From a virus: a stretch of DNA of 64,000 nucleotides. The stretch lies in the IMG/VR virus record IMGVR_UViG_3300037258_000301, positions 1 through 64,000 of that record; one strand, 5' to 3'. The position numbers and the translations under genes were made by a program. This document shows positions 1-64,000 of this stretch, in pieces (within the stretch, counting starts at the first letter, position 1; the number at the start of each line of letters is the position of its first letter). Under the pieces are notes generated by a model. The model worked only from the letters and a program-made list of their open reading frames with translations, was not told where the DNA came from and ran no database searches.

Positions 1-2
1 GT

Positions 3-182
3 ATCGGGCCTGTGGCGGCCGGAAGACTCGCCGAGGACTTCCGGGCCCACCGAGAGGAATACGTCGCCACCCAGGCGGCTAGGCCAGCGTCTGAGTGGCG
101 AGCCGCGTGCGTGTCCTACTACGACGACTACACCCGACTCTGTGAGATCGCCACCGACGGTGGACTGATCGACTTCTGCTGA
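3..182 (+). CDS. 3' end of an unrecognised CDS (start outside window)
   Basis: An open frame enters from the left edge and stops at TGA 180-182, giving 59 visible codons. The fragment is rich in Arg, Glu and aromatic residues (VSYYDDYTRL near its end). No family was recognised. It runs in the same direction as the genes that follow, so it is probably the last gene of an upstream operon. Confidence 0.55.
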   Translation: MGPVAAGRLAEDFRAHREEYVATQAARPASEWRAACVSYYDDYTRLCEIATDGGLIDFC

Positions 183-185
183 CCC

Positions 186-216
186 TGGGCCGACCGAGGG
201 ATCCGTGCGTTACTGA
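186..216 (+). promoter_or_regulatory. Candidate promoter, 19-nt-spacer variant of the repeated phage promoter
   Basis: TGGGCC and TACTGA are separated by 19 nt. The segment closely matches the promoter-like sequence before the gene at 37616: both contain an AGGG-ATC block followed by TGCGTTACTG. It lies 58 nt upstream of the gene at 274. The -35 is weaker than in the 17-nt members and the usual downstream GTCACC is not directly adjacent, so this is a tentative member. Confidence 0.4.
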
Positions 217-273
217 GCCAGTCAGCACGACCGCGTTCCTGGAATCGCGTCACTCTCCTGAAGGAGTATCACC

Positions 274-609
274 ATGTCGTCCCTATCCGATCGTTCGATC
301 TATCTGAGCCGTGCCGCTGCGGGGTTGGATACCGAACCCATCGACGTGATCACCACCGCTACCTACCACTCCATGGAGGTGCTCAACCAGTTTCTGTACA
401 CCGGCCTGGTCGAGGCCAAGGGGTGCGTGAGTCGTATCGCCAACCCGGATCAGGACCCGGGTTGGGACTGCCTGATCGTCATTGACACCAAGGCCGTGGC
501 GTTGCGCAAGAGGTTCATGGACCTGATCCCGGAGATCGATGCCCTTCGGGGCATGATGGCCGATCTGGGCAGCCAGCTTGATGAGCAGGCCAGCGAGCTG
601 GACTCATGA
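274..609 (+). CDS. Hypothetical helical protein, 111 aa
   Basis: ATG preceded by GAAGGAG with good spacing. First gene of a translationally coupled set: its stop overlaps the next start as ATGA. The C-terminal part (LIPEIDALRGMMADLGSQ) is amphipathic and probably helical. Not recognised. The next two genes are also short helical proteins, so the three may form one small complex. Confidence 0.6.
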   Translation: MSSLSDRSIYLSRAAAGLDTEPIDVITTATYHSMEVLNQFLYTGLVEAKGCVSRIANPDQDPGWDCLIVIDTKAVALRKRFMDLIPEIDALRGMMADLGSQLDEQASELDS

Positions 610-848
610 GCACCCGCGAGACCATCGAGCACTACCAGCAGACCATCGCGCTGTTGGAGTCGGCGCACCTCATCTCGATGACGACCAATCTGGCCTTGGC
701 TCTGGAGCAGCTGACACAGACCGAGGATGATCCCCTCACGTTCACAAGGCTGCTGGGTGAAGTGAAGGCCAACCTGGAATCGAGCCAAGCTGAAATCATG
801 GGGATCGTGCGACTCATCCAAGATCGCGTCGACTACCTGAGGTCCTGA
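606..848 (+). CDS. Hypothetical helical protein, 80 aa
   Basis: Starts inside the ATGA overlap with the preceding stop. Mostly helix-forming (IALLESAHL; LLGEVKANLESSQAEI). It resembles the next protein in layout: an LL-x-x-A start, a central L-x-Q-L stretch, then LG-x-V-x-x-x-L and a terminal hydrophobic helix. The two may therefore be diverged duplicates. No known family recognised. Confidence 0.6.
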   Translation: MSTRETIEHYQQTIALLESAHLISMTTNLALALEQLTQTEDDPLTFTRLLGEVKANLESSQAEIMGIVRLIQDRVDYLRS

Positions 849-1111
849 TGGGTGAGATCGATCAGGCCATCCAGCTGCTGAAGGCGGCCGATGCCGACCT
901 CAGTGCCGACGCGGTCATCAGCCTCTCCTACCAGGTGTCGAGCGCGGTGGCCTGTCTGCACCAGGTCGGATCTCAAGGCAACGCGCTGGGGATCGCCGAG
1001 ACTCTGGGCAGTGTCGAAGTCCAGTTACAGCAGATCGCCGCGACCATCGGTAACCAGAAGATGGAGATCCAGAGCATGGTGCTCTGGCTGCAACGCTTGG
1101 GTGGATCCTGA
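848..1111 (+). CDS. Hypothetical helical protein, 87 aa, possible paralogue of preceding gene
   Basis: Start overlaps the previous stop (TGATG). Predicted all-helical with a single Cys near residue 36 and a C-terminal hydrophobic helix ending MVLWLQRLGGS. Its arrangement parallels the 80-aa protein upstream. Function unknown. Confidence 0.6.
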   Translation: MGEIDQAIQLLKAADADLSADAVISLSYQVSSAVACLHQVGSQGNALGIAETLGSVEVQLQQIAATIGNQKMEIQSMVLWLQRLGGS

Positions 1112-1290
1112 TGGACGACGGCCCCCTTGGCCCGCACTGGTGGGATGAGTTCAATACCCCCACCCCCACACGTCAGCCGGTCGCCCGGACCCCGCGACCG
1201 CGCTGGCCACTCATTCTTGGCAGCCTGCTGCTGATCGGCCTGACCGTGTTGATCAGCTACCCCTCGTTCCCTCCCCTGACAGGAAACTGA
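1111..1290 (+). CDS. Small single-pass membrane protein, 59 aa
   Basis: Start overlaps the previous stop (TGATG). The first ~33 residues are Pro/Arg/Thr-rich and polar. They are followed by one clear hydrophobic segment (WPLILGSLLLIGLTVLI, about residues 32-48) and a short Pro-rich tail, so it is a likely single-pass membrane protein with a cytoplasmic basic N-terminus. Function unknown. Confidence 0.55.
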   Translation: MDDGPLGPHWWDEFNTPTPTRQPVARTPRPRWPLILGSLLLIGLTVLISYPSFPPLTGN

Positions 1291-1292
1291 TC

Positions 1293-1487
1293 ATGAGTAG
1301 GTTCACTCCCCTGGAGCAGGAGTTGGCCACCGAAGCCCTGGAGCTTCTCCTGGCCGACGGCACTTCCGAATACCGCGCCATGGAACTCATCTACGGGGCC
1401 GTGCTGGCCTGGAAGAAGGGCACTATCAAGCGCGACCCCGTGCAGTTCGCGCACCATCTCATCTCGCTACGGAAGGCAACTCGATGA
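1293..1487 (+). CDS. Hypothetical protein, 64 aa
   Basis: Joined to the upstream gene by the TGA-TC-ATG junction seen repeatedly in this genome. Mostly helical, acidic first half (LEQELATEALELLLADG), basic C-terminus. Not recognised. Ends in an ATGA overlap with the next gene. Confidence 0.55.
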   Translation: MSRFTPLEQELATEALELLLADGTSEYRAMELIYGAVLAWKKGTIKRDPVQFAHHLISLRKATR

Positions 1488-1711
1488 AACTCAATAAGTG
1501 CCCCGTGATTGTGAGCGATGCTCCCTCTGGGAACTCTCCCGAGCGTCGCATCATGGTGTCCTGCATCCAGCACGGACTCATCGACGATCACTACATGCCC
1601 CGCACCAACGGCTACATCGCCGCGATGAGAACCGCCCAAGAGCACGCCCTGACCGCACATGGCCTCGGCGACAACGGCGTCTGGAACGCGGTCCCGCAGG
1701 AGATGAGATGA
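1484..1711 (+). CDS. Hypothetical protein, 75 aa
   Basis: Translationally coupled (ATGA) to the preceding gene. It has two Cys and several His, and a central segment ERRIMVSCIQHGLIDDHY. No domain recognised. It in turn overlaps the next start. Confidence 0.55.
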   Translation: MKLNKCPVIVSDAPSGNSPERRIMVSCIQHGLIDDHYMPRTNGYIAAMRTAQEHALTAHGLGDNGVWNAVPQEMR

Positions 1712-1923
1712 GTCAGCACCCGCTCGACCCTACCCAGCGCTTACATCATCCCTGTATCAACGAGGGGTGCGCGATCCTGCTCGACGAGTCGGGTTACTGC
1801 TGTGACCTGTGTGAACGTGATGCCCCGACTGGGCAATCCTCCCTCTACCACACACGCTCGTGCCTGCTGCGCTCACAGGATCTGATCAGGGGTGCACGGG
1901 GAATCGTGATGACCAAGAACTGA
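1708..1923 (+). CDS. Small Cys-rich, likely zinc-binding protein, 71 aa
   Basis: Start at 1708 overlaps the preceding stop. Cys residues occur in pairs (CINEGC, CCDLC) and another follows at RSCLLR, with nearby His. This suggests a small zinc-ribbon-like fold. Function unknown. It is the last gene before a fresh promoter. Confidence 0.5.
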   Translation: MSQHPLDPTQRLHHPCINEGCAILLDESGYCCDLCERDAPTGQSSLYHTRSCLLRSQDLIRGARGIVMTKN

Positions 1924-1927
1924 CCCC

Positions 1928-1975
1928 TTGGCGGTGTCAGGGGCACGCGATACTCTTCTTCCTGTCACCAGCTCC
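1928..1975 (+). promoter_or_regulatory. Repeated phage promoter, copy 1
   Basis: TTGGCG at 1928-1933, 17 nt, then TACTCT at 1951-1956. The spacer contains the family-conserved GTCAGGG and CGCG blocks, and GTCACC follows at 1964-1969. It lies about 20 nt upstream of the SD and start of the gene at 1994. At least five other copies with the same layout occur in this window, which strongly supports a real sigma70-type promoter. Confidence 0.8.
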
Positions 1976-1993
1976 ACACCACCGGAGGTCTTC

Positions 1994-2320
1994 ATGACCC
2001 AGCTCATCGTCACCGACGGCCAGATCTTCTCCTCCAACGGCGGCGACAGCGCCGAGCTGAAGCTGGCTGCTTCGGTGGCGGCCGTGGCCGCAGCGCTGTA
2101 CCGCGAGCCCACCGAGAGCTTCTTCATCGCCGACCACACCCACGAGGAGCTGCCCAAGGGCAGCGCGTTGGTGGCGTGGGAGGGCGGCGACTTCGATTAT
2201 GGCTGGACCGTCGACTTCACCGGCAACCAACCCGAAGCGCAGGAGATCGCTCGCTCGCTGGGGGTCTTCCTGGAGCCGATCAACAGCGTCATCCTCGGCA
2301 TCTACCCAGTGAAGGACTGA
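1994..2320 (+). CDS. Hypothetical protein, 108 aa
   Basis: The start at 1994 is chosen over the longer open frame because CGGAGG lies just upstream and the frame before it overlaps the promoter. The first half is Ala-rich and helical (LAASVAAVAAALY), the second half looks like an alpha/beta domain. Not recognised. First gene of a promoter-defined transcription unit. Confidence 0.6.
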   Translation: MTQLIVTDGQIFSSNGGDSAELKLAASVAAVAAALYREPTESFFIADHTHEELPKGSALVAWEGGDFDYGWTVDFTGNQPEAQEIARSLGVFLEPINSVILGIYPVKD

Positions 2321-2325
2321 TCATC

Positions 2326-2589
2326 ATGGGCAATGTCATCCCCTCGCGTGATTTCACCAGTGGTATCTCCTACCAGGAGCTGGTCCAGCTCCGTCGCCTG
2401 ACCACGCTGAACCAGCTCACTTACGAGCTTGACCGTGTCACCGAGCAGGGCGCTACCTTCCGCATGACCGTGACTCCTCGTTACGGTACGCAGAAGCCCG
2501 CCGTCTACTGGGGAGTAGTTACCCCCGCGCACCCCGAGATTCGCATGGTCAACAGTCGCAAAATCGCTCGCACTGAGATCAGGGACTGA
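2326..2589 (+). CDS. Hypothetical protein, 87 aa
   Basis: Starts in a TGATCATCATG junction after the preceding stop. The last codons of the upstream gene (AAGGAC) supply the SD. The central part looks beta-rich (FRMTVTPRYG; YWGVVTP). Basic, with no Cys. Not recognised. Confidence 0.55.
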   Translation: MGNVIPSRDFTSGISYQELVQLRRLTTLNQLTYELDRVTEQGATFRMTVTPRYGTQKPAVYWGVVTPAHPEIRMVNSRKIARTEIRD

Positions 2590-2594
2590 TCGTC

Positions 2595-2789
2595 ATGAGC
2601 AAGGGCAGCAAGGCCACTTTCGGCTTCCAGGAGGGGCAGGACCACATCGTGGCGGCCCCGTCCCGGGCCCGGGTGGCTCACGTGCAGGGCCTGCGGACCT
2701 CATCGGCCGCCGGCACCCAAGACCACTCACCGCGTCGGCAGCGTTCCCGTGGGGCCGCTCGCCAGGCCGCCATCCGAGGGAGTTACTGA
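2595..2789 (+). CDS. Small basic protein, 64 aa
   Basis: Very basic and low in hydrophobic residues: Arg, Ser, Ala and Gln dominate, with a C-terminal cluster RRQRSRGAARQAA. It is likely disordered or nucleic-acid-binding. Linked to its neighbours by TGATCGTCATG upstream and TGATCATG downstream. Confidence 0.5.
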   Translation: MSKGSKATFGFQEGQDHIVAAPSRARVAHVQGLRTSSAAGTQDHSPRRQRSRGAARQAAIRGSY

Positions 2790-2791
2790 TC

Positions 2792-3067
2792 ATGAGCAAC
2801 CTCATCGCCCTGGAAGAGTACCGGCCCGCGTGGGAGATCGGCGGCATGCTGGTGCCAGGCAAGATCATCCAGATCGAGCGGGGCTGGCAGATCCGGATGG
2901 ACGACGGCTCTTGGGAGAGCGTCCACGCCGTCGAGGAGTGGTACGACACCGAAGGCACGCGTGATCCGGTGGTCGTCGTGGTCCTCGCCGATGGCACCCG
3001 CTGCGACCCCGTCTACTCCACCGACGTCATCATGTCCCGCCGCTACGCACCCGAACCGAAGGACTGA
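2792..3067 (+). CDS. Hypothetical protein, 91 aa
   Basis: Begins in a TGATCATG junction. Beta-rich, Trp-rich sequence (GWQIRMDDGSWESVH) that could be a small barrel. No family assigned. Ends with EPKD-stop, whose AAGGAC codons double as the SD of the next gene. Confidence 0.55.
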   Translation: MSNLIALEEYRPAWEIGGMLVPGKIIQIERGWQIRMDDGSWESVHAVEEWYDTEGTRDPVVVVVLADGTRCDPVYSTDVIMSRRYAPEPKD

Positions 3068-3069
3068 TC

Positions 3070-3336
3070 ATGACCGACCTGACCAAGCCCGTCTCCCTGA
3101 ACATCCCCGACGAGGCACTGGAGCTGATCATCGAACTGGACGCCGTCGAGGCGGGTATCCGGCTTGCCATCGCGGCCGAACTGGACCGGCTCGCCGATGA
3201 ATGGGGACCCAAGCCCCTCCCCGCCAACGTCACGCTCATCCCCGGATCCGCCCTGGATCTTCAGCGTGAGACGAACTGGACTTGTGCGGTTCGTCTTCGT
3301 GGACGTGCGCGAGAACTGCGAGGCGAATCATCGTGA
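3070..3336 (+). CDS. Hypothetical protein, 88 aa
   Basis: Begins in a TGATCATG junction. The N-terminal half is helical and acidic (DEALELIIELDAVEAG). The C-terminus is basic (VRLRGRARELRG). The stop overlaps a GTG start downstream. Not recognised. Confidence 0.5.
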   Translation: MTDLTKPVSLNIPDEALELIIELDAVEAGIRLAIAAELDRLADEWGPKPLPANVTLIPGSALDLQRETNWTCAVRLRGRARELRGESS

Positions 3337-3599
3337 CCACCTACATCAACGTCGGCGCCAAGAACCGTGACGGCGTCCGCTACGCCAGCAAGAAGGCTCT
3401 CCGGACCGCGCTGGCCGAGGATCCCTCCGAGGTGTTGTTCGACCGCACCAGCTACCTCCAGGATCACCTGCCGGCCGTGTTCTGCGGTGATGCCCTGCCC
3501 GACGGCGCCACCCTGGTAGTGGCCGGGCCCGACCCCTACGAGAAGCGCAACTGGTTCGCCAACGTCGTGCAGACCGCCAGCGGAACGAAGGTGACCTGA
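3333..3599 (+). CDS. Hypothetical protein, 88 aa (GTG start)
   Basis: GTG at 3333 is chosen because it forms a GTGA overlap with the preceding stop, the style used throughout this region. One Cys. Sequence such as TLVVAGPDPYEKRNWFANVV suggests a small alpha/beta fold. Function unknown. Confidence 0.55.
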   Translation: MTTYINVGAKNRDGVRYASKKALRTALAEDPSEVLFDRTSYLQDHLPAVFCGDALPDGATLVVAGPDPYEKRNWFANVVQTASGTKVT

Positions 3600-3865
3600 T
3601 GGCCACGACCGAGACCGCAGAGGAGTACTGGGATCGGGTAGGTCACAAGTCCCGTTGTGAACGGTGGGGTGATGAGGACGGCACTTGGGACTGCACCTGC
3701 GGTACTCCGCCTTCGCCGTCGACCAAGGTTCCCGGCCTCGACCTCAAGATGCTGGCCTACGACCTGACCGAGGTGCTGTCCAACGAGCATCGGATCGACG
3801 TCGCCTCCCAGGACGTGCTGCGGGCGCTTCCCGCGTTCCTGACCGCCCTCGGCGTGGAGGGCTGA
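3599..3865 (+). CDS. Hypothetical protein with N-terminal Cys cluster, 88 aa
   Basis: Start overlaps the previous stop (TGATG). Cys/His residues near the N-terminus (HKSRCERWGDEDGTWDCTC) could bind zinc. The remainder is helical (LTEVLSNEH; LRALPAFLTALG). Not recognised. Confidence 0.55.
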   Translation: MATTETAEEYWDRVGHKSRCERWGDEDGTWDCTCGTPPSPSTKVPGLDLKMLAYDLTEVLSNEHRIDVASQDVLRALPAFLTALGVEG

Positions 3866-3870
3866 TCATC

Positions 3871-4305
3871 ATGCCTTTAAAGGACTACACAACCACGGTG
3901 GCCGTCTCGAAGACCCTGACGGAGATCTCGAAGCACCTCGTCCGGGTCGGTGCCCGAGGTGTCAGCCAGGAGTACGACAGCCGAGGACACCTGATCGGTC
4001 TGGGGTTCGCCATCCAGCTCGGTCCGGAGATCCTGCACTACCAGCTGCCCGTTCGTACCGGCGCGGTGCACGACGTCCTGAAGCGTCAGCGGGTCGGGAC
4101 GCGCTATCTCACGCCCGAGCATGTGGAGCGGGTGGCGTGGCGCATCCTCGGCGACTGGATGGCCGCGCAGGCTGCGATCATCGAAACCGAGATGGTGACT
4201 CTGCCGCAGATCATGCTGCCGTACCAGATGGTCGAGCCCGGCACCACCATCTACGACAAATGGGAAATCCAGCACAACAAGATTCTGGAAGCGGGAGCGT
4301 CATGA
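3871..4305 (+). CDS. Hypothetical protein, 144 aa
   Basis: Start at 3871 follows a TGATCATCATG junction. It is longer than its neighbours and has a mixed alpha/beta composition: a central basic helix (HDVLKRQRVG), then a Trp-containing helix (RVAWRILGDWMAAQ). It resembles short conserved actinophage hypothetical proteins in style but I cannot name a family. Confidence 0.6.
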   Translation: MPLKDYTTTVAVSKTLTEISKHLVRVGARGVSQEYDSRGHLIGLGFAIQLGPEILHYQLPVRTGAVHDVLKRQRVGTRYLTPEHVERVAWRILGDWMAAQAAIIETEMVTLPQIMLPYQMVEPGTTIYDKWEIQHNKILEAGAS

Positions 4306-4478
4306 GCTTCTACCACGACGATGAGGATGACACCTGGGAACGCGACACCCGCAACCGCGTCACGCTGATCAAGACGGCCGACGGCAGCATGATCGGCGAC
4401 CCCGAGTACACCGATGTTCCCTTCGCCGACGCCGCGCGCTTCTACGGCCTGGTGAAGTGCACCGTGGAGGACTCATGA
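4302..4478 (+). CDS. Hypothetical acidic protein, 58 aa
   Basis: ATGA overlap on both sides. The N-terminus is strongly acidic (YHDDEDDTWERD). A single Cys lies near the C-terminus. Function unknown. Confidence 0.5.
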   Translation: MSFYHDDEDDTWERDTRNRVTLIKTADGSMIGDPEYTDVPFADAARFYGLVKCTVEDS

Positions 4479-4672
4479 GCGCACGCGAATACGTCACGTT
4501 GCCGGTGTACATCGAGACCCGGACGGAGAGTCTCATCAACGAGGTCCAGATCCCCAAGGCCGAGTGGGACGCCATGACGCACGAGCAGCGCGAGAGGTGG
4601 GCCGAGGACGCAGCCGAAGCGACCTTTCGCAGCGTGTGTAGCTACGGCTACGACATCGGCGAGGTGAGGTGA
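4475..4672 (+). CDS. Small protein with PKAEWDAM motif, 65 aa
   Basis: Start at 4475 lies in the ATGA overlap. It contains IPKAEWDAMTHEQRERWAED. A similar I-x-E-D/E-W-x-A-M-S/T-x-x-E block occurs in the 54-aa protein at 7071, so the two belong to one family of small phage proteins. Function unknown. Confidence 0.6.
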   Translation: MSAREYVTLPVYIETRTESLINEVQIPKAEWDAMTHEQRERWAEDAAEATFRSVCSYGYDIGEVR

Positions 4673-4845
4673 TGAGCGACGTGCCCTTCCCCGATCGGGA
4701 GTGCTTCTTCCGGTGGGCCCCGGCCGAGGCGCATTCATCCTCATTCGACTCCTCATTCGACTCCTCATTCGATCGGAGAAATGACCATGAGCGACGGAAG
4801 ATACATGAAGTGGCACCCTGCCCCGAGAGGCCAGATTATGACTGA
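4672..4845 (+). CDS. Small protein encoded across a micro-repeat, 57 aa
   Basis: Start overlaps the previous stop (TGATG). The centre is encoded by three tandem copies of TCATTCGACTCC-like DNA, giving a repeated SSFD peptide. Its last ~20 codons overlap the start region of the next gene in a different frame. It may therefore be degenerate or extended by repeat slippage. Confidence 0.4.
   Translation: MSDVPFPDRECFFRWAPAEAHSSSFDSSFDSSFDRRNDHERRKIHEVAPCPERPDYD
4738..4774 (+). repeat. Tandem 12-nt micro-repeat (TCATTCGACTCC)
   Basis: About three consecutive copies of a 12-nt unit, the last diverging into the SD region (GATCGGAG) of the next gene. The unit length is a multiple of three, so copy-number change keeps the reading frame of the surrounding 57-aa gene. 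It also alters the spacing before the downstream start. Confidence 0.7.
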
Positions 4846-5071
4846 CGAGGAGATATTCGCGGAGCACGTCGGCAAAACTGGTGACTCGTCTCTGCGCCTG
4901 TGCCCGGCCCGGACGGTCACCGTGGAGTACCCGAACCTTCCATTCGCTCGTACCGAGCACTGGAGGTGCGATCGCTGGGATGAGCACGACGACGAGTCGC
5001 ACGTCTGGAAGCGCACCCGCGCCCCCGAGAGTTCTGTGGGTGAGGTGCCGCAGGAGGTGCTGGGGTCATGA
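4787..5071 (+). CDS. Hypothetical protein, 94 aa
   Basis: Possible starts at 4781 and 4787 (MTM-S); 4787 has better spacing to CGGAG, and a later ATG at 4838 is also possible. The middle has Cys/Trp/His residues (RTEHWRCDRWDEHDDESH). Not recognised. Ends in an ATGA overlap. Confidence 0.5.
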   Translation: MSDGRYMKWHPAPRGQIMTDEEIFAEHVGKTGDSSLRLCPARTVTVEYPNLPFARTEHWRCDRWDEHDDESHVWKRTRAPESSVGEVPQEVLGS

Positions 5072-5373
5072 GCACCTCGCGGGAATTCATCGACGAACTG
5101 GCCAGTCAGTGTGGTTGGCACGGCATCGGTGAGGTGGGGCGCGGTCCCGTGGAGTATCGGCGGGAGCGTCCTGCCTCGGATGGCCGTAATGAACGGCTCT
5201 ACGTTTGGTTCAGTGTTCACGGCAACGTGCTGCATGCCCGCTACTTCCCGCAGCTCTACTCGCACACCGAAATCGACGTGCCCCACCAGGCCCGCGACGT
5301 CGTGATCGCCTGGTTGCAGCTTCCGGCAACGGCCACCGTGTCGCAGCACCGCGCTGCCGCAGACCCCAGCTGA
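5068..5373 (+). CDS. Hypothetical protein, 101 aa
   Basis: ATGA overlap with the previous stop. Mixed alpha/beta sequence with two predicted strands (LYVWFSVHG; VLHARYFP) and a C-terminal helix (ARDVVIAWLQL). No domain recognised. Confidence 0.55.
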   Translation: MSTSREFIDELASQCGWHGIGEVGRGPVEYRRERPASDGRNERLYVWFSVHGNVLHARYFPQLYSHTEIDVPHQARDVVIAWLQLPATATVSQHRAAADPS

Positions 5374-5396
5374 TCGATCATTCTGAGAGGTACCTG

Positions 5397-5630
5397 ATGA
5401 CACGGAAGATCCTCCTCATCGCTCTCGTGTGGCTGGGCGTGTGTCTGGTCCCCATTGTGCTGTTCTCCCTCTTCGTGCCAGCGCCGTGGAATGACTTCGC
5501 GGCAGACTTCGGAATGGCAGTGGGAGGGGCAGCCATGATCATTACGTTGCAGATCAAGCCGATCGATGAGTGGAGGCGTAGCCCCTCCACGGCGCCGAGG
5601 GGACGGGCATGGCTCAAGTCTGGTCGGTGA
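5397..5630 (+). CDS. Small membrane protein, two TM segments, 77 aa
   Basis: ATG at 5397 preceded by GAGAGG. Two hydrophobic segments lie at about residues 4-26 (ILLIALVWLGVCLVPIVLF) and 36-51 (AADFGMAVGGAAMIITL), followed by a basic cytoplasmic tail. This is a typical small phage inner-membrane protein. Role unknown. Confidence 0.55.
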   Translation: MTRKILLIALVWLGVCLVPIVLFSLFVPAPWNDFAADFGMAVGGAAMIITLQIKPIDEWRRSPSTAPRGRAWLKSGR

Positions 5631-5782
5631 CTGTCGGGGTGGCTCTGCGCCGGCCACCCGTCATCGACGAGTACCGGCACACCCAGGTCTGGGCCGAGAC
5701 CGGCACCGAAGCGGAACTGATCGCCTGTCAGGTGGCCGCGTGCACCTGCGTGATGCCGGTCTTCTCGATCGTCGAGATCTAG
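5609..5782 (+). CDS. Hypothetical protein, 57 aa
   Basis: Overlaps the end of the membrane-protein gene by 22 nt in another frame. Clean ATG-to-TAG frame with Trp and three Cys in the second half (LIACQVAACTC). Followed at once by AGGAAGGAGG, the SD of a tiny frame downstream. Unrecognised. Confidence 0.4.
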   Translation: MAQVWSVTVGVALRRPPVIDEYRHTQVWAETGTEAELIACQVAACTCVMPVFSIVEI

Positions 5783-5797
5783 GAAGGAGGAGCGCTC

Positions 5798-5839
5798 ATG
5801 AACAAAGACGAGTGGCTCACCGACTCCCGCGAGGGCTGA
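5798..5839 (+). CDS. Micro-ORF, 13 aa, with strong SD
   Basis: ATG at 5798 is preceded by AGGAAGGAGG at good spacing and encodes MNKDEWLTDSREG. It ends 47 nt before a strong terminator. The SD is among the best in the region, so translation is plausible, but function (micropeptide or leader) is unknown. It could also be a truncated gene. Confidence 0.35.
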   Translation: MNKDEWLTDSREG

Positions 5840-5886
5840 GTGCCCCACAGAGCGCCGTAACGGCCTCTGTCTGATAGATGAGACCC

Positions 5887-5945
5887 GAAGCCCCGTTCGA
5901 CCTCCAGGTGTGTCTCTGAGAGGTCGGACGGGGCTTCGTCTGTTT
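5887..5945 (+). terminator. Strong rho-independent terminator
   Basis: 18-nt arms at 5887-5904 and 5919-5936 pair with only one T-G wobble, and TCTGTTT follows. It closes the transcription unit that began near 1928. Confidence 0.8.
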
Positions 5946-6264
5946 GCGCCTGACTCTCCATCGCCCCGGAATCACGTCGATATCCAGCCAGAGCAAGATC
6001 ATCAGGAAAAAGTTATACGGATAGTGATAATCCCTGATCAGAGGCCGAATTTTGCCCGTCCTCATCCCGGGGGAAAGTGGCTATTTTACGGCCATTTTCA
6101 CGATCAACATAACACTCTGTGATGGATGGCTTTCGTCGTGAATCTACGCTTGCCAGCTCGCGCCGCAAGCGTACTCATGAGCGCAAGCCGAACGATCCTT
6201 GGTGGACTCAGGGCATCGCGGTACTCTTCCTTTTGTCACCAGCTCCACCCCTTCGGAGGGCGTC
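5946..6264. other. Intergenic region, locally AT-rich, with promoter at its end
   Basis: No convincing gene. The middle (about 5995-6110) is clearly richer in A/T than its surroundings (for example AAAAAGTTATACGGATAGTG and CTATTTTACGGCCATTTT). It could be a UP element, protein-binding site or DNA-unwinding region. The only firm element is the promoter at 6199. Confidence 0.45.
6199..6240 (+). promoter_or_regulatory. Repeated phage promoter, copy 2
   Basis: TTGGTG at 6199-6204, 17 nt, TACTCT at 6222-6227, then GTCACC at 6235-6240. The spacer keeps CTCAGGG and CGCGG. It drives the gene cluster starting at 6265. Confidence 0.8.
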
Positions 6265-6441
6265 ATGCGCACCATCGTCTTCACCACCCAGGCCATCACT
6301 CGGGCCGCCGAGCAGGCACCCGAGGGTCTGACCGTGACCGGTATTCGCGACACCACCGACTACGCCGACCTCGTCCGCCGGGCACTGGCTACCGGTCGGC
6401 CCTCCGCATGGAACCGCAACAACTACCCCGGAACGGACTGA
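6265..6441 (+). CDS. Hypothetical protein, 58 aa
   Basis: Start at 6265 is preceded by GGAGGG, just downstream of the promoter's GTCACC leader. Simple alpha/beta sequence (TIVFTTQAITRAAEQ). Ends GTD-stop with the TGATCATG junction. Not recognised. Confidence 0.55.
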   Translation: MRTIVFTTQAITRAAEQAPEGLTVTGIRDTTDYADLVRRALATGRPSAWNRNNYPGTD

Positions 6442-6443
6442 TC

Positions 6444-6692
6444 ATGAGCGACGGCGATCCGCTCCAGTGGAACCCGAGCATGCCCTACGTGCGCGGCCTC
6501 AACGACATGATCGATCAGACGATCTACTGGAACGAGCACCTCGGGGACTATGTCTGGTTCGGCAAGGCACGCAAGACCCGGTGGCAGCTGATCGCAGTGA
6601 ACGCCGACGGCACGTTGTTCATCGCCGCGAGCTTGGACGCCAAGCGATTCCATGCCAACCCCAACAACTGCACCCTCTGCGGAACGGATTGA
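6444..6692 (+). CDS. Hypothetical protein, 82 aa
   Basis: TGATCATG junction upstream and downstream. Aromatic-rich (YWNEHLGDYVWFGKARK) with beta-strand character in the middle and a CTLC pair at the C-terminus. Function unknown. Confidence 0.55.
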   Translation: MSDGDPLQWNPSMPYVRGLNDMIDQTIYWNEHLGDYVWFGKARKTRWQLIAVNADGTLFIAASLDAKRFHANPNNCTLCGTD

Positions 6693-6694
6693 TC

Positions 6695-6901
6695 ATGATT
6701 GCCGTCGGAGACACAGTCCTCACCCGGACCGGCAAACTACGAATCGTCACCAGCGTCTGGAAGGCCACCGATCCCGCAAAGGTAGGCGGAGTCCATATCC
6801 GCCGAGACTGTGCCGATACTCGCGCACTGCGCGATGGTAAGCCGTTCGGGTCCACCCGCACCTACGCCCTCACTGAACTGACCGCAGTGGAGGAATTCTG
6901 A
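6695..6901 (+). CDS. Hypothetical protein, 68 aa
   Basis: Starts in a TGATCATG junction. Looks like a small beta domain (VGDTVLTRTGKLRIVTSVW), similar in style to KOW/SH3-like small proteins but too short to assign. Ends in another TGATCATG junction. Confidence 0.55.
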   Translation: MIAVGDTVLTRTGKLRIVTSVWKATDPAKVGGVHIRRDCADTRALRDGKPFGSTRTYALTELTAVEEF

Positions 6902-6903
6902 TC

Positions 6904-7068
6904 ATGAAGTACCGCATCACCGTCACCCTTGCCGACAGCGCGGACGAAGAAGCGGCCCTGGCCGTTCGCGACGAGATTACGAACATCGACGGCGTGACGT
7001 CATCCCACATCGACTGCCTGCACGGTCCCGGTGACCTGTGCGAATACTGCGACGAGTTTGGACTCTGA
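6904..7068 (+). CDS. Hypothetical protein, 54 aa
   Basis: Starts in a TGATCATG junction. Its beta-alpha-beta pattern (KYRITVTL, EEAALAVRDEI, VTSSHIDC) resembles a minimal ferredoxin-like fold. The C-terminus carries a CEYC motif plus another Cys. Unrecognised. Confidence 0.5.
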   Translation: MKYRITVTLADSADEEAALAVRDEITNIDGVTSSHIDCLHGPGDLCEYCDEFGL

Positions 7069-7070
7069 TC

Positions 7071-7235
7071 ATGCCTAACCACCAGTTCCGTCTTCGGAGC
7101 CACCTGAGCGGCTTCGACCACGTCATCGACTCGGGCATCTCCGAGGACGAGTGGCGTGCGATGTCCGAATACGAGAAGGCGGACGAACGCAACCAGACCC
7201 TGTGGGCATGCGTCGACGTTGTGGATGAGGACTGA
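7071..7235 (+). CDS. Small protein with SEDEWRAMS motif, 54 aa
   Basis: Starts in a TGATCATG junction. The block ISEDEWRAMSEYEKADE parallels IPKAEWDAMTHEQRE in the protein at 4475, so these are family members. Ends VDED-stop with GAGGAC serving as SD for the next gene. Confidence 0.6.
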   Translation: MPNHQFRLRSHLSGFDHVIDSGISEDEWRAMSEYEKADERNQTLWACVDVVDED

Positions 7236-7237
7236 TC

Positions 7238-7465
7238 ATGACTCTGATCGAAGCCATACATGTGGTCGTCGACGACATTCGCGCCGAGGAGTTCGACCGT
7301 ATCTGGACGTTTGCCGATGCGATCGAGTCGACCCGTCAAGGCTTGACTCTTGACAGCTTCGACGACGAGGACGAGGACCTCTACGGGCCCGGCGTTGTCG
7401 ACGCCTACCGCCTCGTCCTGTCCGCCACCGACGTCGAGATCTCTCAGGCATTGGAGCAGCTGTGA
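7238..7465 (+). CDS. Hypothetical acidic protein, 75 aa
   Basis: Starts in a TGATCATG junction. Acidic with a central DDEDEDLYGPG segment between two helices. No Cys. Overlaps the next gene's GTG start. Function unknown. Confidence 0.5.
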   Translation: MTLIEAIHVVVDDIRAEEFDRIWTFADAIESTRQGLTLDSFDDEDEDLYGPGVVDAYRLVLSATDVEISQALEQL

Positions 7466-7911
7466 TCACCCGCGTGTTCGTCGATCCGAGGGCCAACTTC
7501 GGCACCGGTGTCGTCATCATTGAGGTCGACAATGGCGACGGAGACCTGTTCAGCGTGAACGAGTCCGGCATCCTGACCGACGTCCCGGTCCTGGAGTCCG
7601 CCACCGCCGTGGCCGTCTACCAAACCCTGATGTCCCAGAGCGCACCCGAGCTGCCCAGTGGCTACTCCTGGCAGTTCATCAGCTCGGACGGCCGCGACAT
7701 CACCCCGGACGTCTATGCCGTGTACGACGCCAGGTCGGCCCGGCTGTGGCGCGAGAACGGGGACCTGGTGGCCGAGGTGAGTCGGACAGGTCCCGACGAA
7801 TCCTGGTGTGGTCAGGTCAAGCCCGGCACCACCAAAATCTTCTACTCACTCGATGACCTGGTCGCCGAGGCCAGGAACCTGAACTACCTCACGGAGGGCC
7901 TTGATGACTGA
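7462..7911 (+). CDS. Hypothetical protein, 149 aa (GTG start)
   Basis: GTG at 7462 overlaps the previous stop (GTGA). Mixed alpha/beta protein with a beta-rich first third (GTGVVIIEVDNGDGDLFSV). The end FYSLDDLVAEARNL is common as a terminal helix in small phage and actinobacterial hypothetical proteins. Not assigned. Confidence 0.55.
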   Translation: MITRVFVDPRANFGTGVVIIEVDNGDGDLFSVNESGILTDVPVLESATAVAVYQTLMSQSAPELPSGYSWQFISSDGRDITPDVYAVYDARSARLWRENGDLVAEVSRTGPDESWCGQVKPGTTKIFYSLDDLVAEARNLNYLTEGLDD

Positions 7912-8047
7912 CCTGAACGACTTTGTGGCCGCCGACTATGCGGCGCTGTGTGAGGGCTGCGGCTCCTTGTTCGATGAAGATCTGCTCGACGAATTCGGCT
8001 ACTGCGAGGACTGCGCAGAGACCCAGGAAGAGGATTCCGATGACTGA
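7904..8047 (+). CDS. Small zinc-ribbon-like protein, 47 aa
   Basis: Overlaps both neighbours by 8 nt. Two CxxC pairs (CEGC near residue 16, CEDC near residue 34) about 15 residues apart make a minimal zinc ribbon, embedded in an acidic sequence. Probably a small regulatory or adaptor protein. Confidence 0.55.
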   Translation: MTDLNDFVAADYAALCEGCGSLFDEDLLDEFGYCEDCAETQEEDSDD

Positions 8048-8717
8048 CCTGACCGAGCACCAGCTGCTCAACGCCGCCAAGGAAGCACTGGAGCGTCCCT
8101 CCTACTTCGGCTACTACGGTGACCTGCCCCTGTTCGAGACATGGGGTCTGACCTTCACGCAGAACCGCGACTCCGACGCACAGGACCGCAGCAACTACCG
8201 GCGGATCTTCGAGGATCTCAAGAAGTACGCCGCCGAACACGAGGGACGGATGTTCAATGCCGACCCGGATGACTACGTGCAGGACTACCGGTCCAGCCAC
8301 TGGATGCACGGCTGGCAGGAACAGATCGTCGTGCGGGTGCTCAAGGATCTGGAGGGCCCGCTGGAGGTCGACAACCTCACCAAGACGTTCATCCGGGCCA
8401 CCGAGATCGCCATTGAGCTGCGCGACTGCTCGATCTACGACGAGGACGACCTGAACACGCTGGAGTCGGAAGAAGACGACGAGCGCTTCGAGCAGGCGTG
8501 GGGCGACATGCTGCGCCGGTGGGATGACGACGAAGGCCCTGAACCCACCGAGGACGAGAAGTGGGCCGTGAGTCAGAAGCTGCACGAGTCCGAGGATCCG
8601 GAGGGTTACGACCCCGACGAGCTGTCCGAGGTACTCAAGAGCCTGCGCCCGGCCTTGGAGAGCGCCAACCAGCGCATCGTCGATGACCCCCACCAGCTCG
8701 ACCTGTTCCGGAACTGA
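8040..8717 (+). CDS. Hypothetical acidic protein, 225 aa
   Basis: Start at 8040 overlaps the preceding gene. Acidic and Trp/Tyr-rich throughout, with long helices (NYRRIFEDLKKYAAEHEG). It ends in HQLDLFRN, a QLDLF-type peptide that resembles a sliding-clamp-binding (DnaN) motif at an exposed C-terminus. The clamp interpretation is only a hint. Otherwise unrecognised. Confidence 0.55.
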   Translation: MTDLTEHQLLNAAKEALERPSYFGYYGDLPLFETWGLTFTQNRDSDAQDRSNYRRIFEDLKKYAAEHEGRMFNADPDDYVQDYRSSHWMHGWQEQIVVRVLKDLEGPLEVDNLTKTFIRATEIAIELRDCSIYDEDDLNTLESEEDDERFEQAWGDMLRRWDDDEGPEPTEDEKWAVSQKLHESEDPEGYDPDELSEVLKSLRPALESANQRIVDDPHQLDLFRN

Positions 8718-8726
8718 GGAGTGTCG

Positions 8727-8951
8727 ATGTTCGACTTGACGAAGCTGGACGTCCTGCACATCGAACTGCTGACCGTGGCCAGTCAAGAGGGGATGCTGCC
8801 GGCGAAGACCCTCGGCCCATTCCCGGATCAGTGGGCGGCCGTGGAGGACCTGCTCGACGAGGATCTCCTGACCGAGATCACCGATGCGGGGGGTGACGTG
8901 ACCGGCTGGCAGCTCACCCGCGCTGGACAGGCCGTGACCAATCAGCTCTGA
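8727..8951 (+). CDS. Hypothetical winged-helix-like small protein, 74 aa
   Basis: ATG 8727 is chosen over GTG 8721 because GAGGAG ends directly before the GTG and is correctly spaced for the ATG. The layout (helix, then AVEDLLDEDLLTEIT, then a GWQLTRAG turn and strand) resembles a small winged helix. Possible DNA-binding role, unproven. Confidence 0.45.
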   Translation: MFDLTKLDVLHIELLTVASQEGMLPAKTLGPFPDQWAAVEDLLDEDLLTEITDAGGDVTGWQLTRAGQAVTNQL

Positions 8952-8954
8952 GGC

Positions 8955-8996
8955 TTGGTGGTGTCAGGGAGACGCGATACCGTTCTTCCTGTCACC
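8955..8996 (+). promoter_or_regulatory. Repeated phage promoter, copy 3
   Basis: TTGGTG at 8955-8960, 17 nt, TACCGT at 8978-8983, GTCACC at 8991-8996. Spacer blocks GTCAGGG and CGCGA are conserved. The -10 is weaker than in other copies. Confidence 0.75.
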
Positions 8997-9022
8997 CGCT
9001 CCCCCATCTTCTGGAGAACATC

Positions 9023-9208
9023 ATGACTCGCAGGATTACCCCTCTCGACGAGCTGTACGCGATCCAGCAGCGTGATCCCGACGGTGGCGAGGTCGAGCCC
9101 ACCGAGGAGGACTACCGCCAGTTCCGCGTGTGGATCGTGGCGAACTACGGCATCGATGCCATGCACGACTACCTCGACGGCAACTGGGCCCCCGAACCTG
9201 AGGTGTAG
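9023..9208 (+). CDS. Hypothetical protein, 61 aa
   Basis: First gene after promoter copy 3, with TGGAG as SD. Acidic and helical, containing EEDYRQFRVWIVANYG. No family recognised. Confidence 0.5.
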   Translation: MTRRITPLDELYAIQQRDPDGGEVEPTEEDYRQFRVWIVANYGIDAMHDYLDGNWAPEPEV

Positions 9209-9237
9209 TCCCCGCTCTCTCCCGAAAGGAAGATCGA

Positions 9238-9684
9238 ATGAGCATCACCCATCAGTGGTTCACCACCATGACCGAGGTGCGTGACACCTTCAACGACGAT
9301 GGCAACCATTTCTTCGACGAGTCCACCCTGCGCTTCTTCAGCTCCGAGATCGACGACGAGATCTACGGCGGCCGGGTGTTCGTGACCTCTGAGCAGCAGG
9401 AGGAGACCTATCCGCGCCTGTACACGGTGCGCGTGATCGAGTATCAGGACGAGGACAAGCACTACACGGTGGCCAGCCTCGGCTTTGGGGCTCTCGACAC
9501 TCACGAGGAGGCCCATGACGCTGCCTATCGTGCCGGTGAGCTGGCCGATAGTGGTCTGCTGCCCGGCTACTTCCAGTATGGCCAGGAAGCTGCCCTGGCC
9601 CGTGCCCTGGACATCCCGGATACTAGTGACTGTGACGGGTGGGTATTCGACCACACCACGACCCTCGGATTCCGGCAGGTCTGA
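9238..9684 (+). CDS. Hypothetical protein, 148 aa
   Basis: SD GAAAGGAAG precedes the ATG. Predicted alpha/beta with several aromatic residues (HQWFTTMTEVRDTF; YPRLYTVRVIEYQ) and a negatively charged surface. It resembles no family I can name. TGATCATG junction to the next gene. Confidence 0.55.
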   Translation: MSITHQWFTTMTEVRDTFNDDGNHFFDESTLRFFSSEIDDEIYGGRVFVTSEQQEETYPRLYTVRVIEYQDEDKHYTVASLGFGALDTHEEAHDAAYRAGELADSGLLPGYFQYGQEAALARALDIPDTSDCDGWVFDHTTTLGFRQV

Positions 9685-9686
9685 TC

Positions 9687-9989
9687 ATGTATTTCGACGA
9701 AGAGCAGTGGCTGGCGCACTACTTCGCTACCGAGGTGTGCGCGCAATGCGGGTGGGATGCTGATCAGCATGAGGTCCGCTACGACGCCTTCGACAAGCCG
9801 CATGCCATATGCCTGGACCCGATCCCCGATCATTACTCAGATCGCCAGTTCCGACGTGAGCTGGCGCAGCGGGTCGCGATCAGCACCGGCGCGACCCGGA
9901 AGGGACGAGTGCATAACGAGATCACCGGAACCGTAGGTGGCCCCATCATCCAGGCCGGCACCATCGAGAATGGCATCACCTTCAACTGA
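9687..9989 (+). CDS. Small protein with Cys/His segment and a C-terminal amyloid-signalling-like motif, 100 aa
   Basis: The N-terminal half contains CAQCGWDADQHEVRYDAF, a short CxxC/His segment of the type that precedes small domains in actinobacteria. The C-terminal ~24 residues match the pattern H-N-x-I-x-G-x-V-x-G-P-I-I-Q-A-G-x-I-x-x-G-I-x-F. From memory, such G-x-V/I-x-Q-x-G repeats are frequent at the ends of actinobacterial NLR-associated effector and adaptor proteins (BASS type, related to RHIM). In a phage this suggests interaction with host defence signalling. The motif is seen; the function is inference. Confidence 0.6.
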   Translation: MYFDEEQWLAHYFATEVCAQCGWDADQHEVRYDAFDKPHAICLDPIPDHYSDRQFRRELAQRVAISTGATRKGRVHNEITGTVGGPIIQAGTIENGITFN

Positions 9990-9999
9990 GGAGCAGATC

Positions 10000-10251
10000 A
10001 TGGGACGGACCGCACGGACCGAGGAGCCACGGATCACGGCCCCTCCGCAGCCCTACGAGTTGGCCACCTTGCTCGTCATGCTGCGCAAGGTCCGCGACAC
10101 CGTCATCCTTGGTGAGATGTTCACCGACGATCTGACCAACGTGATCGCGGACCTGGAGCGGTACGCGCAGCAGATCAACAACTGCTCGCACATCGAACCC
10201 CACAACCGACACTGGTGTGGCCACCCGTTGTGTCCGGAAGGTTCCTCATGA
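10000..10251 (+). CDS. Hypothetical protein, 83 aa
   Basis: SD GAGGAG overlaps the preceding stop. A helical core (YELATLLVMLRKVRDTVILG) is followed by a Cys/His end (CSHIEPHNRHWCGHPLC) that could bind zinc. Not recognised. Ends in an ATGA overlap. Confidence 0.55.
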   Translation: MGRTARTEEPRITAPPQPYELATLLVMLRKVRDTVILGEMFTDDLTNVIADLERYAQQINNCSHIEPHNRHWCGHPLCPEGSS

Positions 10252-10586
10252 ACGATGCTCACCCCGGTGGCATGCCGAACATCGGCGGGCCGCCGGGGCT
10301 GGGTCAGCAGGTGCACCGCTACGCCCCGCTGGCCGAAGCCACGCTTCAGCTCGTGGTGGACGCGATCGACGAACTCGCGCACGCTCAGCCGGGTCATATG
10401 GCGGTCGTGGTGACCACCCTGCCGGCTCAGGAGGGGCAGCGCATGCAGTCCCGCCGGGTGAAGGGTTCCTACCACGTGCTGGCTTATGCCGTGTGGTCCA
10501 CCGGTGATATCACGCCGATCATCTGGGGTGATCTCGGCCCCCTCACCATCCCGGCCAATATTCCTCAGGATTGGACATTGATATGA
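10248..10586 (+). CDS. Hypothetical protein, 112 aa
   Basis: ATGA overlap with the preceding stop. Gly/Pro-rich N-terminus, then an alpha/beta region (TLQLVVDAIDELA; HVLAYAVWSTG). Function unknown. Confidence 0.5.
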   Translation: MNDAHPGGMPNIGGPPGLGQQVHRYAPLAEATLQLVVDAIDELAHAQPGHMAVVVTTLPAQEGQRMQSRRVKGSYHVLAYAVWSTGDITPIIWGDLGPLTIPANIPQDWTLI

Positions 10587-10777
10587 GCACACTGGGTTCG
10601 ATCAGCACGCGGTACATCGATCAGCTGCGGCGCGCCGCTGAGGTAACGGATAGTCCTGAGCATCGCGAGTGGTTCACCACGGTTGCTGATGATCTGGAAG
10701 CGCGGCGTCCGGTGCGCAACCTTGATGAGGTCATGCGGTTCGTCAAGGAGAATCAGGAGGGTTCGACTCCCTCCTGA
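10583..10777 (+). CDS. Hypothetical helical protein, 64 aa
   Basis: ATGA overlap. Helical, with mixed charge (TRYIDQLRRAAEVT; EVMRFVKENQ). Its last codons (EGSTPS) are encoded by a perfect 10-bp hairpin, so the gene end and the hairpin are one structure. Confidence 0.5.
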   Translation: MSTLGSISTRYIDQLRRAAEVTDSPEHREWFTTVADDLEARRPVRNLDEVMRFVKENQEGSTPS

Positions 10778-10778
10778 T
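10752..10778 (+). other. Perfect hairpin resembling a tRNA T-arm and 3' end
   Basis: ATCAGGAGGG and CCCTCCTGAT pair perfectly around the loop TTCGACT, which is a canonical tRNA T-loop, and CCA follows almost at once. A matching 5' tRNA half (GGATCAG) is not present upstream. It may be a terminator, an mRNA-end hairpin, or the tRNA 3'-end fragment carried in an attP site. Confidence 0.5.
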
Positions 10779-11129
10779 CCACAGAGTGACCACCATCCGG
10801 TCAACCCGGACTGGGGTTGGCGCTCTTGCGGTTGCCAGATCCCTCAAGCTGGATGGAGTGCTGTAGCTCAACGGCAGAGCGAGGACCGCAAGTCCACACG
10901 TCAGGTTCGACTCCTGACCAGCACGCGGGCACGGGATTAGCCTTCCCTACGGATGTGAGCCCTCCAATCCGGTAACAGGTAGGTGAGTCTGATCAGCTCA
11001 TCGGTTTTCGATGGAACGTTGCCGGGTTGTTAGGCCCGCTGCCTAGTCGGTGTGCAATGTCGGCACCGCGTTCAAGTCAGGCCAACGCACTACTTGATAC
11101 AACAACGAATTCGGATTGTGAGGGAGACC
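10779..11129. other. Non-coding interval with tRNA-like elements
   Basis: No supported CDS. It holds a tRNA-Cys-like sequence at 10858-10925. The remainder (10926-11129) has several short inverted repeats, such as GTTGCC and GGCCAAC, but I could not fold a second canonical tRNA. It may encode a small RNA. Confidence 0.5.
10858..10925 (+). tRNA. tRNA-Cys-like gene (GCA), non-canonical
   Basis: Acceptor arms GTGCTG and CAGCAC pair over 6 bp. The D-arm is GCTC/GAGC and the T-arm TCAGG-TTCGACT-CCTGA is canonical. The anticodon loop CCGCAAG gives GCA at 10888-10890 (Cys). Oddities: one extra C between T-arm and acceptor arm, C instead of T at position 33, a mismatch in the anticodon stem, and only about 68 nt. 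It may be degenerate or a divergent phage tRNA. Confidence 0.45.
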
Positions 11130-11435
11130 ATGACTGAGTGGTCGATGTACGGCTCGTATGACGAGAAGCGAGATCACTGGCTCGCCCTCGGCGACCGGCG
11201 CCACGTCTACTTCCACGGCTGCACGACACCGGCCCCGGTCATGGTCACCGAAGACCCCCAGGGCACGCACCTCGGCTGGATCGACAGTGACGGCACCACG
11301 CCCGTGATGATCCTGCGCAAGGAGATCTTCGAGATTCAGTTCCCCTACGGCAGCAGAGCGGAAGTGGAGCGCGGCGCAGGCCGTGTCGTGCAGCTCTCGA
11401 TCCGGCTGAAAGAGGACGACGGTGGGCGCGGCTGA
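11130..11435 (+). CDS. Hypothetical protein, 101 aa
   Basis: Start at 11130 has GAGGGAG upstream. Beta-rich with several aromatic residues (HWLALGDRRHVYFHG) and two consecutive strand-like segments, possibly a small barrel. Its 3' end lies in a segment repeated before the 332-aa gene downstream. Confidence 0.55.
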   Translation: MTEWSMYGSYDEKRDHWLALGDRRHVYFHGCTTPAPVMVTEDPQGTHLGWIDSDGTTPVMILRKEIFEIQFPYGSRAEVERGAGRVVQLSIRLKEDDGGRG

Positions 11436-11476
11436 AATCTTGGACATCCAGGCAACGATGCTGGATCGGCTGACCC
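11397..11476 (+). repeat. Imperfect direct repeat, copy A
   Basis: Closely matches 11776-11852. Shared blocks include TCGATCCGGCTGAA and the stretch beginning GACATCCAGGCAACGATGCT. Copy B is the start region of the 332-aa gene. Copy A encodes the same N-terminal peptide (AEILDIQATMLDRLT) from a GTG frame at 11422 and then diverges. Confidence 0.75.
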
Positions 11477-11517
11477 CACTCTCAGGAATATGTCGCATAC
11501 ACCGAAAGGCAATGATC

Positions 11518-11760
11518 ATGAAATCCATGCCCCCCACCACCACGATCCGCGCCGATGAGGTCACGGTGGCCATGACCGTGTATCGCAACGAGACCCTGGA
11601 GAACTGCCGGCGTACTGGAGAGGTTGTCGCCAGTGTGTCGACCAGCATCGAGGGTAGCGACGGGCCCGTCGTGCTCATCCGCACCGAGCAGCGTCCGGAC
11701 TGGTCCTGGTCCCTGTATCCGCATGAACTCGTTCTGATCGACGCCGCGACGGCACGATAG
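11518..11760 (+). CDS. Hypothetical protein, 80 aa, inserted behind a duplicated gene start
   Basis: ATG 11518 follows GAAAGG with the TGATCATG context used elsewhere, and is preferred to the GTG at 11422. The GTG frame would fuse the duplicated N-terminus of the downstream 332-aa protein to this one. The product looks like a small beta domain (VTVAMTVYRNETLENC). The fusion of 112 aa remains an alternative. Confidence 0.5.
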   Translation: MKSMPPTTTIRADEVTVAMTVYRNETLENCRRTGEVVASVSTSIEGSDGPVVLIRTEQRPDWSWSLYPHELVLIDAATAR

Positions 11761-11775
11761 AAATACACCACACAC

Positions 11776-11852
11776 TCGATCCGGCTGAAGGAGGTCATGA
11801 TGAGCGCTGCGGAAGTCCTGGACATCCAGGCAACGATGCTGGATCGGTTGAC
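11776..11852 (+). repeat. Imperfect direct repeat, copy B
   Basis: Intact copy: carries AAGGAGG and the first codons of the 332-aa gene. See copy A at 11397-11476. Confidence 0.75.
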
Positions 11853-12798
11853 CACCTCCGGATCGAAGTTCTCCGAGTTGATTGCTCGGCAGAGCACCTA
11901 CCGGCAGGACGGCACCCGTACGACCTTGGAAGATGGGTTCGCCGCGACCAATGACGTCACGGTGTTGCTGTCGATGGCCGAGGCGTATCACGTCAGCAAG
12001 GACATGACGCCGCTGATCCGGTGGGCGGCCTCCCAGCTGGACGAGACCGACCACTTCACCCGAGAGATGGCCCCGTCGGAATACGGCTTCGTTCGTTTCG
12101 AGGAGCCGTTGGTCATGCACGACGCGCGCGGCAAGATCATGAAGGCCAATCTGCTGCTGTGGGGACCGCGTCCGATCGAAGACGCCCTCGGCAAGCGCAA
12201 CGTGGTGATCTTCTACTACTTCAACGACCTGAACGATCCTGACGACTACACCGAGGAGCTGTTCGAGGACACTCCTCGTCACGAACTCGTGACTATGTTC
12301 AACCGTTACATGCTCTCGGGGTTCGAGCACGCCGACGAGCACATGCGGTTGGGACCGGCCATGGTGATGCCCAGCGAGAAGGTACTCAGGTGGCTGACCG
12401 ATGACGGCGCCACCCCCTCCGAGTACACCAACATGCTGCGCCAGTTCTACGCCTTCTGGTTGCTCACCCAGCAGACGATCGCTCGCCGGGAAGACGCGGA
12501 TGTGCCTCGGCCGTTCGCGCGTCGAGCCAAGCGCATGGGGCTGCCCCCGAGGGTCTCCGTCATCCACCTGCGGCATGAGTCCGCCCCCGGTGAGGGTCTC
12601 GGTGAGACGGATGTGCGGTGGTCGCACCGGTGGCTCGTGCGGAGTACCTGGCAGTGGCGGGCCTGCGGACAGGATCATCCTTACGCACAGCCCTACGAGA
12701 AGGGCTGGCACTGCCGGACCTGGGTGGCCGCCCACGTCAAGGGGCCGAAGGGTCTGCCGCTCGTGCAGTCGACCAAGGTCTACTCGCTGGACCGGTAG
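11800..12798 (+). CDS. Conserved-type hypothetical protein, 332 aa
   Basis: ATG 11800 is chosen over 11797 for its spacing to AAGGAGG. Long helical N-terminal two thirds (FSELIARQSTYRQDG; RWAASQLDETDHF). The C-terminus follows a pattern common in actinobacterial and actinophage hypothetical proteins: VSVIHLRH, then SHRWLVRSTWQWRAC, then a VAAHVKGPKGLPL end. That Trp/His/Arg-rich terminal module often closes phage-encoded toxin-like or regulatory proteins, but the biochemical role is unknown to me. Confidence 0.6.
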   Translation: MSAAEVLDIQATMLDRLTTSGSKFSELIARQSTYRQDGTRTTLEDGFAATNDVTVLLSMAEAYHVSKDMTPLIRWAASQLDETDHFTREMAPSEYGFVRFEEPLVMHDARGKIMKANLLLWGPRPIEDALGKRNVVIFYYFNDLNDPDDYTEELFEDTPRHELVTMFNRYMLSGFEHADEHMRLGPAMVMPSEKVLRWLTDDGATPSEYTNMLRQFYAFWLLTQQTIARREDADVPRPFARRAKRMGLPPRVSVIHLRHESAPGEGLGETDVRWSHRWLVRSTWQWRACGQDHPYAQPYEKGWHCRTWVAAHVKGPKGLPLVQSTKVYSLDR

Positions 12799-12828
12799 TT
12801 CGATGGAGTGTAGTAGCGCCCTGACTCC

Positions 12829-12870
12829 TTGGTGATGTCAGGGCCTCGCGGTAGAGTCGCGCATGTCACC
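12829..12870 (+). promoter_or_regulatory. Repeated phage promoter, copy 4
   Basis: TTGGTG at 12829-12834, 17 nt, TAGAGT at 12852-12857, GTCACC at 12865-12870, with the conserved GTCAGGG and CGCGG in the spacer. Confidence 0.8.
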
Positions 12871-12892
12871 AGCTCTACCGGCAGGAGTGCTC

Positions 12893-13282
12893 ATGAACGA
12901 CATCGACGTACCCTCGTGGCTTGTCAAAGGCGCCGAGGTGTTGGCCTACACGGAGACGTATTCAGATGGCCGCTATCGCCATCCCGTGATCACCAAAATC
13001 AAGAAGATCTCCACCCGCTCTTTCACCCTGGAAGCCGAGGACGAGCCGCGCTACTCCCTGATCGACTGTTCATGCACCCAACGCGACAGCTGGTCGGCCG
13101 GTACCCGCTACGTCGTGCCCCTGACCAGCGATCAGGCCCGGTATGAGATCCGCCGTGAGAAGGAGCGCAGCCAGATGAAGCTGACCCGTTACGCGGTCGA
13201 GGTGTGGCGACGAAGCCCCACCGGAGAGAACCGATTGGCTGCCATCGCCGCACTTCAGGCCATCGAGAACGACCAAGCCTGA
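12893..13282 (+). CDS. Hypothetical protein, 129 aa
   Basis: Start at 12893 has CAGGAG upstream; the longer frame runs into the promoter leader. N-terminal beta-rich part (PSWLVKGAEVLAYTETYS), two nearby Cys (DCSC), then a basic helix (YEIRREKERSQMKL). Unrecognised. Confidence 0.55.
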   Translation: MNDIDVPSWLVKGAEVLAYTETYSDGRYRHPVITKIKKISTRSFTLEAEDEPRYSLIDCSCTQRDSWSAGTRYVVPLTSDQARYEIRREKERSQMKLTRYAVEVWRRSPTGENRLAAIAALQAIENDQA

Positions 13283-13341
13283 TCGTCATATGGTTCCTGC
13301 GTCACCACTTCCATCATCCTTCTCACATTCGGGAGTCAATC

Positions 13342-13569
13342 ATGTCCGATCACCTGCGCGTCACGACCAGCGACCGAGGCTTCACATCGCTGCCCCCCAT
13401 CCTCGACGAGTACGGCGGCACGGCGACGGTGTACGAGTCCTCGGCCGCCAGTGCTCCGCACATCTGGCTCAACGTCAAGGGTTCCGGCAGGTTGCACCTG
13501 ACCGTCGAGAGCGCCCAGCAGTTGGCTGAGCAGCTCATGTACCTCGTGCAGAACCACTACCAGAACTGA
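13342..13569 (+). CDS. Hypothetical protein, 75 aa
   Basis: SD GGGAG upstream. Strand-turn-strand pattern followed by a C-terminal helix (ESAQQLAEQLMYLVQNHY). Resembles small single-domain phage proteins. No family assigned. Confidence 0.5.
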   Translation: MSDHLRVTTSDRGFTSLPPILDEYGGTATVYESSAASAPHIWLNVKGSGRLHLTVESAQQLAEQLMYLVQNHYQN

Positions 13570-13575
13570 GGCGTG

Positions 13576-13788
13576 ATGACGAAGATCCGGATCACCGCGA
13601 CCATCGTGTACGAGAACGAGATGCCCGACTCGGACTTCGCCGAGGCCGGCTACGAAGACGCCACCACGCTCGACGAGGCAATCGCCCTGGAGAAGGAGTG
13701 GCTGGCCGAAGATGGCGACTACCTCTTCCAGGGATTGACGGCCACCCCCAGCACCGTGACCATCCAGATCGACAAGATCGGAACCTGA
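13576..13788 (+). CDS. Hypothetical protein, 70 aa
   Basis: ATG 13576 is preferred to GTG 13573 for SD spacing (GAGG). Begins and ends with beta-strands (KIRITATIVYEN; VTIQIDKIG) around an acidic helix (LDEAIALEKEWLAEDG). This type of small alpha/beta protein is common in actinophages. TGATG overlap with the next gene. Confidence 0.55.
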   Translation: MTKIRITATIVYENEMPDSDFAEAGYEDATTLDEAIALEKEWLAEDGDYLFQGLTATPSTVTIQIDKIGT

Positions 13789-14567
13789 TGCAAGGCGTCA
13801 ACCATGCCGTCTCCGGATTGGCCGTCGGGCTGGCCACCGCGCCGTTGCTGGGGATGCACACCCTGCCGGCCGCCATCCCCTACGCGGTCATGCTCGCCGG
13901 GTTCGCGCTGTCCAACGATCTGGACTGCGACCATGCCAAGGCGTCTACCGCGTTGGGACCGGTCTCGGAGTTCCTGTCCTGGTTTCTGCGGCATCTCTCC
14001 GCGTTCTCCTTCAAGCTGACCGCCGGGCCCCGCGACAAGCCCTCGGCGGGCACCCACCGGCACTTGACCCACACTCTGGCCTTCGCGGCCTCTGCGGGGG
14101 TCCTGGCTTGGTTTACGGGGCGACTGAGTCTGTGGGCCGTCTTCGGGTGGCTGGTGTTCGGGGTGTTCAGTGCCTGTGCTGCCCTAACGCTCAAGGCCGA
14201 GGGCAAGCCGCCCCGTCGTACCGCCCGCGCCTTGTTGGGGGTGTTCGCGGTGACCCTGTTCGGTCCGGCCATGTTCAGTGCCAGTGCAGTGTCCTGGGGT
14301 GCGGCCGAGACCGCCCTGGTCAGCGCTCAGCACTGGTTGCCGGTCGCGGTGGGCCTGGGCTGTCTCGTGCACCTGATCGGGGACGCCATGACGGTCTCCG
14401 GGGTGCCGGCCTTCTGGCCGCTGCACCTGCGTCAAGGTCAAGCCTGGTTCTGCGTGCACCTGCTGCCCTATCGGATCCGCCTGCACACCGGCAAGCGTTT
14501 CGAGCAGTGGATCGTGCACCCGCTGTTCCTACTCGGTGTCGCCGGCACCGCGTTCATCCTGCTGTGA
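13788..14567 (+). CDS. DUF457/YdjM-like membrane protein (putative metal-dependent hydrolase), 259 aa
   Basis: Begins MQGVNHAVSGLAVGLA, then DLDCDH near residue 45 and GTHRHLTHTL near residue 90. These are the conserved N-terminal HxxxG, D-x-D-x-x-H and HR-x-x-TH positions of the YdjM/DUF457 membrane-bound hydrolase family. Several TM segments follow (SLWAVFGWLVFGVFSAC; WLPVAVGLGCLVHLIGD). The second conserved H-x-x-x-D occurs in the last of these. It probably sits in the host membrane; its phage role is unknown. Confidence 0.75.
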   Translation: MQGVNHAVSGLAVGLATAPLLGMHTLPAAIPYAVMLAGFALSNDLDCDHAKASTALGPVSEFLSWFLRHLSAFSFKLTAGPRDKPSAGTHRHLTHTLAFAASAGVLAWFTGRLSLWAVFGWLVFGVFSACAALTLKAEGKPPRRTARALLGVFAVTLFGPAMFSASAVSWGAAETALVSAQHWLPVAVGLGCLVHLIGDAMTVSGVPAFWPLHLRQGQAWFCVHLLPYRIRLHTGKRFEQWIVHPLFLLGVAGTAFILL

Positions 14568-14578
14568 GGAGACTCGAT

Positions 14579-14908
14579 ATGTCTGAAACTTTCAAGATTG
14601 TCACTATCTGTGGATCGATGCGTTTCTACGACACCATGGTCAAGGTCGCGGAGCAGGAGACTGCGGCTGGCCACATTGTGCTGATGCCGTTCTGCGCCAT
14701 CGACTCAGACGAGCAGAACGGTTACTTGAAGTCGATGCTCGACCGAATGCACTTCGCCAAGATCGATATGTGTGATCACATCATTGTGGTGACCGACGAG
14801 AACGGCTACGTCGGTACCAGCACCCGCCGGGAGATGGCCTACGCCATCAAGAACGGCAAGCTGCTCGACGGAACCCTTGACGTCCGCGACATCGCTCCGC
14901 TGATTTAA
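14579..14908 (+). CDS. Nucleoside 2-deoxyribosyltransferase-like protein, 109 aa
   Basis: ATG 14579 is preceded by GAGGAG. It begins with the Rossmann-like TICGSMRFYDTMVKV, then GHIVLMPF, then AKIDMCDHIIVVTDENGYVGTSTRREMAYA. The order of a G-S-M-R loop, a K-I-D-x-x-D strand and a G-x-S-T-x-x-E helix matches the small nucleoside deoxyribosyltransferase-like fold found in phages and bacteria. It may act in nucleotide salvage or modified-nucleotide metabolism. It is short for a classical enzyme. Confidence 0.65.
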   Translation: MSETFKIVTICGSMRFYDTMVKVAEQETAAGHIVLMPFCAIDSDEQNGYLKSMLDRMHFAKIDMCDHIIVVTDENGYVGTSTRREMAYAIKNGKLLDGTLDVRDIAPLI

Positions 14909-14917
14909 GGAGAGTCG

Positions 14918-15091
14918 ATGAGTGACATGACTCCCGACCAGATCGCTCGTGAACTACGTACAGAGGCGGCACAAGCTTCTCGGCCCGGTCAAATGGATCG
15001 TCTGGAGCGCCTCGCCGATGCCGTGTTGGCCTTGGTCGAGAAGCCTCAACTCGACGTTCCTGACTTCTCGGCGACTCCGGATCAGCTATGA
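14918..15091 (+). CDS. Hypothetical helical protein, 57 aa
   Basis: SD AAGGAGAG upstream, ATGA overlap downstream. Nearly all helical (PDQIARELRTEAAQA; DRLERLADAVLALVE). Unrecognised. Confidence 0.55.
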   Translation: MSDMTPDQIARELRTEAAQASRPGQMDRLERLADAVLALVEKPQLDVPDFSATPDQL

Positions 15092-15465
15092 CTGATCTCG
15101 GGGAACCCACGATCGAGCGACTCAAGACCGTCCAGGCTCAGTTGGGCATGACGGATACTCACCTGTGCTGGCTCGGTGAACGCACCTTCGTCCTAGCCCA
15201 CACCGACGAGGAGCGCGCCACCATCGATCTGGAGGACTGCGAGCTGCATCAGTGGCTGATCGACTGCACCGCAGCTCCGGCGGTGGCGGGCTACTACAGC
15301 GTCGAACCGCATATTCCCGACCTCGACAGCGAACCCTATGGGGTCGCTCCGTGGCAGTTCCTGAGCATGAGCCGCATGGATCGGGGCCCGTGGCTGGCCG
15401 GCGACGGTCAGTCCTGGGTCTACACCGGCACGCCGGACTGGCGGGCAGATGGTGAGGAGTCATGA
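15088..15465 (+). CDS. Hypothetical protein, 125 aa
   Basis: ATGA overlaps on both ends. Alpha/beta sequence with Trp-rich C-terminal half (GVAPWQFLSMSRMDRGPWL). Sits directly before the DUF6221-like gene. No family recognised. Confidence 0.5.
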   Translation: MTDLGEPTIERLKTVQAQLGMTDTHLCWLGERTFVLAHTDEERATIDLEDCELHQWLIDCTAAPAVAGYYSVEPHIPDLDSEPYGVAPWQFLSMSRMDRGPWLAGDGQSWVYTGTPDWRADGEES

Positions 15466-16064
15466 CTGACGCCGAGCGGCTGGTGGCGTTCATCAACGCG
15501 CGCCTGGATGAGGATGAGCAGACCGCGTCCATGGCGACCGACGGCCCGTGGGTGGCCCGCAGCACCGAGGTCGGGTGGTGTGTCGACGTCGACCCCATCA
15601 CCCGAGGCATCTACGTGTTCGGCCCAAGCGATACCCCCGCCGTGGATATCTGGCATGTGGCCCGCCAGAACCCTCTGCGGATCCTGCGCGGGGTCGCGGC
15701 CAAGCGCGGGATCATCCAGGACTGGCTCGGCGAGAACGCCCCCTCCTACCCCAGTCTCAGTGACGATGAACTACACATCGCCCGTAGGCATCCGGCCTAC
15801 GAGTATGCGACCACCGAGGGACAACGCAAGGCGTGGGACTACTCCCACGTGCCGCCCGAAGGTGACGGGTGGGAACGCAACATCACCAGCGACGACGACG
15901 AGGGGTGGGAGCGCTTCTCCTACACCGAGGAGTCCTACTGGCGCCGGCTTCGCCCGCAAGGCCCTCGGGTGTGGAATCCACCCACGCCGCGTCACCTTCA
16001 ACGGCTGGCTTCGGAATGGTCGGATCATCCCGACTTCGAGGAGGAGTGGAGTATCGATGAGTGA
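15462..16064 (+). CDS. DUF6221-like protein, 200 aa
   Basis: Starts with LVAFINARLDEDEQTA, then GPWVARS, a middle block HVARQNPLRILRGVAAKRGII, and a C-terminus ASEWSDHPDFEEEW. This order (F-x-x-ARLDEDE, H-x-A-R-x-x-P-x-R-x-L-x-x-V-x-A-K-R, then W-x-D-HPD-x-x-EW) is the hallmark of the actinobacterial DUF6221 family, common in Streptomyces and its mobile elements. Function is unknown. It suggests gene exchange with actinobacterial hosts. Confidence 0.75.
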   Translation: MTDAERLVAFINARLDEDEQTASMATDGPWVARSTEVGWCVDVDPITRGIYVFGPSDTPAVDIWHVARQNPLRILRGVAAKRGIIQDWLGENAPSYPSLSDDELHIARRHPAYEYATTEGQRKAWDYSHVPPEGDGWERNITSDDDEGWERFSYTEESYWRRLRPQGPRVWNPPTPRHLQRLASEWSDHPDFEEEWSIDE

Positions 16065-16302
16065 TCCACTGGAGTTACTCGACGCCTACGCCGGATCGAC
16101 GGTTTACCTCGAAGGGCACGGTGAATACTCGGCCGACAGGCTGACTCCGGCGGCGTTCGCCGCCCTCCGCGCGGTACTGGCCTATCACGACGAGAGCCGA
16201 CATGAGCCCGTGTGCGTCAACTGCTACGACGAGTTCGGCAACTACCGGCTGTGGCCGTGCCCCACGGTCAAGCGCATCCTCAAGGCCCTGGAGGGGGCAT
16301 GA
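16057..16302 (+). CDS. Hypothetical protein, 81 aa
   Basis: Overlaps the end of the DUF6221-like gene by 8 nt. Contains CVNCYDEFGNYRLWPC, a CxxC plus Cys arrangement often found beside DUF6221-type proteins, followed by a short C-terminal helix (VKRILKALEG). Possible zinc-binding partner protein. Confidence 0.55.
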   Translation: MSDPLELLDAYAGSTVYLEGHGEYSADRLTPAAFAALRAVLAYHDESRHEPVCVNCYDEFGNYRLWPCPTVKRILKALEGA

Positions 16303-16368
16303 CGGTCAATATCACGTCTGGGTTCGGGTGATGCGGCTCGGCTAGCAGCTGCCCGCTCATCCTTATCT

Positions 16369-16400
16369 ACACCCCATCGGGACCACCCCCGGTGGGGTGT
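16369..16400. terminator. Bidirectional terminator between convergent genes
   Basis: ACACCCCA pairs with TGGGGTGT, with a second inner CGGG/CCCG stem. It lies between the plus-strand operon ending at 16302 and the minus-strand gene ending at 16415. TTGT follows on the plus strand. Confidence 0.65.
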
Positions 16401-16414
16401 TGTCGTGTGCAGCC

Positions 16415-17452
16415 CTATGCCGCCCGTGGGTACTGGTAGGGGGCTGAGTCGTGATAGGACTCCCCATGAGTTTCCCGCTCGGTGAGCATGGCCTTGAACG
16501 TGACCAGCTGCTCGTCGGTGAACTCCATCGCCCAGACTTCTCTGTCGTTGCGACGGGACACCCCGGTGATGATCCGTTGGCTGACCAGCCACTTCCGCTC
16601 TGACCGGGTAATGCGGTAGGTCTTTCGCTTTTCGGGTCGATCCAGGGCCGCCCGGGCGTCAGCCTCGTCGTTGTTGACGGGAGGCCCCGTGCGGGCCTCT
16701 CCCAGGATCTTGCTGGGCCGCACGTGCTTGCCTGCGGGTACGAACGTCAGGACGTCCAGCAGGGCCCCGGAGACGCTGTCGGACACGTCAATGGCTCGGG
16801 GTTGAATTCCGGCCAGGTCCAGGTTGGTGAAGATGGTGCAGCCCGGCCCCTCGGGGTCCGGGATCGGGAGGGCCCCAGCGCCGGCCTTGCGGATCCTGGC
16901 CAGTTGACGTTCCCGCTCCCAGCGGTCCTTACAGATCAGGAAGTACACGACGCCACCCAGGGCCGCGAAGTTGTCGGCCTGCTTGACTGCGATGTCACCG
17001 GCCTTACGAGGTCCACAGAACTTGCAGGCCCAGGTCCCGCAGGGTACCCAGGTTCCCTCGGGAGAGTCTTCCTCCCAGAGGTACTGCATCCGCAGGCAGC
17101 GGTCAGCGAAGTCCAAGATGGCTCGGGCCTGCTCGTGGAGGGAGACGTTCCCGGCCAGGATGGCGGCCTCGTCGATCTCCACGAGGATCTCCCACCAAGT
17201 CTTCCTCGTCCGGGGTTGACCGGTGAGGGTGGCCAGGGTTGCCATCCGGTCGTCGTAGGACAGCCAACTCCACTTCTCTGCCGTAGGAAGATCCATATCC
17301 TTCTGACCTGCGATAACCGGTCTACTTCTAGAGAGGTTCTTCTTTACCCTTGAGGTAGGCCGGTTTGTGCTGGTCACAGACTTGTGGGAGTGCCTCAACG
17401 AAGTCCGGAGGCTGGTAGTGCCATCGTCTAGACTATGAGTTACAGTACTCAT
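16415..17452 (-). CDS. Zinc-motif protein, possible plasmid/phage replication initiator, 345 aa
   Basis: Start at 17452 is chosen because GAAGGAA lies 8 nt upstream and the longer frame would run through the GntR terminator. A zinc-finger-like segment CGTWACKFCGPRKAGD lies near residue 137. This Cys-x4-Cys-x2-Cys-G-P-R-K pattern resembles Cys-rich parts of replication initiators in small plasmids and phages. The C-terminal part is basic (RITRSERKWLVSQR) and could bind DNA. No HUH or primase motif is evident. A Rep role is suggested mainly by its place next to a GntR repressor and a TraB-like module. Confidence in function is low, in the gene high. Confidence 0.5.
   Translation of the reverse strand: MSTVTHSLDDGTTSLRTSLRHSHKSVTSTNRPTSRVKKNLSRSRPVIAGQKDMDLPTAEKWSWLSYDDRMATLATLTGQPRTRKTWWEILVEIDEAAILAGNVSLHEQARAILDFADRCLRMQYLWEEDSPEGTWVPCGTWACKFCGPRKAGDIAVKQADNFAALGGVVYFLICKDRWERERQLARIRKAGAGALPIPDPEGPGCTIFTNLDLAGIQPRAIDVSDSVSGALLDVLTFVPAGKHVRPSKILGEARTGPPVNNDEADARAALDRPEKRKTYRITRSERKWLVSQRIITGVSRRNDREVWAMEFTDEQLVTFKAMLTERETHGESYHDSAPYQYPRAA
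17435..17452. promoter_or_regulatory. Inverted repeat with AGTACT core overlapping the rep-like start
   Basis: ATGAGT and ACTCAT flank TACAGT. It includes AGTACT, which also occurs in the GTAC cluster before the GntR gene. A plausible second operator for the GntR-type repressor, or a translation control site. Confidence 0.4.
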
Positions 17453-17500
17453 CGAACGGTTCCTTCGTGAGAGTAGGGATGGTTCACCGAACGGTTCCCT
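17453..17500. repeat. Two CGAACGGTTCC direct repeats upstream of the rep-like gene
   Basis: CGAACGGTTCC occurs at 17453 and again at 17488, 35 nt apart, just upstream of the rep-like start. The GAACGGT core also appears four times in the hexamer array at 20.0-20.5 kb. Possible protein-binding sites or minimal iterons. Confidence 0.5.
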
Positions 17501-17575
17501 TTCCGGCGCGCGGTTGGCTCTTCGTGATGGTGGGGACAGTTCATTGAGGCTCCGTGGTAGGTGACTCAGCTTTTC

Positions 17576-17614
17576 AAGAAGGCCCGCCGTTACCAGGCGG
17601 GCCTTCTTCATGTC
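17576..17614 (-). terminator. Strong terminator after the GntR gene
   Basis: GAAGGCCCGCC and GGCGGGCCTTC form an 11-bp GC-rich stem with a 7-nt loop, placed just after the GntR stop in the minus direction and before the rep-like gene. It separates the two minus-strand genes into different transcripts. Confidence 0.75.
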
Positions 17615-17637
17615 TGGACTGATTCTGCCCTACGCGA

Positions 17638-18366
17638 TCACGGATCGCTACGAGGGGTAGTCCCCAGGGGGCTTGACCACTTCAGCACGGTTGATCCGTG
17701 GCAGACCTTGACGGCCACTTCCACCACTCGACCATCCACGAGACTGACGGTGCGCACCACCTGTGTGGCGATGACCTGACCGGTCAGTCCCAACGCCTTC
17801 TTTTCCCACGGGAGAGCAAACCGGGAAGTCACTTCCTCCAGCACTCGGTCCTGGGCGACCCCCAGTCGCTCGGCTGCGAGTTCTCGGGAGCCACCGGTCG
17901 AGGTCGGATCACCAAGTTCGGGTGTCACCGCAAACACGAACGCGGGGTAATACGAGGTCGACACGTGCACGGGCACCCCGTCACGGCTGACCACCCGCCG
18001 ACGAAGGTGAACCGGAGTTCCTGGCGCCACCTCAAGGCGGGAAGCGACGGTCTCGTCCGCGCCGACGGCCCCGATCTCCAGGATCTGGGAGATCTCTCCG
18101 AGCCCCAACGCCTTGCCGGTAGCCGCGTAGACGTCGAGGCGATTTGAGGTGTTCGAGCTGCTCGACAGCGCGACCCAGGTGCCACGGCTATCGGCTTGGG
18201 TCAGGCCCTCCATCTTGAGCACCCCGTAGGCCCGCGCCGCAGTCTTCATGGAGACCCCCCATGTCTCCATGGTGTTCTGAAGAGTCGGCATCCTCTCGCC
18301 TGGGCGCATCTCTCCGCGATGAATCTTGTCTCGGTAGTGCTCGGCGATCTCGGGATAACCGGCCAT
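17638..18366 (-). CDS. GntR/HutC-family transcriptional repressor (KorSA-like position), 242 aa
   Basis: N-terminal winged helix: YPEIAEHYRDKIHRGEM, PGERMPTLQNTMETWGVS, then KTAARAYGVLKMEGL, the standard GntR order. A UTRA-type effector domain follows from about residue 85 (VHLRRRVVSRDGVPVHVSTSYYP split over several strands). SD GAGGAGA precedes ATG 18366. It is transcribed away from the translocase operon. In actinomycete integrative elements such as pSAM2 a GntR repressor (KorSA) sits in this position and controls excision, replication and transfer genes, so a similar role is likely. Confidence 0.9.
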   Translation of the reverse strand: MAGYPEIAEHYRDKIHRGEMRPGERMPTLQNTMETWGVSMKTAARAYGVLKMEGLTQADSRGTWVALSSSSNTSNRLDVYAATGKALGLGEISQILEIGAVGADETVASRLEVAPGTPVHLRRRVVSRDGVPVHVSTSYYPAFVFAVTPELGDPTSTGGSRELAAERLGVAQDRVLEEVTSRFALPWEKKALGLTGQVIATQVVRTVSLVDGRVVEVAVKVCHGSTVLKWSSPLGTTPRSDP

Positions 18367-18391
18367 GTCGCTGATTCTCCTCTCATCAGGT

Positions 18392-18439
18392 TAGTACTTC
18401 GCTGTACCTTTGCCTTGCGGTACTATACCCTCCGTACTA
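18392..18439. promoter_or_regulatory. GTAC-rich operator cluster between divergent GntR and transfer operon
   Basis: GTAC occurs four times in 44 nt (18394, 18404, 18420, 18434). The outer copies form TAGTAC and GTACTA as inverted arms, and the third sits in GGTACTATACC, itself symmetric. This is what autoregulatory GntR sites often look like. Promoter elements for both directions probably overlap it. Confidence 0.6.
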
Positions 18440-18493
18440 GATTGCGGGATAGAGTCGATCGACTTTAACCGTACGGGGAGAGAGGTTCGCTTG

Positions 18494-18715
18494 ATGACCG
18501 CCACACGGGCCAACGAGGCACCGGGCAACGCAGTCTCAGGGACTCACTCCTTCTCCACCATCCAGTCCAGCCCCCATCGTGAACTGCCGAGTCGCGTCAC
18601 CACCCTCGGCGACTCCCCCGCCCCGCCCCTGCCGGTCACCTCCACGGTGACCCACGAGCTGGGGGAGTCGCCGACCCCGTCTTGCACTACCAACATCGAA
18701 CGGAGGGGTGTCTGA
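18494..18715 (+). CDS. Small Ser/Thr/Pro-rich protein, 73 aa
   Basis: ATG 18494 preceded by GGGGAGAGAGG. First gene of the divergent operon. Low-complexity Ser/Thr/Pro composition and likely disordered. Joined to the next gene by TGATCATG. It could be a regulatory or leader-type gene. Confidence 0.45.
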   Translation: MTATRANEAPGNAVSGTHSFSTIQSSPHRELPSRVTTLGDSPAPPLPVTSTVTHELGESPTPSCTTNIERRGV

Positions 18716-18717
18716 TC

Positions 18718-20034
18718 ATGTGGCCGTTCACCTCTCACACCACTGACGTGTCCGCGTGGCGCCGAGTACGTAACGCCCGCATCGAGCGTCGGGCCACGGC
18801 ACTGACCAACCTTGCCAGTGCTACTCAGAATCTGGCCGAATCCGAATTCACGTTGACCGCTGCTCGGGATCTACAAGCAGATGTTCGTGAGCATCCCACG
18901 CCGTCGCCCAGCAGGAAGACGATGACCACGGCGGATCGGCTCTGGACCGTGATGATCGGGATCCTGGCCAATGGTGCGGCGATCTTCATGGCGATCATCG
19001 CACTGGGGCTCGGTACCACCTTCTGGGCCGCCCACCTGCCATCCAGCGCTCAGTCGGTACACATATTCGCGGTGCCACTGCCCATCGATCTCACCACCAT
19101 GATTCCGGTGGGGTTCGAGTCCACCATCTGGGTGCTCACCGCCATGGCCACCGTGCTGGCCTGCTTCTCGTTGCGCTCGGGTGCCTACACACGCCCGATG
19201 TGGGCAATCGCCTCGGTAATCGCCCTGATCAACGGAGTTCACAACTCGACCTACGACCTGCTTGGCGGCCTCGGTCTCGGAGCCCTCTCGCTGGCCTCCC
19301 CGTATCTGGTGCACAAGTACGTGCTGTTCGTGCGGTCTATGACGCATGGCAAGACGATTCTGGAATCCATCATCGGAAACCAGTCCCGGTGGAAGTTCAT
19401 CGGGAAGGTTGCGGCGGCTCTCGCGCACGCTCTGATGAAGTCGGCCGTCTCGATCCTGGACTTCATCCTGCACCCGGTCTTGACCATCCTCGCCGTCCTG
19501 CTGTGGCGCATGCACCGAGGCATCAGCTACGGCCATGCCCACGGGGTCGTCGTCACGCATCTGCGTAACCGGCGGGCCGGCTGGGAGAAGCAAGGTGACC
19601 GCCAGATCCAGACCTACCAGCTGCGGCTGATTGATCTGATCGACCCGGTGGAGATCGCCGCTCCGCGCTCTCCTCGGAAGCGCTCCAGCACTCCGGTGCC
19701 GCGCGCCGCTCAGGCGGAGGCCAAGGAGGTCCCGGTGGCCGTCATCCCGCCCACGGAGGAGCCCGAGCCCACGAATCTGGTGTCGATCGAGCAGCTCACC
19801 GGTCGGCCGGAATGGGTCACTCATGACATGACCCCGGCCGAGGCCATGACGGCCCACCTGAATCACCTGGGTGAGACCCAGGGCGTGCTGCTGGAACGGT
19901 GGGCGAACAGCGTCGGTTACCGCGACAAGTACAGCCCCGGCCTGGGTCGCAAGACGCTCTACACGTGGCGCAAGCAGCAGGCGAGCGTCACCGTCACCGA
20001 TGACGCTTCTGACGTCGCGGTCGGGGGCGAGTGA
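18718..20034 (+). CDS. DUF2637/Spd-like membrane protein with C-terminal DNA-binding-like domain, 438 aa
   Basis: Starts in a TGATCATG junction. About four TM helices lie between residues 75 and 205 (LWTVMIGILANGAAIFMAI; TIWVLTAMATVLACFSL; MWAIASVIALINGV), with a pattern like DUF2637 proteins of actinobacterial plasmids. The cytoplasmic C-terminus ends in WANSVGYRDKYSPGLGRK-TLYTWRKQQ, a segment shared with the next protein and suggestive of a small DNA-binding domain. In AICEs such membrane proteins (Spd) assist intramycelial spread. The sequence directly supports membrane topology; the Spd role is inferred from context. Confidence 0.65.
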   Translation: MWPFTSHTTDVSAWRRVRNARIERRATALTNLASATQNLAESEFTLTAARDLQADVREHPTPSPSRKTMTTADRLWTVMIGILANGAAIFMAIIALGLGTTFWAAHLPSSAQSVHIFAVPLPIDLTTMIPVGFESTIWVLTAMATVLACFSLRSGAYTRPMWAIASVIALINGVHNSTYDLLGGLGLGALSLASPYLVHKYVLFVRSMTHGKTILESIIGNQSRWKFIGKVAAALAHALMKSAVSILDFILHPVLTILAVLLWRMHRGISYGHAHGVVVTHLRNRRAGWEKQGDRQIQTYQLRLIDLIDPVEIAAPRSPRKRSSTPVPRAAQAEAKEVPVAVIPPTEEPEPTNLVSIEQLTGRPEWVTHDMTPAEAMTAHLNHLGETQGVLLERWANSVGYRDKYSPGLGRKTLYTWRKQQASVTVTDDASDVAVGGE

Positions 20035-20441
20035 TGGAACGCATGACGCTCTCGGTGACGGTGGACCGTCATGGCGGAACGGTGTCCGACCGTCAGTGCG
20101 ATGACGGTGACGGTGGAACGGTGACGCTTGTGGAACGGTCATGGAACGTCAGTGGCCGTTCCACCGTCACCGTCATGACGGAACGCTATGACGGTGACGG
20201 TGTCCAGGCGTCACTGCGGGAACGCCCAGCTAGGACGCCAGTGACGGTCAACGCTGACGGTGGCTTGACCGTTCCGTTGACCGCCACTGACGGACGGTCT
20301 CGCACCGTTCTCCTGACGGGCCCGGATCAGCTCAGCGTCCTTGACGGCTTGCGTGAGTGGCTGATGCACCGTCCCGGCGTGACGCTCGCGTCACTGACGT
20401 TCCGTGGTAATTCGTGGAACGCCGAAGTGACGACCACCGTC
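19990..20441. repeat. Dense array of GACGGT/ACCGTC hexamers
   Basis: I count 15 copies: GACGGT at 20057, 20103, 20109, 20190, 20196, 20243, 20256 and 20293; ACCGTC at 19990, 20065, 20089, 20163, 20169, 20368 and 20436. Several are in tandem 6-nt register. Random expectation in this length is well under one. GGAACGGT is interspersed. Both orientations occur and the array lies inside two reading frames. It could be the DNA target of the TraB-like translocase (clt/TRS type), an iteron set, or a repeat-expanded coding sequence. Confidence 0.8.
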
Positions 20442-20690
20442 ATTGAGAACGCTGACGGAACGGTGCGGGCGTCGCGCCAAGAGCGTCCCGAGTGGCTGAG
20501 CGACGAACTACTGGCCGGTACCGCCTCCACGGCGATGTTCGCCTATCTCGATCACAACCCGGACACCGATGAGGTCGAGTTGACTCGATGGGCGCGTCAA
20601 TATTTCCGCATTCGGCCGGGCTACGGCCGGAAAATCAAGCTCCGCTGGCGGCAACAACGGACATTTCTGGTGATTCGTCACTCACAGTGA
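20034..20690 (+). CDS. Repeat-rich protein with C-terminal domain shared with upstream protein, 218 aa
   Basis: Start overlaps the previous stop (TGATG). The first ~135 residues are encoded by the hexamer array and consist of Thr/Val/Asp/Gly strand-like segments (LSVTVDRHGGTVSD; STVTVMTERYDGDG). The C-terminus EVELTRWARQYFRIRPGYGRK-IKLRWRQQ resembles the end of the 438-aa protein upstream, so both may bind the same DNA or partner. Coding identity is supported by overlap and shared domain. Function is unknown. Confidence 0.55.
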   Translation: MERMTLSVTVDRHGGTVSDRQCDDGDGGTVTLVERSWNVSGRSTVTVMTERYDGDGVQASLRERPARTPVTVNADGGLTVPLTATDGRSRTVLLTGPDQLSVLDGLREWLMHRPGVTLASLTFRGNSWNAEVTTTVIENADGTVRASRQERPEWLSDELLAGTASTAMFAYLDHNPDTDEVELTRWARQYFRIRPGYGRKIKLRWRQQRTFLVIRHSQ

Positions 20691-20705
20691 AGTTTTTAAA
20701 AACAA

Positions 20706-20733
20706 AACTTCGGAGGGTGTCGATCTCCGAAGT
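20706..20733 (+). terminator. Hairpin after the repeat-rich gene
   Basis: ACTTCGGAG and CTCCGAAGT form a 9-bp stem after an A/T-rich run. No strong T-tract follows, so it may attenuate rather than end transcription. The next 100 nt up to the gene at 20835 are relatively AT-rich and carry no gene. Confidence 0.45.
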
Positions 20734-20834
20734 CCTGAACAGCACAAACAGCTTTCGCAGTCAGTAAGACAAAAACTTTCCAAAACTTCTCCACCCGGAT
20801 TTCCGCTACATACCGTCACAGAAAGGGCGGCACA

Positions 20835-21341
20835 GTGAAGGAAGCAACCAGCGCGGCGGTGGGGTTGGTGGCACTTGTTGCCGTCATCCTCATCTGGACC
20901 ATCGGCCACAAACACACTCCGCGCCTCGTCCTGGCCCTGACCATCACCGCGAGCGTCTGTTTTCTCTCTACCCGCATCGGCACCTGGATCAAGGACGTCA
21001 TGCATGACGTCAACAGTTGGATGGGTGACGTGCTGGGATGGCTGTTCGGTGCGACCTTCGTCGGGTTCATCGCCTTCGTCTGCGCCTACATCATCGTGAT
21101 CGACCTCAAGGCCAGTGGCGGGGGCGGCCGTGGTGGCGGGGGCGGCGGAGGAGGGGGTGGTGGTGGCAGCTTCCTGCGGCGCCTCAAGGGGCACTCCGTC
21201 TCTGACCGCACCCTCGTCGCCGGGGGTGTCCTGCCTTTCGCCGCGATCGCCCTGCCGGGCCTGATCGGCCTGGGCATCCTCACCGTCCTGAGCTGGATCT
21301 CCGGCACCGTGGCCGGCGGCATCGACCTGTTGTTCCGCTGA
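20835..21341 (+). CDS. Membrane protein with poly-Gly linker, 168 aa (GTG start)
   Basis: GTG 20835 has AAGGGCGG upstream. TM segments near residues 5-20, 30-50 and 70-92, then a run of about 16 residues that is almost all Gly (GGGGRGGGGGGGGGGGG), then another hydrophobic stretch at the C-terminus (GVLPFAAIALPGLIGLGIL). Small Gly-linked membrane proteins fit the Spd class of AICE spread proteins, by context only. Confidence 0.55.
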   Translation: MKEATSAAVGLVALVAVILIWTIGHKHTPRLVLALTITASVCFLSTRIGTWIKDVMHDVNSWMGDVLGWLFGATFVGFIAFVCAYIIVIDLKASGGGGRGGGGGGGGGGGGSFLRRLKGHSVSDRTLVAGGVLPFAAIALPGLIGLGILTVLSWISGTVAGGIDLLFR

Positions 21342-21369
21342 GCGCATCTACCCCACAGAAGGAATCCCC

Positions 21370-21699
21370 ATGACCGATACGTCCACTCCCCAGCTGACGG
21401 TCGACGGCCTGCTGATCTCCGCGAAGGGCCATCTCGCCGCCGCGAGCACCACCACCAGCCACCAGTCCCGTCACCACAGCCGGATCGCTCACCGGTACGC
21501 CTGCTGCGCGTCTCTGCTCATCAGTGATCCGTTGGCCGCCAGTGACCTCAACGAGGTGGTTGTCCTGCTACACCAAGCCCAGACCCACGGGCCCTACGAC
21601 TTCGGTCAGGACGAGATCGACTACCTCAATCTCGCCTGGATCCGTCTCGACATGGCCGAGGTCGCCCATCGTGGCCGGCTGTCCCTGAAGGAGAGCTGA
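21370..21699 (+). CDS. Hypothetical protein of the transfer module, 109 aa
   Basis: SD AGAAGGAA precedes the ATG. Helical and His/Ser/Thr-rich (AAASTTTSHQSRHHSRIAH), with a second helical half (LNEVVVLLHQAQTHG). Lies between two membrane-protein genes in the translocase operon. Not recognised. Confidence 0.55.
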   Translation: MTDTSTPQLTVDGLLISAKGHLAAASTTTSHQSRHHSRIAHRYACCASLLISDPLAASDLNEVVVLLHQAQTHGPYDFGQDEIDYLNLAWIRLDMAEVAHRGRLSLKES

Positions 21700-21700
21700 C

Positions 21701-23077
21701 ATGCCGCTCTGGTTCATCCTGATCTTGCTGGTCGCGCTGTACTTCGGCATGAAGAAGGGCGCTTTCCGGTTGGGTAGCTCGATCGCCAACGCCTACAAGA
21801 GCGGCAAGGCCGATGCCGGAGCCTCGAAAGCTGCGCGGCGCAGCCTCACCTCCGATGCGGTCGACGCCGGCCACGGTGGCACCACCCGCAAGGCCGCCTC
21901 TACTACGGCCGCCGCTCTGGGCGCCACCGTCAGTGGCACCCGGGTGCACGCGCACGCCGCCCGGCGGGGTTTCGCCGAAGGGTGGAAGGAGGGCAAGGCG
22001 AAGGTCTTGGCCCGCCGGGACCCCAGCAAGGATTTCGTGCCGACCGGTACGCACGCCACTGCGAAGGAAGGTGATGGGGTGCCCTGGTGGCGTCGCTGGG
22101 GCAAGAACAAAGGCAAGTCGGCCAAGTGCGCGGTCATCGTCACCACCCACCTGCCCGATGGCAGCATCAAACAGGCCCCCTGCGGCAAGCGCTACTCCCT
22201 GCTGCCGGACCCGAACGGGGTCATTCTCACCAACTGCGGCGCCCACCCGCTCGACACCGAACTTGCCCCGCCAGCTCCCGCACCCGTCCGGGCCCCCACT
22301 GCCGCCCCCGGCCCCGGTCGCCCGACGATCGAACCGATGGAATTCGAGAAGTGGGTGGCCTGCACCAACCTGATACCAGCCGGAGTCAATCCCTTCCTCC
22401 CACCTGGTACTCCAGAGCACCCGTCGAGGATTCCCTGCGGGGAGTTGTATGAACTCGTTCCCAATGCCGCAGGCGTCATGCCCACCTCGTGTGCGCGTTG
22501 TCGCGAATTTTTCCCTACCCGCACCAAAGAGAACACAAAGGAGAACCCCTCCATGACCACACCTACCGTTCCCGCTGCCCCCGCACCGGCAACTCCTGCA
22601 CCGGCTGCCCCCGCACCGGCCGGCGAGGTCACGAGCATGACTGAGTTGTTGGGTGAGCTGGAGCGCATCCAGAAGGAGAACCTCGCCGAACTCGACGATG
22701 CCAAGGCTGACGCCGCTCGGGCCACCACCGACATGGAAGATGCCGGGGCTGACCTGAGCTTGGCCAAAACTGAGGCCGCCTCGATCGACACGATGGTGGG
22801 GTGCCTGAGCCGTCCCGAGCTGAAGCTGGACCCCGCCTCGATCGGGGACGTCTCCGCTCAGATCGACGGGGCACAGCAGCGCATCAAGCTGGCCGCTGAC
22901 CGTCTCGGCGCCGCCGAGGCTCGGTTGAACCTGGCCAACAGCCGCGCCCAGATCGCCGAGGGTCGTCTGGCCGCCGCCAACAAGGCGCACGCCAGCATCA
23001 AGGCGCGTCACGACGTGCACCGTGAGGCTCACGCCGCCTCCCCGGTGCCCGCTGCCGGCGCCGAGTTCTACGAATAA
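21701..23077 (+). CDS. Membrane-anchored protein with two Cys domains and coiled coil, 458 aa
   Basis: One N-terminal TM segment (WFILILLVALYFGMK). A basic Ala/Lys-rich region follows, then two related Cys modules (AVIVTTHLPDGSIKQAPCGKRY and a later CGELYELVPNAAGVMPTSCARC), probable zinc sites. Then a Pro/Ala linker, and a long coiled coil (about residues 315-445: ELLGELERIQKENLAELDDA and onward). This is consistent with a membrane-linked scaffold for a DNA-transfer complex. Directly upstream of the translocase gene, with 30 nt between. Confidence 0.6.
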   Translation: MPLWFILILLVALYFGMKKGAFRLGSSIANAYKSGKADAGASKAARRSLTSDAVDAGHGGTTRKAASTTAAALGATVSGTRVHAHAARRGFAEGWKEGKAKVLARRDPSKDFVPTGTHATAKEGDGVPWWRRWGKNKGKSAKCAVIVTTHLPDGSIKQAPCGKRYSLLPDPNGVILTNCGAHPLDTELAPPAPAPVRAPTAAPGPGRPTIEPMEFEKWVACTNLIPAGVNPFLPPGTPEHPSRIPCGELYELVPNAAGVMPTSCARCREFFPTRTKENTKENPSMTTPTVPAAPAPATPAPAAPAPAGEVTSMTELLGELERIQKENLAELDDAKADAARATTDMEDAGADLSLAKTEAASIDTMVGCLSRPELKLDPASIGDVSAQIDGAQQRIKLAADRLGAAEARLNLANSRAQIAEGRLAAANKAHASIKARHDVHREAHAASPVPAAGAEFYE

Positions 23078-23107
23078 CCAGCACGAGTAGCAGGAAGGCA
23101 CATCACG

Positions 23108-26100
23108 ATGGTCAACTCCCGACCTGGCATGAAGTCGAAGAAGGGATTCCTGGGGAAGTTGTTCTCCCTGGGTGGTCGCGGTCTTCGGCATGTCGTCAAG
23201 AAGGGTGTCCACCACGGCCACAAGCACCGGGTTCGTCTGGTGCCGGTGTACGTGGGCATCGTGATGTGGCTGCTTGCTTCCGTGCTCTACCTGGTCCCGC
23301 AAGGCTGGAAGACCGCATTCCTGCCGGTCGGTCTCACCGCGCTGGTGCTGTTCCTCTACGGACGGCACCGGCGCGGTGAGAAGCCCGCTCGTCCCATCCC
23401 CACCCGCCACCACCTCTACCTGTGGGTCTGCTGGGCCGGCGCCTCGGCATGGTTCATTCTCGCCGCGTTGTGGGGTCCGCTGACCCACTTGTTCTCCGGG
23501 GTGCTGCTGATCGGCGTGCTCGCCTCGGGAGTGCCCTACTGGTGGCACCGCTTTGCTCGCGCCCACTACCAGCCCGCGCCCGCGCCCGTCGCGGAGAAGG
23601 TTGTCGAGAAGGACACGGTCGAGCCAGAGATCGCCCTGTGGGTCAAGAAGGTCCAGAAGGACGGTGGCGCGGTCCCCGGTACCGAACTGGATGGCTTCGA
23701 ACGGCTGGAGAACGGCAATGGGTGGGAGAGCCCGTTGAAGTTCACCGACGACAAGGTGGGGATCGAAGAGGCGTTCGCTCAGCAGGTGCGGTTGAGTCGC
23801 ATCTACGACGTGCCGCTGCCCAACATCGTGCTGCGTCCCGCCCCGGACGGGCGTCCCACCCGAGGGCACATCACCGTGCTGCAACGCAACCCGCTGGCTA
23901 TCCCGACCCTGTGGGCTGGCCCTTCCATGACCGAGGACGGTACCTGCCGGATCGGTGTTCACCCCGACGGCCGGGAAGCCCGGATCCGCCTCTGGCGTCC
24001 CGACTCGGGCGCGGTGCACATGCTCATGGCCGGCTGCACCGACTCCGGAAAAGCGCTTGCACTCGATACTCCTGTTCCCACGCCGAATGGCTGGACGACG
24101 ATGGGCGAGTTGGCTGTGGGTGATCAGGTGTTCGATGAGCATGGGCAACCCACTCAAGTCATCGCCGCGACTGAAGTGATGATGGATCGTCCTTGTTATG
24201 AAGTCGAGTTTTCGGATGGCACCGTGATCGTCGCCGATGCCAAGCACCAGTGGGTGACGACTACCCATCAGGGGCGCCGTCAACAAAAGCCTCGTCGAGC
24301 AACTTTTCGTGATTCACCAGAGGCACGAGCACTCGTCTCCGACGTGACCACTTCCGTACTCGCCCAGCCCGATCGGCTCGTTTGTGTTCAGGACGTTGTT
24401 GACCTTGTGGGGAAGCGGTTCGAGGCACGTATCCGAACCATCATGGACAGGTTGCCGTCCGCCCCGAAGGCGGTTGAGCGATCAAGGACTCAGACTCGTG
24501 CTGGTTGTACTTACACGCATGTACAGCGCTATGCGGGCTGTTCGGCTCATGCCGTATACAAGGAGCTTGACCTGCGAGTCTCTGCTGATCGAGGCGCACA
24601 TCGAGTAGCTCCAGCAGATACTGGACCGATTACGACGGAGCACATCGCGGCAACGCTGCACCCAACGGGAGATGCCGGTCGGGTCAATCACGCAATTGAG
24701 CTTTGTGGTGCGCTGGAATACGCAGAAAAGGATCTTCCAGTTGCTCCCTACACCCTCGGTGCGTGGTTGGGTGATGGTGACTCTCGCGATCCGTCTCTTA
24801 CGGCATTCGATCCAGAAGTGCTTGATCGTGTTCGTGTGGACGGCTACCTCATCAAGGGGCGTAGCGAGGTGGGTCACTACGGCATTGTCATCGAAGGTAC
24901 TGAGCACGCCAAAGACGGATCTAGCATGACTGCGATCATGCGGAAGTTGGGAGTTCTCAGCAACAAGCACATCCCAGACATCTACCTACAGAGTTCTGTC
25001 GAGCAACGTCGCGCTCTTCTGGCTGGTTTGCTGGACACCGACGGTTACTGCTCGGTACATGGTGTGGTGGAGTTCGCGGTAACGGACCCTCGTCTGGCAC
25101 ATGATGCGTTGGAGCTAGTGCTAGGTCTTGGCTACAAGGCCACCTTCCGAGAGAAGCCCGTTCCGATGGGGCGTCCTGGACGTACCGTCGCGTACACGGT
25201 GGAATTCACTGCTCCGGAGCCGGTGTTCGGTCTCTCTCGCAAGGCGGTTAGGCAGCGTCCGATGAAGAGGCAGGCTCGATCGCAACGTCGGTACATCGTC
25301 GATGTGCGGTCGATCCCCTCTGTGCCTGTGCGCTGTATTCAGGTGAATGCTGTGAGCAGCCTCTATCTGGCAAGCCGAAGCTGTATTCCTACGCACAACA
25401 GCAGATTGACCGATTTGCTCCTTGCTGAGGAGCGGCATTCGACGCTGGTCTCCAGCTTCGTGATCGACCCGCAGGGTGGCCAGTCCCTGCCGGCCTGGCG
25501 TGATGCCGTGGCCGAGTTCGCCACCGACGCCGCCGAAGGCCGGGACCTGCTGGAGCATGCCGTCGATATCATGTTCTGCCGCAACAAGGTGCTGTCCAAG
25601 GAGGTCTGGTACGACGCCAAGGGTCGTGAGCGCGTCGGCAAGGACTTCTTCGAGCCCACCCCCGAGCGCCCGCTGATCTCGATCACCGTGGACGAGGCCC
25701 AGGCTATTCTGGCCGATCCCCGCGCGATCAAGGCCGCCGAGCAACTGGCCGGCATGGCCCGTAAGTGCGGCCTGGCACTGCGTCTGATCACGCAACTACC
25801 GCTGCTCGCGCAGCTGGGCAACTCGATGTATCTACGCGGACAAGTCGCGGCCGGCAACGTCATCGTGCTGCGTACCGCCGAGCGGCTCTCCGGGCAGGTC
25901 GCGTTCAACGGCGCCCTGCCCGGCGCCGACCCGGCCATGCTGCCTCGCGTGTGGCCGGACGGTTCCACCACGGCCGGTCTGGGCTACCTGCTGGGGGCCA
26001 GCGCCCACCAGTCCATGTACCGAACCGACTTCCTCAACCGGGAGAACGTCTACGACTGGGTGGTCTCCGGCGAGACCACCTACGTTGACGCGGCCTCACG

Positions 26101-26383
26101 TCCCCAGCCCGAGGCTCCCCGCCTGCACGCGGTACCCAACAATCCGGAGCCTCCTTCCGGTGATCAGCCGTGGCAGAGCGGTAGGGCCCGGGAACGGATC
26201 CTCGCCTACCTGGCCTCGTCCGAGACGGTTCGCCGGACCACCGTCATCGCCGCCGCCTGCGGTATCGACAAGTCCACCGCGTCCAACATGCTCCGCGTGC
26301 TGGTCGGCGAGGGTCTCGTGCGCGATCACGGGCGCGGGGACTGGTCGCACATCGATTTGGCATTCCAGTCCGCGTCCTACTGA
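23108..26383 (+). CDS. FtsK/TraB-type DNA translocase containing an intein, 1091 aa (642 aa after splicing)
   Basis: Residues ~40-145 hold about four TM helices. The motor domain follows: Walker A is HMLMAGCTDSGK, interrupted by an intein at residues 316-764, resuming with SRLTDLLLAEE. Walker B is LISITVDEAQAIL near residue 857. The C-terminus (from ~1028) is a winged-helix-like domain (ILAYLASSETVRRTTVIAA, STASNMLRVLVGEGL), as in TraB/FtsK gamma domains that read short DNA motifs. Such proteins in Streptomyces plasmids move double-stranded DNA between hyphae; in phages related motors are rarer. Position after Spd-like genes supports TraB. It could instead act in genome segregation or packaging of a phage-plasmid. 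Confidence 0.85.
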   Translation: MVNSRPGMKSKKGFLGKLFSLGGRGLRHVVKKGVHHGHKHRVRLVPVYVGIVMWLLASVLYLVPQGWKTAFLPVGLTALVLFLYGRHRRGEKPARPIPTRHHLYLWVCWAGASAWFILAALWGPLTHLFSGVLLIGVLASGVPYWWHRFARAHYQPAPAPVAEKVVEKDTVEPEIALWVKKVQKDGGAVPGTELDGFERLENGNGWESPLKFTDDKVGIEEAFAQQVRLSRIYDVPLPNIVLRPAPDGRPTRGHITVLQRNPLAIPTLWAGPSMTEDGTCRIGVHPDGREARIRLWRPDSGAVHMLMAGCTDSGKALALDTPVPTPNGWTTMGELAVGDQVFDEHGQPTQVIAATEVMMDRPCYEVEFSDGTVIVADAKHQWVTTTHQGRRQQKPRRATFRDSPEARALVSDVTTSVLAQPDRLVCVQDVVDLVGKRFEARIRTIMDRLPSAPKAVERSRTQTRAGCTYTHVQRYAGCSAHAVYKELDLRVSADRGAHRVAPADTGPITTEHIAATLHPTGDAGRVNHAIELCGALEYAEKDLPVAPYTLGAWLGDGDSRDPSLTAFDPEVLDRVRVDGYLIKGRSEVGHYGIVIEGTEHAKDGSSMTAIMRKLGVLSNKHIPDIYLQSSVEQRRALLAGLLDTDGYCSVHGVVEFAVTDPRLAHDALELVLGLGYKATFREKPVPMGRPGRTVAYTVEFTAPEPVFGLSRKAVRQRPMKRQARSQRRYIVDVRSIPSVPVRCIQVNAVSSLYLASRSCIPTHNSRLTDLLLAEERHSTLVSSFVIDPQGGQSLPAWRDAVAEFATDAAEGRDLLEHAVDIMFCRNKVLSKEVWYDAKGRERVGKDFFEPTPERPLISITVDEAQAILADPRAIKAAEQLAGMARKCGLALRLITQLPLLAQLGNSMYLRGQVAAGNVIVLRTAERLSGQVAFNGALPGADPAMLPRVWPDGSTTAGLGYLLGASAHQSMYRTDFLNRENVYDWVVSGETTYVDAASRPQPEAPRLHAVPNNPEPPSGDQPWQSGRARERILAYLASSETVRRTTVIAAACGIDKSTASNMLRVLVGEGLVRDHGRGDWSHIDLAFQSASY
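24053..25399 (+). mobile_element. Intein with LAGLIDADG endonuclease, class 3-like, in the Walker A motif
   Basis: In-frame 449-residue insert between Lys and Ser of GCTDSGK/S. Starts with Ala (ALALDTPVPTPNGW), not Cys/Ser. Block B carries ADAKHQW, block F VPVRCIQVN, block G IPTHN before Ser. W, C and T at these places fit class 3 (WCT) splicing. LAGLIDADG motifs: LGAWLGDGDS and ALLAGLLDTDGYC. Base composition is less GC-rich than the flanks, so recent acquisition is likely. Confidence 0.9.
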
Positions 26384-26393
26384 CATCGACCCC

Positions 26394-26434
26394 TTGGCGG
26401 TGTCAGGGGATCGCGTTAGAGTGTTTTCGTCACC
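26394..26434 (+). promoter_or_regulatory. Repeated phage promoter, copy 5
   Basis: TTGGCG at 26394-26399, 17 nt, TAGAGT at 26417-26422, GTCACC at 26429-26434. Best match to the family consensus. It restarts transcription immediately after the translocase gene. Confidence 0.8.
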
Positions 26435-26459
26435 AACACTTTGCCCCTGGAGATCTCCT

Positions 26460-26867
26460 ATGACGACGCCCTCGTCGGCCCTTGCCTACCACCATGCCGA
26501 AGCGACCACCTGGGTCAACGACCCGCACCTGTCGATCACCGAACTGATCTGTGACGAGTACCGGATCACCCTGCGTGTACGGGACGCCCAGTCCCTCCTG
26601 TGGGCCCATGATCGACTCGGTACCTGGAAAGCTTTGGGATACCCACAGGTCTCGACGTTCGACGGTGCTCCCGAGTTGGCCGACCGATTCGTTCCGCATG
26701 CCTTCCTCGCGGTCACCGGTCGCTACTTCATGCTCGACGGCCCGAACATCGAGATGGTCGTCACCGTGATGACCACTGATCCCGCCGCGCTCGATCTGCT
26801 GCATTCTCGCGAGGCCAACGTGGATCTGATCGAGGCCATCGCCGCGCTCGAACTCAAGGAGAACTGA
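26460..26867 (+). CDS. Hypothetical protein, 135 aa
   Basis: Start at 26460 with CTGGAG upstream, after promoter copy 5. Alpha/beta sequence (YRITLRVRDAQSLLWAHDR; GRYFMLDGPNIEMVVTVM). Not recognised. TGATCATG junction downstream. Confidence 0.55.
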   Translation: MTTPSSALAYHHAEATTWVNDPHLSITELICDEYRITLRVRDAQSLLWAHDRLGTWKALGYPQVSTFDGAPELADRFVPHAFLAVTGRYFMLDGPNIEMVVTVMTTDPAALDLLHSREANVDLIEAIAALELKEN

Positions 26868-26869
26868 TC

Positions 26870-27217
26870 ATGTCTGCACGTCGACGGGTGGGGATCGTAG
26901 AGATCCTCAAGGCCCGGACCTATCCCCTCACCACTGACCAGGACGCTTCTCTCCTGGACACCCCCACCGCCCTGATCGAACCCGGTGAGTACCCGGTTTA
27001 CCGGGAAGGTGGCCGCTACTACTGGGAGATGACCGGCCACGTCAACGGGCGCGGCATCGAGAACCTCGGCGACGGCATGTTTCTGATGAACCGCGCCGAT
27101 GTCGCCACCGACGAAGAAGTCACCGTCACCTCGCACTGGTTCGACCCGCTGGAATGGGACGAGTTCCTTGCCGATCCCCAGACGCTCACCCGATTCTCCT
27201 TCACCCTAAAGGGCTGA
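26870..27217 (+). CDS. Hypothetical protein, 115 aa
   Basis: TGATCATG junctions on both sides. The N-terminal part looks like a small regulatory domain (RVGIVEILKART). The central part is beta-rich (PGEYPVYREGGRYYWEM). No assignment. Confidence 0.55.
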   Translation: MSARRRVGIVEILKARTYPLTTDQDASLLDTPTALIEPGEYPVYREGGRYYWEMTGHVNGRGIENLGDGMFLMNRADVATDEEVTVTSHWFDPLEWDEFLADPQTLTRFSFTLKG

Positions 27218-27219
27218 TC

Positions 27220-27405
27220 ATGAGTACTGACCTGAAGGTCGGTGAGCGCTTCACCCCGGTTGGCTACCGCACCGAACTCACCCTCGTCTCCATCACCGAC
27301 CACACCGACGACAGCATTGGTCACATCATCCTCGAAGCCGTCGACTCCGAGGACTTCGCCTGGTTCGTGTGGGATGGCGTCGTTATCCGAGGAGAGCACC
27401 GATGA
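27220..27405 (+). CDS. Hypothetical protein, 61 aa
   Basis: Begins in a TGATCATG junction and ends in an ATGA overlap. Almost entirely beta-strands (RTELTLVSITDHTDD; GHIILEAVDSEDFAW), as in small barrel proteins. Function unknown. Confidence 0.5.
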   Translation: MSTDLKVGERFTPVGYRTELTLVSITDHTDDSIGHIILEAVDSEDFAWFVWDGVVIRGEHR

Positions 27406-27650
27406 GCGACTTGACCGACAAGATGATCACGGCAGGTGCAATGAAGATTGCAATGCACTGGGGTGTCGCGAAGCCAAGCGCGTCGCACACCAAGGAAGCT
27501 CGTGCCGCTATCGCCGCCGCGCTCGACGTATTGGCTGAAGAGGGGTACTCGCTGGCGTACCGAGAAGAGCCGTCAAGCCGAGCGAAAGCCGGACACATCA
27601 CATACCCGAACCCCGTCGTCTTGGCGCGAGAGATCCAGGAGCGATCATGA
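27402..27650 (+). CDS. Hypothetical protein, MSDxTDKMI family, 82 aa
   Basis: N-terminus MSDLTDKMITAGAMKIA resembles MSDFTDKMIAAANTAVA of the gene at 28074, and both have an AAxxVLAxE/D helix. The two are paralogues. ATGA-coupled to its neighbours. Unknown function. Confidence 0.6.
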   Translation: MSDLTDKMITAGAMKIAMHWGVAKPSASHTKEARAAIAAALDVLAEEGYSLAYREEPSSRAKAGHITYPNPVVLAREIQERS

Positions 27651-27898
27651 ATAACCGCGACGGTGAAGCGACCGAGCGCAATGAACTCATCGAGATCCTG
27701 AGCAAGCTCTACCAACACACGCCGGAGTACATCGCTGGCATGATCATGGCTGGTTGGCGCCGGTCTGCCGTCAACCTGGCGCAGCTCGATCGGGCCATGG
27801 ACGCGTTGCAGCCTTACGGGGTGACTAGGTCTGATGCTCTGGACGCGGCTTCGGATGTTGCCCGCGCCCTCGGCCTCACCCTGGATGGCGACACATGA
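27647..27898 (+). CDS. Hypothetical helical protein, 83 aa
   Basis: ATGA overlaps on both ends. Helical throughout (RNELIEILSKLYQHTPEY; SDALDAASDVARALG). Could be a small adaptor protein. Not recognised. Confidence 0.5.
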   Translation: MNNRDGEATERNELIEILSKLYQHTPEYIAGMIMAGWRRSAVNLAQLDRAMDALQPYGVTRSDALDAASDVARALGLTLDGDT

Positions 27899-28074
27899 GT
27901 GACCTCACTGACGCGATAAGCGTCAAGCACGAAGATCCACACTTCTATGACATAGACGGCGAGTCCTGGTGCCTATGTCACTGTGCCGATTGCGTGGCGA
28001 TAGCCGACACCAGGAAAGAATTCAAGTGCATATGCCCTGATTGCGGTTGTACCGATCACGAGACTGGTGCGTGA
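27895..28074 (+). CDS. Small Cys-rich protein, 59 aa
   Basis: Starts MSDLTDAIS, like its neighbours, in an ATGA overlap. Eight Cys and several His cluster as CLCHCADC and CICPDCGC, so one or two zinc sites are probable. The shared N-terminal peptide suggests exchange of gene starts among neighbouring genes. Confidence 0.55.
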   Translation: MSDLTDAISVKHEDPHFYDIDGESWCLCHCADCVAIADTRKEFKCICPDCGCTDHETGA

Positions 28075-28322
28075 TGAGTGACTTCACCGACAAGATGATC
28101 GCGGCAGCGAATACCGCCGTCGCTAACCACGATTTCACAGACTGCGACTTCGACCCCGATTCGGTCGATGACGCCTGTACCCGAGTCGCCGTAGCCGCCG
28201 CATTCCGCGTGCTGGCCGATCACCTGGGGCCGATGACGGGAAACGTGGCCGAGCGAGCGGCGTTCGTCACCGTGTCGATGTTGATCACCGTGATGGCCAA
28301 CGAGATCGAGGACTCGCCATGA
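28074..28322 (+). CDS. Hypothetical protein, MSDxTDKMI family, 82 aa
   Basis: Start overlaps the preceding stop (TGATG). Paralogue of the gene at 27402. Acidic DCDFDPDSVDDAC segment, then two helices (AAAFRVLADHLG; FVTVSMLITVMANEI). Function unknown. Confidence 0.6.
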   Translation: MSDFTDKMIAAANTAVANHDFTDCDFDPDSVDDACTRVAVAAAFRVLADHLGPMTGNVAERAAFVTVSMLITVMANEIEDSP

Positions 28323-28639
28323 GCGCCACCCAGACCGTCTTCGTCTCGATCGGCAACTCAGACGACAAGCTCACCCAGAAGGAGTGGGCGCAGTTCTGCA
28401 CCGACTTGAACGCGACCGTTCGCGGTCTGACTACGCGTGTCCTGGGCGAGTGGTACTCCAAGCCCGGCGAGCAGTGGCAGAACATGTGCGTCGCGAGTGA
28501 TCTGGATCCCGGTGCGCTCCAGGCCCTGTTGGTCGCGTTGGAGGCGATGCGCAAGGTCTACCGGCAGGACTCGATCGCCGTATTGCCGGGCACGACGTAT
28601 TTCGTAGATGGATCTTTGTCCGCACTCACAAAGGAGTAA
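28319..28639 (+). CDS. Hypothetical protein, 106 aa
   Basis: ATGA overlap. Begins QTVFVSIGNSDDKLTQKEW. This type of opening (V-x-V-S-I-G-N-S-D-D-K-L-T-Q-x-x-W) is common in small actinobacterial mobile-element proteins and resembles a short Rossmann-like unit. No function assigned. Confidence 0.55.
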   Translation: MSATQTVFVSIGNSDDKLTQKEWAQFCTDLNATVRGLTTRVLGEWYSKPGEQWQNMCVASDLDPGALQALLVALEAMRKVYRQDSIAVLPGTTYFVDGSLSALTKE

Positions 28640-28641
28640 TC

Positions 28642-28830
28642 ATGGGTTGGCTCTCTATGGGTGAACCCCAGCATCACTGTCTGTTTCCCATGCTTTACGA
28701 CGGCCCGCTCGAAGAAGGCTATGTCGATTACATCGGCGAGCGTGTGTACGTCGGCGCACGGTGGCAGTGCACCGAATGCAGGCAGATCTGGGTCCTTAGC
28801 GACGATAAAACGTGGAAGCGAGAATCATGA
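28642..28830 (+). CDS. Small CxxC protein, 62 aa
   Basis: SD AAGGAG at the end of the upstream gene. The C-terminal half has WQCTECRQIWVL, typical of a short zinc-binding tail that appears in many actinophage small proteins. ATGA overlap downstream. Confidence 0.55.
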   Translation: MGWLSMGEPQHHCLFPMLYDGPLEEGYVDYIGERVYVGARWQCTECRQIWVLSDDKTWKRES

Positions 28831-29339
28831 GCGACACCTCTTTCTATCGGGCCAAGCCCGCGCTGCGCGCTGACCTGCTCGACTTCAAGGGCCGGTACGG
28901 CGAATTCGTCCAGACCGTGGTGAAGCCCTTCTCCGATGAGTGGCCCCACAACCAGCCCGTCCGAGACCCCTTCGGCGGCGTCGTCGGATTCGAGGACAAC
29001 CATCCGGAAGACCCACCGGAGGGCCTGAGCCGCAGCCAGAAGCGTGGCTATCTGATCCCCGTGCGCGGGAAGAAGGGTGCGATCTGGCAGGAGCGACTGG
29101 ACACCTTCCAGACCGTCCCGCGCCTCCAGAGCGTGCTGGAGCGACACAACGTGCCCTCGGAGGTCACCGACCTGGCGCATAGCCGGATCTGCCTCGTCGA
29201 CTGGATGGACTTCGGTGATGATGGCGCGGTGCTGTTCCTGAACACCGACTTCAATCCGGTGCCTGACGCGGTCGAGGTCATGCCACGCAGCGAGTTCTGG
29301 GCCCTCCATGAGGCACGTTGCCCCACCGATAGCTCATGA
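28827..29339 (+). CDS. Hypothetical protein, 170 aa
   Basis: ATGA overlaps on both ends. Tryptophan and Pro-rich, with a basic central segment (LSRSQKRGYLIPVRGKKG) and a C-terminal strand region (GAVLFLNTDFNPVP). Longer than its neighbours but without a recognised domain. Confidence 0.55.
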   Translation: MSDTSFYRAKPALRADLLDFKGRYGEFVQTVVKPFSDEWPHNQPVRDPFGGVVGFEDNHPEDPPEGLSRSQKRGYLIPVRGKKGAIWQERLDTFQTVPRLQSVLERHNVPSEVTDLAHSRICLVDWMDFGDDGAVLFLNTDFNPVPDAVEVMPRSEFWALHEARCPTDSS

Positions 29340-29524
29340 ACATCAAAAAGCTCGTCGGCCTGGTGCGCACCTGCTGGTTCTGTGGAGATGACGATGGTCT
29401 CCGCACCCAGGTGTGGTGGCGGGGATTCTGGCGTAACGCCTGCCCGCGCTGCGTGGATCTCCATAACCGAGGTGAACTGACCGAGACGGTCGAGGCCGAA
29501 CTGGTGGAGGAGGAAGCCGGATGA
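29336..29524 (+). CDS. Small zinc-ribbon-like protein, 62 aa
   Basis: ATGA overlaps. CWFC and CPRC pairs 24 residues apart with Trp between give a likely zinc ribbon. Acidic C-terminus. Unknown function. Confidence 0.55.
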   Translation: MNIKKLVGLVRTCWFCGDDDGLRTQVWWRGFWRNACPRCVDLHNRGELTETVEAELVEEEAG

Positions 29525-29682
29525 ACGCCCATGCGCAGGCATACGGTGCCCGATGGCTTCACGATGCGCAGGACAGTCCCGAGGACGAACGACTGATCGT
29601 GGAGCTGCATGAGTTGCTCTACTCGTCAGTAATCCCCGACGATGGCCCTGTCCGTCTCGCTCGATCTCTGGAGTTGGCATGA
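29521..29682 (+). CDS. Hypothetical protein, 53 aa
   Basis: ATGA overlaps on both sides, which supports translation of this short frame. Helical (AYGARWLHDAQDS; ERLIVELHELLYS). Unrecognised. Confidence 0.5.
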   Translation: MNAHAQAYGARWLHDAQDSPEDERLIVELHELLYSSVIPDDGPVRLARSLELA

Positions 29683-29963
29683 CCGATCTGCCGGATGAAG
29701 TCACGACCGCCGCGTCCATCGTGGCGATGCGACTGATGGCCGAGAATCTGACCAAGTGGCATGAACTCGTGGGCAAGGTCGTACACACCGACCTGGCCCT
29801 GGGTTATCCCAAGCTCAGCGCCGAATGGTGCCGCCTGATCCAGGAGGCGATCTTGGCGACCGCCATGGCCATGCAACCGGAACGCAAGCTCTACGACGCC
29901 GCCCTGCACACCCTCACGGTGGCTACCCGGCATGCCGCAGCAGCGGCGAAGGGAGTCGACTGA
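29679..29963 (+). CDS. Hypothetical helical protein, 94 aa
   Basis: ATGA overlap upstream, TGATG overlap downstream. All-helical (TAASIVAMRLMAENLTKWH; TLTVATRHAAAAAKG). Not recognised. Confidence 0.5.
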   Translation: MTDLPDEVTTAASIVAMRLMAENLTKWHELVGKVVHTDLALGYPKLSAEWCRLIQEAILATAMAMQPERKLYDAALHTLTVATRHAAAAAKGVD

Positions 29964-30388
29964 TGGGCCGGCACGCCAAGGAGGGTCACAGTCCCGCTCC
30001 GGCGGCCTCAGCCCCCTTGGCGGGTCGGCACCGCGCCGATGTACGACACCCTGACACCTCCGCGATCACCATCTCCGGATTTTTCCGGCGTTCCCGCCAT
30101 TCTTCCCGTCGGGAACAGGATCCGAACGAGTTCCCCGAGCCAGAAGGTGCCACCCCCGGCTGGGGTGGCACTCTCCAGGGGATGCGGGCCGTCACCCCCG
30201 CCGTACGTCCCCGCCCTCTGGTCGAGGCTCGGGCTACCGGTCCCGTTCCTCTCGATCAACTTTTCGAGCCCGATTCGGTGCTCGAACCACCCACCCACTA
30301 CCGCCTGCTCGTCCCGCCTCCCGCTCGCTCCGTCACCGTGAGCGGGACAGTCTTCACGGGCGGCCTGGGTCATACCCCTGGAGTCTGA
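29963..30388 (+). CDS. Disordered Pro/Arg-rich protein, 141 aa
   Basis: Start at 29963 overlaps the previous stop. Pro, Ala, Arg and Gly dominate and hydrophobic segments are rare, so the protein is probably disordered. Phage proteins with MGRHAK-type basic starts are often nucleic-acid- or membrane-associated, but nothing specific is visible. Confidence 0.45.
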   Translation: MGRHAKEGHSPAPAASAPLAGRHRADVRHPDTSAITISGFFRRSRHSSRREQDPNEFPEPEGATPGWGGTLQGMRAVTPAVRPRPLVEARATGPVPLDQLFEPDSVLEPPTHYRLLVPPPARSVTVSGTVFTGGLGHTPGV

Positions 30389-30390
30389 TC

Positions 30391-30765
30391 ATGTGTCGGA
30401 GCGAGAATGCCGACCCCGCCACGCTTTGCCGTGAGGTCATCCGTCTGGCCGTGAAGGACCATCGGTGCGATGAGTGCGGTCGTACCATTTCCGCCGGAGA
30501 ACGCTACGAGTTCGTTCACGGCCTCTACGACGGCCACTGGGACACCTACCACACCTGCCAGCACTGCCAGGCCGCCCGAGCATGGTTGGAGCGTGAGTGC
30601 GGCGGCTGGGTCTACACCGAGGTGCGCGATGAGCTGATCGAGCACTGGGAAGAAGACTGGATCTACCGCACCATCTGGCTGGCCCGCGTCATCGCCGGCA
30701 TGAAGCACCGCTGGCACGACGGCAGACTGCCGGTGCCCGCTACTCCGCCCGTCGTGGCGGCGTAG
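30391..30765 (+). CDS. Zinc-binding hypothetical protein, 124 aa
   Basis: TGATCATG junction. CDECGRTISAGERYEFVHG is followed by a HTCQHCQAA pair, a LIM/treble-clef-like CxxC...CxxC arrangement with 26-28 residues between pairs. A Trp-rich helical part (HWEEDWIYRTIWLARV) follows. Proteins of this make-up occur widely in phages as nucleic-acid-related zinc proteins; function is unknown. Confidence 0.6.
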   Translation: MCRSENADPATLCREVIRLAVKDHRCDECGRTISAGERYEFVHGLYDGHWDTYHTCQHCQAARAWLERECGGWVYTEVRDELIEHWEEDWIYRTIWLARVIAGMKHRWHDGRLPVPATPPVVAA

Positions 30766-30767
30766 CC

Positions 30768-30977
30768 ATGGCCAGAAGGATCTTCATCTGCCCGTCGGGC
30801 GATCCCGTATTGAGCGATCCCAACCCGGCCTGTCCTCGGCATGAGCTGCACACGCCCTTGCCGAAGGGCTATGTCGACCGGTTCGACTGGTGCGCGAGCA
30901 TGGCTTACCGGGGCGCCCAGCAGTCTCGGTGTCCTGGCTGCAACCTGTACGTGATCTGGAGTGGAGGACGGGAATGA
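30768..30977 (+). CDS. Small Cys-containing protein, 69 aa
   Basis: Clear ATG two nt after the preceding TAG. Cys near residue 6, one near residue 21 (ACPRHELH), one near residue 44 and a CPGC end motif. Likely zinc-binding. ATGA overlap downstream. Confidence 0.5.
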   Translation: MARRIFICPSGDPVLSDPNPACPRHELHTPLPKGYVDRFDWCASMAYRGAQQSRCPGCNLYVIWSGGRE

Positions 30978-31030
30978 CTGATGCCCTCGGAACCGAGCAG
31001 CTCTACGAAAAAGATCATCCGGAGGCGTGA
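30974..31030 (+). CDS. Micro-ORF, 18 aa
   Basis: ATGA overlap with the previous stop, encodes MTDALGTEQLYEKDHPEA, and ends with GGAGGC just before the next start at 31034. The overlap geometry suggests it is translated, perhaps only to couple the neighbours. Confidence 0.35.
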   Translation: MTDALGTEQLYEKDHPEA

Positions 31031-31033
31031 TCG

Positions 31034-31312
31034 ATGGCGATCCAGCTTCTCTCCGGGCAGGTCTGGGTATCCGTCGGGAGGCGTAACCGAGGCCGTCGGG
31101 TCCAGATCGAGCATCTCGCGACGGACACGCTGATCAACCAGCGCACCGCGCCGGTGGCGATCTGTACGGTCCTGACGGATTGCGACAAGCATGCGGCAGT
31201 CTTGGGTTCCCCATCGCACCGCAGTGCCATCGGTCGCACTGTCGTCATCGAGATGCGTCAGTTCGACCAGAACAGCTACCGGCTGATCTCCCAGCCGAAG
31301 GAGAGCACATGA
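31034..31312 (+). CDS. Hypothetical protein, 92 aa
   Basis: SD CCGGAGG within the preceding micro-ORF. Beta-rich and basic (VWVSVGRRNRGRRVQIEHL), possibly a small nucleic-acid-binding barrel. ATGA overlap to the next gene. Confidence 0.55.
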   Translation: MAIQLLSGQVWVSVGRRNRGRRVQIEHLATDTLINQRTAPVAICTVLTDCDKHAAVLGSPSHRSAIGRTVVIEMRQFDQNSYRLISQPKEST

Positions 31313-31548
31313 GCGAGATCAGCACACCCGAAGCGATCGCCGTAATCACTCGGCACTTCATGCACGGCGCGATCGAGCACGAGGCCGAGAACGGTTGGGA
31401 ACTCTACCCGGAGATCAGCGAGAACGACTGGGTCAGGGTCCAGGGGGCTGCCCAGAGCCTCTTGGGTGAGTTGCCCACCCGGGAAGAGTTCGAGTGTGCC
31501 TATCAGCACCTGGAAGCGCGGGCACAGGAGCATCCCGGCGGCGAATGA
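31309..31548 (+). CDS. Hypothetical protein, 79 aa
   Basis: ATGA overlap. Helical, acidic (NGWELYPEISENDWVRVQ; REEFECAYQHLEARAQE). Last small gene before the sugar cassette. Unrecognised. Confidence 0.55.
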   Translation: MSEISTPEAIAVITRHFMHGAIEHEAENGWELYPEISENDWVRVQGAAQSLLGELPTREEFECAYQHLEARAQEHPGGE

Positions 31549-31581
31549 TGCGTCGAGAGTCCCTGACGCGTTGAAAGAGGC

Positions 31582-32535
31582 ATGAGGATTCTCGTCAGTG
31601 GTAGCGCGGGGTTCGTCGGTCGGCACTATGTCGACTTCCTGTTGAGAGAGGGCCATGAGGTCTTTGGCTTCGACATCAAAGACGATGCGCATCCCCATCA
31701 GGATCATCCGCGCTACCACCACGAGGCCGAGCTGGATGCCCGTGACCACTTCTCCTTCCCGCGAGAGCGGTTCGCTTTTGGCACCGACCAGTTCGATGTG
31801 GTCATTCATCTCGCCGCGATCGTGGGCGGTCGAGCGACCATTGACGGTGAGCCGTTGACAGTCGCTACCGACCTCGGTATCGATGCCGCGTTCTTCAACT
31901 GGTGCTTCCTCACTCGTCCGCAACATGTCATCTACTTCTCCTCCAGTGCCGCTTACGGTGTTGAGCTTCAGCGTGAACCCGGCTATCTGCTCCAGGAGAC
32001 CGATCTGGCGGTGGCCGGGGGTGGCCGGATTCTCCTGCCGGACATGACCTACGGTTGGTCCAAACTTACCGGCGAGTACCTTGCTCACCACCTTCGCCAA
32101 GCAGGTGTTGACGTGCACGTCTTCAGACCGTTCTCGGGGTATGGCAGCGATCAGGGAGCCGAATATCCGTTCGGGGCGTTCATCGACCGGGCCCAACGAC
32201 ACGCCGACCCCTTCGAGATCTGGGGTACCGGCGACCAGTGCCGGGATTGGGTACACATCGACGACGTGGTGCGGGGCACCTGGGAGATCACCCTGACCGC
32301 GCCGCCCGACGTGTACAACATCTGCACTGGCAAGCCAACGAGCTTCACCACTTTGGCTCGGCTCGTGACGACGGCCGCTGGATATAGTCCCGAAGAGTTC
32401 CGTTTCCTGAAGGAAAAGCCGAGTGGCGTGCAGTATCGTGTGGGCGACCCAACTACGATGTTGCGTTACTTCAAACCAAAAATCACTTTGGCCAATGGCA
32501 TCGCCATGGCACTGGATGAAAGAGGTCATGGGTGA
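31582..32535 (+). CDS. NAD-dependent NDP-sugar epimerase/dehydratase, 317 aa
   Basis: Extended SDR protein. N-terminal nucleotide-binding motif GSAGFVGRH at residues 6-14, acidic residue after strand 2 (VFGFDIKDD), and VIHLAAIVGG. The catalytic Ser region is FSSSAAYG and the Tyr-Lys pair is YGWSK near residue 158. Length is typical of the GalE/GDP-mannose-dehydratase group. The exact sugar cannot be told. It heads a coupled five-gene cassette with two glycosyltransferase-like proteins and two methyltransferases, so it probably makes the sugar that is transferred and methylated. Confidence 0.85.
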   Translation: MRILVSGSAGFVGRHYVDFLLREGHEVFGFDIKDDAHPHQDHPRYHHEAELDARDHFSFPRERFAFGTDQFDVVIHLAAIVGGRATIDGEPLTVATDLGIDAAFFNWCFLTRPQHVIYFSSSAAYGVELQREPGYLLQETDLAVAGGGRILLPDMTYGWSKLTGEYLAHHLRQAGVDVHVFRPFSGYGSDQGAEYPFGAFIDRAQRHADPFEIWGTGDQCRDWVHIDDVVRGTWEITLTAPPDVYNICTGKPTSFTTLARLVTTAAGYSPEEFRFLKEKPSGVQYRVGDPTTMLRYFKPKITLANGIAMALDERGHG

Positions 32536-33245
32536 GTCGAGAATGGCTGACCATGTTGGTGCCCACTCGGGGGCGCCCACAGAACGCGGCAGAGCTACTG
32601 GCTGCCTGCGACAAGACGAATACCGACGCACGTACCACGATCATTTTCGGGGTCGATGCCGATGACGAGTCCTTCGATGACTACGACGAGGTGGTGCGGG
32701 CAGACACGGCTACGCCCGCCATGGTGCTGACCGTCCAGCCGGGCGATCGACGAGGCATGGTCGGTGCGCTCAACCAGATGGTGGCCGCGCTGCCCACTAG
32801 CCCGCACATGGTCAGGTCGGCGGTGGGATTCATGGGGGACGACCATCGACCCCGTACCCAGAACTGGGACCGTAAACTGCTCGCCGCGTTAGGTGAGGGC
32901 TGCTTCGCGGTGGCTTACGGCGACGACCTGATCCAAGGCCCGAACCTGGCCACGGCCGTGGTGATGACCGACGACATCCCGAAAACTTTGGGCTACATGG
33001 CACCGCCGGTCCTGACGCATCTGTTCGTCGACAACGTCTGGCTGGACTGGGGTGTCGCCACCAAGTTGACCTACCTGCCCGAGGTGATCATCGAGCACGT
33101 GCACCCGGTCACCGGCAAGATCCCCTTCGACGAGGGATACACGGCGGTGAACAACGGTGCGCTCTACGACGCCGATCACGCCGCCTACCTGGAGTACTGC
33201 ATCAACCAGCTCGTTTCGGACGTCGAGAAGCTGACGTCCATATGA
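32532..33245 (+). CDS. Glycosyltransferase-like (GT-A) protein, 237 aa (GTG start)
   Basis: GTG 32532 overlaps the previous stop (GTGA). Begins WLTMLVPTRGRPQNAAELL, the V-P-T-R-x-R-P start of GT-A-like proteins. A nucleotide-sugar/metal site is suggested by GFMGDDHRP near residue 99. The second half contains FVDNVWLDWG. It likely transfers the sugar made by the upstream epimerase. ATGA-type coupling to the next gene. Confidence 0.7.
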   Translation: MSREWLTMLVPTRGRPQNAAELLAACDKTNTDARTTIIFGVDADDESFDDYDEVVRADTATPAMVLTVQPGDRRGMVGALNQMVAALPTSPHMVRSAVGFMGDDHRPRTQNWDRKLLAALGEGCFAVAYGDDLIQGPNLATAVVMTDDIPKTLGYMAPPVLTHLFVDNVWLDWGVATKLTYLPEVIIEHVHPVTGKIPFDEGYTAVNNGALYDADHAAYLEYCINQLVSDVEKLTSI

Positions 33246-33862
33246 CCGAGTGGCAGCTGTTCCCCGACGGGACGGTGCCGTACTTCACGACACCGGAGTT
33301 TTTCGAGGCCCATCCGTGGATCTCGCCCGTGCATCAGCTCGGTCACGCCGAGCGCACCGCGATGGTGGCGAACCTGATCCGCACCTTCGTCGCCGATTAC
33401 GACATCAGCAGCCTTGTCGATCTCGGTTGTGGTGATGGCAGCCTGCTCGGCCAGCTCAAGGACATCCCCATCTCAATGTGGGGATACGACGCCGGCACGC
33501 AGAACCGGCAGCGCGCGATTGACGAGGGGCTCGACGTTCGTCAGGCCGACCTGCTCACCACGACGCTGGAGTACGGCGAACTGATCGTGGCGACCGAGGT
33601 CGTCGAACACCTGGTCGATCCTCGGAAGTTCATCGCTGGGCTTCCTGGTGATCGGCTCGTCCTCTCGTCCCCCTCGGCAGAGACGGGGGACTGGCATTAC
33701 GAGCACCACTCCTTTGCCTGGGACATGCCCGGCTATGCCGCGATGATCAGTGACTGCGGCTGGTGCATCATCGACCACGTCGAATGCGTGGCCCCCGACA
33801 ACATCCACGGGGGCGTGCAACGTCCCCAGCGCTTCCAGGCCGTCGCCGCGATCAAGGGATGA
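33242..33862 (+). CDS. Class I SAM-dependent methyltransferase, 206 aa
   Basis: ATGA overlap with the preceding gene. SAM motif I VDLGCGDGSLLGQL near residue 60, then an acidic YDAG at motif II. A conserved VATEVVEHLVDP follows near residue 118. The N-terminus MTEWQLFPDGTVPYFTT is nearly repeated in the next protein. Probably methylates a sugar hydroxyl or carboxyl in the cassette product; a protein or small-molecule substrate is possible. Confidence 0.85.
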   Translation: MTEWQLFPDGTVPYFTTPEFFEAHPWISPVHQLGHAERTAMVANLIRTFVADYDISSLVDLGCGDGSLLGQLKDIPISMWGYDAGTQNRQRAIDEGLDVRQADLLTTTLEYGELIVATEVVEHLVDPRKFIAGLPGDRLVLSSPSAETGDWHYEHHSFAWDMPGYAAMISDCGWCIIDHVECVAPDNIHGGVQRPQRFQAVAAIKG

Positions 33863-33865
33863 CGC

Positions 33866-34450
33866 ATGACCGAATGGCAACTGTTCGAACCCGGTACGGT
33901 GCCCGAGTGCACAACCGCTTCCTGGTATGCCGATCGACCCCGAGGACCACACCTCGATGAGGGCATCCACCAGGGGCGCCTGAGGCTCGCCAGTGAGATG
34001 GCGACCGACGCGGCCAATCGACATGGCTGTGCCGCCATCGTGGATCTGGGGGCCGGGGACGGAGGTCTGCTCTCCACCGTCAAAGGCATCCCCGCGTGGG
34101 GCTACGACCTCCAGTCCTCGAACGTCGATCCGGCCCGTGCCGAGCGGGGCGTGGATGTCCGCTATGGCGACGTGGTGGCCGGCGAGGTGGAATGGGCCGA
34201 TCTGGCCATCTGTACCGAGATGCTGGAGCACCTGCTCGACCCGCATGCCTTCGTTCGCCGGATCGCCGAGCATTCCCGGGTGTTGGTGGCCAGCTCGCCC
34301 TACACCGAGACCGATGAGTCCCATTACGCCTTTCATGTCTGGGCGTGGGACCAGGACGGTTACCGGGTGCTCCTGGAGCAGGCCGGTTACCGGATCGAGC
34401 GACATGAGACCGTGGATCTGTTCCAGGTCATCCAGGGGGTGCTGGCATGA
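33866..34450 (+). CDS. Class I SAM-dependent methyltransferase, paralogue of preceding gene, 194 aa
   Basis: N-terminus MTEWQLFEPGTVPECTT repeats that of the upstream enzyme. Motif I VDLGAGDGGLLSTV near residue 54, then CTEMLEHLLDPHAF. A tandem duplication followed by divergence is clear. The pair may methylate two positions of one sugar or two sugars. ATGA overlap with the next gene. Confidence 0.85.
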   Translation: MTEWQLFEPGTVPECTTASWYADRPRGPHLDEGIHQGRLRLASEMATDAANRHGCAAIVDLGAGDGGLLSTVKGIPAWGYDLQSSNVDPARAERGVDVRYGDVVAGEVEWADLAICTEMLEHLLDPHAFVRRIAEHSRVLVASSPYTETDESHYAFHVWAWDQDGYRVLLEQAGYRIERHETVDLFQVIQGVLA

Positions 34451-35073
34451 CCAGCGGCATCAGCGTCGTGATTCCCTCGATTACCCCACGCGCGGACATG
34501 CTCGTCCGCGCGGTGGAGTCGGTGGCCCATCAGCTGCTGCCGGCCGACGCGATCATCGTGGAGGTCGACAACGGTCGCACCGGTGCTCCGGACACTCGAC
34601 AGCGGGGCCTGGAGAAGGTCACCACCGAGTGGGTCGCCTTCCTCGACGACGACGATCTGATGGATCCCCACCATCTGGCCACCCTGCTGGCCACGGCCAA
34701 GGAGTACGGCGCCGATTACGTCTGGTCGCGGTTTCGGATCGGCTACCCCGACGGCACCGTCGTGGATGGCCCGAGCCCGCTGAGCCAGGCCACCTTCGAG
34801 CAGTTCGATCCGGACAACCCGGCCCAGACCACGGTGACCACCTTGGTGCGTACCCGACTCGCCCTGGAGGTCGGGGGGTTTGCCGCGTTCGAGGACTCCC
34901 AACGGCATATCGACGGGCAACGCATCGGCGAGGACTTCGACTTCACCATGCGTATGCACAAGGCCGGCGCCGTCTTCCGGCACGCGCCGGTGGTGACTTG
35001 GACGTGGAGTCACTGGGGGGTAGGCGGTCCAGGAGTACCCGGAAACACAAGCGGAAGTGCCAGTAGATGGTAA
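34447..35073 (+). CDS. Family 2-type glycosyltransferase, 208 aa
   Basis: GT-A fold: ISVVIPSITPRADMLVRAV at the N-terminus, then VAFLDDDDLMDPHHL near residue 62 (metal/nucleotide DxD-type motif) and GEDFDFTMRMHKAG near residue 162 (catalytic ED-type motif). The protein ends shortly after with a Ser/Gly/Arg tail. It is shorter than many GT2 enzymes but has the core. Fifth gene of the sugar cassette. Confidence 0.85.
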   Translation: MTSGISVVIPSITPRADMLVRAVESVAHQLLPADAIIVEVDNGRTGAPDTRQRGLEKVTTEWVAFLDDDDLMDPHHLATLLATAKEYGADYVWSRFRIGYPDGTVVDGPSPLSQATFEQFDPDNPAQTTVTTLVRTRLALEVGGFAAFEDSQRHIDGQRIGEDFDFTMRMHKAGAVFRHAPVVTWTWSHWGVGGPGVPGNTSGSASRW

Positions 35074-35093
35074 GGCCCTCTCTACCAGCCTCT

Positions 35094-35163
35094 CGTTGAC
35101 CTCATGTCCTGAGGCGCCTGACACCTTGAAATAGGTGAAGGACGCCTCAGGAAGGGGTCAACG
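35094..35163 (+). promoter_or_regulatory. Long folded leader of the endolysin gene
   Basis: Three nested arms pair: CGTTGACC with GGTCAACG (35094/35156), CCTGAGGCG with CGCCTCAGG (35108/35143) and CACC with GGTG (35122/35134). The structure ends 2 nt before the ATG and holds AGGAAGGGG (SD) in its 3' half, partly paired. It could be a translational switch delaying lysin synthesis, and may double as a weak terminator for the sugar cassette. Confidence 0.6.
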
Positions 35164-35165
35164 AG

Positions 35166-36119
35166 ATGACCTTCATGTTGGACTGCTCGCACTATCAGGG
35201 CACCATCAACTGGCCGCAGGTCAAGGCCGCCGGTTGCGTGGGCGTCATGGTGAAGACCACTGACGGTGCCACCGGGGTCGACGCGAACTGGCAGATCAAC
35301 CATGCCGGCGCTCAGAGCGTGGGTCTCCCGGTATCCCCCTATCACTTCTCTGAAGACGGTAACCCCGCCACCGAGGCCGCGCACTTCGCTTCGATCTGGT
35401 CGGCGGGATGGGACTTTCGACCGTGGCTGGATGAGGAGAAGACGACCGCCAACGCGGCATTCATCCGGACATTCCGCAGTACCTGGCGAGGGATCACGAA
35501 CTACCCCCTGTTCGGGGTATACAGCTCCGAGAACCTCCTCACCGGCCGGCTGGCCCCCTCTGGCTGGATCGACCCGCAGACCGGTATCTGGGCCGCGCGT
35601 TACGCCCCCTCGCTTGGCTGGGACGAGGACCAGCTGCTCATCTGGCAGTTCTCCTCGGCCGCGACCATCCCCGGGGTTCTGGGGCATGTGGACGAGTCCG
35701 AGTTCATGCACGGGTGGGCACCCGGTACTGACGGTGCTCTTCTGGCCCCGACCACCAGCACGGAGGAAGACATGATCCAGACCTTCAGTTTCGATCCCAC
35801 CTACGCCGCCGGTGCCACCCCGACCAGCGCCCGGCACGTCTTCGGCACCGAGACCAACTCCATGTCGCAGGTCGCCAACCAGTCCTGGATCTGGGTGAAG
35901 TCCGGCTGGGGCTCGATGGACGCGGTGCACATCATCGCCATCGGGGACGCGCCGGCCGGTAGTGCTACCGCGCGGTATCTGGCTGATCAGACCTGGACCT
36001 CGATCGCTGGGGACGCCGGTCGCTGCTTGATGGTCGCGCCGGATGGCACCGACCAGTACTCTGTCGAGGTCACCTCCAGTGCTCCCTACACCGTCACGAT
36101 CGCGGTCAAGAGCAAGTAA
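35166..36119 (+). CDS. Endolysin, GH25-type lysozyme domain plus C-terminal domain, 317 aa
   Basis: N-terminal GH25-like barrel: FMLDCSHYQGTINWPQV with the first catalytic-site Asp at residue 6, VMVKTTDG, SPYHFSED, PWLDEEKT with acidic residues near 95-97, and a terminal LIWQFSSAATIPG as in GH25 (W-Q-x-S). Cleaves the glycan strand of peptidoglycan. After about residue 190 a linker leads to a ~110-residue C-terminal domain without a match I know, probably cell-wall-binding. No signal peptide, so export would need a holin-type partner. Confidence 0.85.
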   Translation: MTFMLDCSHYQGTINWPQVKAAGCVGVMVKTTDGATGVDANWQINHAGAQSVGLPVSPYHFSEDGNPATEAAHFASIWSAGWDFRPWLDEEKTTANAAFIRTFRSTWRGITNYPLFGVYSSENLLTGRLAPSGWIDPQTGIWAARYAPSLGWDEDQLLIWQFSSAATIPGVLGHVDESEFMHGWAPGTDGALLAPTTSTEEDMIQTFSFDPTYAAGATPTSARHVFGTETNSMSQVANQSWIWVKSGWGSMDAVHIIAIGDAPAGSATARYLADQTWTSIAGDAGRCLMVAPDGTDQYSVEVTSSAPYTVTIAVKSK

Positions 36120-36139
36120 CCCTGGCCCCATCTTTGGCT

Positions 36140-36170
36140 GAGGACCCCGTGGCATCGCTGCGGGGTCCTC
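36140..36170 (+). terminator. Terminator after the endolysin gene
   Basis: GAGGACCCCG and CGGGGTCCTC form a perfect 10-bp stem with an 11-nt loop 20 nt after the stop. The T-tract is weak (ATCGTT). Confidence 0.7.
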
Positions 36171-36189
36171 ATCGTTCGAAAGGTGCCCC

Positions 36190-36396
36190 ATGCTCTCCAT
36201 CTTCACCGACCGAGCCGCGCCGCCGTTCGGTCGACCACTCGTCCTGGAAAACGACCGACATGAACGAGTCCTGTGGACCGGCAAGCGCTGGTACGACCCA
36301 TCGGCCAGCAATGGCGACCTCCAGTCACAGGAGGCATGGCCGCCCGATCCCTACGTCTATGGTTCGGGCCCCTGGCATGCGGTGATCTCTCGATGA
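36190..36396 (+). CDS. Hypothetical protein, 68 aa
   Basis: SD GAAAGG before the ATG, right after the terminator. Aromatic-rich C-terminal half (WYDPSASNGDLQ; WPPDPYVYGSGPWH). ATGA overlap downstream. Not recognised. Confidence 0.5.
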   Translation: MLSIFTDRAAPPFGRPLVLENDRHERVLWTGKRWYDPSASNGDLQSQEAWPPDPYVYGSGPWHAVISR

Positions 36397-36554
36397 CCGA
36401 GCAGCTGGAGCCCGAGAACGTCGAGCTGCTAGCCAGGCTGACTCAGTTGATCGGCGAGTACGACAGCCCTACCGAGGCGGCCCAAGCCCTCGTTGACCGT
36501 GGTCGGCAGGCTCCCGAGCCTCCTGACGAGGATTGTGACGATGACGGCCGGTAG
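36393..36554 (+). CDS. Hypothetical acidic helical protein, 53 aa
   Basis: ATGA overlap. Helical (ENVELLARLTQLIGEYD), acidic end (PPDEDCDDDGR). Overlaps the next start by 14 nt. Function unknown. Confidence 0.5.
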   Translation: MTEQLEPENVELLARLTQLIGEYDSPTEAAQALVDRGRQAPEPPDEDCDDDGR

Positions 36555-36828
36555 CGAGGACGTCTTTCGCGCGCTCGATGTGATCAAGCGTCGGGATGTG
36601 GCGGAGATCCTCAACCACTTTTCCCTGTTGGGGTGGCGCTTGTCTCATCCCGAGACGGGCGCGGTGATGGATCCCGCAGTCCTGGCCCGACACATCCTGG
36701 AACATCGCTCCTCCCCCTTGGTGCCATCCGGGGAGGGAGGTACTGTTGAGCCGTCACCAACCTCGACCTCTCCCGAAGGAGGTACCCCCGATGGGAACTA
36801 CGACGATCCAGACGAAGCCCTGTCCTGA
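36541..36828 (+). CDS. Hypothetical protein, 95 aa, overlapping a promoter
   Basis: Start at 36541 inside the end of the previous gene. The N-terminal half is helical and basic (VIKRRDVAEILNHFSLL). The C-terminal part is Ser/Pro/Gly-rich and encoded across promoter copy 6 and the start of the following gene. The disordered tail may simply be read-through of regulatory DNA. Confidence 0.45.
   Translation: MTAGSEDVFRALDVIKRRDVAEILNHFSLLGWRLSHPETGAVMDPAVLARHILEHRSSPLVPSGEGGTVEPSPTSTSPEGGTPDGNYDDPDEALS
36718..36758 (+). promoter_or_regulatory. Repeated phage promoter, copy 6
   Basis: TTGGTG at 36718-36723, 17 nt, TACTGT at 36741-36746, GTCACC at 36753-36758. The spacer is more divergent (ATCCGGGGAGGG) than in the others. 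Lies inside the preceding reading frame, 33 nt before the next start. Confidence 0.65.
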
Positions 36829-37024
36829 GTGCGGTCGAGCAGCTCAAGAGCTGTCCGTGCCTGACGACGCCGCGTTGCGGTACTACAACGGCGCGACGAT
36901 CCAGAGTGCCTTTCCGATGCTCTCGGCCGACGAGCGCGAGCTACTCATCAGCGGCCTACACAGCGAGTGCTGGGAGAGGCTGATGGCGCTCTATGACGAA
37001 GAGCTGGTCGGGGAGGAGACATGA
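36791..37024 (+). CDS. Conserved-type small phage protein with CPECGR, 77 aa
   Basis: SD GAAGGAGG before ATG 36791. CPECGRAAQELSVPDDAALRYY is followed by ATIQSAFPMLSADERELLISGLH and an ECW end. This I-Q-x-A-F-P-x-L-S-A-x-E-R-E-x-L-I-S-G-x-H pattern is common in small actinophage and Streptomyces proteins of unknown role. The CxxC and the later Cys probably bind zinc. Confidence 0.65.
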   Translation: MGTTTIQTKPCPECGRAAQELSVPDDAALRYYNGATIQSAFPMLSADERELLISGLHSECWERLMALYDEELVGEET

Positions 37025-37146
37025 GTCGCACCCACAGCGTCCCCTTCACCATCAACAACGAACGCGTCGGCACCGCAGTGGTCGTGGAGCGGGATGACTT
37101 GCCGAGAACCATTCCTATCCCACCGGAGTCGCCCTTGATCCAGTAG
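37021..37146 (+). CDS. Hypothetical protein, 41 aa
   Basis: ATGA overlap with the preceding stop. Beta-like first half (THSVPFTINNERVG), Pro-rich second half. Short but supported by the coupling. Unknown. Confidence 0.45.
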   Translation: MSRTHSVPFTINNERVGTAVVVERDDLPRTIPIPPESPLIQ

Positions 37147-37181
37147 GATGTACTCACGGGTTCACGTCAGAACCCGTTCAA

Positions 37182-37325
37182 CCCCCAGGGGCTCCAGGGG
37201 CCCGCCCGGCAAAGTCTGCTTCTTAGGACGATCACGCGTAGAGCCCAACGGCTCCGCCTGATTCGTCCGGGAGTTGGTGACGCGACAAGGCAGATGATGA
37301 GGTTCAAATCCTCACTGGGGGACGA
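37182..37325 (+). ncRNA. tRNA-like structured RNA region
   Basis: A clean T-arm (TGAGG-TTCAAAT-CCTCA) is followed by CTGGGGG, which pairs perfectly with CCCCCAG at 37182-37188. That would make a 141-nt RNA, too long for a normal tRNA. An alternative 5' strand TCGTCC at 37263 pairs with GGACGA at 37320 and gives only 63 nt. It may be a degenerate tRNA, an interrupted tRNA or another structured RNA. I cannot assign an anticodon. Confidence 0.4.
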
Positions 37326-37328
37326 GCA

Positions 37329-37357
37329 CAGCCCCGGTACGAATCCCGTACCGGGGC
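37329..37357 (+). terminator. Strong rho-independent terminator
   Basis: AGCCCCGGTAC and GTACCGGGGCT form an 11-bp stem with a short loop, followed by GTTTGCTGTTT. It ends the tRNA-like transcript. Confidence 0.85.
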
Positions 37358-37537
37358 TGTTTGCTGTTTGGCGGACGTCGAGTGCGCCGCTCACCCGGTG
37401 CGATCGACCACCGAGCGTATCGATACCCCAGCCTTGTCAGTAACGCGCGACACTGGAAGTACGCGGTGCGCCGGCCGGAGTGTCGACCCTCACCTCCGGC
37501 CGGAGCCCGCAATCAAGGTATGAGAGATGAGATCAGC

Positions 37538-37584
37538 TTGCGCGATCCAGGGGATCATGCGTTACTGTCCTCTCCGTCACCAAC
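37538..37584 (+). promoter_or_regulatory. Repeated phage promoter, copy 7 (19-nt spacer)
   Basis: TTGCGC at 37538-37543, 19 nt, TACTGT at 37563-37568, then GTCACC at 37576-37581. Shares ATCATGCGTTACTG with the candidate at 186-216. Confidence 0.65.
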
Positions 37585-37615
37585 CCCCAGTCACCGGGCC
37601 GCACCCGGAGGAGCG

Positions 37616-37816
37616 ATGAGCTTCCAGATCCTTGACGATGATGAGGTCCCTTCGGAGACCGTCGAGTTCACCGTGCGGATTACTGGCTCGACCGACGACA
37701 TCGGTCGTCTGCTGGATTTTCTGTCCGCATCTACCCACCCGCGTGTCGAGTTCGATCCTCCGGGTTGGACCAAGACCTTCTACGGATTCGAGCTGGACGT
37801 ATGGAACCTGACATAG
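37616..37816 (+). CDS. Hypothetical protein, 66 aa
   Basis: SD CGGAGGAG before ATG 37616. Beta-alpha pattern (ETVEFTVRITGSTDDIG; RLLDFLSAS). Overlaps the next start by 16 nt. Not recognised. Confidence 0.55.
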   Translation: MSFQILDDDEVPSETVEFTVRITGSTDDIGRLLDFLSASTHPRVEFDPPGWTKTFYGFELDVWNLT

Positions 37817-38091
37817 AAGACGATGGCCTCGACCCGAGACACAAGCGGGTCATGATTTCCGTCAAGGGCAACCGTCATCAAGAGATGATCGACGCCGCCA
37901 TCCTGGAGGCAGCGGCCTTCCTGGGCATGATGCCCAGAGAGCTGACCGTCCTGTCCTGCGGGATGGCCACCCCCGTCGAGTACACCCGCTTCCCGACCGA
38001 CCTCAACCACGACATCATGCCGGAACTGTGGGCCATGGAGGTCTTGGTCGGCGTCTTCATTCCTCCCAAGAACCCGGAGAAGGACTCATGA
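37801..38091 (+). CDS. Hypothetical protein, 96 aa
   Basis: Start inside the end of the previous gene. Contains KRVMISVKGNRHQEMIDAAI, a strand-helix unit, and a C-terminal LWAMEVLVGVFIPP strand. One Cys. Function unknown. Confidence 0.55.
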   Translation: MEPDIEDDGLDPRHKRVMISVKGNRHQEMIDAAILEAAAFLGMMPRELTVLSCGMATPVEYTRFPTDLNHDIMPELWAMEVLVGVFIPPKNPEKDS

Positions 38092-38318
38092 CCGACACTG
38101 TCGAATTTGACACCCCCGAGTACGCCGCGCAGCACGAGCAGATCGATGAGATGGCCACCTTGGCCACGCTGGAGCAGTTGCTGGCCGAGGCCAACGAGGT
38201 GCTCATCGACTTCGAGGTGCCTGAGCCGTTGCCTGAGGACGCCTATCCCACCGTGGCCCAGATCGAGGCCGACCTGGATGCCGAGGTCGATGAGGAGCCA
38301 GAGGAGGTCAAGGAGTGA
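38088..38318 (+). CDS. Acidic hypothetical protein, 76 aa
   Basis: ATGA overlap. Very acidic, Glu-rich throughout, with one helix (LATLEQLLAEANEV) and a tail DLDAEVDEEPEEVKE. Possibly a DNA mimic or a small partner protein; nothing firm. Confidence 0.5.
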   Translation: MTDTVEFDTPEYAAQHEQIDEMATLATLEQLLAEANEVLIDFEVPEPLPEDAYPTVAQIEADLDAEVDEEPEEVKE

Positions 38319-38686
38319 CCACTCCGGAGACTCCGCAACGCATCCGCATCCCGGATCCCACTGGAGATGCCTTCGTGGACTACCTGGAGATCCGTATCGC
38401 GCAGGTTTTGTGCCGTCAACCGGCGGGTGGGCATCGGGAGGACGAGGGTCGCCAGTTCGCTTTCGCGATGGGGCTGGCGACGGCTCGGTGGGTCTATCTC
38501 CTCCAGCACGACATCGTCAACGAGATCGTCGGCCCTGTCGAGTTCGTCGCCGCACTCAAGGGACGGCTGGCCACCCTGTCCGCACAAGAGACCGGCGTAC
38601 TCATCTCAATCGCCCTGGACTCAGCCAACTATGCCGAAGTTCGTCACGGTCGACGTCAACTACGCGATCTGCTACTGATCGACTAA
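38315..38686 (+). CDS. Hypothetical protein, 123 aa (GTG start)
   Basis: GTG 38315 overlaps the previous stop. Mostly helical (DYLEIRIAQVLCRQPAGG; FVAALKGRLATLSAQ). Not recognised. Confidence 0.5.
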   Translation: MTTPETPQRIRIPDPTGDAFVDYLEIRIAQVLCRQPAGGHREDEGRQFAFAMGLATARWVYLLQHDIVNEIVGPVEFVAALKGRLATLSAQETGVLISIALDSANYAEVRHGRRQLRDLLLID

Positions 38687-38700
38687 AGGAGGTACACGAC

Positions 38701-39237
38701 ATGGCTGGTTGCGGTAGCCGCTATCACGCCAATCAGCTGATCAGCTGCGAGAATCCGGCACCCAACCATGTCGTGTGCACCGCGTTCGACCCCGAGCAGT
38801 GGACGCACCTGCACTGGGACAACCCCACCTATGAGCCGCCACCCGAGCCGGAGAGCAAAGCCGGTGGCCGCGAGAAGGCCCGCAAGGTAGCTGCCAGGAC
38901 TGAACCGCCCTGGACCATGATGGATACCGTCAGGAAGACCGCCACGGGGTTAGATAGCTCCTCCACGCGGTGGACCGACGAGCAGCGAGCCCAGGTCACC
39001 GAGACGATCATCCGGTTGGCCTACTCTCGTCGAGCGATCACCGCCGACGACATCTGGGCCGCCTGCCCCGAGGTACCACCTGGTCCCGGCGTACACGCGC
39101 TCCTCACTCGCGCCGTCCAAGAGAAGCTCCTGACCAAGGGTGACTTCGCGGACAGTCAGCGCAATGACCGCGCCGATCACGACCGTGGCCGGCGGTTACG
39201 GGTGTGGCGTTCGCTGGTTTACGGCACGTCCACCTGA
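38701..39237 (+). CDS. Hypothetical protein with possible winged-helix domain, 178 aa
   Basis: SD AAGGAGG precedes the ATG. N-terminal Cys/His residues (GCGSRYHANQLISCENPA) recall a small treble clef. The C-terminal half WTDEQRAQVTETIIRLA, ITADDIWAACPEV, LLTRAVQEKLLTKGD looks like a winged-helix DNA-binding unit. Last gene before the head module, so a small-terminase role is conceivable but unsupported. Confidence 0.5.
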   Translation: MAGCGSRYHANQLISCENPAPNHVVCTAFDPEQWTHLHWDNPTYEPPPEPESKAGGREKARKVAARTEPPWTMMDTVRKTATGLDSSSTRWTDEQRAQVTETIIRLAYSRRAITADDIWAACPEVPPGPGVHALLTRAVQEKLLTKGDFADSQRNDRADHDRGRRLRVWRSLVYGTST

Positions 39238-39316
39238 GGCCAATCTCGCAACTGTGCCCGATCAGGAGTCGCCGAGCTAACTGGTGACCCAGCTTTTGAT
39301 CGGGAGGCCGATATTC

Positions 39317-40951
39317 ATGCCGACGGACCGCGACGCGCAACAACTGCTCCATGAGGCCGCGAACGCGCCCAGCCTGGCCGAGGCCCGCCGTTTGGTCGGC
39401 GAGGCCGAGCTGGTGAAGACCGCGCTCGTCCACAAGGCCACTCAGGATCGCGAGGTGGATCTGGCTCAGGCGATCGTGCGCGATCATCTGACGCCGGTCT
39501 CCGTGTTCGAGCATCACACCGCAGCGACCGACTGGCTCGGCGAGATCGATACGACACCGCCGGAGGACATGGATCATCAGATCCTCGCCCAGGCCAGCCT
39601 CTGGTACGGCAACGTGCATCCCGAGGTGAAGTCCTTCCCTTCCGAGTTCGCCGAACAGGCACGGGGGAAGGCCCACAAACTCGCCGGCGCCTACGGACCC
39701 TCGGCGGACGCGGCCGAGGAACTGTTCCTGGGACATGTCGCTGCCTGTCATGCGCGCGAGGTCAAGGCCGGTGTCGTCAAGCTCGCCGTTGAGGCTCCCA
39801 CCGCGCCGGACACTTCCCCGATGCCCTCGGGCTCGGCGTATGAGGGTCTGCCCGAGAACATCACCACTTCTGAGCGTGCCCCCGCCATCCAGGCCCTGGA
39901 GCAGAACAACGGCGCCGGTGGCGCGACCGACGTGGTGCCCATCAACGATCCCGGCCTGGGCGCGGCCGATACCCAGGTGGACCGCACCAACAACGACCTC
40001 GGTGACCAGTCCGTCGCCGATCTCACCAGTCAGGTGGACCGCACCTCGACGGCGAGCCGGCATGTCGCAACGAAGGGAATCCCCACCATGCAGCACGCGC
40101 AGTGCCCGACGTGCGGAGGCCACGGCCGGGTTGCCGTGCGCGTGGCCCCGCAGCCAACCATCGTCGACATCGTTCGGATGGGCGTTTCGGGTCTGGACCA
40201 GGTCGATCAGATCGTCGACCCACACGACAACGGCCCCGACACCAACCCGGCTCCGGGACAGGCCGAGACCTACCCCACCGACGTGGCGTTCCCGTGGACG
40301 ATGAGCCCGGCCAACGTCCAGCAGACCATCAGTGAGAACCAGCAGCAGCTCGCCGAGCGGGAGCAGCGCAAGGGCGCCTCCCTGGAACGCACCGCACGCA
40401 AGGAGGGCAACGCCGCCTACCGCGCGTTCGTCGAGCACAACATGAAGCGGCTGGACCCTGGCAAGAACTTCGACCCGCAGCACCGGCACGTCACGCTGCA
40501 CCAGGCCGCGACCCAGTTCGCGTTGAAGGCGTATGCCGTCGTCAAGCGGGCCGGCACCGACGACTCCGGTTGGATCGGTGACATGGGTGCCGGCGGCTAC
40601 TCCACCGGCGAGCAGGACTGGAACGAGTCCGCCATGTCCGGCGCGAACAACCTTCAGACCCCGGACCCGGTCTATGGCTGGGGCGGTGACAACCCCTCAC
40701 AGCCACTCAAGCCCTACGGCGCTGATGAGGCCGACGACGCCACCAACAACCCGGATGAGTGGGCGCCGGGGCAGCCGACCCAGATGGACATGGGTGGGCG
40801 TGGCCAGGCCACCAATGGTGCCCCGGCGCCCGGCTTCCCGAACGCACCAATGAGCCATGGTGCTTCCGTGGACAGCGATCCGAAGCTTCAGGAGCTGCTG
40901 GCCCTGGCTCGTCGGCGTCGAGCGTTCCTGGAGAGCAAGCAGAACGCCTGA
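39317..40951 (+). CDS. Putative head-associated protein, 544 aa
   Basis: ATG 39317 is preceded by GGGAGG and preferred to GTG 39284, which has no SD. Residues 1-150 are helical (LLHEAANAPSLAEARRLVG; EELFLGHVAACHAREVKA). Then a long polar linker, a CPTCGGHGRV DnaJ-type zinc half-site near residue 262, and a basic helical segment (RAFVEHNMKRLDPGKNF). The acidic Gly/Pro/Asn C-terminus resembles the linkers of its neighbours. Position opens the head module. Probably an internal or portal-associated virion protein. Confidence 0.5.
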   Translation: MPTDRDAQQLLHEAANAPSLAEARRLVGEAELVKTALVHKATQDREVDLAQAIVRDHLTPVSVFEHHTAATDWLGEIDTTPPEDMDHQILAQASLWYGNVHPEVKSFPSEFAEQARGKAHKLAGAYGPSADAAEELFLGHVAACHAREVKAGVVKLAVEAPTAPDTSPMPSGSAYEGLPENITTSERAPAIQALEQNNGAGGATDVVPINDPGLGAADTQVDRTNNDLGDQSVADLTSQVDRTSTASRHVATKGIPTMQHAQCPTCGGHGRVAVRVAPQPTIVDIVRMGVSGLDQVDQIVDPHDNGPDTNPAPGQAETYPTDVAFPWTMSPANVQQTISENQQQLAEREQRKGASLERTARKEGNAAYRAFVEHNMKRLDPGKNFDPQHRHVTLHQAATQFALKAYAVVKRAGTDDSGWIGDMGAGGYSTGEQDWNESAMSGANNLQTPDPVYGWGGDNPSQPLKPYGADEADDATNNPDEWAPGQPTQMDMGGRGQATNGAPAPGFPNAPMSHGASVDSDPKLQELLALARRRRAFLESKQNA

Positions 40952-40979
40952 GCGGCCAGAGCGGGAAGGGGCACACCCC

Positions 40980-41339
40980 ATGGACTTCCGTGCGGCACAT
41001 CGGAAGATCGCTGATGGCCTGTCTTCGGACATGGCGATGGACAGTTCAATGGAGGACGCCAGTCTTCCGGCGACTCGCCAGACCTTCCAGCCTCCTCCGG
41101 CGACGGACGGCTTGGACCCTGCCGCCTCGGGTGGCGCAGCCCCGATGAATGCGGTCGAGCCCTTCGGTAAGCCCGTGGTCAGTGACCCGCTGCTGCCAGG
41201 CCCGGCCGGCCACGAATCCGACCGAGGACCGGTGCCCTACACCGGTCCGGGACCCGATGTTGACGTGACGACACTGCACGGGGCAAGCCTGGGGCTGCGT
41301 GCGGAGACCTACCAACGAAAGACGACGAGGTTCCGATGA
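40980..41339 (+). CDS. Hypothetical head-module protein, 119 aa
   Basis: SD GGGAAGGGG precedes the ATG. A short helical start (MDFRAAHRKIADGLSS) is followed by a long Pro/Gly/Asp-rich disordered stretch. The layout matches the N-termini and linkers of the larger head-module proteins, so it may be a truncated or split relative. ATGA overlap downstream. Confidence 0.45.
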   Translation: MDFRAAHRKIADGLSSDMAMDSSMEDASLPATRQTFQPPPATDGLDPAASGGAAPMNAVEPFGKPVVSDPLLPGPAGHESDRGPVPYTGPGPDVDVTTLHGASLGLRAETYQRKTTRFR

Positions 41340-43222
41340 CCACGGATCTGCTCTGGACAGAGGCGAGTCGGGATCTGGAAGCGGAGCACGCTCAGCTGCG
41401 CCTGTTCGAGGCCCAGCAACGCACGGCGGATCTCTGGCCGTTCGTGGCTCTGGCGCGCTCCCAGGAGGAGCTGGGGCATCGGCTGGCCCTGATCCAGGAC
41501 ACCCTCACCGAGCGAGTCCCAGACCTGAGCCTGCACGGCGCCCTGATTGAGGGTTTGACGGCCAACCTGCTGCTCCAGGGCTACTCCACCGACCCGAACC
41601 AGGACAGTGGCGAGGACGAGGCCCCCAATGCCTCCACCTCGGGTCTGATCGGCAACGGGTCGAGCCTCCAGGACCAGGACGGCACTCCCGATCTCACCGC
41701 GTCCCGCAAGCCCGTCCAGATCTGGCATGAGGGCAAGCGTCAGTGGATCACCGTCACCGCTGATGCTCCCGGCAACCCGGCCTACTTCTCCGGCGGACCG
41801 GAAGCGGGCCCGAACACCGGTCAGACCGGGAGTTTCCCGGTTGAGCCCGGTGGCCCTGACCCGGTGGACCCCATCAACGGCAACGTGCCGCTCTCTCCCA
41901 CCAATGTGCTCGAACCAGCCAATCGGTTCCCGGCCCAGCCGCAGCCTTGGACCGTCCCGGCCGACAAAGGCTGGGTTGAGTATCCGATGACCTTGGGGAC
42001 CACCACGGCCACCCTGCACACCCATCCTGGTTTCGGTCCTGGCGTGGTCATGCAGGGCAGCCAAGGGAAACTGGGTGAATGGAACACTCTGCACTCGGCC
42101 AGCAACTTCGTTCCTGAACAGGCCAACCCGAACTATTTCGACCAGGGTCAGGTCGGCCTGGAGTCGCCGGAGGGTGCCGGGTTTCCGGTAGATGAGGCTC
42201 TCCCGGAACCCAATGAGCGAGTGGATCTCTACCAGAACGCCATGCCTGCCGGTGCGGGTGGAGCGGGGGTCAGTGCCCCTGGTGCGTACGGTGGCCCCGC
42301 CGTCAACTTCACCAACCCGCCGCAGTATGTGACCAGCGCGATCCGGAACAACGTCGGCACCTGCGCGGCCGATGGGTGCGGCCGGCCCGTCTATCGGCAG
42401 GGTGCCAAGTGGCATCATCTGGACGCCCATCTCAAGGGTGACCACAACGTCATGCTCGACGCCGATCACCCGTGGGTACAGGAGATGGCGCACTCCTCGG
42501 CGAAGATCCGTAAGGTGCGCGGTGGCTACGCGGTCTTCGACGGTAACGGTGAACGCCAGACCAAGGCGATGCTTTACTCGGCGGCACTGAAGGCCAAGCA
42601 GGCCAACCAGTACATCCGCAAGGATGGGGATCAGTGGGTCATCACCCAAAAGGGCACCGGCAAAGTTCTGTCACATCACGACAGTGAAGAAGAGGCCGAG
42701 AAGTCTTTCTCCGCCATGGAGATGCACAAGCATGAGGGGCGTTTCGTACGGCTAGCCGACGGTACCGACCCCAGTGCCGCAGCCGCTTTCAGCTTGCCCG
42801 AGACCGGTGGCAGTCCGATGAATACTCCCGCTCCCGCCGCGCCTCCGTCCATGGCACAGGGCGGTGCTGGCGCCGAGGCCATGCCACCGATGCAGAAGCC
42901 CAGTGGCGGCTCAACCGCGAACGTCCCCACTCCAGGAGTCACGGGGTCGCGGGACCCTCACGTGGTCGCCCTGTTCCATGTCGGTGAAGACATGGTGCGT
43001 GGACGACCGACCTCGGAGAGTCCCACCGGGGTGCCGGACGAGTTCACGGCCAACACCTGGGAAGGCCCGCTGAAGACTCATCCGCGTCAGTCCCCCGAGC
43101 AACGCGGCATCAACACCCCGCAGACCCCGAGCACCCCGATTCCGCAGATCAGCTCTTCGGACAACCCGGGCCAGAACGAACGGTCGGCAGAGCAGGACGA
43201 AGACGACGAGGACGAGGATTGA
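41336..43222 (+). CDS. Multi-segment head-module protein with Cys/His domain, 628 aa
   Basis: ATGA overlap upstream. An N-terminal helical domain (LEAEHAQLRLFEAQQRT) is followed by a long Pro/Asn/Gly linker. Near residues 340-370 is a Cys/His segment (TCAADGCGRPVYRQGAKWHH). Two strand-rich modules follow: IRKVRGGYAVFDGNGERQT and IRKDGDQWVITQKGTG with VLSHHDSEEEAEKSF. The latter resembles short repeats found in large phage structural polyproteins. It ends in a Pro/Gln/Asp-rich tail. Probably a virion-associated polyvalent-type protein; enzymatic function is not evident. Confidence 0.5.
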   Translation: MTTDLLWTEASRDLEAEHAQLRLFEAQQRTADLWPFVALARSQEELGHRLALIQDTLTERVPDLSLHGALIEGLTANLLLQGYSTDPNQDSGEDEAPNASTSGLIGNGSSLQDQDGTPDLTASRKPVQIWHEGKRQWITVTADAPGNPAYFSGGPEAGPNTGQTGSFPVEPGGPDPVDPINGNVPLSPTNVLEPANRFPAQPQPWTVPADKGWVEYPMTLGTTTATLHTHPGFGPGVVMQGSQGKLGEWNTLHSASNFVPEQANPNYFDQGQVGLESPEGAGFPVDEALPEPNERVDLYQNAMPAGAGGAGVSAPGAYGGPAVNFTNPPQYVTSAIRNNVGTCAADGCGRPVYRQGAKWHHLDAHLKGDHNVMLDADHPWVQEMAHSSAKIRKVRGGYAVFDGNGERQTKAMLYSAALKAKQANQYIRKDGDQWVITQKGTGKVLSHHDSEEEAEKSFSAMEMHKHEGRFVRLADGTDPSAAAAFSLPETGGSPMNTPAPAAPPSMAQGGAGAEAMPPMQKPSGGSTANVPTPGVTGSRDPHVVALFHVGEDMVRGRPTSESPTGVPDEFTANTWEGPLKTHPRQSPEQRGINTPQTPSTPIPQISSSDNPGQNERSAEQDEDDEDED

Positions 43223-43223
43223 T

Positions 43224-44225
43224 ATGACTGAGCAGCGTCCCGTGCCGGTGATCTGCCTGGGGTGCGGACACCGCGAGGTGCTGCCCCTGCGTGAGATCAC
43301 CGCAGCCTTGATGTGTACCTGTGGTTCGGACGATCTTGATGTGTTCGACGAGCACACGGCCGCCGGCCCGCACGAGTACGGCTCCACCTCGGTACCCACC
43401 CATCAGGCACCGTCGACGATTGACGGGTGGAACGAGTATCAGGGTCCGATGCCGGGACCCAACGAGCAGAGCAACGGCATTCCGACTCCGATCACCTGTC
43501 CGATCTGCCACGGCTCCGGTTTCGACCCACAGGACAGCGAGGGTGGCGGCTTCGGTGGCACGTGCCGTACCTGCCGTGGCTCCGGCATCTACACGCCGAT
43601 GACCGAAGCGACACCCCCCATGGTCGCCCGCCATCCGTACCCGAGCAACCAGACCAAGGTGCCATTCATGGGTAGCCCCGGCGTGACGGCGGCCGTCGAC
43701 ACTACTGAGCCCCCGACCAATGAGTACCAGCTTCGACACACCACCCCGGAGTACACCTCGCAGGGACCTCGGGGACCGGCCAAGCCCAATCGGTCCTACG
43801 ACTCCGGTGACGCCGAGACGTACTACCCCAAGGCACAGAACCGCTCTCCTGCGGTGCACCATCGCAAACCACACGACTACTCCAGCGAGACGGCCAAGCC
43901 ATTCTCGATGCCGGGGTCCTCCTGTCCGAACTGTGGGGATGGCCCACTGAGTTTGCGCAAGGACGCCGACGAGAACGCGTGGGCATCGTGCCCGAACTGT
44001 GGCCCGTTGGTGAACATCGATCGGCATCCCGAGTACGACCCGTACAACCTGCGATGGGGAACCGAGCTACCCAAGCAGAAGTTCAAGGAGGGTCGTCGGC
44101 TGGTGGGGAACACCAAGAAGACGGGCCGATTGCTGTCCATCATTTCCAGTGTTCAACAGTCCAATCCGGGCCTGAGCATGCGCGAAGCGGTCACGCTGGC
44201 TCGGCAGACGGTGGCGAGGTACTGA
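43224..44225 (+). CDS. Zinc-ribbon/DnaJ-type Cys-rich head-module protein, 333 aa
   Basis: Starts 2 nt after the preceding stop. Three zinc modules are visible: CLGCGHREV with CTCGSDD (N-terminal ribbon), CPICHGSGFDP with CRTCRGSG (DnaJ-type CxxCxGxG pair, near residues 91-121), and CPNCGDGPLS with CPNCGPLV near residues 233-260. Linkers are Pro/Asn/Thr-rich. The C-terminal ~60 residues are helical and basic (KQKFKEGRRLVGNTKK). Likely a nucleic-acid or protein-binding adaptor packaged with, or assembling, the head. Confidence 0.6.
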   Translation: MTEQRPVPVICLGCGHREVLPLREITAALMCTCGSDDLDVFDEHTAAGPHEYGSTSVPTHQAPSTIDGWNEYQGPMPGPNEQSNGIPTPITCPICHGSGFDPQDSEGGGFGGTCRTCRGSGIYTPMTEATPPMVARHPYPSNQTKVPFMGSPGVTAAVDTTEPPTNEYQLRHTTPEYTSQGPRGPAKPNRSYDSGDAETYYPKAQNRSPAVHHRKPHDYSSETAKPFSMPGSSCPNCGDGPLSLRKDADENAWASCPNCGPLVNIDRHPEYDPYNLRWGTELPKQKFKEGRRLVGNTKKTGRLLSIISSVQQSNPGLSMREAVTLARQTVARY

Positions 44226-44229
44226 CCCG

Positions 44230-44736
44230 ATGGCATTCCTGCGCGAAGGGTTCACGATCACCTTCATCGGCTCGCATGACGCCGATGGGGTGACCTTGGG
44301 CGACAAGGGTCGTCTCCTGGCCTTCGCCAGCGATCATGCCGCCCATGTCCAGTGGTTGACCGGGATCCGCGAAGGTCAAGTGACTCTCACGGACATCGAG
44401 GACATCGACAACGCCTCGCAGAAGTACGCCATGGCGCACCACGATGACCTTGCCGACTCGTTGGAGATGGGATCACTCCAGACGGTAGGGGCCCGTTCGG
44501 TTTACGACATCGCTGGCCCGGAAGGAACCCTGGTGCACATGGCCTCCCAGGGCCAGCTCGGCGGGCTCGCACCCATCGCCGATGGGGTACTGGGTTGGGT
44601 CTGTACCAAGATCCGAACTGAGAGTGCCTTCATGTCGGCACTCGCTGGGCTAGACCCGGATGAGCAAGAAGAGATCATTCAGATGGCTGCGTGCACGGTG
44701 CTTCGAGACACGTTCGGAGGCACCGATGACGATTGA
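44230..44736 (+). CDS. Hypothetical protein, 168 aa
   Basis: Starts 4 nt after the preceding stop. Alpha/beta sequence (EGFTITFIGSHDADGVTLGD; HVQWLTGIREGQVTLTD), possibly a small globular enzyme fold. Ends in an acidic helix (DPDEQEEIIQMAACTVL). No family recognised. Overlaps the next start. Confidence 0.5.
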   Translation: MAFLREGFTITFIGSHDADGVTLGDKGRLLAFASDHAAHVQWLTGIREGQVTLTDIEDIDNASQKYAMAHHDDLADSLEMGSLQTVGARSVYDIAGPEGTLVHMASQGQLGGLAPIADGVLGWVCTKIRTESAFMSALAGLDPDEQEEIIQMAACTVLRDTFGGTDDD

Positions 44737-46936
44737 GCAGCATCCACATGAGGCATGGCAAAGCGCTGTATTCGGTTGCGCCCACATCAGTCAGCATCGC
44801 ACCCTTGCGCATCACCACGTTGCCACCCAGCACCTGGCAGATTTGCTTCGACCGATCTCTCGGGATGAGCAGGTGGCGCGCCTACGCACCATGGATGCCG
44901 GATTCGCTCATGACATGCAGGAGCGTCATCGCCCCTTCGATCCAGTAGCGGATGTGGTGCGTGGTGCTCGTACTTACAATCGTTCCCACGGCCTCGACGA
45001 TCCGCATTCGCTGCCCTACCACCAAGTGCGTACGACTTCCAACACCATCGACCGGGTGGGGAGCGCTTATGGTGCACTACCGGACTTTGACAAGCGTGCT
45101 ATCCCACATTTCCATGCTATGGGTGAAGAAGTAGGGCGTCAGTTCGACCACCTCACGCGTCCTCGCCATCAGGGGGGCATGGGCGTCAACGTCGAATCTG
45201 TTGATCACGATCCCTACGCCAACGTGCACGAGATGGTGCATGATCTGCGGAACAACAACCGTCTCCAGGTCATGGGCACTCACGTTACCGGCGGTCACCC
45301 GTACTTCTCCAACGATCAGAATGATCGATTCCGGGCAGTGCATGATGCTTTCGGCCATGCGGCGACCGGGCGTGGCTTTGATGCCAGCGGTGAGGAGGGT
45401 GCCTATCTCGCGCATTCTCGGATGTTCACCCACCATGCGCTACCGGCCATGCAGAGCGAAACGCGTGGCCAAAACGGCTTCGTACACCTCAACAATGACT
45501 TCGGACCGCAGAAGGTCGCGCTGCTACCCGAACATATCCGCAATATTCCCGTCATCGGCGCCACTCCGACCCAGCGTGTTGCGAAGGCTACCGACTGGGA
45601 CGAGTACCGCCGTATCCAGGATGCCCAGGATCGACGCTATGAGCGTCCTGGCATCGTCGGAGGCCAGGAAGAGCACGACCAGTTCTATGGCCGTGGCGAG
45701 CACGCTGGGGCTGGTACCGAGCACCGCCTGACACCGCAGGAGTGGATGCGGCACTCGCACGAGCCCAGCTTCGATGAACTCCCCCCGCAGGAGCACGAAT
45801 GGCATTGGGGCTATGACCTGGGGGCCCAGCACTCCCAGCACATCGACAACGGCGAGTTCGACCATGCCTACTCCGGTTCGGCACACCCCGACCACTTCTT
45901 CTCCGGCTACACCGAAGGGCTGAGTTCGGTTGCCTCAGCCAATCCACTGTCCACTCCGCAGGGCGTTGTCGCCCACGAGGAAGGTCGACAGAGCGTTCGG
46001 GACATCAACGGCACGCCGCTCTGCGACTGGCACGCCGACCGCGCCAAGGAGCTGATGGGGCTCTCCGACCAGATTGGCCGACAGACCGGCCTGATCGACG
46101 AGACGGAGCCCCACACCCACACCGAGACCCCGACCTACCCTGGCCAGTGCGCTGCCTGTGCGAGCGCTCAGGGGAAGAATGAGGGTCGCCCGTGGGAGGC
46201 TCCGCAGGGTGGTTTCCGGCCGTCCCCCATGAGCGAGCACCAGGTTTCGCAGCGCGCGTGGCCGAACAAGCCAAGAAGGACGGGACCCATGCCGCTGTTG
46301 CCGCAGTCGATGTCCTACCGCGTGGCCGTTCGTCGTGGTCAGGGAGTGCTCCCCCAGCGATCGGACGGTCTTCAACGGATAGCTCACCACATCAGCACGG
46401 ATATGCCCGATATAGTAGTTTTGCATAAATTGGCGCATGATTCCGGAGATGGGCAGACAATTCTGCATTGTCCGTTCTGTGGCTCAGGCCAGGTGATTGC
46501 TACTTCCGACGGCGGGGTGAATTGCGAGTTCTGTAAGGCCAGCTTTACGGTGCAAATTCAACCGCAGTACCCGGCTTTCCCACAGAGCATCGATGGTGCG
46601 CCCGTCAACGTGCCCGGCATGGGTCCGGACTTCTCGCCCTACGGTGGCACTCCACCCGGCGCAGAGGCCCCCATGCCGATGGATGGCGAGGAAGATGACA
46701 CCGACGAGGGCGACCCGATGGGTACCAACGCCGACGAGACCGAGCCGCCACCAGAAGATGATGAGGACGACGAGGACTCGAACAACAACGGGCCGATCAC
46801 CAAAAAGACCTATCGGACCATGACCGGAGTCCGACTTGATCGGGAGGCGTACCTCAGGCATCTCGCGCTGGCCTGTTCCCCTGATACCCAGCAGGTGCTA
46901 CGTCGTGTGCGCGCGGTGAACGGAACCGGCGCATGA
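44726..46936 (+). CDS. Large head-module protein with HDAFGHA...GEEGAY...ETRGQN domain, 736 aa
   Basis: ATG 44726 overlaps the upstream gene. Residues ~60-290 hold a His-rich domain: VHEMVHDLRNNNRLQ, then RAVHDAFGHAATGRGFDASG and EEGAYLAHSRMF, then SETRGQNGFVHL. From memory a closely similar H-D-x-F/Y-G-H, G-E-E-x-A, ETRGQN signature recurs in giant phage polyproteins; the His/Glu set could bind metal. Later parts are acidic, with a zinc ribbon near residue 585 (HCPFCGSGQVIATSDGG with CEFC). Codon use is less GC-rich in parts than in neighbours. Coupled by ATGA to the portal gene. Confidence 0.6.
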   Translation: MTIEQHPHEAWQSAVFGCAHISQHRTLAHHHVATQHLADLLRPISRDEQVARLRTMDAGFAHDMQERHRPFDPVADVVRGARTYNRSHGLDDPHSLPYHQVRTTSNTIDRVGSAYGALPDFDKRAIPHFHAMGEEVGRQFDHLTRPRHQGGMGVNVESVDHDPYANVHEMVHDLRNNNRLQVMGTHVTGGHPYFSNDQNDRFRAVHDAFGHAATGRGFDASGEEGAYLAHSRMFTHHALPAMQSETRGQNGFVHLNNDFGPQKVALLPEHIRNIPVIGATPTQRVAKATDWDEYRRIQDAQDRRYERPGIVGGQEEHDQFYGRGEHAGAGTEHRLTPQEWMRHSHEPSFDELPPQEHEWHWGYDLGAQHSQHIDNGEFDHAYSGSAHPDHFFSGYTEGLSSVASANPLSTPQGVVAHEEGRQSVRDINGTPLCDWHADRAKELMGLSDQIGRQTGLIDETEPHTHTETPTYPGQCAACASAQGKNEGRPWEAPQGGFRPSPMSEHQVSQRAWPNKPRRTGPMPLLPQSMSYRVAVRRGQGVLPQRSDGLQRIAHHISTDMPDIVVLHKLAHDSGDGQTILHCPFCGSGQVIATSDGGVNCEFCKASFTVQIQPQYPAFPQSIDGAPVNVPGMGPDFSPYGGTPPGAEAPMPMDGEEDDTDEGDPMGTNADETEPPPEDDEDDEDSNNNGPITKKTYRTMTGVRLDREAYLRHLALACSPDTQQVLRRVRAVNGTGA

Positions 46937-49188
46937 GCGAACCGTTTAAGGTCAGTGACCGCCGAGGCCGCATCGTCGTTGGCCAATCCGTTGATGATGC
47001 GAAGAAGATGGCCAGCGACGCCACCGATTTGATGCGTCGCACTTTTGGCGACACCAATCCATACACTCAAGCGTTCTCTCGCAACCAGTCCACCGACCAG
47101 GTGGTCGATGAGATGCGACTGAATCGGCGCGTTGCCTCGATGCAGAAACGCGGCATGGGTGTCGGTGGCGTCAACGGTGCGTTCGGAGCCGGGGCCAATG
47201 TCTCCTTTGCGACCGGACGTCCCCGCGATCCGCTGTTCTATTGGCGAGAGAACAATCTCCCGTACGACATCACCAAAGACTCAGAGCTCAAAAAGATCAG
47301 AGCATTTTGTTCACTCCTGTATCTGACCCACCCGATCATCGCGTCCTGTATCGACATCTTCACAAAGTTCCCCTTGCAGGGTATGGAGATTCGGTGCTCG
47401 AAGGATGAGCAGATCGAGGAGTTCTACAACAACCTGTTCTTCGATGAGTTGGGGTACCGCAACTATCTCGTCGATGTGAGCCACCAGCGCTGGCTGCTCG
47501 GCGAGGCATGGCCGTTGGGGTCATTCAACGAGACCTTGGGTGTGTGGGAGGGCGAGGAGCTGCTCAATCCCGATGACGTCGAGGTAGAGCGTTCTGCCCT
47601 GGTCAAGGATCCCCGCTTCCTCATCCGGCTGCCTGAGACCCTGCGGAAGGTGCTTCAGGAGCGTTCGCCGCGCTGGGAGTACAACTCGCTGATCAAGAAC
47701 TATCCAGAGTTGCAGTCCTACGCGGCCGAAGACTCCCTGATGCCGGTCTCGAACATGCTGCTCAAGCAGATCCGGTTCAAGGCAGACACGTTCCACAAGC
47801 GTGGCATTCCGATCCTCATGCGGGCCTTCCGCTCCGTGGTGCAGGAGGAGATGCTCAACGCTGCTCTGGATGCCATTGCCGACCGGCTCTACACCCCGCT
47901 GATCCTGGTACGTCTTGGCGCGTCGGCTTCAGATCTGGGAACTGAAGTTCCGTGGATCCCCACCCAGGGTGATCTGGAGACCTTCGAAGAGGCCATGGAC
48001 GCCGCCTTGGCTGGCGACTTCCGAGTACTGGTCAACCACTTCGCCACCGACATCACCTCGGTGTTCGGACGAGAGAACATGCCCGACCTCTCCGGCGACT
48101 TCGACCGCATCACCGATCGGCTTCTCCAGGTGTTTGGTATCAGTCAAACCATGCTCAACGGTGCAGAATCGGGCGAAACGTACGCGGCTGATGCTCTGAA
48201 TCGCGACATGATGGCCACCCTGCTCACCGATCACCAACTTCAACTTCAGAACTTCTTCGATGATCGCGCTCGGATCGTGGCGGAGGCACAGGAGCACTAC
48301 GACTTCGAGGTCCGGGGCGGTATCCGGTACGTCAAGATGGAGGAAGTCCTCAAGGTCGATGAGGAGACCGGCGAGGAGACCATCGTCGAGCAGCCCAAAC
48401 TGCTGGTCCCCGAACTGTGCTTCGCCACCATGACCCTCTCCGACAAGCAGACCGAACGAGCCTTCCGCGAGGAACTCGTCCAGGGCGGTGTGCCGCTGAC
48501 CATCAAGTCCCGCATCGTCGGCATGGGCATCGACTTCGATCAGATGCTGGAGGAGAAGCAGAACGAGCAGGTTCGACTGGCCGTTGCCGAGCAGGAAACC
48601 CGGCGAGAGACGTTCAAAGCCCTACGGGATCAGCGTCTGCCGATCCCCGTTGATCTCCAGTCCGACTTCCAGCCCGTGGCCAAGCAGCCCGGCCAGCCAC
48701 TCAATCCGGCTCAGGATGCCGCACTGCCACTATTGGGGGCGCAACCCCAGGATCTGCCGGCGTTGGCCCCGACGATGGACGATCAGACGATGGAAGACCA
48801 GCAGGATGCCCCCGGTCCGCAAGACCAGGATGGTCCGAGCCCGATGATGCTGATGCCGATGAACGCGGTACCCCAGGATGGGGATCAACGACCGCCAGAA
48901 TCTGACGAGCAGAGGCAAGGCATGCCTAAGCCGGCACGCAAATACCTCTCACAGAAGATCTCGAAGACGGCCCAGGCCGACTATGACCGGCAGATACGTG
49001 GCCAGATCCATGAGGCCACCCTCAAGCACTATGAGGCACCGGACAACTCCGAGGAAGACCAGGATCGTCCCGAGCATTGGCAGCCGACCGGTAAGTTCGC
49101 CGGGCCGGCACATCTCGGGATGCGTCAGCATGTCCAGATCCCCGAGTCGATGATCTGGCGCGACGAGGATGATGGCGAGACCACGTAA
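46933..49188 (+). CDS. Portal protein, 751 aa
   Basis: ATGA overlap with the preceding gene. The layout fits siphovirus portals: mixed N-terminus, DPLFYWRENNLPYD then LTHPIIASCIDIFTKFPLQG (near residue 135), a wing/stem region with MLLKQIRFKADTFHKRG and FRSVVQEEMLNAALDAI, and a GISQTMLNGAESGETYAAD block at about residue 400 that is typical of portal proteins. The C-terminal 150 residues are Pro/Gln/Asp-rich. Forms the dodecameric ring at the capsid vertex through which DNA is pumped. No terminase lies beside it in this window, which is unusual. Confidence 0.85.
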   Translation: MSEPFKVSDRRGRIVVGQSVDDAKKMASDATDLMRRTFGDTNPYTQAFSRNQSTDQVVDEMRLNRRVASMQKRGMGVGGVNGAFGAGANVSFATGRPRDPLFYWRENNLPYDITKDSELKKIRAFCSLLYLTHPIIASCIDIFTKFPLQGMEIRCSKDEQIEEFYNNLFFDELGYRNYLVDVSHQRWLLGEAWPLGSFNETLGVWEGEELLNPDDVEVERSALVKDPRFLIRLPETLRKVLQERSPRWEYNSLIKNYPELQSYAAEDSLMPVSNMLLKQIRFKADTFHKRGIPILMRAFRSVVQEEMLNAALDAIADRLYTPLILVRLGASASDLGTEVPWIPTQGDLETFEEAMDAALAGDFRVLVNHFATDITSVFGRENMPDLSGDFDRITDRLLQVFGISQTMLNGAESGETYAADALNRDMMATLLTDHQLQLQNFFDDRARIVAEAQEHYDFEVRGGIRYVKMEEVLKVDEETGEETIVEQPKLLVPELCFATMTLSDKQTERAFREELVQGGVPLTIKSRIVGMGIDFDQMLEEKQNEQVRLAVAEQETRRETFKALRDQRLPIPVDLQSDFQPVAKQPGQPLNPAQDAALPLLGAQPQDLPALAPTMDDQTMEDQQDAPGPQDQDGPSPMMLMPMNAVPQDGDQRPPESDEQRQGMPKPARKYLSQKISKTAQADYDRQIRGQIHEATLKHYEAPDNSEEDQDRPEHWQPTGKFAGPAHLGMRQHVQIPESMIWRDEDDGETT

Positions 49189-49238
49189 CTACTGGTGGCC
49201 TTCTCTCGGGGACCCCGTAATCAGTGAGGAGGCCCATC

Positions 49239-49571
49239 ATGAGCCTGGGAGCGCGTACGGCCCGACACGACACCGTAGGGAGCCGGCACGAGGCCGTCCA
49301 TCCCGAGGACTATGCCGACTTCGCCGTGCAACAGCACGTGCGCACCCTCGACGGGCTGCTGGGCGTCGTCACGGCGGTCAATGACGGGCCTGTCGAGGGG
49401 TATGAGGATTACACCGTCACTCTGGACAAAGGCATGGGTGTCGGTACCTACACCAGTTCTCAGCTCAGTGCCGTCGGTGAGCCTGGTGAGGTCGGGCATA
49501 CTGCCGTGTCGGATTATCCTGAACTTGGCACGATCCTGACCGATCGGCCCGACCCCGCCAAGGAGAGCTGA
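49239..49571 (+). CDS. Hypothetical protein, 110 aa
   Basis: ATG 49239 has GAGGAGG upstream and is preferred to the longer frame. The N-terminus is basic and His-rich (GARTARHDTVGSRHEAVHP), followed by a beta-rich part (LLGVVTAVNDGP; YEDYTVTLDKG), perhaps a small barrel with possible virion or protease-adaptor role. Sits right after the portal gene. Confidence 0.5.
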   Translation: MSLGARTARHDTVGSRHEAVHPEDYADFAVQQHVRTLDGLLGVVTAVNDGPVEGYEDYTVTLDKGMGVGTYTSSQLSAVGEPGEVGHTAVSDYPELGTILTDRPDPAKES

Positions 49572-49754
49572 ATGGATCCTTTGGTGCGGGTGGCCTACGA
49601 GGGGTACGGCGAGCACACCCATTGGCTGACCTTCGACGGCCGACCTATGCCCTCCTGGGCCGCGCTGACCCCTCGTACGAGGGATGCCTGGGCGGCTGCC
49701 ATTGAGGCCGTACTGAAAGCACAGGGCGGAGAGACGGATGTGGCACCCCTCTGA
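49572..49754 (+). CDS. Hypothetical protein, 60 aa
   Basis: Start directly abuts the upstream stop. Alpha/beta sequence (DPLVRVAYEGYGEHTHWLT), helical end (TRDAWAAAIEAVLKAQG). Overlaps the next start by 17 nt. Not recognised. Confidence 0.5.
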   Translation: MDPLVRVAYEGYGEHTHWLTFDGRPMPSWAALTPRTRDAWAAAIEAVLKAQGGETDVAPL

Positions 49755-52700
49755 TCGGCTGTTCGCGCACTACGCGGCCGAGCAACCACAGGAGAGTGAG
49801 CCCGTCGCGGACGTCTCCGACCTGCCGCACACGTGCTCCTACTGTGGCTCCCAGGAGTTCGAGCAGCCCGAAGACACCGGGCGCGGTCTGCGGGCCATCT
49901 GCTCGGCCTGTGGGGGCGCCATGCTGCGCACCGAGGATGGTCAGTGGAGTCCGGCCGGTCTGAACGCCACCCACAACCACCCGCGCCCGGATGGTGACCC
50001 CGCTTCCGGTGGTGTCGGGGGCGCCGCGAACGTCGGTGTGGACCCGGACCGGATGAACGACGCTTCGGCCCGGCATGGATCACTCGACGTGATAGCGGCG
50101 CGCGCGTACCAGGACGATCCCTACGTCATGGCGAAGCCGGGCGACAAGGTACCGTGCCCGACCTGTGACGGCCACGGATCCTACGAGGAAGACGAACCCA
50201 AATCGGACGGGCAGGTCGCGCGCGAAGGTATCCCCGACGACGCCCCCGAGGGGGACTTCTACAACACCGTCACCAAGCCGTGCGAAGACTGCGATGAGCG
50301 TGGCTACCACGTACGCCAGACCGACCGGGAAGAGTTGGATACGGCCCGCGCCGAGGGCAACACTCAGTACGTCAAGGACTTCACCGAGAAGCACGAGGAC
50401 GAACCACACCCGGACCGCGTCAAGATGCCCTCCTGCCCGCCGGAGTGCCGCTTCCCGACAGCCCGCCGGGTTCACACACCCAAGCTGAGCGCGCTGAACG
50501 ACGAAGTTCCGTGGTGCGCACACCTCTACCACGGCAACTGCACCTACCCGGGCGACAAGCTGCCCAACGGCACCGTCCTCGGCATCCCGCAGGACCGGGG
50601 CCCGTGCCCGTGGAAGCACAACGCCTTCCAGCAGGCCGCGTGCCCGATCTCCGCGCCGGGCCCGATGGCCGTCATGCAGGTTAGTGCGGCACTGCACGAG
50701 GCGATGCCGTCACGTAAGCATCCGGCACCTGAGGACTTGTCCTACGACACCTATCACCCGAAGCCGGGCGAGCAGTACTTCGACGAGGCCGAAGAGAGCA
50801 ATCCCGGCTGGTCCCACCATCTGCTTCGGGCTCACCGCTCCAGCGTGGATGTTGGCGGGTCGCAACCGCACATGGTTGGCAGCGTCTACTACAGCCACCA
50901 GCCCGACGGTCCCGTGCCGATGGTCAAGGTGCACAAAATGCTCGTCGGCCACCAGTATCGCAGTCAGGGCGTGGCCAGCGCGATGCAGGACGAGTTGCAT
51001 CGCCAGTATCCGGGTCACTTCATCGACCACGGGGATCGGACGGCGGACGGCCACGGCTGGGCCTCCCAGTACGAGGCGCCCTCAGATCACATCATGTCGC
51101 AGGTAACCGGGATGATGAAGATTGTGGCGTTCTCCTGGGACGAGATCGGTGATCGTCACCCGCACATCTACGGTGACTCCGAGATTCACGGAGAAGCCGC
51201 CGATGGGGCCGACGGTCCCGGTATCGGTGACGCGGCGAACTACCTCGCGCACGAACGTCCCGACGATCCTGACGCCGAGCACCACTCGGTGTACGACATG
51301 GACTTTCATGAGGAGCACGTCGACCCGCGACACATCGACTACTCCCCTTCCGGCCGTGACGACTACCGGGTCAGTCATGCGATGGAGGGATACCGTGAAC
51401 ATCCCGACACAATGCCGCCGCTGGTGCTGGTCAAACGCCACCACGTCTACCAGGTCGCCGACGGCCACCACCGGGCCGAAGCCGCCGACGCGGTAGGGGC
51501 TCACGTGCGTGCCTATGTGGCTCACTCGCCCTATCCCGACGAGCCTTTCCGGGACGGCGAGAAGGGGCCTTTCCATCGCGCGGAACCGATCGATGAGGCT
51601 CTGCACCACGAGGCCGCCTGGGCCGACGTACGGAACAAGGCCAAGAGGATCAGGCGTGAAGGCGGCGTTACCATCGTCGTCGCCTCGACCGACGGGGTGG
51701 CCGGCGAGGTCCGGGGCGACACGCACGTCTACGAGACCGCGATCACCTGGGTGCCCGGCACCACCCGCACCGCCTACTGGACCTGTGGGTGCATGTACGG
51801 CGCTTACGCGCACGGTCCCCGCTGGGATGATCGGCCGTGTAGCCACGTGCTGGCCATGCGCTTCGAGGCCCAGTCCCGTTCGGCCCACGGTCGAGAGATC
51901 GAAGTCGACCAGAAACGCCCGGAGTGGCTCAAGCCGCAGACTTCAGTCATGGTGCAGTACGAACGGCCGAGCGAGGATCATCCGCAGGGTCGTGACCTGA
52001 CTCGTCGGGCCGTGCCGCCGGGCAATATGCGATCCACCTGGGATTCCCGATCCCGCACGAGGAGGTCTTCCTTGGAACGCACAGCGGCCATCGCGCAGGC
52101 CCAGGCCATGTTCGCCGAGGACCAGGACCCGGCCGAGGTCATCGAGCAGCTCGTGGCTACGGGTGCGACGCGCCTGGAGGCCCAGGTCGTCGTATTGGCC
52201 GCACGTGGTCGCATGGCCATCGTGCACACCGGCAAGCGATGCCCCGAATGCGGCGCTGAGCTGGACTCCACGGCTGGCCAGTGTGATGAGTGCGGTGCGG
52301 TGCTCGCGGACCGCAGCATCACGCACAGGGCCTCTTGGGGTGATGACGAGCAGCGGTGCCCGCACTGTGGTGGCTACATCGGTCCGTCGGCGTTCAAGGT
52401 CGGGAAATGCCCGCACTGCGGTCACGCGCTGGCCCACAAGACTGGTGCCGCTGACCATGGAGTGTGGTACCACGGTGCCCCTCCTGAGCGCGCAGAACAA
52501 GTACGACGAGAGGGTCTACCGAAATCCTACGGTGGCGAGTACGACCTGCGCCTGACCAGCTCTCCGCAACAGGCCAAGATCTATGGCGACATGCCTGGAC
52601 ATGGGGCGAACGCCACCGTCTTCGAGTTCCACATTCCGCACAACCATCCGGCCCTGCATCCGGTCTACGAGCACAACCTGTTCGATGAGCGCGCCCATGG

Positions 52701-54687
52701 CGTTGCCCTGAAGCAACCGCTGGGCCCTGAATACATCGCCGCCGAGCACAAGGGCACCGATCACATCGCAGCAGCCATTCCGCCCGGCTACGAGGGCGCG
52801 CAGGGGCCGTTCGAGGACGAGTACAGCGAACCACACGTCTACGCGCGTGACATCCACAGCGGCGCCGGCAACTGTGTGTGCGGGGGTGGGCTCGGTGACT
52901 CCATCCACCTCCAGGCCGCGCCCGGCGTCGATGTGCCCGAGCACCAGAGGACCGCTTCCAGCGATCTCGACTACCGCCCACACCGCACTCAGGATGCCCG
53001 CTCAGACGCGCCCATCTTCGGCAAGGGGGTCGACGACTGGGGCCTGACCCTGGTTGACTGCCCGCAATGCGGTGGACAGTCCGGTTGCGGCCACTGCGGG
53101 GGGACCGGGCAAGTGATCTCCACCGGCGACACCACGGCCAACCCGACCCCCGACCAGAACCCGGTGGCCGGCGACACCATCCGCGAGGATGGCATCTCCG
53201 ACACCAGCGCACTGCATCATGAGGCGATGAATGACTACGCCGATCCGATCAGGGGCAAAGTAGGTCCGAAAGTAAATCGGGTCAAGGGTTCGCAGGTACA
53301 ACCGGGGCACGTCATTCCCATGCGGCCCGATCCGTACAACGTAGGCGATTCGTATGCATGGCAGGAAGTTGCTCATAAGGAGCGTTGGCCAGAGGGCAAT
53401 AACTACAAGATCACGAACTCCTCTGGCTCGCACTACACCGTGGTGAGTCCTCACGAGTACGTGCAAGTTCATTCCGATACAGGGCCTGAGCACACGGCGG
53501 CCAAGACGCAATCGGGCCCTTCGGTTGCTGGAGTTGCTCTCAAGGCCGCTGACACGGGCCGCATCCTGATGCTCCAACGCGGCCTGGAGGACGAGAAGGA
53601 CCCGGCACGCGGTCTATGGGAGCATCCCGGTGGCCACATCGAGCCCGGCGACAAGACCACCCTCCATGCTGGACTCAGGGAGTGGGAAGAAGAGGTTGGT
53701 CAGCCCTTCCCCGAGGGTGGCGTTGTTACTCACGCCTGGACGAGTCCGAACGGTGTCTATCAGGGCCATGTGGTGGTGATTCCCCGCGAGCGCGACCTGG
53801 TCATGCATGACGGTCGGGTAGTGCCGAACCCGGATGACCCCAAGGGGGACAAGGCGGAACAAGCGGCCTGGTGGCATCCTGATCATGCCCGGAAGAACCC
53901 AGCCCTGCGGCCCGAGGTCAAGGCCACTCCCTGGAACAAGATCAAGGAGGCTGGAGTCGACGCCGGCCTGAAGGTCGCCGCATTGCTCTCACGTGAAGGC
54001 GCCGCGTGGGACAGCCTGTACTCATTGGAGGAGAGCCAGCCGGTCACACCGCCGCCGCACTCGAACAGCGAGAACCCGGCCAGTACCGGCTTCCTCACCA
54101 ACCAGGATCCCGCTTCCTGGTCCGAGGTCACCAAGAAGCCGCATCACTTGCTGCCGGCCGACTCGCTGGACTCACCGCTGGCCACACTGCACTCCGTACC
54201 CGAGGGCGCACTCCCGTTCACTGACGGAGACGCCGAGGACTCCACGTCGGGCACCGAGGACCCCTACAACAGCCAGACCGATACCGAATCGCTCGACGGG
54301 GACACCGACACCATCCCGGATGCGGAGATGGAAGGCTCTCCCATGGAGAATCTGGGCGGGACAGCCAAGCGTTCGGTCGCGGAGATCGTCGAGCAGTTCC
54401 AGCGCACGGCGGGGGCGGTAGCACTTCAGTCCGGTAGCGAAGGAGGTAGTGACGTGGGATTCTCCGACGGTGAGATCGCGGCCAAGGCCAAAGAGCGGCT
54501 GGCCGGCATGAGCAAGACCGCACTCAAGAACTTCAGCTTCGCCGAGCAGCAGGAACTGATCGGAGAGGGGCAGGGTTCCCGGGCCAGGAATTTTGGGGAC
54601 CTATCCCTCTCCGGAACGCACTATGAGGCGCTCCAACAGGCATTGGACACTGCCGGAGTGAACGATGACGACATTCTGATCCTGTGA
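49738..54687 (+). CDS. Giant polyvalent-type protein (zinc ribbons, GNAT-like, ParB-like, SWIM, ART-like and Nudix domains), 1649 aa
   Basis: Domains in order: zinc ribbon (CSYCGSQEF, CSACGGA, ~31-62); DnaJ-type half-sites (CPTCDGHG, CEDCDERGYH, ~140-190); GNAT-like acetyltransferase core (VGHQYRSQGVASAMQDEL, ~400-420); ParB/sulfiredoxin-like unit (VYQVADGHHRAEAADAVGA, ~570-590); SWIM zinc finger (WTCGCMYGAY with CSHVLA, ~680-705); two zinc ribbons (CPECGAELDS, CPHCGGYIG, ~835-900); ADP-ribosyltransferase-like module (VWYHGAPPERAEQVRREG, ~908-1000); another Cys-rich half-site (CPQCGGQSGCGHCGGTG, ~1108); Nudix hydrolase (WEHPGGHIEPGDKT, LREWEEEVG, ~1263-1390); acidic tail. Phages and conjugative elements encode such polyvalent proteins, thought to be injected with DNA to neutralise host defences. 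Sits between portal and protease genes, so it may be packaged. The ART-like and GNAT-like calls are the least certain. Confidence 0.7.
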   Translation: MWHPSDRLFAHYAAEQPQESEPVADVSDLPHTCSYCGSQEFEQPEDTGRGLRAICSACGGAMLRTEDGQWSPAGLNATHNHPRPDGDPASGGVGGAANVGVDPDRMNDASARHGSLDVIAARAYQDDPYVMAKPGDKVPCPTCDGHGSYEEDEPKSDGQVAREGIPDDAPEGDFYNTVTKPCEDCDERGYHVRQTDREELDTARAEGNTQYVKDFTEKHEDEPHPDRVKMPSCPPECRFPTARRVHTPKLSALNDEVPWCAHLYHGNCTYPGDKLPNGTVLGIPQDRGPCPWKHNAFQQAACPISAPGPMAVMQVSAALHEAMPSRKHPAPEDLSYDTYHPKPGEQYFDEAEESNPGWSHHLLRAHRSSVDVGGSQPHMVGSVYYSHQPDGPVPMVKVHKMLVGHQYRSQGVASAMQDELHRQYPGHFIDHGDRTADGHGWASQYEAPSDHIMSQVTGMMKIVAFSWDEIGDRHPHIYGDSEIHGEAADGADGPGIGDAANYLAHERPDDPDAEHHSVYDMDFHEEHVDPRHIDYSPSGRDDYRVSHAMEGYREHPDTMPPLVLVKRHHVYQVADGHHRAEAADAVGAHVRAYVAHSPYPDEPFRDGEKGPFHRAEPIDEALHHEAAWADVRNKAKRIRREGGVTIVVASTDGVAGEVRGDTHVYETAITWVPGTTRTAYWTCGCMYGAYAHGPRWDDRPCSHVLAMRFEAQSRSAHGREIEVDQKRPEWLKPQTSVMVQYERPSEDHPQGRDLTRRAVPPGNMRSTWDSRSRTRRSSLERTAAIAQAQAMFAEDQDPAEVIEQLVATGATRLEAQVVVLAARGRMAIVHTGKRCPECGAELDSTAGQCDECGAVLADRSITHRASWGDDEQRCPHCGGYIGPSAFKVGKCPHCGHALAHKTGAADHGVWYHGAPPERAEQVRREGLPKSYGGEYDLRLTSSPQQAKIYGDMPGHGANATVFEFHIPHNHPALHPVYEHNLFDERAHGVALKQPLGPEYIAAEHKGTDHIAAAIPPGYEGAQGPFEDEYSEPHVYARDIHSGAGNCVCGGGLGDSIHLQAAPGVDVPEHQRTASSDLDYRPHRTQDARSDAPIFGKGVDDWGLTLVDCPQCGGQSGCGHCGGTGQVISTGDTTANPTPDQNPVAGDTIREDGISDTSALHHEAMNDYADPIRGKVGPKVNRVKGSQVQPGHVIPMRPDPYNVGDSYAWQEVAHKERWPEGNNYKITNSSGSHYTVVSPHEYVQVHSDTGPEHTAAKTQSGPSVAGVALKAADTGRILMLQRGLEDEKDPARGLWEHPGGHIEPGDKTTLHAGLREWEEEVGQPFPEGGVVTHAWTSPNGVYQGHVVVIPRERDLVMHDGRVVPNPDDPKGDKAEQAAWWHPDHARKNPALRPEVKATPWNKIKEAGVDAGLKVAALLSREGAAWDSLYSLEESQPVTPPPHSNSENPASTGFLTNQDPASWSEVTKKPHHLLPADSLDSPLATLHSVPEGALPFTDGDAEDSTSGTEDPYNSQTDTESLDGDTDTIPDAEMEGSPMENLGGTAKRSVAEIVEQFQRTAGAVALQSGSEGGSDVGFSDGEIAAKAKERLAGMSKTALKNFSFAEQQELIGEGQGSRARNFGDLSLSGTHYEALQQALDTAGVNDDDILIL

Positions 54688-54694
54688 GGGGTAC

Positions 54695-54847
54695 GTGACC
54701 GGGAAACACCGCAAGGACAAGTCCAGGAGTTCTCGGATCTCGTCCCGTGAAGAGCAGGACCAAGTTGCCAAGATGACAGAGGAGGAACTCAAGGCTGAAG
54801 AGGACAAGCTTCTCTTCCCACCGAAGGATGGCACGCTCGACCAATAG
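54695..54847 (+). CDS. Small charged protein, 50 aa (GTG start)
   Basis: GTG 54695 preceded by GAGGGG. Highly charged (HRKDKSRSSRISSREEQDQ) and probably helical/disordered. Position between two virion genes suggests a minor head component. Weak support beyond the SD and clean frame. Confidence 0.4.
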   Translation: MTGKHRKDKSRSSRISSREEQDQVAKMTEEELKAEEDKLLFPPKDGTLDQ

Positions 54848-54867
54848 TTCGTCGAATAGGACATTTC

Positions 54868-55869
54868 ATGCCCACTCCCAATGCCCCCACCGGAGTCGTT
54901 GCGACGGCGGGGGCTGGTCAGGCCACCCTGACCTTCACCGCGTCGAGCAATGCCGTCGCCGCCGGGGTGACGGGCTATACGGCCACGTCCATCGACAGCA
55001 CTACGCCGGCCAACGGCGGTCAGACCGCTACCAGCGCCGGCAGCCCGATGACCGTCATGAGTTTGACCAATGGTGACAGTTACACGTTCACGATCGTCGC
55101 CAACGCTTCGGGCGGTCCTTCCTCTGCCTCGACGGCCTCTAATGCGATCACGCCAGTAGCAGTGCCTGGAGTGCCGTTGAATGTCGCGGCGATCGCTGGC
55201 AACACTTCGGCCACGGTCAGCTTTACCGCGCCGACCAGCAACGGCGGCAACGCGATCACGAGTTACACCGTGACGGCGGCTGACACTACGGTGCCGACCA
55301 ACGGTGGGCAGACGGTCAGTGGCTCTTCCAGTCCACTGTCCCTGAGTGGGCTGACCAACGGGGACGGCTACACGTTCACGGTGACCGCCACGAACAACGT
55401 TGGCCGCTCTGCCTCTTCGGCCGCATCCAACCTCATCATTCCCGCGTCACCGGCCACCACGGGTACGCCTCCCGCGCCCTACCCCAACGCACTGAGTTTT
55501 GCCGTCACCAAGGCGATCAATCTTGATCAGCTCGATGATGAGTTGGCTGCCGCGCTGGGTCAGAGTGTGATGATCGCTATCACCGGAGTGAACTACGTAC
55601 CGCCACCGAGCAGCATCTCTCCCACGAACCCGGCGACGGTATGGGTAGTCCCGAACACCGTCAACTCCACCGTTGCCCAGACCGTCATCACCAACCATGT
55701 CGCCAACGCGGACTACAACCTGCCGGCTCAGACCCAGGCATTCCTCGCCGTAATCGCGGCTGTTCAGGCCAACAATTCGATCACCTTGACCTCTCCCCAA
55801 CTCAACACCGCCGTTGTGGGACTACTGCTCCAGGTGGAGACGTTGCTCGCGGATGGTGGCGTTCCGTAA
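54868..55869 (+). CDS. Virion protein with two FN3 repeats, 333 aa
   Basis: Two fibronectin type III units: PTGVVATAGAGQATLTFTAS (residues ~4-95) and VPLNVAAIAGNTSATVSFTA (~98-190), each ending with the FN3-typical SLTNGDSYTFTIVA / GLTNGDGYTFTVTATN. A Pro-linker leads to a C-terminal ~120-residue domain (SFAVTKAINLDQLDDELAA; VVGLLLQVETLLADGG). FN3 repeats are common in exposed phage capsid or tail decorations that bind host surfaces. Confidence 0.75.
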   Translation: MPTPNAPTGVVATAGAGQATLTFTASSNAVAAGVTGYTATSIDSTTPANGGQTATSAGSPMTVMSLTNGDSYTFTIVANASGGPSSASTASNAITPVAVPGVPLNVAAIAGNTSATVSFTAPTSNGGNAITSYTVTAADTTVPTNGGQTVSGSSSPLSLSGLTNGDGYTFTVTATNNVGRSASSAASNLIIPASPATTGTPPAPYPNALSFAVTKAINLDQLDDELAAALGQSVMIAITGVNYVPPPSSISPTNPATVWVVPNTVNSTVAQTVITNHVANADYNLPAQTQAFLAVIAAVQANNSITLTSPQLNTAVVGLLLQVETLLADGGVP

Positions 55870-55899
55870 GCCCCTGACAGATCATTCGTCTCGCTGTGC

Positions 55900-55976
55900 A
55901 GGGACCTCTTCTCACGCAAGAAATTGTTGAGAGTAGACCGGCGAACGATGATGGGCTGGGAATCCAGGAGGTCCCT
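55900..55976 (+). promoter_or_regulatory. Inverted repeat covering the SD of the next gene
   Basis: AGGGACCTC (55900-55908) pairs with GAGGTCCCT (55968-55976). The right arm contains AGGAGGTCC, the ribosome-binding site of the gene at 55982. Possible translational control; a second small hairpin lies inside. Confidence 0.45.
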
Positions 55977-55981
55977 CCACG

Positions 55982-56431
55982 ATGAAGACGCTTGGAGCGT
56001 GGCTGAAGACCACGATCAAGACGTGGATCAAGTTCGATGATTCTCAGTCGCGCCTGATCGTGATGACCATCGTGTTCTTCTGCCTGGGTATCACCCTGTG
56101 GCTGCAACCCAGCAGGTTCCACAACACGCCCTCCTACGCCAATCTTTTGGCGTTGATCCCTACGGAGGGGTGGGGATCCATCTATCTGACTACGGCAGCA
56201 CTCTGTACTAGTTGCATCGTGAGCTATCCCCTCCGGTGGCTGACTACCGTTACGCATACGGTAGGAATCACATTGCTCGGGGTGTGGTGGTTGGCTTTTT
56301 GGATTCGGTGGCTAACGGATGGGGGGACGACAATCGTCAACGTACTGTCGTGGGGGGTGTTTCTTTACCTCATGGTCCGATCGGCCATGAAGCTGGATGA
56401 CCAGGTGAGTACTCCAGGAGGGACCCCTTGA
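55982..56431 (+). CDS. Membrane protein, about four TM helices, 149 aa
   Basis: TM segments near residues 25-41 (LIVMTIVFFCLGITLWL), 66-80, 87-106 (TVTHTVGITLLGVWWLAF) and 115-132 (TTIVNVLSWGVFLYLM). Starts a three-gene set of membrane proteins. May be a holin-like or virion-associated membrane protein. Confidence 0.55.
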   Translation: MKTLGAWLKTTIKTWIKFDDSQSRLIVMTIVFFCLGITLWLQPSRFHNTPSYANLLALIPTEGWGSIYLTTAALCTSCIVSYPLRWLTTVTHTVGITLLGVWWLAFWIRWLTDGGTTIVNVLSWGVFLYLMVRSAMKLDDQVSTPGGTP

Positions 56432-56811
56432 TAGATGCCTCCACTCTCACCAACATCGTCGCCGTAGCGGCAGCAGTTGCCGGGACGATCGGCATCCCGC
56501 TTTGGAATAGGCATCGGGCGAAGACGAAAGAGCAGGACATGACTGACGTGGTGTCCTGGAAGGAGATCGTCAAGGCATTGCAGACAGAAGTCGCTCGACT
56601 GAGAACTCAGCTGCGTGACTCGGAGCATGATTATCAGAAGCAACTGGACGATATGGGTAGCAAGCACCGAGAGCAGATCAAGACGTTGGACTCCGATTGG
56701 GAAACCCGGATGGCCACGGCTCAGACTCGGATGGCCTCGATGGAAAGTCAGATCACGGTCCTGAACCAGCAGTTGACTAGTGCTCTACGTGGCGGAGGAA
56801 GCTTGTCGTGA
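56428..56811 (+). CDS. Membrane-anchored coiled-coil protein, 127 aa (TTG start)
   Basis: TTG 56428 overlaps the upstream stop (TTGA). One N-terminal TM segment (LTNIVAVAAAVAGTIGI), then a coiled coil from about residue 40 to 120 (VKALQTEVARLRTQLRDSE; SQITVLNQQLTSALRG). This matches the layout of spanin-, Rz-like or holin-accessory proteins. Lysis role inferred only. Confidence 0.55.
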   Translation: MIDASTLTNIVAVAAAVAGTIGIPLWNRHRAKTKEQDMTDVVSWKEIVKALQTEVARLRTQLRDSEHDYQKQLDDMGSKHREQIKTLDSDWETRMATAQTRMASMESQITVLNQQLTSALRGGGSLS

Positions 56812-57149
56812 GCGGTCCCGGGTGGGCATTGTCTGCCGTGTACCTCTTCGTCAGCCTGGAGAGCGTCCTCATCCAGGTGCTATCGCTGCTACGCCTACGG
56901 GGAGGCAAGCGGGATCTCACCCATCGCCACCTGGTACGTACCGTCCTGACCCGAGTGATCGTGATGTCGGTGTACGTGGGAGTGGGTGTCACGAACTTGA
57001 TCACTCATACGCTGTTGTCGATTCCGGCACTGGCGATTTTCACGGGGGCGGCTCTGGTGTGGCAGGTCAACAGCTTGCTCGACGTGCGACTTCGGAACAA
57101 GCTCAACGGTCACTCCGACGTCTCATCCACCACCGCGAATTCTCGATGA
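56808..57149 (+). CDS. Membrane protein, three TM helices, 113 aa (GTG start)
   Basis: GTG 56808 overlaps the preceding stop. TM segments at residues 6-24 (WALSAVYLFVSLESVLI), 42-66 (VLTRVIVMSVYVGVGVTNL) and 70-88. Length and topology would suit a holin. Third in the membrane gene set. Confidence 0.5.
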   Translation: MSGPGWALSAVYLFVSLESVLIQVLSLLRLRGGKRDLTHRHLVRTVLTRVIVMSVYVGVGVTNLITHTLLSIPALAIFTGAALVWQVNSLLDVRLRNKLNGHSDVSSTTANSR

Positions 57150-57355
57150 GCAACCGCTGGGTGATCAAGGTCCTCGATGAGAACCGGGTCGACTTGTTGC
57201 GCTCGGGCCGGCAGGTACGCGCCGAGGTGAGTCCGACCGAGGCCAAGCGCTACCTCAAGGCCCACGCGGCGCCCGGCGATGTGGCGTTCACCGAAGACCA
57301 GACCGGGTATCGCACCCGGCTGTCCCCTCGTCAGCCGCGCCGCCGTAAGCGGTAG
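57146..57355 (+). CDS. Small basic protein, 69 aa
   Basis: ATGA overlap. Beta-like first half (NRWVIKVLDENRVDLLR), helix (SPTEAKRYLKAHA), very basic end (SPRQPRRRKR). Could bind nucleic acid. Sits right before the prohead-protease gene. Confidence 0.5.
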   Translation: MSNRWVIKVLDENRVDLLRSGRQVRAEVSPTEAKRYLKAHAAPGDVAFTEDQTGYRTRLSPRQPRRRKR

Positions 57356-57372
57356 AGGAACGAGGAGGCCCC

Positions 57373-60300
57373 GTGCTCAAGTACGCGACGCTGGAGATCC
57401 TGGACGCCCGTATGGGGCATCCCAATGTACGACTACGCACCGCGCACCGGGCCGTGTTCAACTACATCCCCCGCGAGGGCTACCTCTACGTTCGCTCCCG
57501 AGCCATCAGCAGCAGGACCAACGACAACTACGACCACTTCTCGGCTGAGGAGATCAAGGGGAACGGCAGCACTACGGGCTACAAGACCTTCATCGGCAAG
57601 CCCGTCTTCGTCAATCATCACAATGAGGATCATCGCCGGATGCGTGGCGTCATTATTGACGCGGTGTTGCATAAGGACCGCAATCCCGATGGCTCACCGG
57701 ATACCTGGTCCGAAGTGTTGATGGAAGTCGACGCGGTGCGCTTCCCGAAGTTGGCCCAAGCAATTTTGGCTGGCCACATCGATCGCACCTCGATGGGTGT
57801 CGATGTCGAGCGGAGCACCTGTTCAGTGTGTGCCAATGTCGCCCAAACCCCCAGCGACTACTGCCGACACATCCCCGCGATGAAGGGGAAGCGTTACCAG
57901 TCCGTCGATTACAAGACGGGCGCGAAGAAGACCAATCTCGTCTATGAGAAGTGCGCCGGCCTGAAGTTCTTCGAGAACAGCCTTTTGGTCGAGGAACCAG
58001 CCGACCCATCTGCATATTTGCTTGATCATCCAGTATTGGGGCCCGGATTAGAGCACATGCTTCCACGTACGGCCAGCTCTAATGGACGAGATGGTCATGT
58101 CGGACACTCCGAAGCGGTCTCCAATTTCTTTCATGGTCAACTGACCACGCCTGGTTCGACCACGCCCAATCGCCACCCGAGGCAACAACTCCCGCTTGAT
58201 GAGTCGAACATCCTCTTCAGTCAGAGTCGCCCAGGGGTTGCGGGAGCCGGGCAGGCTTCTTCCGCGAATCACCATGTCTCGCGAGTTGTCGGCGTTGGAC
58301 CCCAGCAGCCAGTGGTGGCGGTTATGGCAGAGGGGGACATCGCAGGTATGCCGTACCACGTCGCCAGGCGGAATGGGACCGACCAACGTTTCGTAGCCCC
58401 ACCGATGGGAGCGCACCGAGGATCGCTTGGCGTCGTCCAGGGACAGACGGCCGTACCCGTTGCCGAAAGTCCCGCCAGTCCACAGATGGCAAGCATCAGG
58501 ACCACCGCTGGTGTCGATGCTGGCCAGGTAGCGTTCCAGGACGGTTTTGGTTCGAACGAAAGTGCCATGTCGGGACCTGCTGACCATAGCCTTCATATTA
58601 GCAGAACTGCTATGCACCGCGCCGACGCACTGATCATGCGCAAGACCCGTGCGGCCGACCTCTCCGACGAGGATCTAGTGGACACCGACGAAGAGCTGAA
58701 GCAGAGGGCCCGCATGCTCGGCAAGCCAGGTCAGGTTTCGAAGATCCACAAGACCGTGCAGCAGGAACGCAAACGTCGGGTCGGAGCGGTGGACCCTCGC
58801 ATCTTCGATGTGCCGGCCGACGCCTCTCCCGGATTGCCTCGTTACACCTCGGCCGGGGCATGCCCGGCTTGTCGAGGTACCGACACTATCCGGGTCGAAT
58901 CCGTTCGTGAATGCGGCGAATGTGGACACCTCTGGATGGTCGCGATGGTCGATCCGGACCAGCTGCTCGTCCAGGCCGCTCCACGTCACCAGGACCCGGC
59001 TCAGCACCCCTGGTTCCAGGCCAATCCCGTGTCCCATCAGCATGTCGTCGACATGTGGAACAAGGCCACGCCGGATGAGAAGAACTCTGGTCGTCGCTGG
59101 TACCCGGATGCTCACTTGGTGGCTCAGTCTCTGGGTAAGTTGCACCCTGACCACCCGCTCAACGGTGGTACCAAGACCGAGAAGCATGCCTACGTCGACA
59201 ACCCCGACGAGACTGACCAGAAGCACACTCACATGGCTGCCGGTGTGTTGGCCACCTACTCACCGCAGAGTCCGTGGACAACCAACATGCACAACGCGGC
59301 CCGCGCCCTGCACGAAGGCAAGGGCATCGGCGGCAAGGGCGGCGGCGTGATGGCCTCCCAACAGCAGTCCGACTCCGCCAGTCGGATCATGTCCGGCGAG
59401 AAGTACACCGACGTACTCAAGGGCCCGAAAGTCAGCGACTTCGCTCATTTGATCGAGCACGGCGGCGATGAGCATGCTGACGACCCTCATGTGGTCGTCG
59501 ATCGACATGCCCTCTCGGTGGCCACCGGGAAGCGCATGACCGAAGAGGACTACAACAGCTTCCCCAAGTCCAACCGGCATTACTACGGCCACGTCGTGCA
59601 GGCATACAAGGACGCGGCTGACCAGATCGGCCGCAAGGGCGGCGAACCGATCGCTGGACACCAGGTGCAGGCTGCCACCTGGTTGGCTCAGCAGCGGCAC
59701 AACCAGGCGTCCGAACGGGCTATCCAAGGTCAGGACAGTAATGTCGACCGGCTGAACAAGGGGCGTGAGCGCTCTCGGCAGCGGGCCGAGGAAGGGTGGT
59801 CCCAGTTCAAGCAGGAGCATGGCCTGAGTATTGGCGGTGAACCCGGCACCGGTTACACGGCTCGCAAGTTGGCCTACGGCGAACAGAAGGCTCCTGCTGA
59901 TGTGGATACTCTGCGGGACGAATCCTGCCCGATCTGTGGTGAGTCCACGGCTGCCTATGACGGTCGCAACTGCGGTGTCTGTGGTTGGGAGGCCCCGCCG
60001 AAGATGTTCGCCGATCCTGATCTGGAGATGGCCAAGCAAGTCGACCTGCGCAAGGACGTGCTTGACCCATCCGGACAGGACGGCACTGATGTCGGCGACT
60101 TCGCCGACGAGTCCGCTGGTGGCCTGGAGGTCGGTGAGGATCAGCCCGACCTGGTCTGTGACAACTGCGGTACTACGTTCGATGCGGGCCAGCCGCAGAC
60201 CACCAACACCGAGGATCCCGAGGCGGGCGATCGCGGTGACGGTCCGGCCGAGGGGGACGTCTGCCCCGAGTGTGGCGTGGGTGAATTGGTACCTCCGGAC

Positions 60301-60624
60301 GTCCTGGAGGGTGATCAGAATGAAGAAGGGCCTGAGGGATCCCTGGAGGTCGGTCCCACGGATGATGTGGATTCTCAGGGTGGGAATCCCAACGCCGTCG
60401 ATCCGAGCGGATTTGAGCAGAGTTCCGACGTGCAGGACGAAGAAGAGCCCGAGGTCGATGAGGATCAGGACTCCGACAATCCATTCGCCAAGGGAGATGC
60501 CTCTTCCGACGATGAGGACGAAACAGGCGAGGACGAAGACGAGGACGACGTTCCGCCGAAGAAGGCCAAACCCCAAACCAAGCACTCGCTGCGCGATCGC
60601 GTCTTCGGACCTCGGAATAGGTGA
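57373..60624 (+). CDS. Prohead protease fused to large Cys-rich extension; hosts an antisense HNH gene, 1083 aa (GTG start)
   Basis: GTG 57373 with GAGGAGG upstream. Residues 1-220 are protease-like: KTFIGKPVFVNHHNEDHRRM (catalytic His), SEVLMEVDAVRFPKLAQAI, and GHIDRTSMGVDVE (catalytic Ser), as in prohead proteases that mature the capsid. Residues ~230-415 read across the reverse complement of an HNH gene without a stop. Then a zinc ribbon (CPACRGTDT, CGECGH, ~497-520). A 545-775 domain (HMAAGVLATYSPQSPW, HVVVDRHALSVATGKRM) looks like an HhH/DNA-glycosylase-like fold. More zinc ribbons (CPICGES, CGVCGWE; CDNCGTTF, CPECGVGE) and an acidic tail follow. The extension is polyvalent-like. Confidence 0.75.
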   Translation: MLKYATLEILDARMGHPNVRLRTAHRAVFNYIPREGYLYVRSRAISSRTNDNYDHFSAEEIKGNGSTTGYKTFIGKPVFVNHHNEDHRRMRGVIIDAVLHKDRNPDGSPDTWSEVLMEVDAVRFPKLAQAILAGHIDRTSMGVDVERSTCSVCANVAQTPSDYCRHIPAMKGKRYQSVDYKTGAKKTNLVYEKCAGLKFFENSLLVEEPADPSAYLLDHPVLGPGLEHMLPRTASSNGRDGHVGHSEAVSNFFHGQLTTPGSTTPNRHPRQQLPLDESNILFSQSRPGVAGAGQASSANHHVSRVVGVGPQQPVVAVMAEGDIAGMPYHVARRNGTDQRFVAPPMGAHRGSLGVVQGQTAVPVAESPASPQMASIRTTAGVDAGQVAFQDGFGSNESAMSGPADHSLHISRTAMHRADALIMRKTRAADLSDEDLVDTDEELKQRARMLGKPGQVSKIHKTVQQERKRRVGAVDPRIFDVPADASPGLPRYTSAGACPACRGTDTIRVESVRECGECGHLWMVAMVDPDQLLVQAAPRHQDPAQHPWFQANPVSHQHVVDMWNKATPDEKNSGRRWYPDAHLVAQSLGKLHPDHPLNGGTKTEKHAYVDNPDETDQKHTHMAAGVLATYSPQSPWTTNMHNAARALHEGKGIGGKGGGVMASQQQSDSASRIMSGEKYTDVLKGPKVSDFAHLIEHGGDEHADDPHVVVDRHALSVATGKRMTEEDYNSFPKSNRHYYGHVVQAYKDAADQIGRKGGEPIAGHQVQAATWLAQQRHNQASERAIQGQDSNVDRLNKGRERSRQRAEEGWSQFKQEHGLSIGGEPGTGYTARKLAYGEQKAPADVDTLRDESCPICGESTAAYDGRNCGVCGWEAPPKMFADPDLEMAKQVDLRKDVLDPSGQDGTDVGDFADESAGGLEVGEDQPDLVCDNCGTTFDAGQPQTTNTEDPEAGDRGDGPAEGDVCPECGVGELVPPDVLEGDQNEEGPEGSLEVGPTDDVDSQGGNPNAVDPSGFEQSSDVQDEEEPEVDEDQDSDNPFAKGDASSDDEDETGEDEDEDDVPPKKAKPQTKHSLRDRVFGPRNR
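58048..58596 (-). mobile_element. HNH homing endonuclease gene, antisense inside the protease gene
   Basis: Minus-strand ORF with GTG 58617 or ATG 58596; ATG 58596 is used here. It contains CHLWTGGTFGNGYGRL, then VRHTCDVPLCHNRHHW (HNH core) and GSNADNSRDM, followed by a C-terminal helix-turn-helix (MKEIGDRFGVSDMTISSIRAG). It is a free-standing homing endonuclease of the HNH_3/NUMOD type. It lies codon-on-codon antisense within the plus-strand ORF, so TTA, CTA and TCA codons are absent and the host frame stays open. An inverted repeat (TAGCAG/CTGCTA) sits at its start. Confidence 0.85.
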
Positions 60625-60658
60625 CCCACCAGCAATGATCGAAGGAGAAGAGTAGATC

Positions 60659-61576
60659 ATGGCCATGCGTCCCACGCTTCAGGCGCTTGCTGAACAGCAG
60701 CAGGAACTGAATGCTCTCCGCAACACTGTCGGTGCTCAGGCTGCCCAGCTCACTCGGCAGGCCAGCCAACTCGCCGCACAGGGCACCACCATCGAGCGTC
60801 TCGGGCGTGGCCTGTTCTCGCTGGCCTCCATGGCGGGCGGTGACGTGCAGTCCAAGATTGCCTCGGCCATGCTCAAGCGGGCCGACGTGCAGAACCCGGC
60901 CCAGCCGGTACCTGAACCGCCGGCCGGACCGCCCACCGAGTCCACCCAGGAAGCGGAAACTCCGGAAGCGTTCGCCAACGTTCAGGATCCCGGTCTCGTT
61001 CCTGGATCCACCAATGACGTGGCAGCCGATGCCACCACCACCTCCTACACGCCGGGTATGGATATCGCCAGCCAGCCCTTCCACCAGCTCATCGACGTCA
61101 CCCAGCCAGTCGACGGAACACAGAACCCGCGCCCGCTTCAGGAGACCAAGACGCTCACCGATGTGCGCGTGGGGGATCCGATGAACCCGCAGACCGCGTT
61201 CCCGCTCGGAGGCGAGTTCGCCAATGCGCAACGTACCTCCAGCAAAACCGCAGCGGCCGATGCGTCCCGACGCACCATGGCCTCTCTGCGACTGGCTCGG
61301 CTGCGTCTTCAGGCCGGTACCGCCGAGGGCGAGTCGGACTTCGTGGTCGCCGCGATGATCGAAAAGGATGCTCAGGTGTCCACGGCCGCGATCGAGCAGG
61401 AAATCTCCACGCTGGAGAACGTGAAGAAGGCGGCATCCAGTCGTGCAGCCAACGCTCGACTGGTACCGAAGTCGGCCAACCGGCAGCCCCGCCCCTCCCT
61501 ACAGGGAGGCACTTCACACACCGCCAGTGCGGCTCCCGTGAGCACGGAGACTGAAGACGCCGACTTGTTCGATTAA
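60659..61576 (+). CDS. Putative scaffold or head protein, 305 aa
   Basis: SD GAAGGAGAAG upstream. N-terminal coiled coil (LAEQQQELNALRNTVGAQ and on to ~45), then a Pro/Thr/Asp-rich middle and a helical C-terminal half (MASLRLARLRLQAGTAEGE; IEQEISTLENVKKAA). Lies between the protease and capsid genes, the usual place of a scaffold. No enzymatic motif. Confidence 0.5.
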   Translation: MAMRPTLQALAEQQQELNALRNTVGAQAAQLTRQASQLAAQGTTIERLGRGLFSLASMAGGDVQSKIASAMLKRADVQNPAQPVPEPPAGPPTESTQEAETPEAFANVQDPGLVPGSTNDVAADATTTSYTPGMDIASQPFHQLIDVTQPVDGTQNPRPLQETKTLTDVRVGDPMNPQTAFPLGGEFANAQRTSSKTAAADASRRTMASLRLARLRLQAGTAEGESDFVVAAMIEKDAQVSTAAIEQEISTLENVKKAASSRAANARLVPKSANRQPRPSLQGGTSHTASAAPVSTETEDADLFD

Positions 61577-61586
61577 AGGTCACGGG

Positions 61587-62009
61587 ATGGCCGATGTGAC
61601 GTCCTCCGAGGAAGTGCAGACGCCTATGTTCGTGTCAGCAGCAGAGTTTCACGACTCCATGTCCCGGACCCACCACCAACTGGCGCAGGTCTGGGACCAT
61701 ATCGGAAGATTGGAAGCACGAATGACTGACTTCACCACGGCGCTGTCGGACTTGGATGCCGCCGACGCCAGCATCATCAGCGAGCTGTCCGCTCTTGTCA
61801 CCCAGGTGCAGACCCTCCAGGGTCAGATCACCAGTGGTGACACTGCTGCCGCTGCGGCGCTGGCTGCTGAGATCGAGACTCGGGTCACCGCCCTCAACAG
61901 CGCGGTACAGAGTGCCCAGTCCACCCTCAATCCGGCCCCGTCCGGTGATGCGAGTACTGCTCCCACCGATCCCACCACTCCGACCGACCCGGCTGCTCCT
62001 GCGGCCTGA
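61587..62009 (+). CDS. Coiled-coil head-module protein, 140 aa
   Basis: Coiled coil from about residue 22 to 110 (HHQLAQVWDHIGRLEARMT; IETRVTALNSAVQSAQ), then a Thr/Pro/Ala-rich tail of PTDPTTPTDPAAPAA type. May help scaffold assembly or form a fibrous part. Ends just before a strong terminator. Confidence 0.55.
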   Translation: MADVTSSEEVQTPMFVSAAEFHDSMSRTHHQLAQVWDHIGRLEARMTDFTTALSDLDAADASIISELSALVTQVQTLQGQITSGDTAAAAALAAEIETRVTALNSAVQSAQSTLNPAPSGDASTAPTDPTTPTDPAAPAA

Positions 62010-62023
62010 CGGTTCCTCGAACG

Positions 62024-62066
62024 GAAACCCCCAACGCTGTGGACCTCGGCGTTGGGGGTTTCTTTT
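62024..62066 (+). terminator. Strong rho-independent terminator
   Basis: GAAACCCCCAACGC and GCGTTGGGGGTTTC form a perfect 14-bp stem, followed by TTTT. It separates the scaffold group from the decoration/capsid genes. Confidence 0.9.
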
Positions 62067-62176
62067 GCCCTCACTGTCGTGTCTTGACCTCTACCGGTGG
62101 GAACGAGCAGAGGAGGGAGTCCTTCCCGGAAGCCCCTTCTGGATTGAATAACTCCAATGAAGGGATGGGAGGGAAA

Positions 62177-62698
62177 ATGATCCGGACACCGCTGAATCTC
62201 AGCTACATCAAGCGTGAGTTGCGCCCGCTGTACGGCTGGTCTCAGGCGACGCCGAAGGCTGCTTTCGTCGATCCTTCGTGGACGTCATCCGTTGACATCT
62301 ATCCCGGCATGGTCATGCAGAAGATGTTGGGCGACAACGTCACTCTGCTCAATGCCTCGGGTACCCCGTATGGTCTCGCATCGTTCCTGATGGCCCCCAA
62401 GCTGGGCATCGACGAGATCACCGAGACAGGCGTCAACGCCTGCGCGGTATGGGTTATGGGTCCCGACGCCGAGTTCGAGATCCTCGCGCCGTCATTCGAC
62501 ACCACGGCGACCTGGACCGACCCCGGCAACGGCACCACCGCCTTGGTCTACGCGTACACCACGGGGGCCTATCAAGGCGTGTTGTGCCCCTCCACTGGTT
62601 CGCAGGGCTCCGTCAGTGCACTTCCGGTCGCCCGGCTGTTGCAGGTGGCCTCGACATCCAAGATCCGTATCGGCGGCCTTCAGGCCCGGACTGCGTGA
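62177..62698 (+). CDS. Putative capsid decoration/stabilisation protein, 173 aa
   Basis: ATG 62177 is preceded by GGGAGGG; the longer frame starts inside the terminator. Beta-rich sequence with VDIYPGMVMQKMLGDNVTLLN and a central AVWVMGPDAEFEILAP, a pattern like capsid-decorating proteins that precede capsid genes (gpD-type order). The C-terminal half is a set of short strands. Immediately upstream of the capsid gene, so it is probably made in large amounts. Confidence 0.55.
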   Translation: MIRTPLNLSYIKRELRPLYGWSQATPKAAFVDPSWTSSVDIYPGMVMQKMLGDNVTLLNASGTPYGLASFLMAPKLGIDEITETGVNACAVWVMGPDAEFEILAPSFDTTATWTDPGNGTTALVYAYTTGAYQGVLCPSTGSQGSVSALPVARLLQVASTSKIRIGGLQARTA

Positions 62699-62708
62699 GG
62701 GAGTGACG

Positions 62709-63809
62709 ATGACGAACACTTTGGTTCGCACCAGCGCCCTCGGGGGCCGGATCGCGAAGAAGTCTGACGACTACGTGTCGCAGATCCTGGCCCGTCGTGA
62801 GAAGAGCGGTGCGCTCTCCCACGAAGCCAAGGTCGACAAGCTGGCACTGATCCTCTCCGACGAGAGCAACGGCATCAAGCGTCTCGGCGTCGGCATGATC
62901 GGCCCGATTCAGCTCAAGCTGCGGTATCAGGGCATCACCCGCAACGTGCTCATCGAGGACCCGGTCACCCCGGGCACCCCCGTCGAGTACGACGTGTGGG
63001 ACGACCTTGGCCAGGCATACATCATGTCCGGGCACGAGGGCGAAGTCCGCATCACCCCGTTCGAAGGCAAGCGCGTTCCGATCCGGTTCTTCCGTATCGC
63101 CTCGCGCCCCGCGATCCGCAAGGAAGACCTGTTCTACCTGCGGATCAACGCTGTCGAGCAGGCGCAGGACGAGACCAAGCAGGCCATCCTCAAGCAGGAA
63201 GACTCGCGGCTGCTCGTACTGCTCCAGTCCGCCGCGAATGCCTACGCCACGCGGCCGGACCACGTCATCACCCCGAACCACAACGTCACGGAGGCCAGCG
63301 GATACTTCACCCCCGCCGGCCTGTACGAGGCAGTTCGTCAGACCGACATGCACGAGTTGCAGTCGGCCCGCATTCTGGTGAACCCCTACGACTTCCGTGA
63401 CTTCTACCAGTGGGACATCAACACCACTGGCTGGGCCTTCAAGGACAGGGTGGTGGCCGGAGAGACCATCACCACGTTCGGTGAGTTCCAGTTCCAGCGG
63501 TCGATCATGGTCCCCGCCGGCACGATGTACCTCACCCCGGAGCCGAACTTCCTCGGCGTCTTCCCGGTTCTCTACTCGCTCGATGTCGAGGAGAACCACA
63601 ACGTGGAGGCGTTCTGGAAGGGCTGGGTGTTCGACGAGATGGTCAACATGACCATTCTCAACCCGCGTGGCATCGCTACCGTCACGAAGGCGTCGGAAGC
63701 GCTCTACTCCGACCCGACGTCGCTCGGTGGTGCCGCAACCGGCCTCACCTCGCCGCCGGCCACGGAGTCCGCGCTCAACCCGCCAGGCGCCTACACCACC
63801 TGGCCGTGA
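62709..63809 (+). CDS. Major capsid protein, HK97-fold type, 366 aa
   Basis: ATG 62709 has TGAGGGAGTG upstream. N-terminal helix region (IAKKSDDYVSQILARREKS), then a long strand-rich domain with RITPFEGKRVPIRFFRIAS and a spine-like helix (YLRINAVEQAQDETKQAIL). Ends with ENHNVEAFWKGWVFDEMVN. It lies at the end of the head module, after protease, scaffold-like and decoration-like genes, and is flanked by strong terminators. This position, length and fold pattern point to the major capsid protein. Confidence 0.8.
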   Translation: MTNTLVRTSALGGRIAKKSDDYVSQILARREKSGALSHEAKVDKLALILSDESNGIKRLGVGMIGPIQLKLRYQGITRNVLIEDPVTPGTPVEYDVWDDLGQAYIMSGHEGEVRITPFEGKRVPIRFFRIASRPAIRKEDLFYLRINAVEQAQDETKQAILKQEDSRLLVLLQSAANAYATRPDHVITPNHNVTEASGYFTPAGLYEAVRQTDMHELQSARILVNPYDFRDFYQWDINTTGWAFKDRVVAGETITTFGEFQFQRSIMVPAGTMYLTPEPNFLGVFPVLYSLDVEENHNVEAFWKGWVFDEMVNMTILNPRGIATVTKASEALYSDPTSLGGAATGLTSPPATESALNPPGAYTTWP

Positions 63810-63823
63810 TCGGTCCGCTCCAC

Positions 63824-63858
63824 GGAAGCCCCCACCGTCTCGGCGGTGGGGGCTTTCC
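63824..63858 (+). terminator. Strong terminator after the capsid gene
   Basis: AAGCCCCCACCG and CGGTGGGGGCTT form a perfect 12-bp stem, with TTCCCC after it. Together with the terminator at 62024 it isolates a two-gene decoration/capsid unit. Confidence 0.85.
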
Positions 63859-63931
63859 CCTCGATCGCGAAGAAGAACCACTGTAGGGCCCAGTCATGGA
63901 CCGGAATCAATCATTGAGCAAGGAGGTCCCC

Positions 63932-64000
63932 ATGCCCACCATGGTGCGTAATCACCAAGCAGGACCCACCACCTTCAGCGACGACGCGACCGGCCAGAAG
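63932..64000 (+). CDS. Start of a CDS that runs off the window
   Basis: ATG 63932 preceded by AAGGAGG at good spacing. 23 codons are visible (MPTMVRNHQAGPTTF, then DDATGQK), open to the edge. Position suggests a head-completion or adaptor protein, but nothing can be assigned from this part. Confidence 0.6.
   Translation, partial: MPTMVRNHQAGPTTFSDDATGQK

Follow-up and report, generated by a model that had tools for sequence, protein, structure and literature searches.

The 1649-amino-acid open reading frame (ORF) at 49738-54687 on balance probably encodes a head-associated cargo carrier of the polyvalent type, in an E3/Bxz1-like myovirus of actinobacteria. On alignment with its relatives, the conserved core of the protein is a SWIM zinc domain together with a C-terminal domain of about 90 residues, all other modules being exchangeable. 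In the SWIM-protein family as a whole, the exchangeable parts comprise GNAT, ParB/sulfiredoxin (ParB/Srx), Nudix, ADP-ribosyltransferase (ART), 2H, LysM and zinc modules, and several of them are also found in the neighboring prohead-protease ORF and in other head genes.

The ORF lies within a stretch of 64,000 nucleotides (the window) from a virus record of 151,624 bp. The ORF is real: its 1649 codons are uninterrupted, and GGAGAG stands close 5' of the ATG. The record comes from a metagenomic virus collection, so that an assembly artefact, either in the ORF or in the fusion, has to be considered; however, comparable full-length ORFs of the family occur on tens of separate contigs, which in practice refutes this explanation and leaves it a negligible probability. 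The head genes concerned are as follows.

46933..49188, + strand: portal protein (phrog_2833, E 1.8e-136), 5' of the SWIM-protein ORF
49738..54687, + strand: modular SWIM protein of 1649 aa, orthologous to E3 gp76 and to the LysM-like protein of the Bxz1 type
57373..60624, + strand: prohead protease ORF, the second modular head gene (phrog_18299, E 9.5e-26; PF23802, E 1.8e-32)
62616-63809: capsid gene, 3' of the prohead protease ORF

The preliminary description had placed the ORF between portal and protease genes, and this order is confirmed, but the protease does not adjoin it, the two being separated by an ORF with an fn3 domain and three small ones. The prohead protease ORF is modular too, with a protease domain, a zinc ribbon, DUF7178 (function unknown) and an acidic tail. 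Genes for tRNA-Ile(GAT) and tRNA-Cys(GCA) lie at 10690-10926. The capsid protein shares about 60% identity with its counterparts in Rhodococcus phage E3, the Bxz1-type mycobacteriophages and phages of Gordonia, and the portal is about 33% identical to the portals of the same lineage, from which we place the window phage in the E3/Bxz1/Gordonia myovirus lineage.

The modular architecture had been recognized earlier, but the membership of the protein in a conserved family, usually annotated as LysM-like, had been overlooked. Judged by its sequence matches, the ORF is not unique; it is an orthologue, and a highly variable one, of the "LysM-like protein" found in E3 and in the Bxz1/Myrna-type mycobacteriophages. 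A tblastn search with the whole protein matched 216 phage records, mostly from Mycobacterium phages and including a few Nudix-only matches, while the SWIM segment alone led to 211 records and the C-terminal segment alone to 204. The matching genes include E3 gp76, Pleione gp99, Colt gp86, Myrna gp96, CherryTomatoes 93, Phrappuccino 52, Stormageddon 12 and Finch 16. About 200 deposited actinobacteriophage records contain a member of the family, usually labeled hypothetical or LysM, and most of these phages were isolated on hosts that can be cultured. A viral scan with the whole 1649-aa protein as direct query gave no matches; the relatives were reached by way of a portal alignment, which led to 80 metagenomic loci, and profiles built iteratively from the SWIM segment and from the C-terminus found about 50 ORFs each. 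The named relatives share, with no exception, the gene order portal, SWIM protein, large protease ORF, small structural gene and major capsid protein (MCP), and the synteny of portal, SWIM protein, protease and MCP extends over E3, Bxz1-type, Myrna, Gordonia, Rhodococcus and metagenomic phages.

Does the usual annotation reveal the function? The label "LysM-like endolysin" carried by mycobacteriophage orthologues would make the family a virion-associated, peptidoglycan-binding protein of lysis or entry. A LysM module is indeed present in Bxz1-type phages, Phrappuccino and relative L007, but the proteins of E3, Myrna, Gordonia phages and nearly all metagenomic orthologues are without one, as is the window protein, where LysM gave no match. 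In addition, no peptidoglycan hydrolase domain appears among the families listed for 39 members, and we regard this role as very unlikely. LysM looks like one more exchangeable module.

The modules of the window protein are arranged as follows.

49798..50028, + strand: zinc-ribbon module z1 (aa 21-97), with CxxC pairs; in at least 10 relatives and in ORF 43224-44225
50152..50457, + strand: zinc module z2, DnaJ CxxCxGxG-like (aa 139-240); its L020 homologue overlaps a weak PF00684 match (E 1.3e-3)
50488..50697, + strand: zinc module z3 (aa 251-320); in 10 relatives, in variable order
50791..51078, + strand: GNAT acetyltransferase-like module (aa 352-447), from a family profile
51127..51594, + strand: ParB/sulfiredoxin-fold module (aa 464-619) with invariant QVADGHHR, from a 17-sequence alignment, AlphaFold and Foldseek
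51598..51930, + strand: SWIM core (aa 621-731; C683, C685, C701, H703), nearly invariant in 39 relatives
52240..52431, + strand: double zinc ribbon, DZR (aa 835-898), PF12773
52429..52782, + strand: orphan module, claimed earlier as an ART (aa 898-1015); identity not established
52825..52974, + strand: small zinc motif HSGAGNCVCG (aa 1030-1079), recurring in two other proteins
52975..53235, + strand: zinc module z9 (aa 1080-1166), also in L089, L087 and L026/L095
53518..53952, + strand: Nudix module (aa 1261-1405), PF00293, above the Pfam cut-off
54001..54261, + strand: conserved linker region m12 (aa 1422-1508), found in most metagenomic relatives
54379..54687, + strand: conserved C-terminal domain (aa 1548-1649), bearing the motifs FQRTAG and SKTALKNFS, in every full-length relative

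The specific module order had been suspected to be new, and the order z1-z2-z3-GNAT-ParB-SWIM-DZR-(orphan)-z9-Nudix-m12-CT was indeed seen in no other family member examined. The 44 full-length orthologues, 603-2186 aa in length, fall into 23 module architectures; this set includes a few near-copies, and undetected modules would push the count above 23. The N-terminal modules form a separate ORF in L020, L022, L027 and L030, overlapping the SWIM ORF by 1-10 bases, z2 is shifted relative to its neighboring modules in L089, L025 and L028, and GNAT lies on either side of SWIM. Within the window, the zinc module at the N-terminal end of the SWIM protein is also present in the 333-aa ORF 43224-44225. 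L026 has the HSGAGNCVCG motif in its gp70-like ORF, and Mycobacterium phage Tonenili has it in its 2H protein.

Of the five modules named in the preliminary description, Nudix and SWIM are clear, GNAT and ParB gain support, and only the ART fails every test; the several zinc ribbons also named there are borne out by ten CxxC pairs and by the double zinc ribbon (E 4.5e-6). The Nudix module matches PF00293 with 51.1 bits (E 1.8e-13). Its Nudix box is the variant GGHIEPGDKTTLHAGLREWEEEVG: in this lineage Asp replaces the first Glu and one residue is added before REWEEEVG, a form common to the SWIM-hosted relatives. The GNAT module, a weak match as a single sequence (E 0.03), was recovered by a profile of ten relatives that found 53 PDB chains, almost all of them GNATs (best E 1.5e-4), and the homologous module of L067 exceeds the Pfam cut-off (26.3 vs 20.7 bits). 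Sequence searches with the ParB module likewise gave weak matches. An AlphaFold model from 17 sequences (mean pLDDT 93.4), in all of which DGHHR is conserved, had sulfiredoxin, ParB, Noc, SbnI and free serine kinase as its top PDB matches in Foldseek, and the modeling thus supports a ParB/Srx fold for aa 464-619.

The segment at aa 898-1015 was rejected as an ART. It had no matches in Pfam, the PDB or phage and viral collections, and only non-significant ones among plasmids; its scores against three ART-type profiles from relatives were equaled by 492-1150 of 2000 shuffles; and a single-sequence AlphaFold model (pLDDT 34.7) was too poor for judging the fold. The pattern YHG..LTSS..Y..FEF is suggestive only. 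Recognized ARTs do occur in relatives, namely Arr-ms in L031 and L022, an ADP-ribosyltransferase exoenzyme in L020 and an Arr-type ART in the gp70-like ORF of L057. Separately, a module with the pattern LHRG..W[ST]..xE(V/I)P recurs in the SWIM ORFs of L006, L036, L042, L051, L092 and others, with up to three copies per protein; it resembles R-S-E ARTs by motif only, with no Pfam or PDB match.

When 39 members were aligned, the columns that hardly vary were the CxC..CxH of the SWIM domain (CGC-x15-CSH in the window protein), the preceding AW.DV..KA.R.R..G, and the C-terminal E..N..L..THY, of which E1610 and T1627-H1628-Y1629 (window numbering) are invariant in all 39. PF04434 matches three of the 39. 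Hint/intein-like insertions stand precisely at the first and third SWIM cysteines in two orthologues (L019:13093-17172 and L087:14595-19502). Inteins tend to persist where sites are functionally constrained, so these insertions fit an important SWIM domain. An intein-like LAGLIDADG insertion is also found at a zinc-ribbon cysteine of a gp70-like structural ORF, L026:7509-9698.

Such conservation of the SWIM and C-terminal domains, and of genome position, could also be read as the mark of a head protein with a part in structure or assembly (an internal core, scaffold or portal-vertex factor), whose modules act in assembly or serve no function of their own after infection. E3 gp76, moreover, manages with 603 aa and no recognized cargo. 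If the role were purely structural, however, it is difficult to see why enzymatic motifs would be kept (QVADGHHR in 17 ParB modules, the REWEEEVG-type core in Nudix) and why the modules would occur in different genes; we consider this explanation unlikely.

ParB is carried by the SWIM protein in four phages, including that of the window, by the separate N-terminal ORF of L020, and by the protease ORF in ten, where it sits 3' of the protease domain and 5' of DUF7178 when the latter is present. To explain the ParB tree, the label has to change twice between hosts on the SWIM side and hosts on the protease side, and the tree is compatible with a single origin of each side. Eleven phages (the window phage and ten others) have Nudix in the SWIM protein and L109 has it in the protease ORF; further head-gene ORFs with this module are Gilgamesh 52, the Pam4 protease and the Sonali portal-MuF. 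DUF7178 belongs to the protease ORF in twelve cases and to a SWIM protein in one, with three more cases in ORFs that are of other kinds or truncated. The 2H phosphoesterase is a solo neighbor gene in seven cultured phages and fused in L072; E3 and mycobacteriophages have it as a solo gene. Perhaps the SWIM protein and the prohead protease are interchangeable docks of one delivery system, between which modules hop and from which the protease frees both cargos at [RK]TA; we hold this extension only tentatively and rather doubt it. If true, it would give each phage a custom set of enzymes ejected with its DNA.

Solo ThyX, 2H and WhiB genes occupy the same portal-protease gap in relatives, and this observation invites another reading, in which the SWIM protein is made late, stays out of the virion and performs several functions in the infected cell (on the nucleotide pool or in host takeover), its place within the head operon being incidental. 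Its presence in virions is, after all, something that we infer. Literature searches found no virion proteomics papers on the E3/Bxz1 lineage, the E3 record labels gp70, 78, 87 and 89 but not gp76 as "structural protein", and gp96 goes unmentioned in the cryo-EM paper on Myrna. A non-virion protein would nevertheless not be expected to have modules and an [RK]TA signature in common with the prohead protease and gp70-like ORFs, and we judge this reading quite improbable. The ThyX-like gene of Colt (L004:6627-8093) is matched by a Pleione ThyX profile in two pieces about 175 aa apart, which suggests an insertion.

We predict, from sequence, that [RK]TA is a candidate maturation-cleavage site of the head proteins. 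Relative to locally shuffled sequence, the motif is enriched about four-fold both in SWIM proteins and in protease ORFs. The enrichment is five-fold for gp70-like ORFs and slightly more than two-fold for portals, with a weak excess (8 vs 4.2) in 15 other window genes. When homologous contexts were collapsed and counts compared with those of five permutations of the motif, there were 57 distinct contexts vs 12-20 in SWIM proteins, 45 vs 8-18 in proteases, 26 vs 1-8 in gp70-like ORFs and 22 vs 4-14 in portals. The motif is biased to linkers outside recognized modules (binomial p 0.01 for SWIM proteins, 1.5e-4 for proteases), but in SWIM proteins this bias is not significant when set against permuted motifs (Fisher p 0.09). 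Within the window genome alone, the contrast between head genes (11 in 6025 aa) and downstream genes (3 in 5939 aa) is suggestive (p 0.057). In the window protein, [RK]TA is found at 781 and 1071, both at module borders, at 1556 and 1593 in the C-terminal domain, and at 434 and 677 inside modules; the MCP sequence of the window has none. To our knowledge, no cleavage site or MCP N-terminus has been established for the E3/Bxz1 lineage. A second candidate, HE|A, was dropped as a repeated cleavage motif in favor of [RK]TA, being enriched 1.9-fold in SWIM proteins and not elsewhere.

How would a cargo carrier of this kind work? The SWIM and C-terminal chassis would take its place in the prohead next to the portal. 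Trimming by the prohead protease at linker sites of the [RK]TA type would release modules, which would exit with the DNA and act in the host during the first minutes of infection. Their roles may include nucleotide hydrolysis by Nudix, acetylation by GNAT and nucleotide-dependent action on nucleic acids by ParB/Srx. Packaging, cleavage and ejection are steps that we infer; a role against host defenses would be speculation, and we know of no host target for the modules. If the cargo-carrier reading is right, the phages of M. smegmatis offer a tractable system for what a phage delivers with its DNA, together with a catalogue of candidate early effectors and a chassis that undergoes module exchange in nature. 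The prediction for [RK]TA is easily tested.

The closest known proteins are E3 gp76, Pleione gp99, Colt gp86 and Myrna gp96, which occupy the same place in the genome and are about 30-45% identical in the SWIM core and C-terminal domain. The E3/Bxz1-type orthologues, however, are without GNAT, ParB and Nudix modules, and those of the Bxz1 type instead have LysM and low-complexity regions. As far as our searches reach, the SWIM and C-terminal chassis and its sharing of modules with the prohead-protease ORF are undescribed.

Polyvalent proteins are placed near portal-terminase genes, and their domain list includes GNAT, ART, ParB/Srx and 2H (Iyer et al. 2017, PMC5512222). The window protein resembles them in combining disparate domains (Nudix, GNAT, ParB/Srx, SWIM) near the virion genes of a portal-terminase phage, with GNAT and ParB/Srx modules of its own and ART and 2H in its orthologues. 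The earlier polyvalent-type label suits the architecture well, with unrelated modules beside virion genes. For GNAT and ParB/Srx the likeness to the published domains is at the level of superfamily, above the specific RimI-like GNAT and DdrB-like ParB families, and for the ART the label finds no support in the window protein. Unlike polyvalent proteins, the window protein has a SWIM and C-terminal chassis and many zinc modules; SWIM is treated in that paper only for SWI2/SNF2 ATPases (PMC5512222). A zincin-like, self-processing metallopeptidase is common, not universal, in polyvalent proteins, and the window protein has no HExxH and no peptidase match. That the SWIM protein has modules in common with the prohead protease ORF points to processing in trans, and not by a metallopeptidase within the protein itself.

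Enzymatic modules are also attached to head proteins in MuF and portal-MuF effector fusions, and the portal-MuF of Arthrobacter phage Sonali has a homologous Nudix, while MuF itself gave no Pfam or PHROGs match in the window protein. The head ejection proteins of SPN3US are packed in the head, trimmed by the prohead protease and ejected (PMC10052503). The likeness of the window protein to these, and to T4 Alt and the T4 internal proteins, would lie in the delivery model, and whereas the SPN3US protease cuts after AxE, the candidate motif of the window lineage is [RK]TA.
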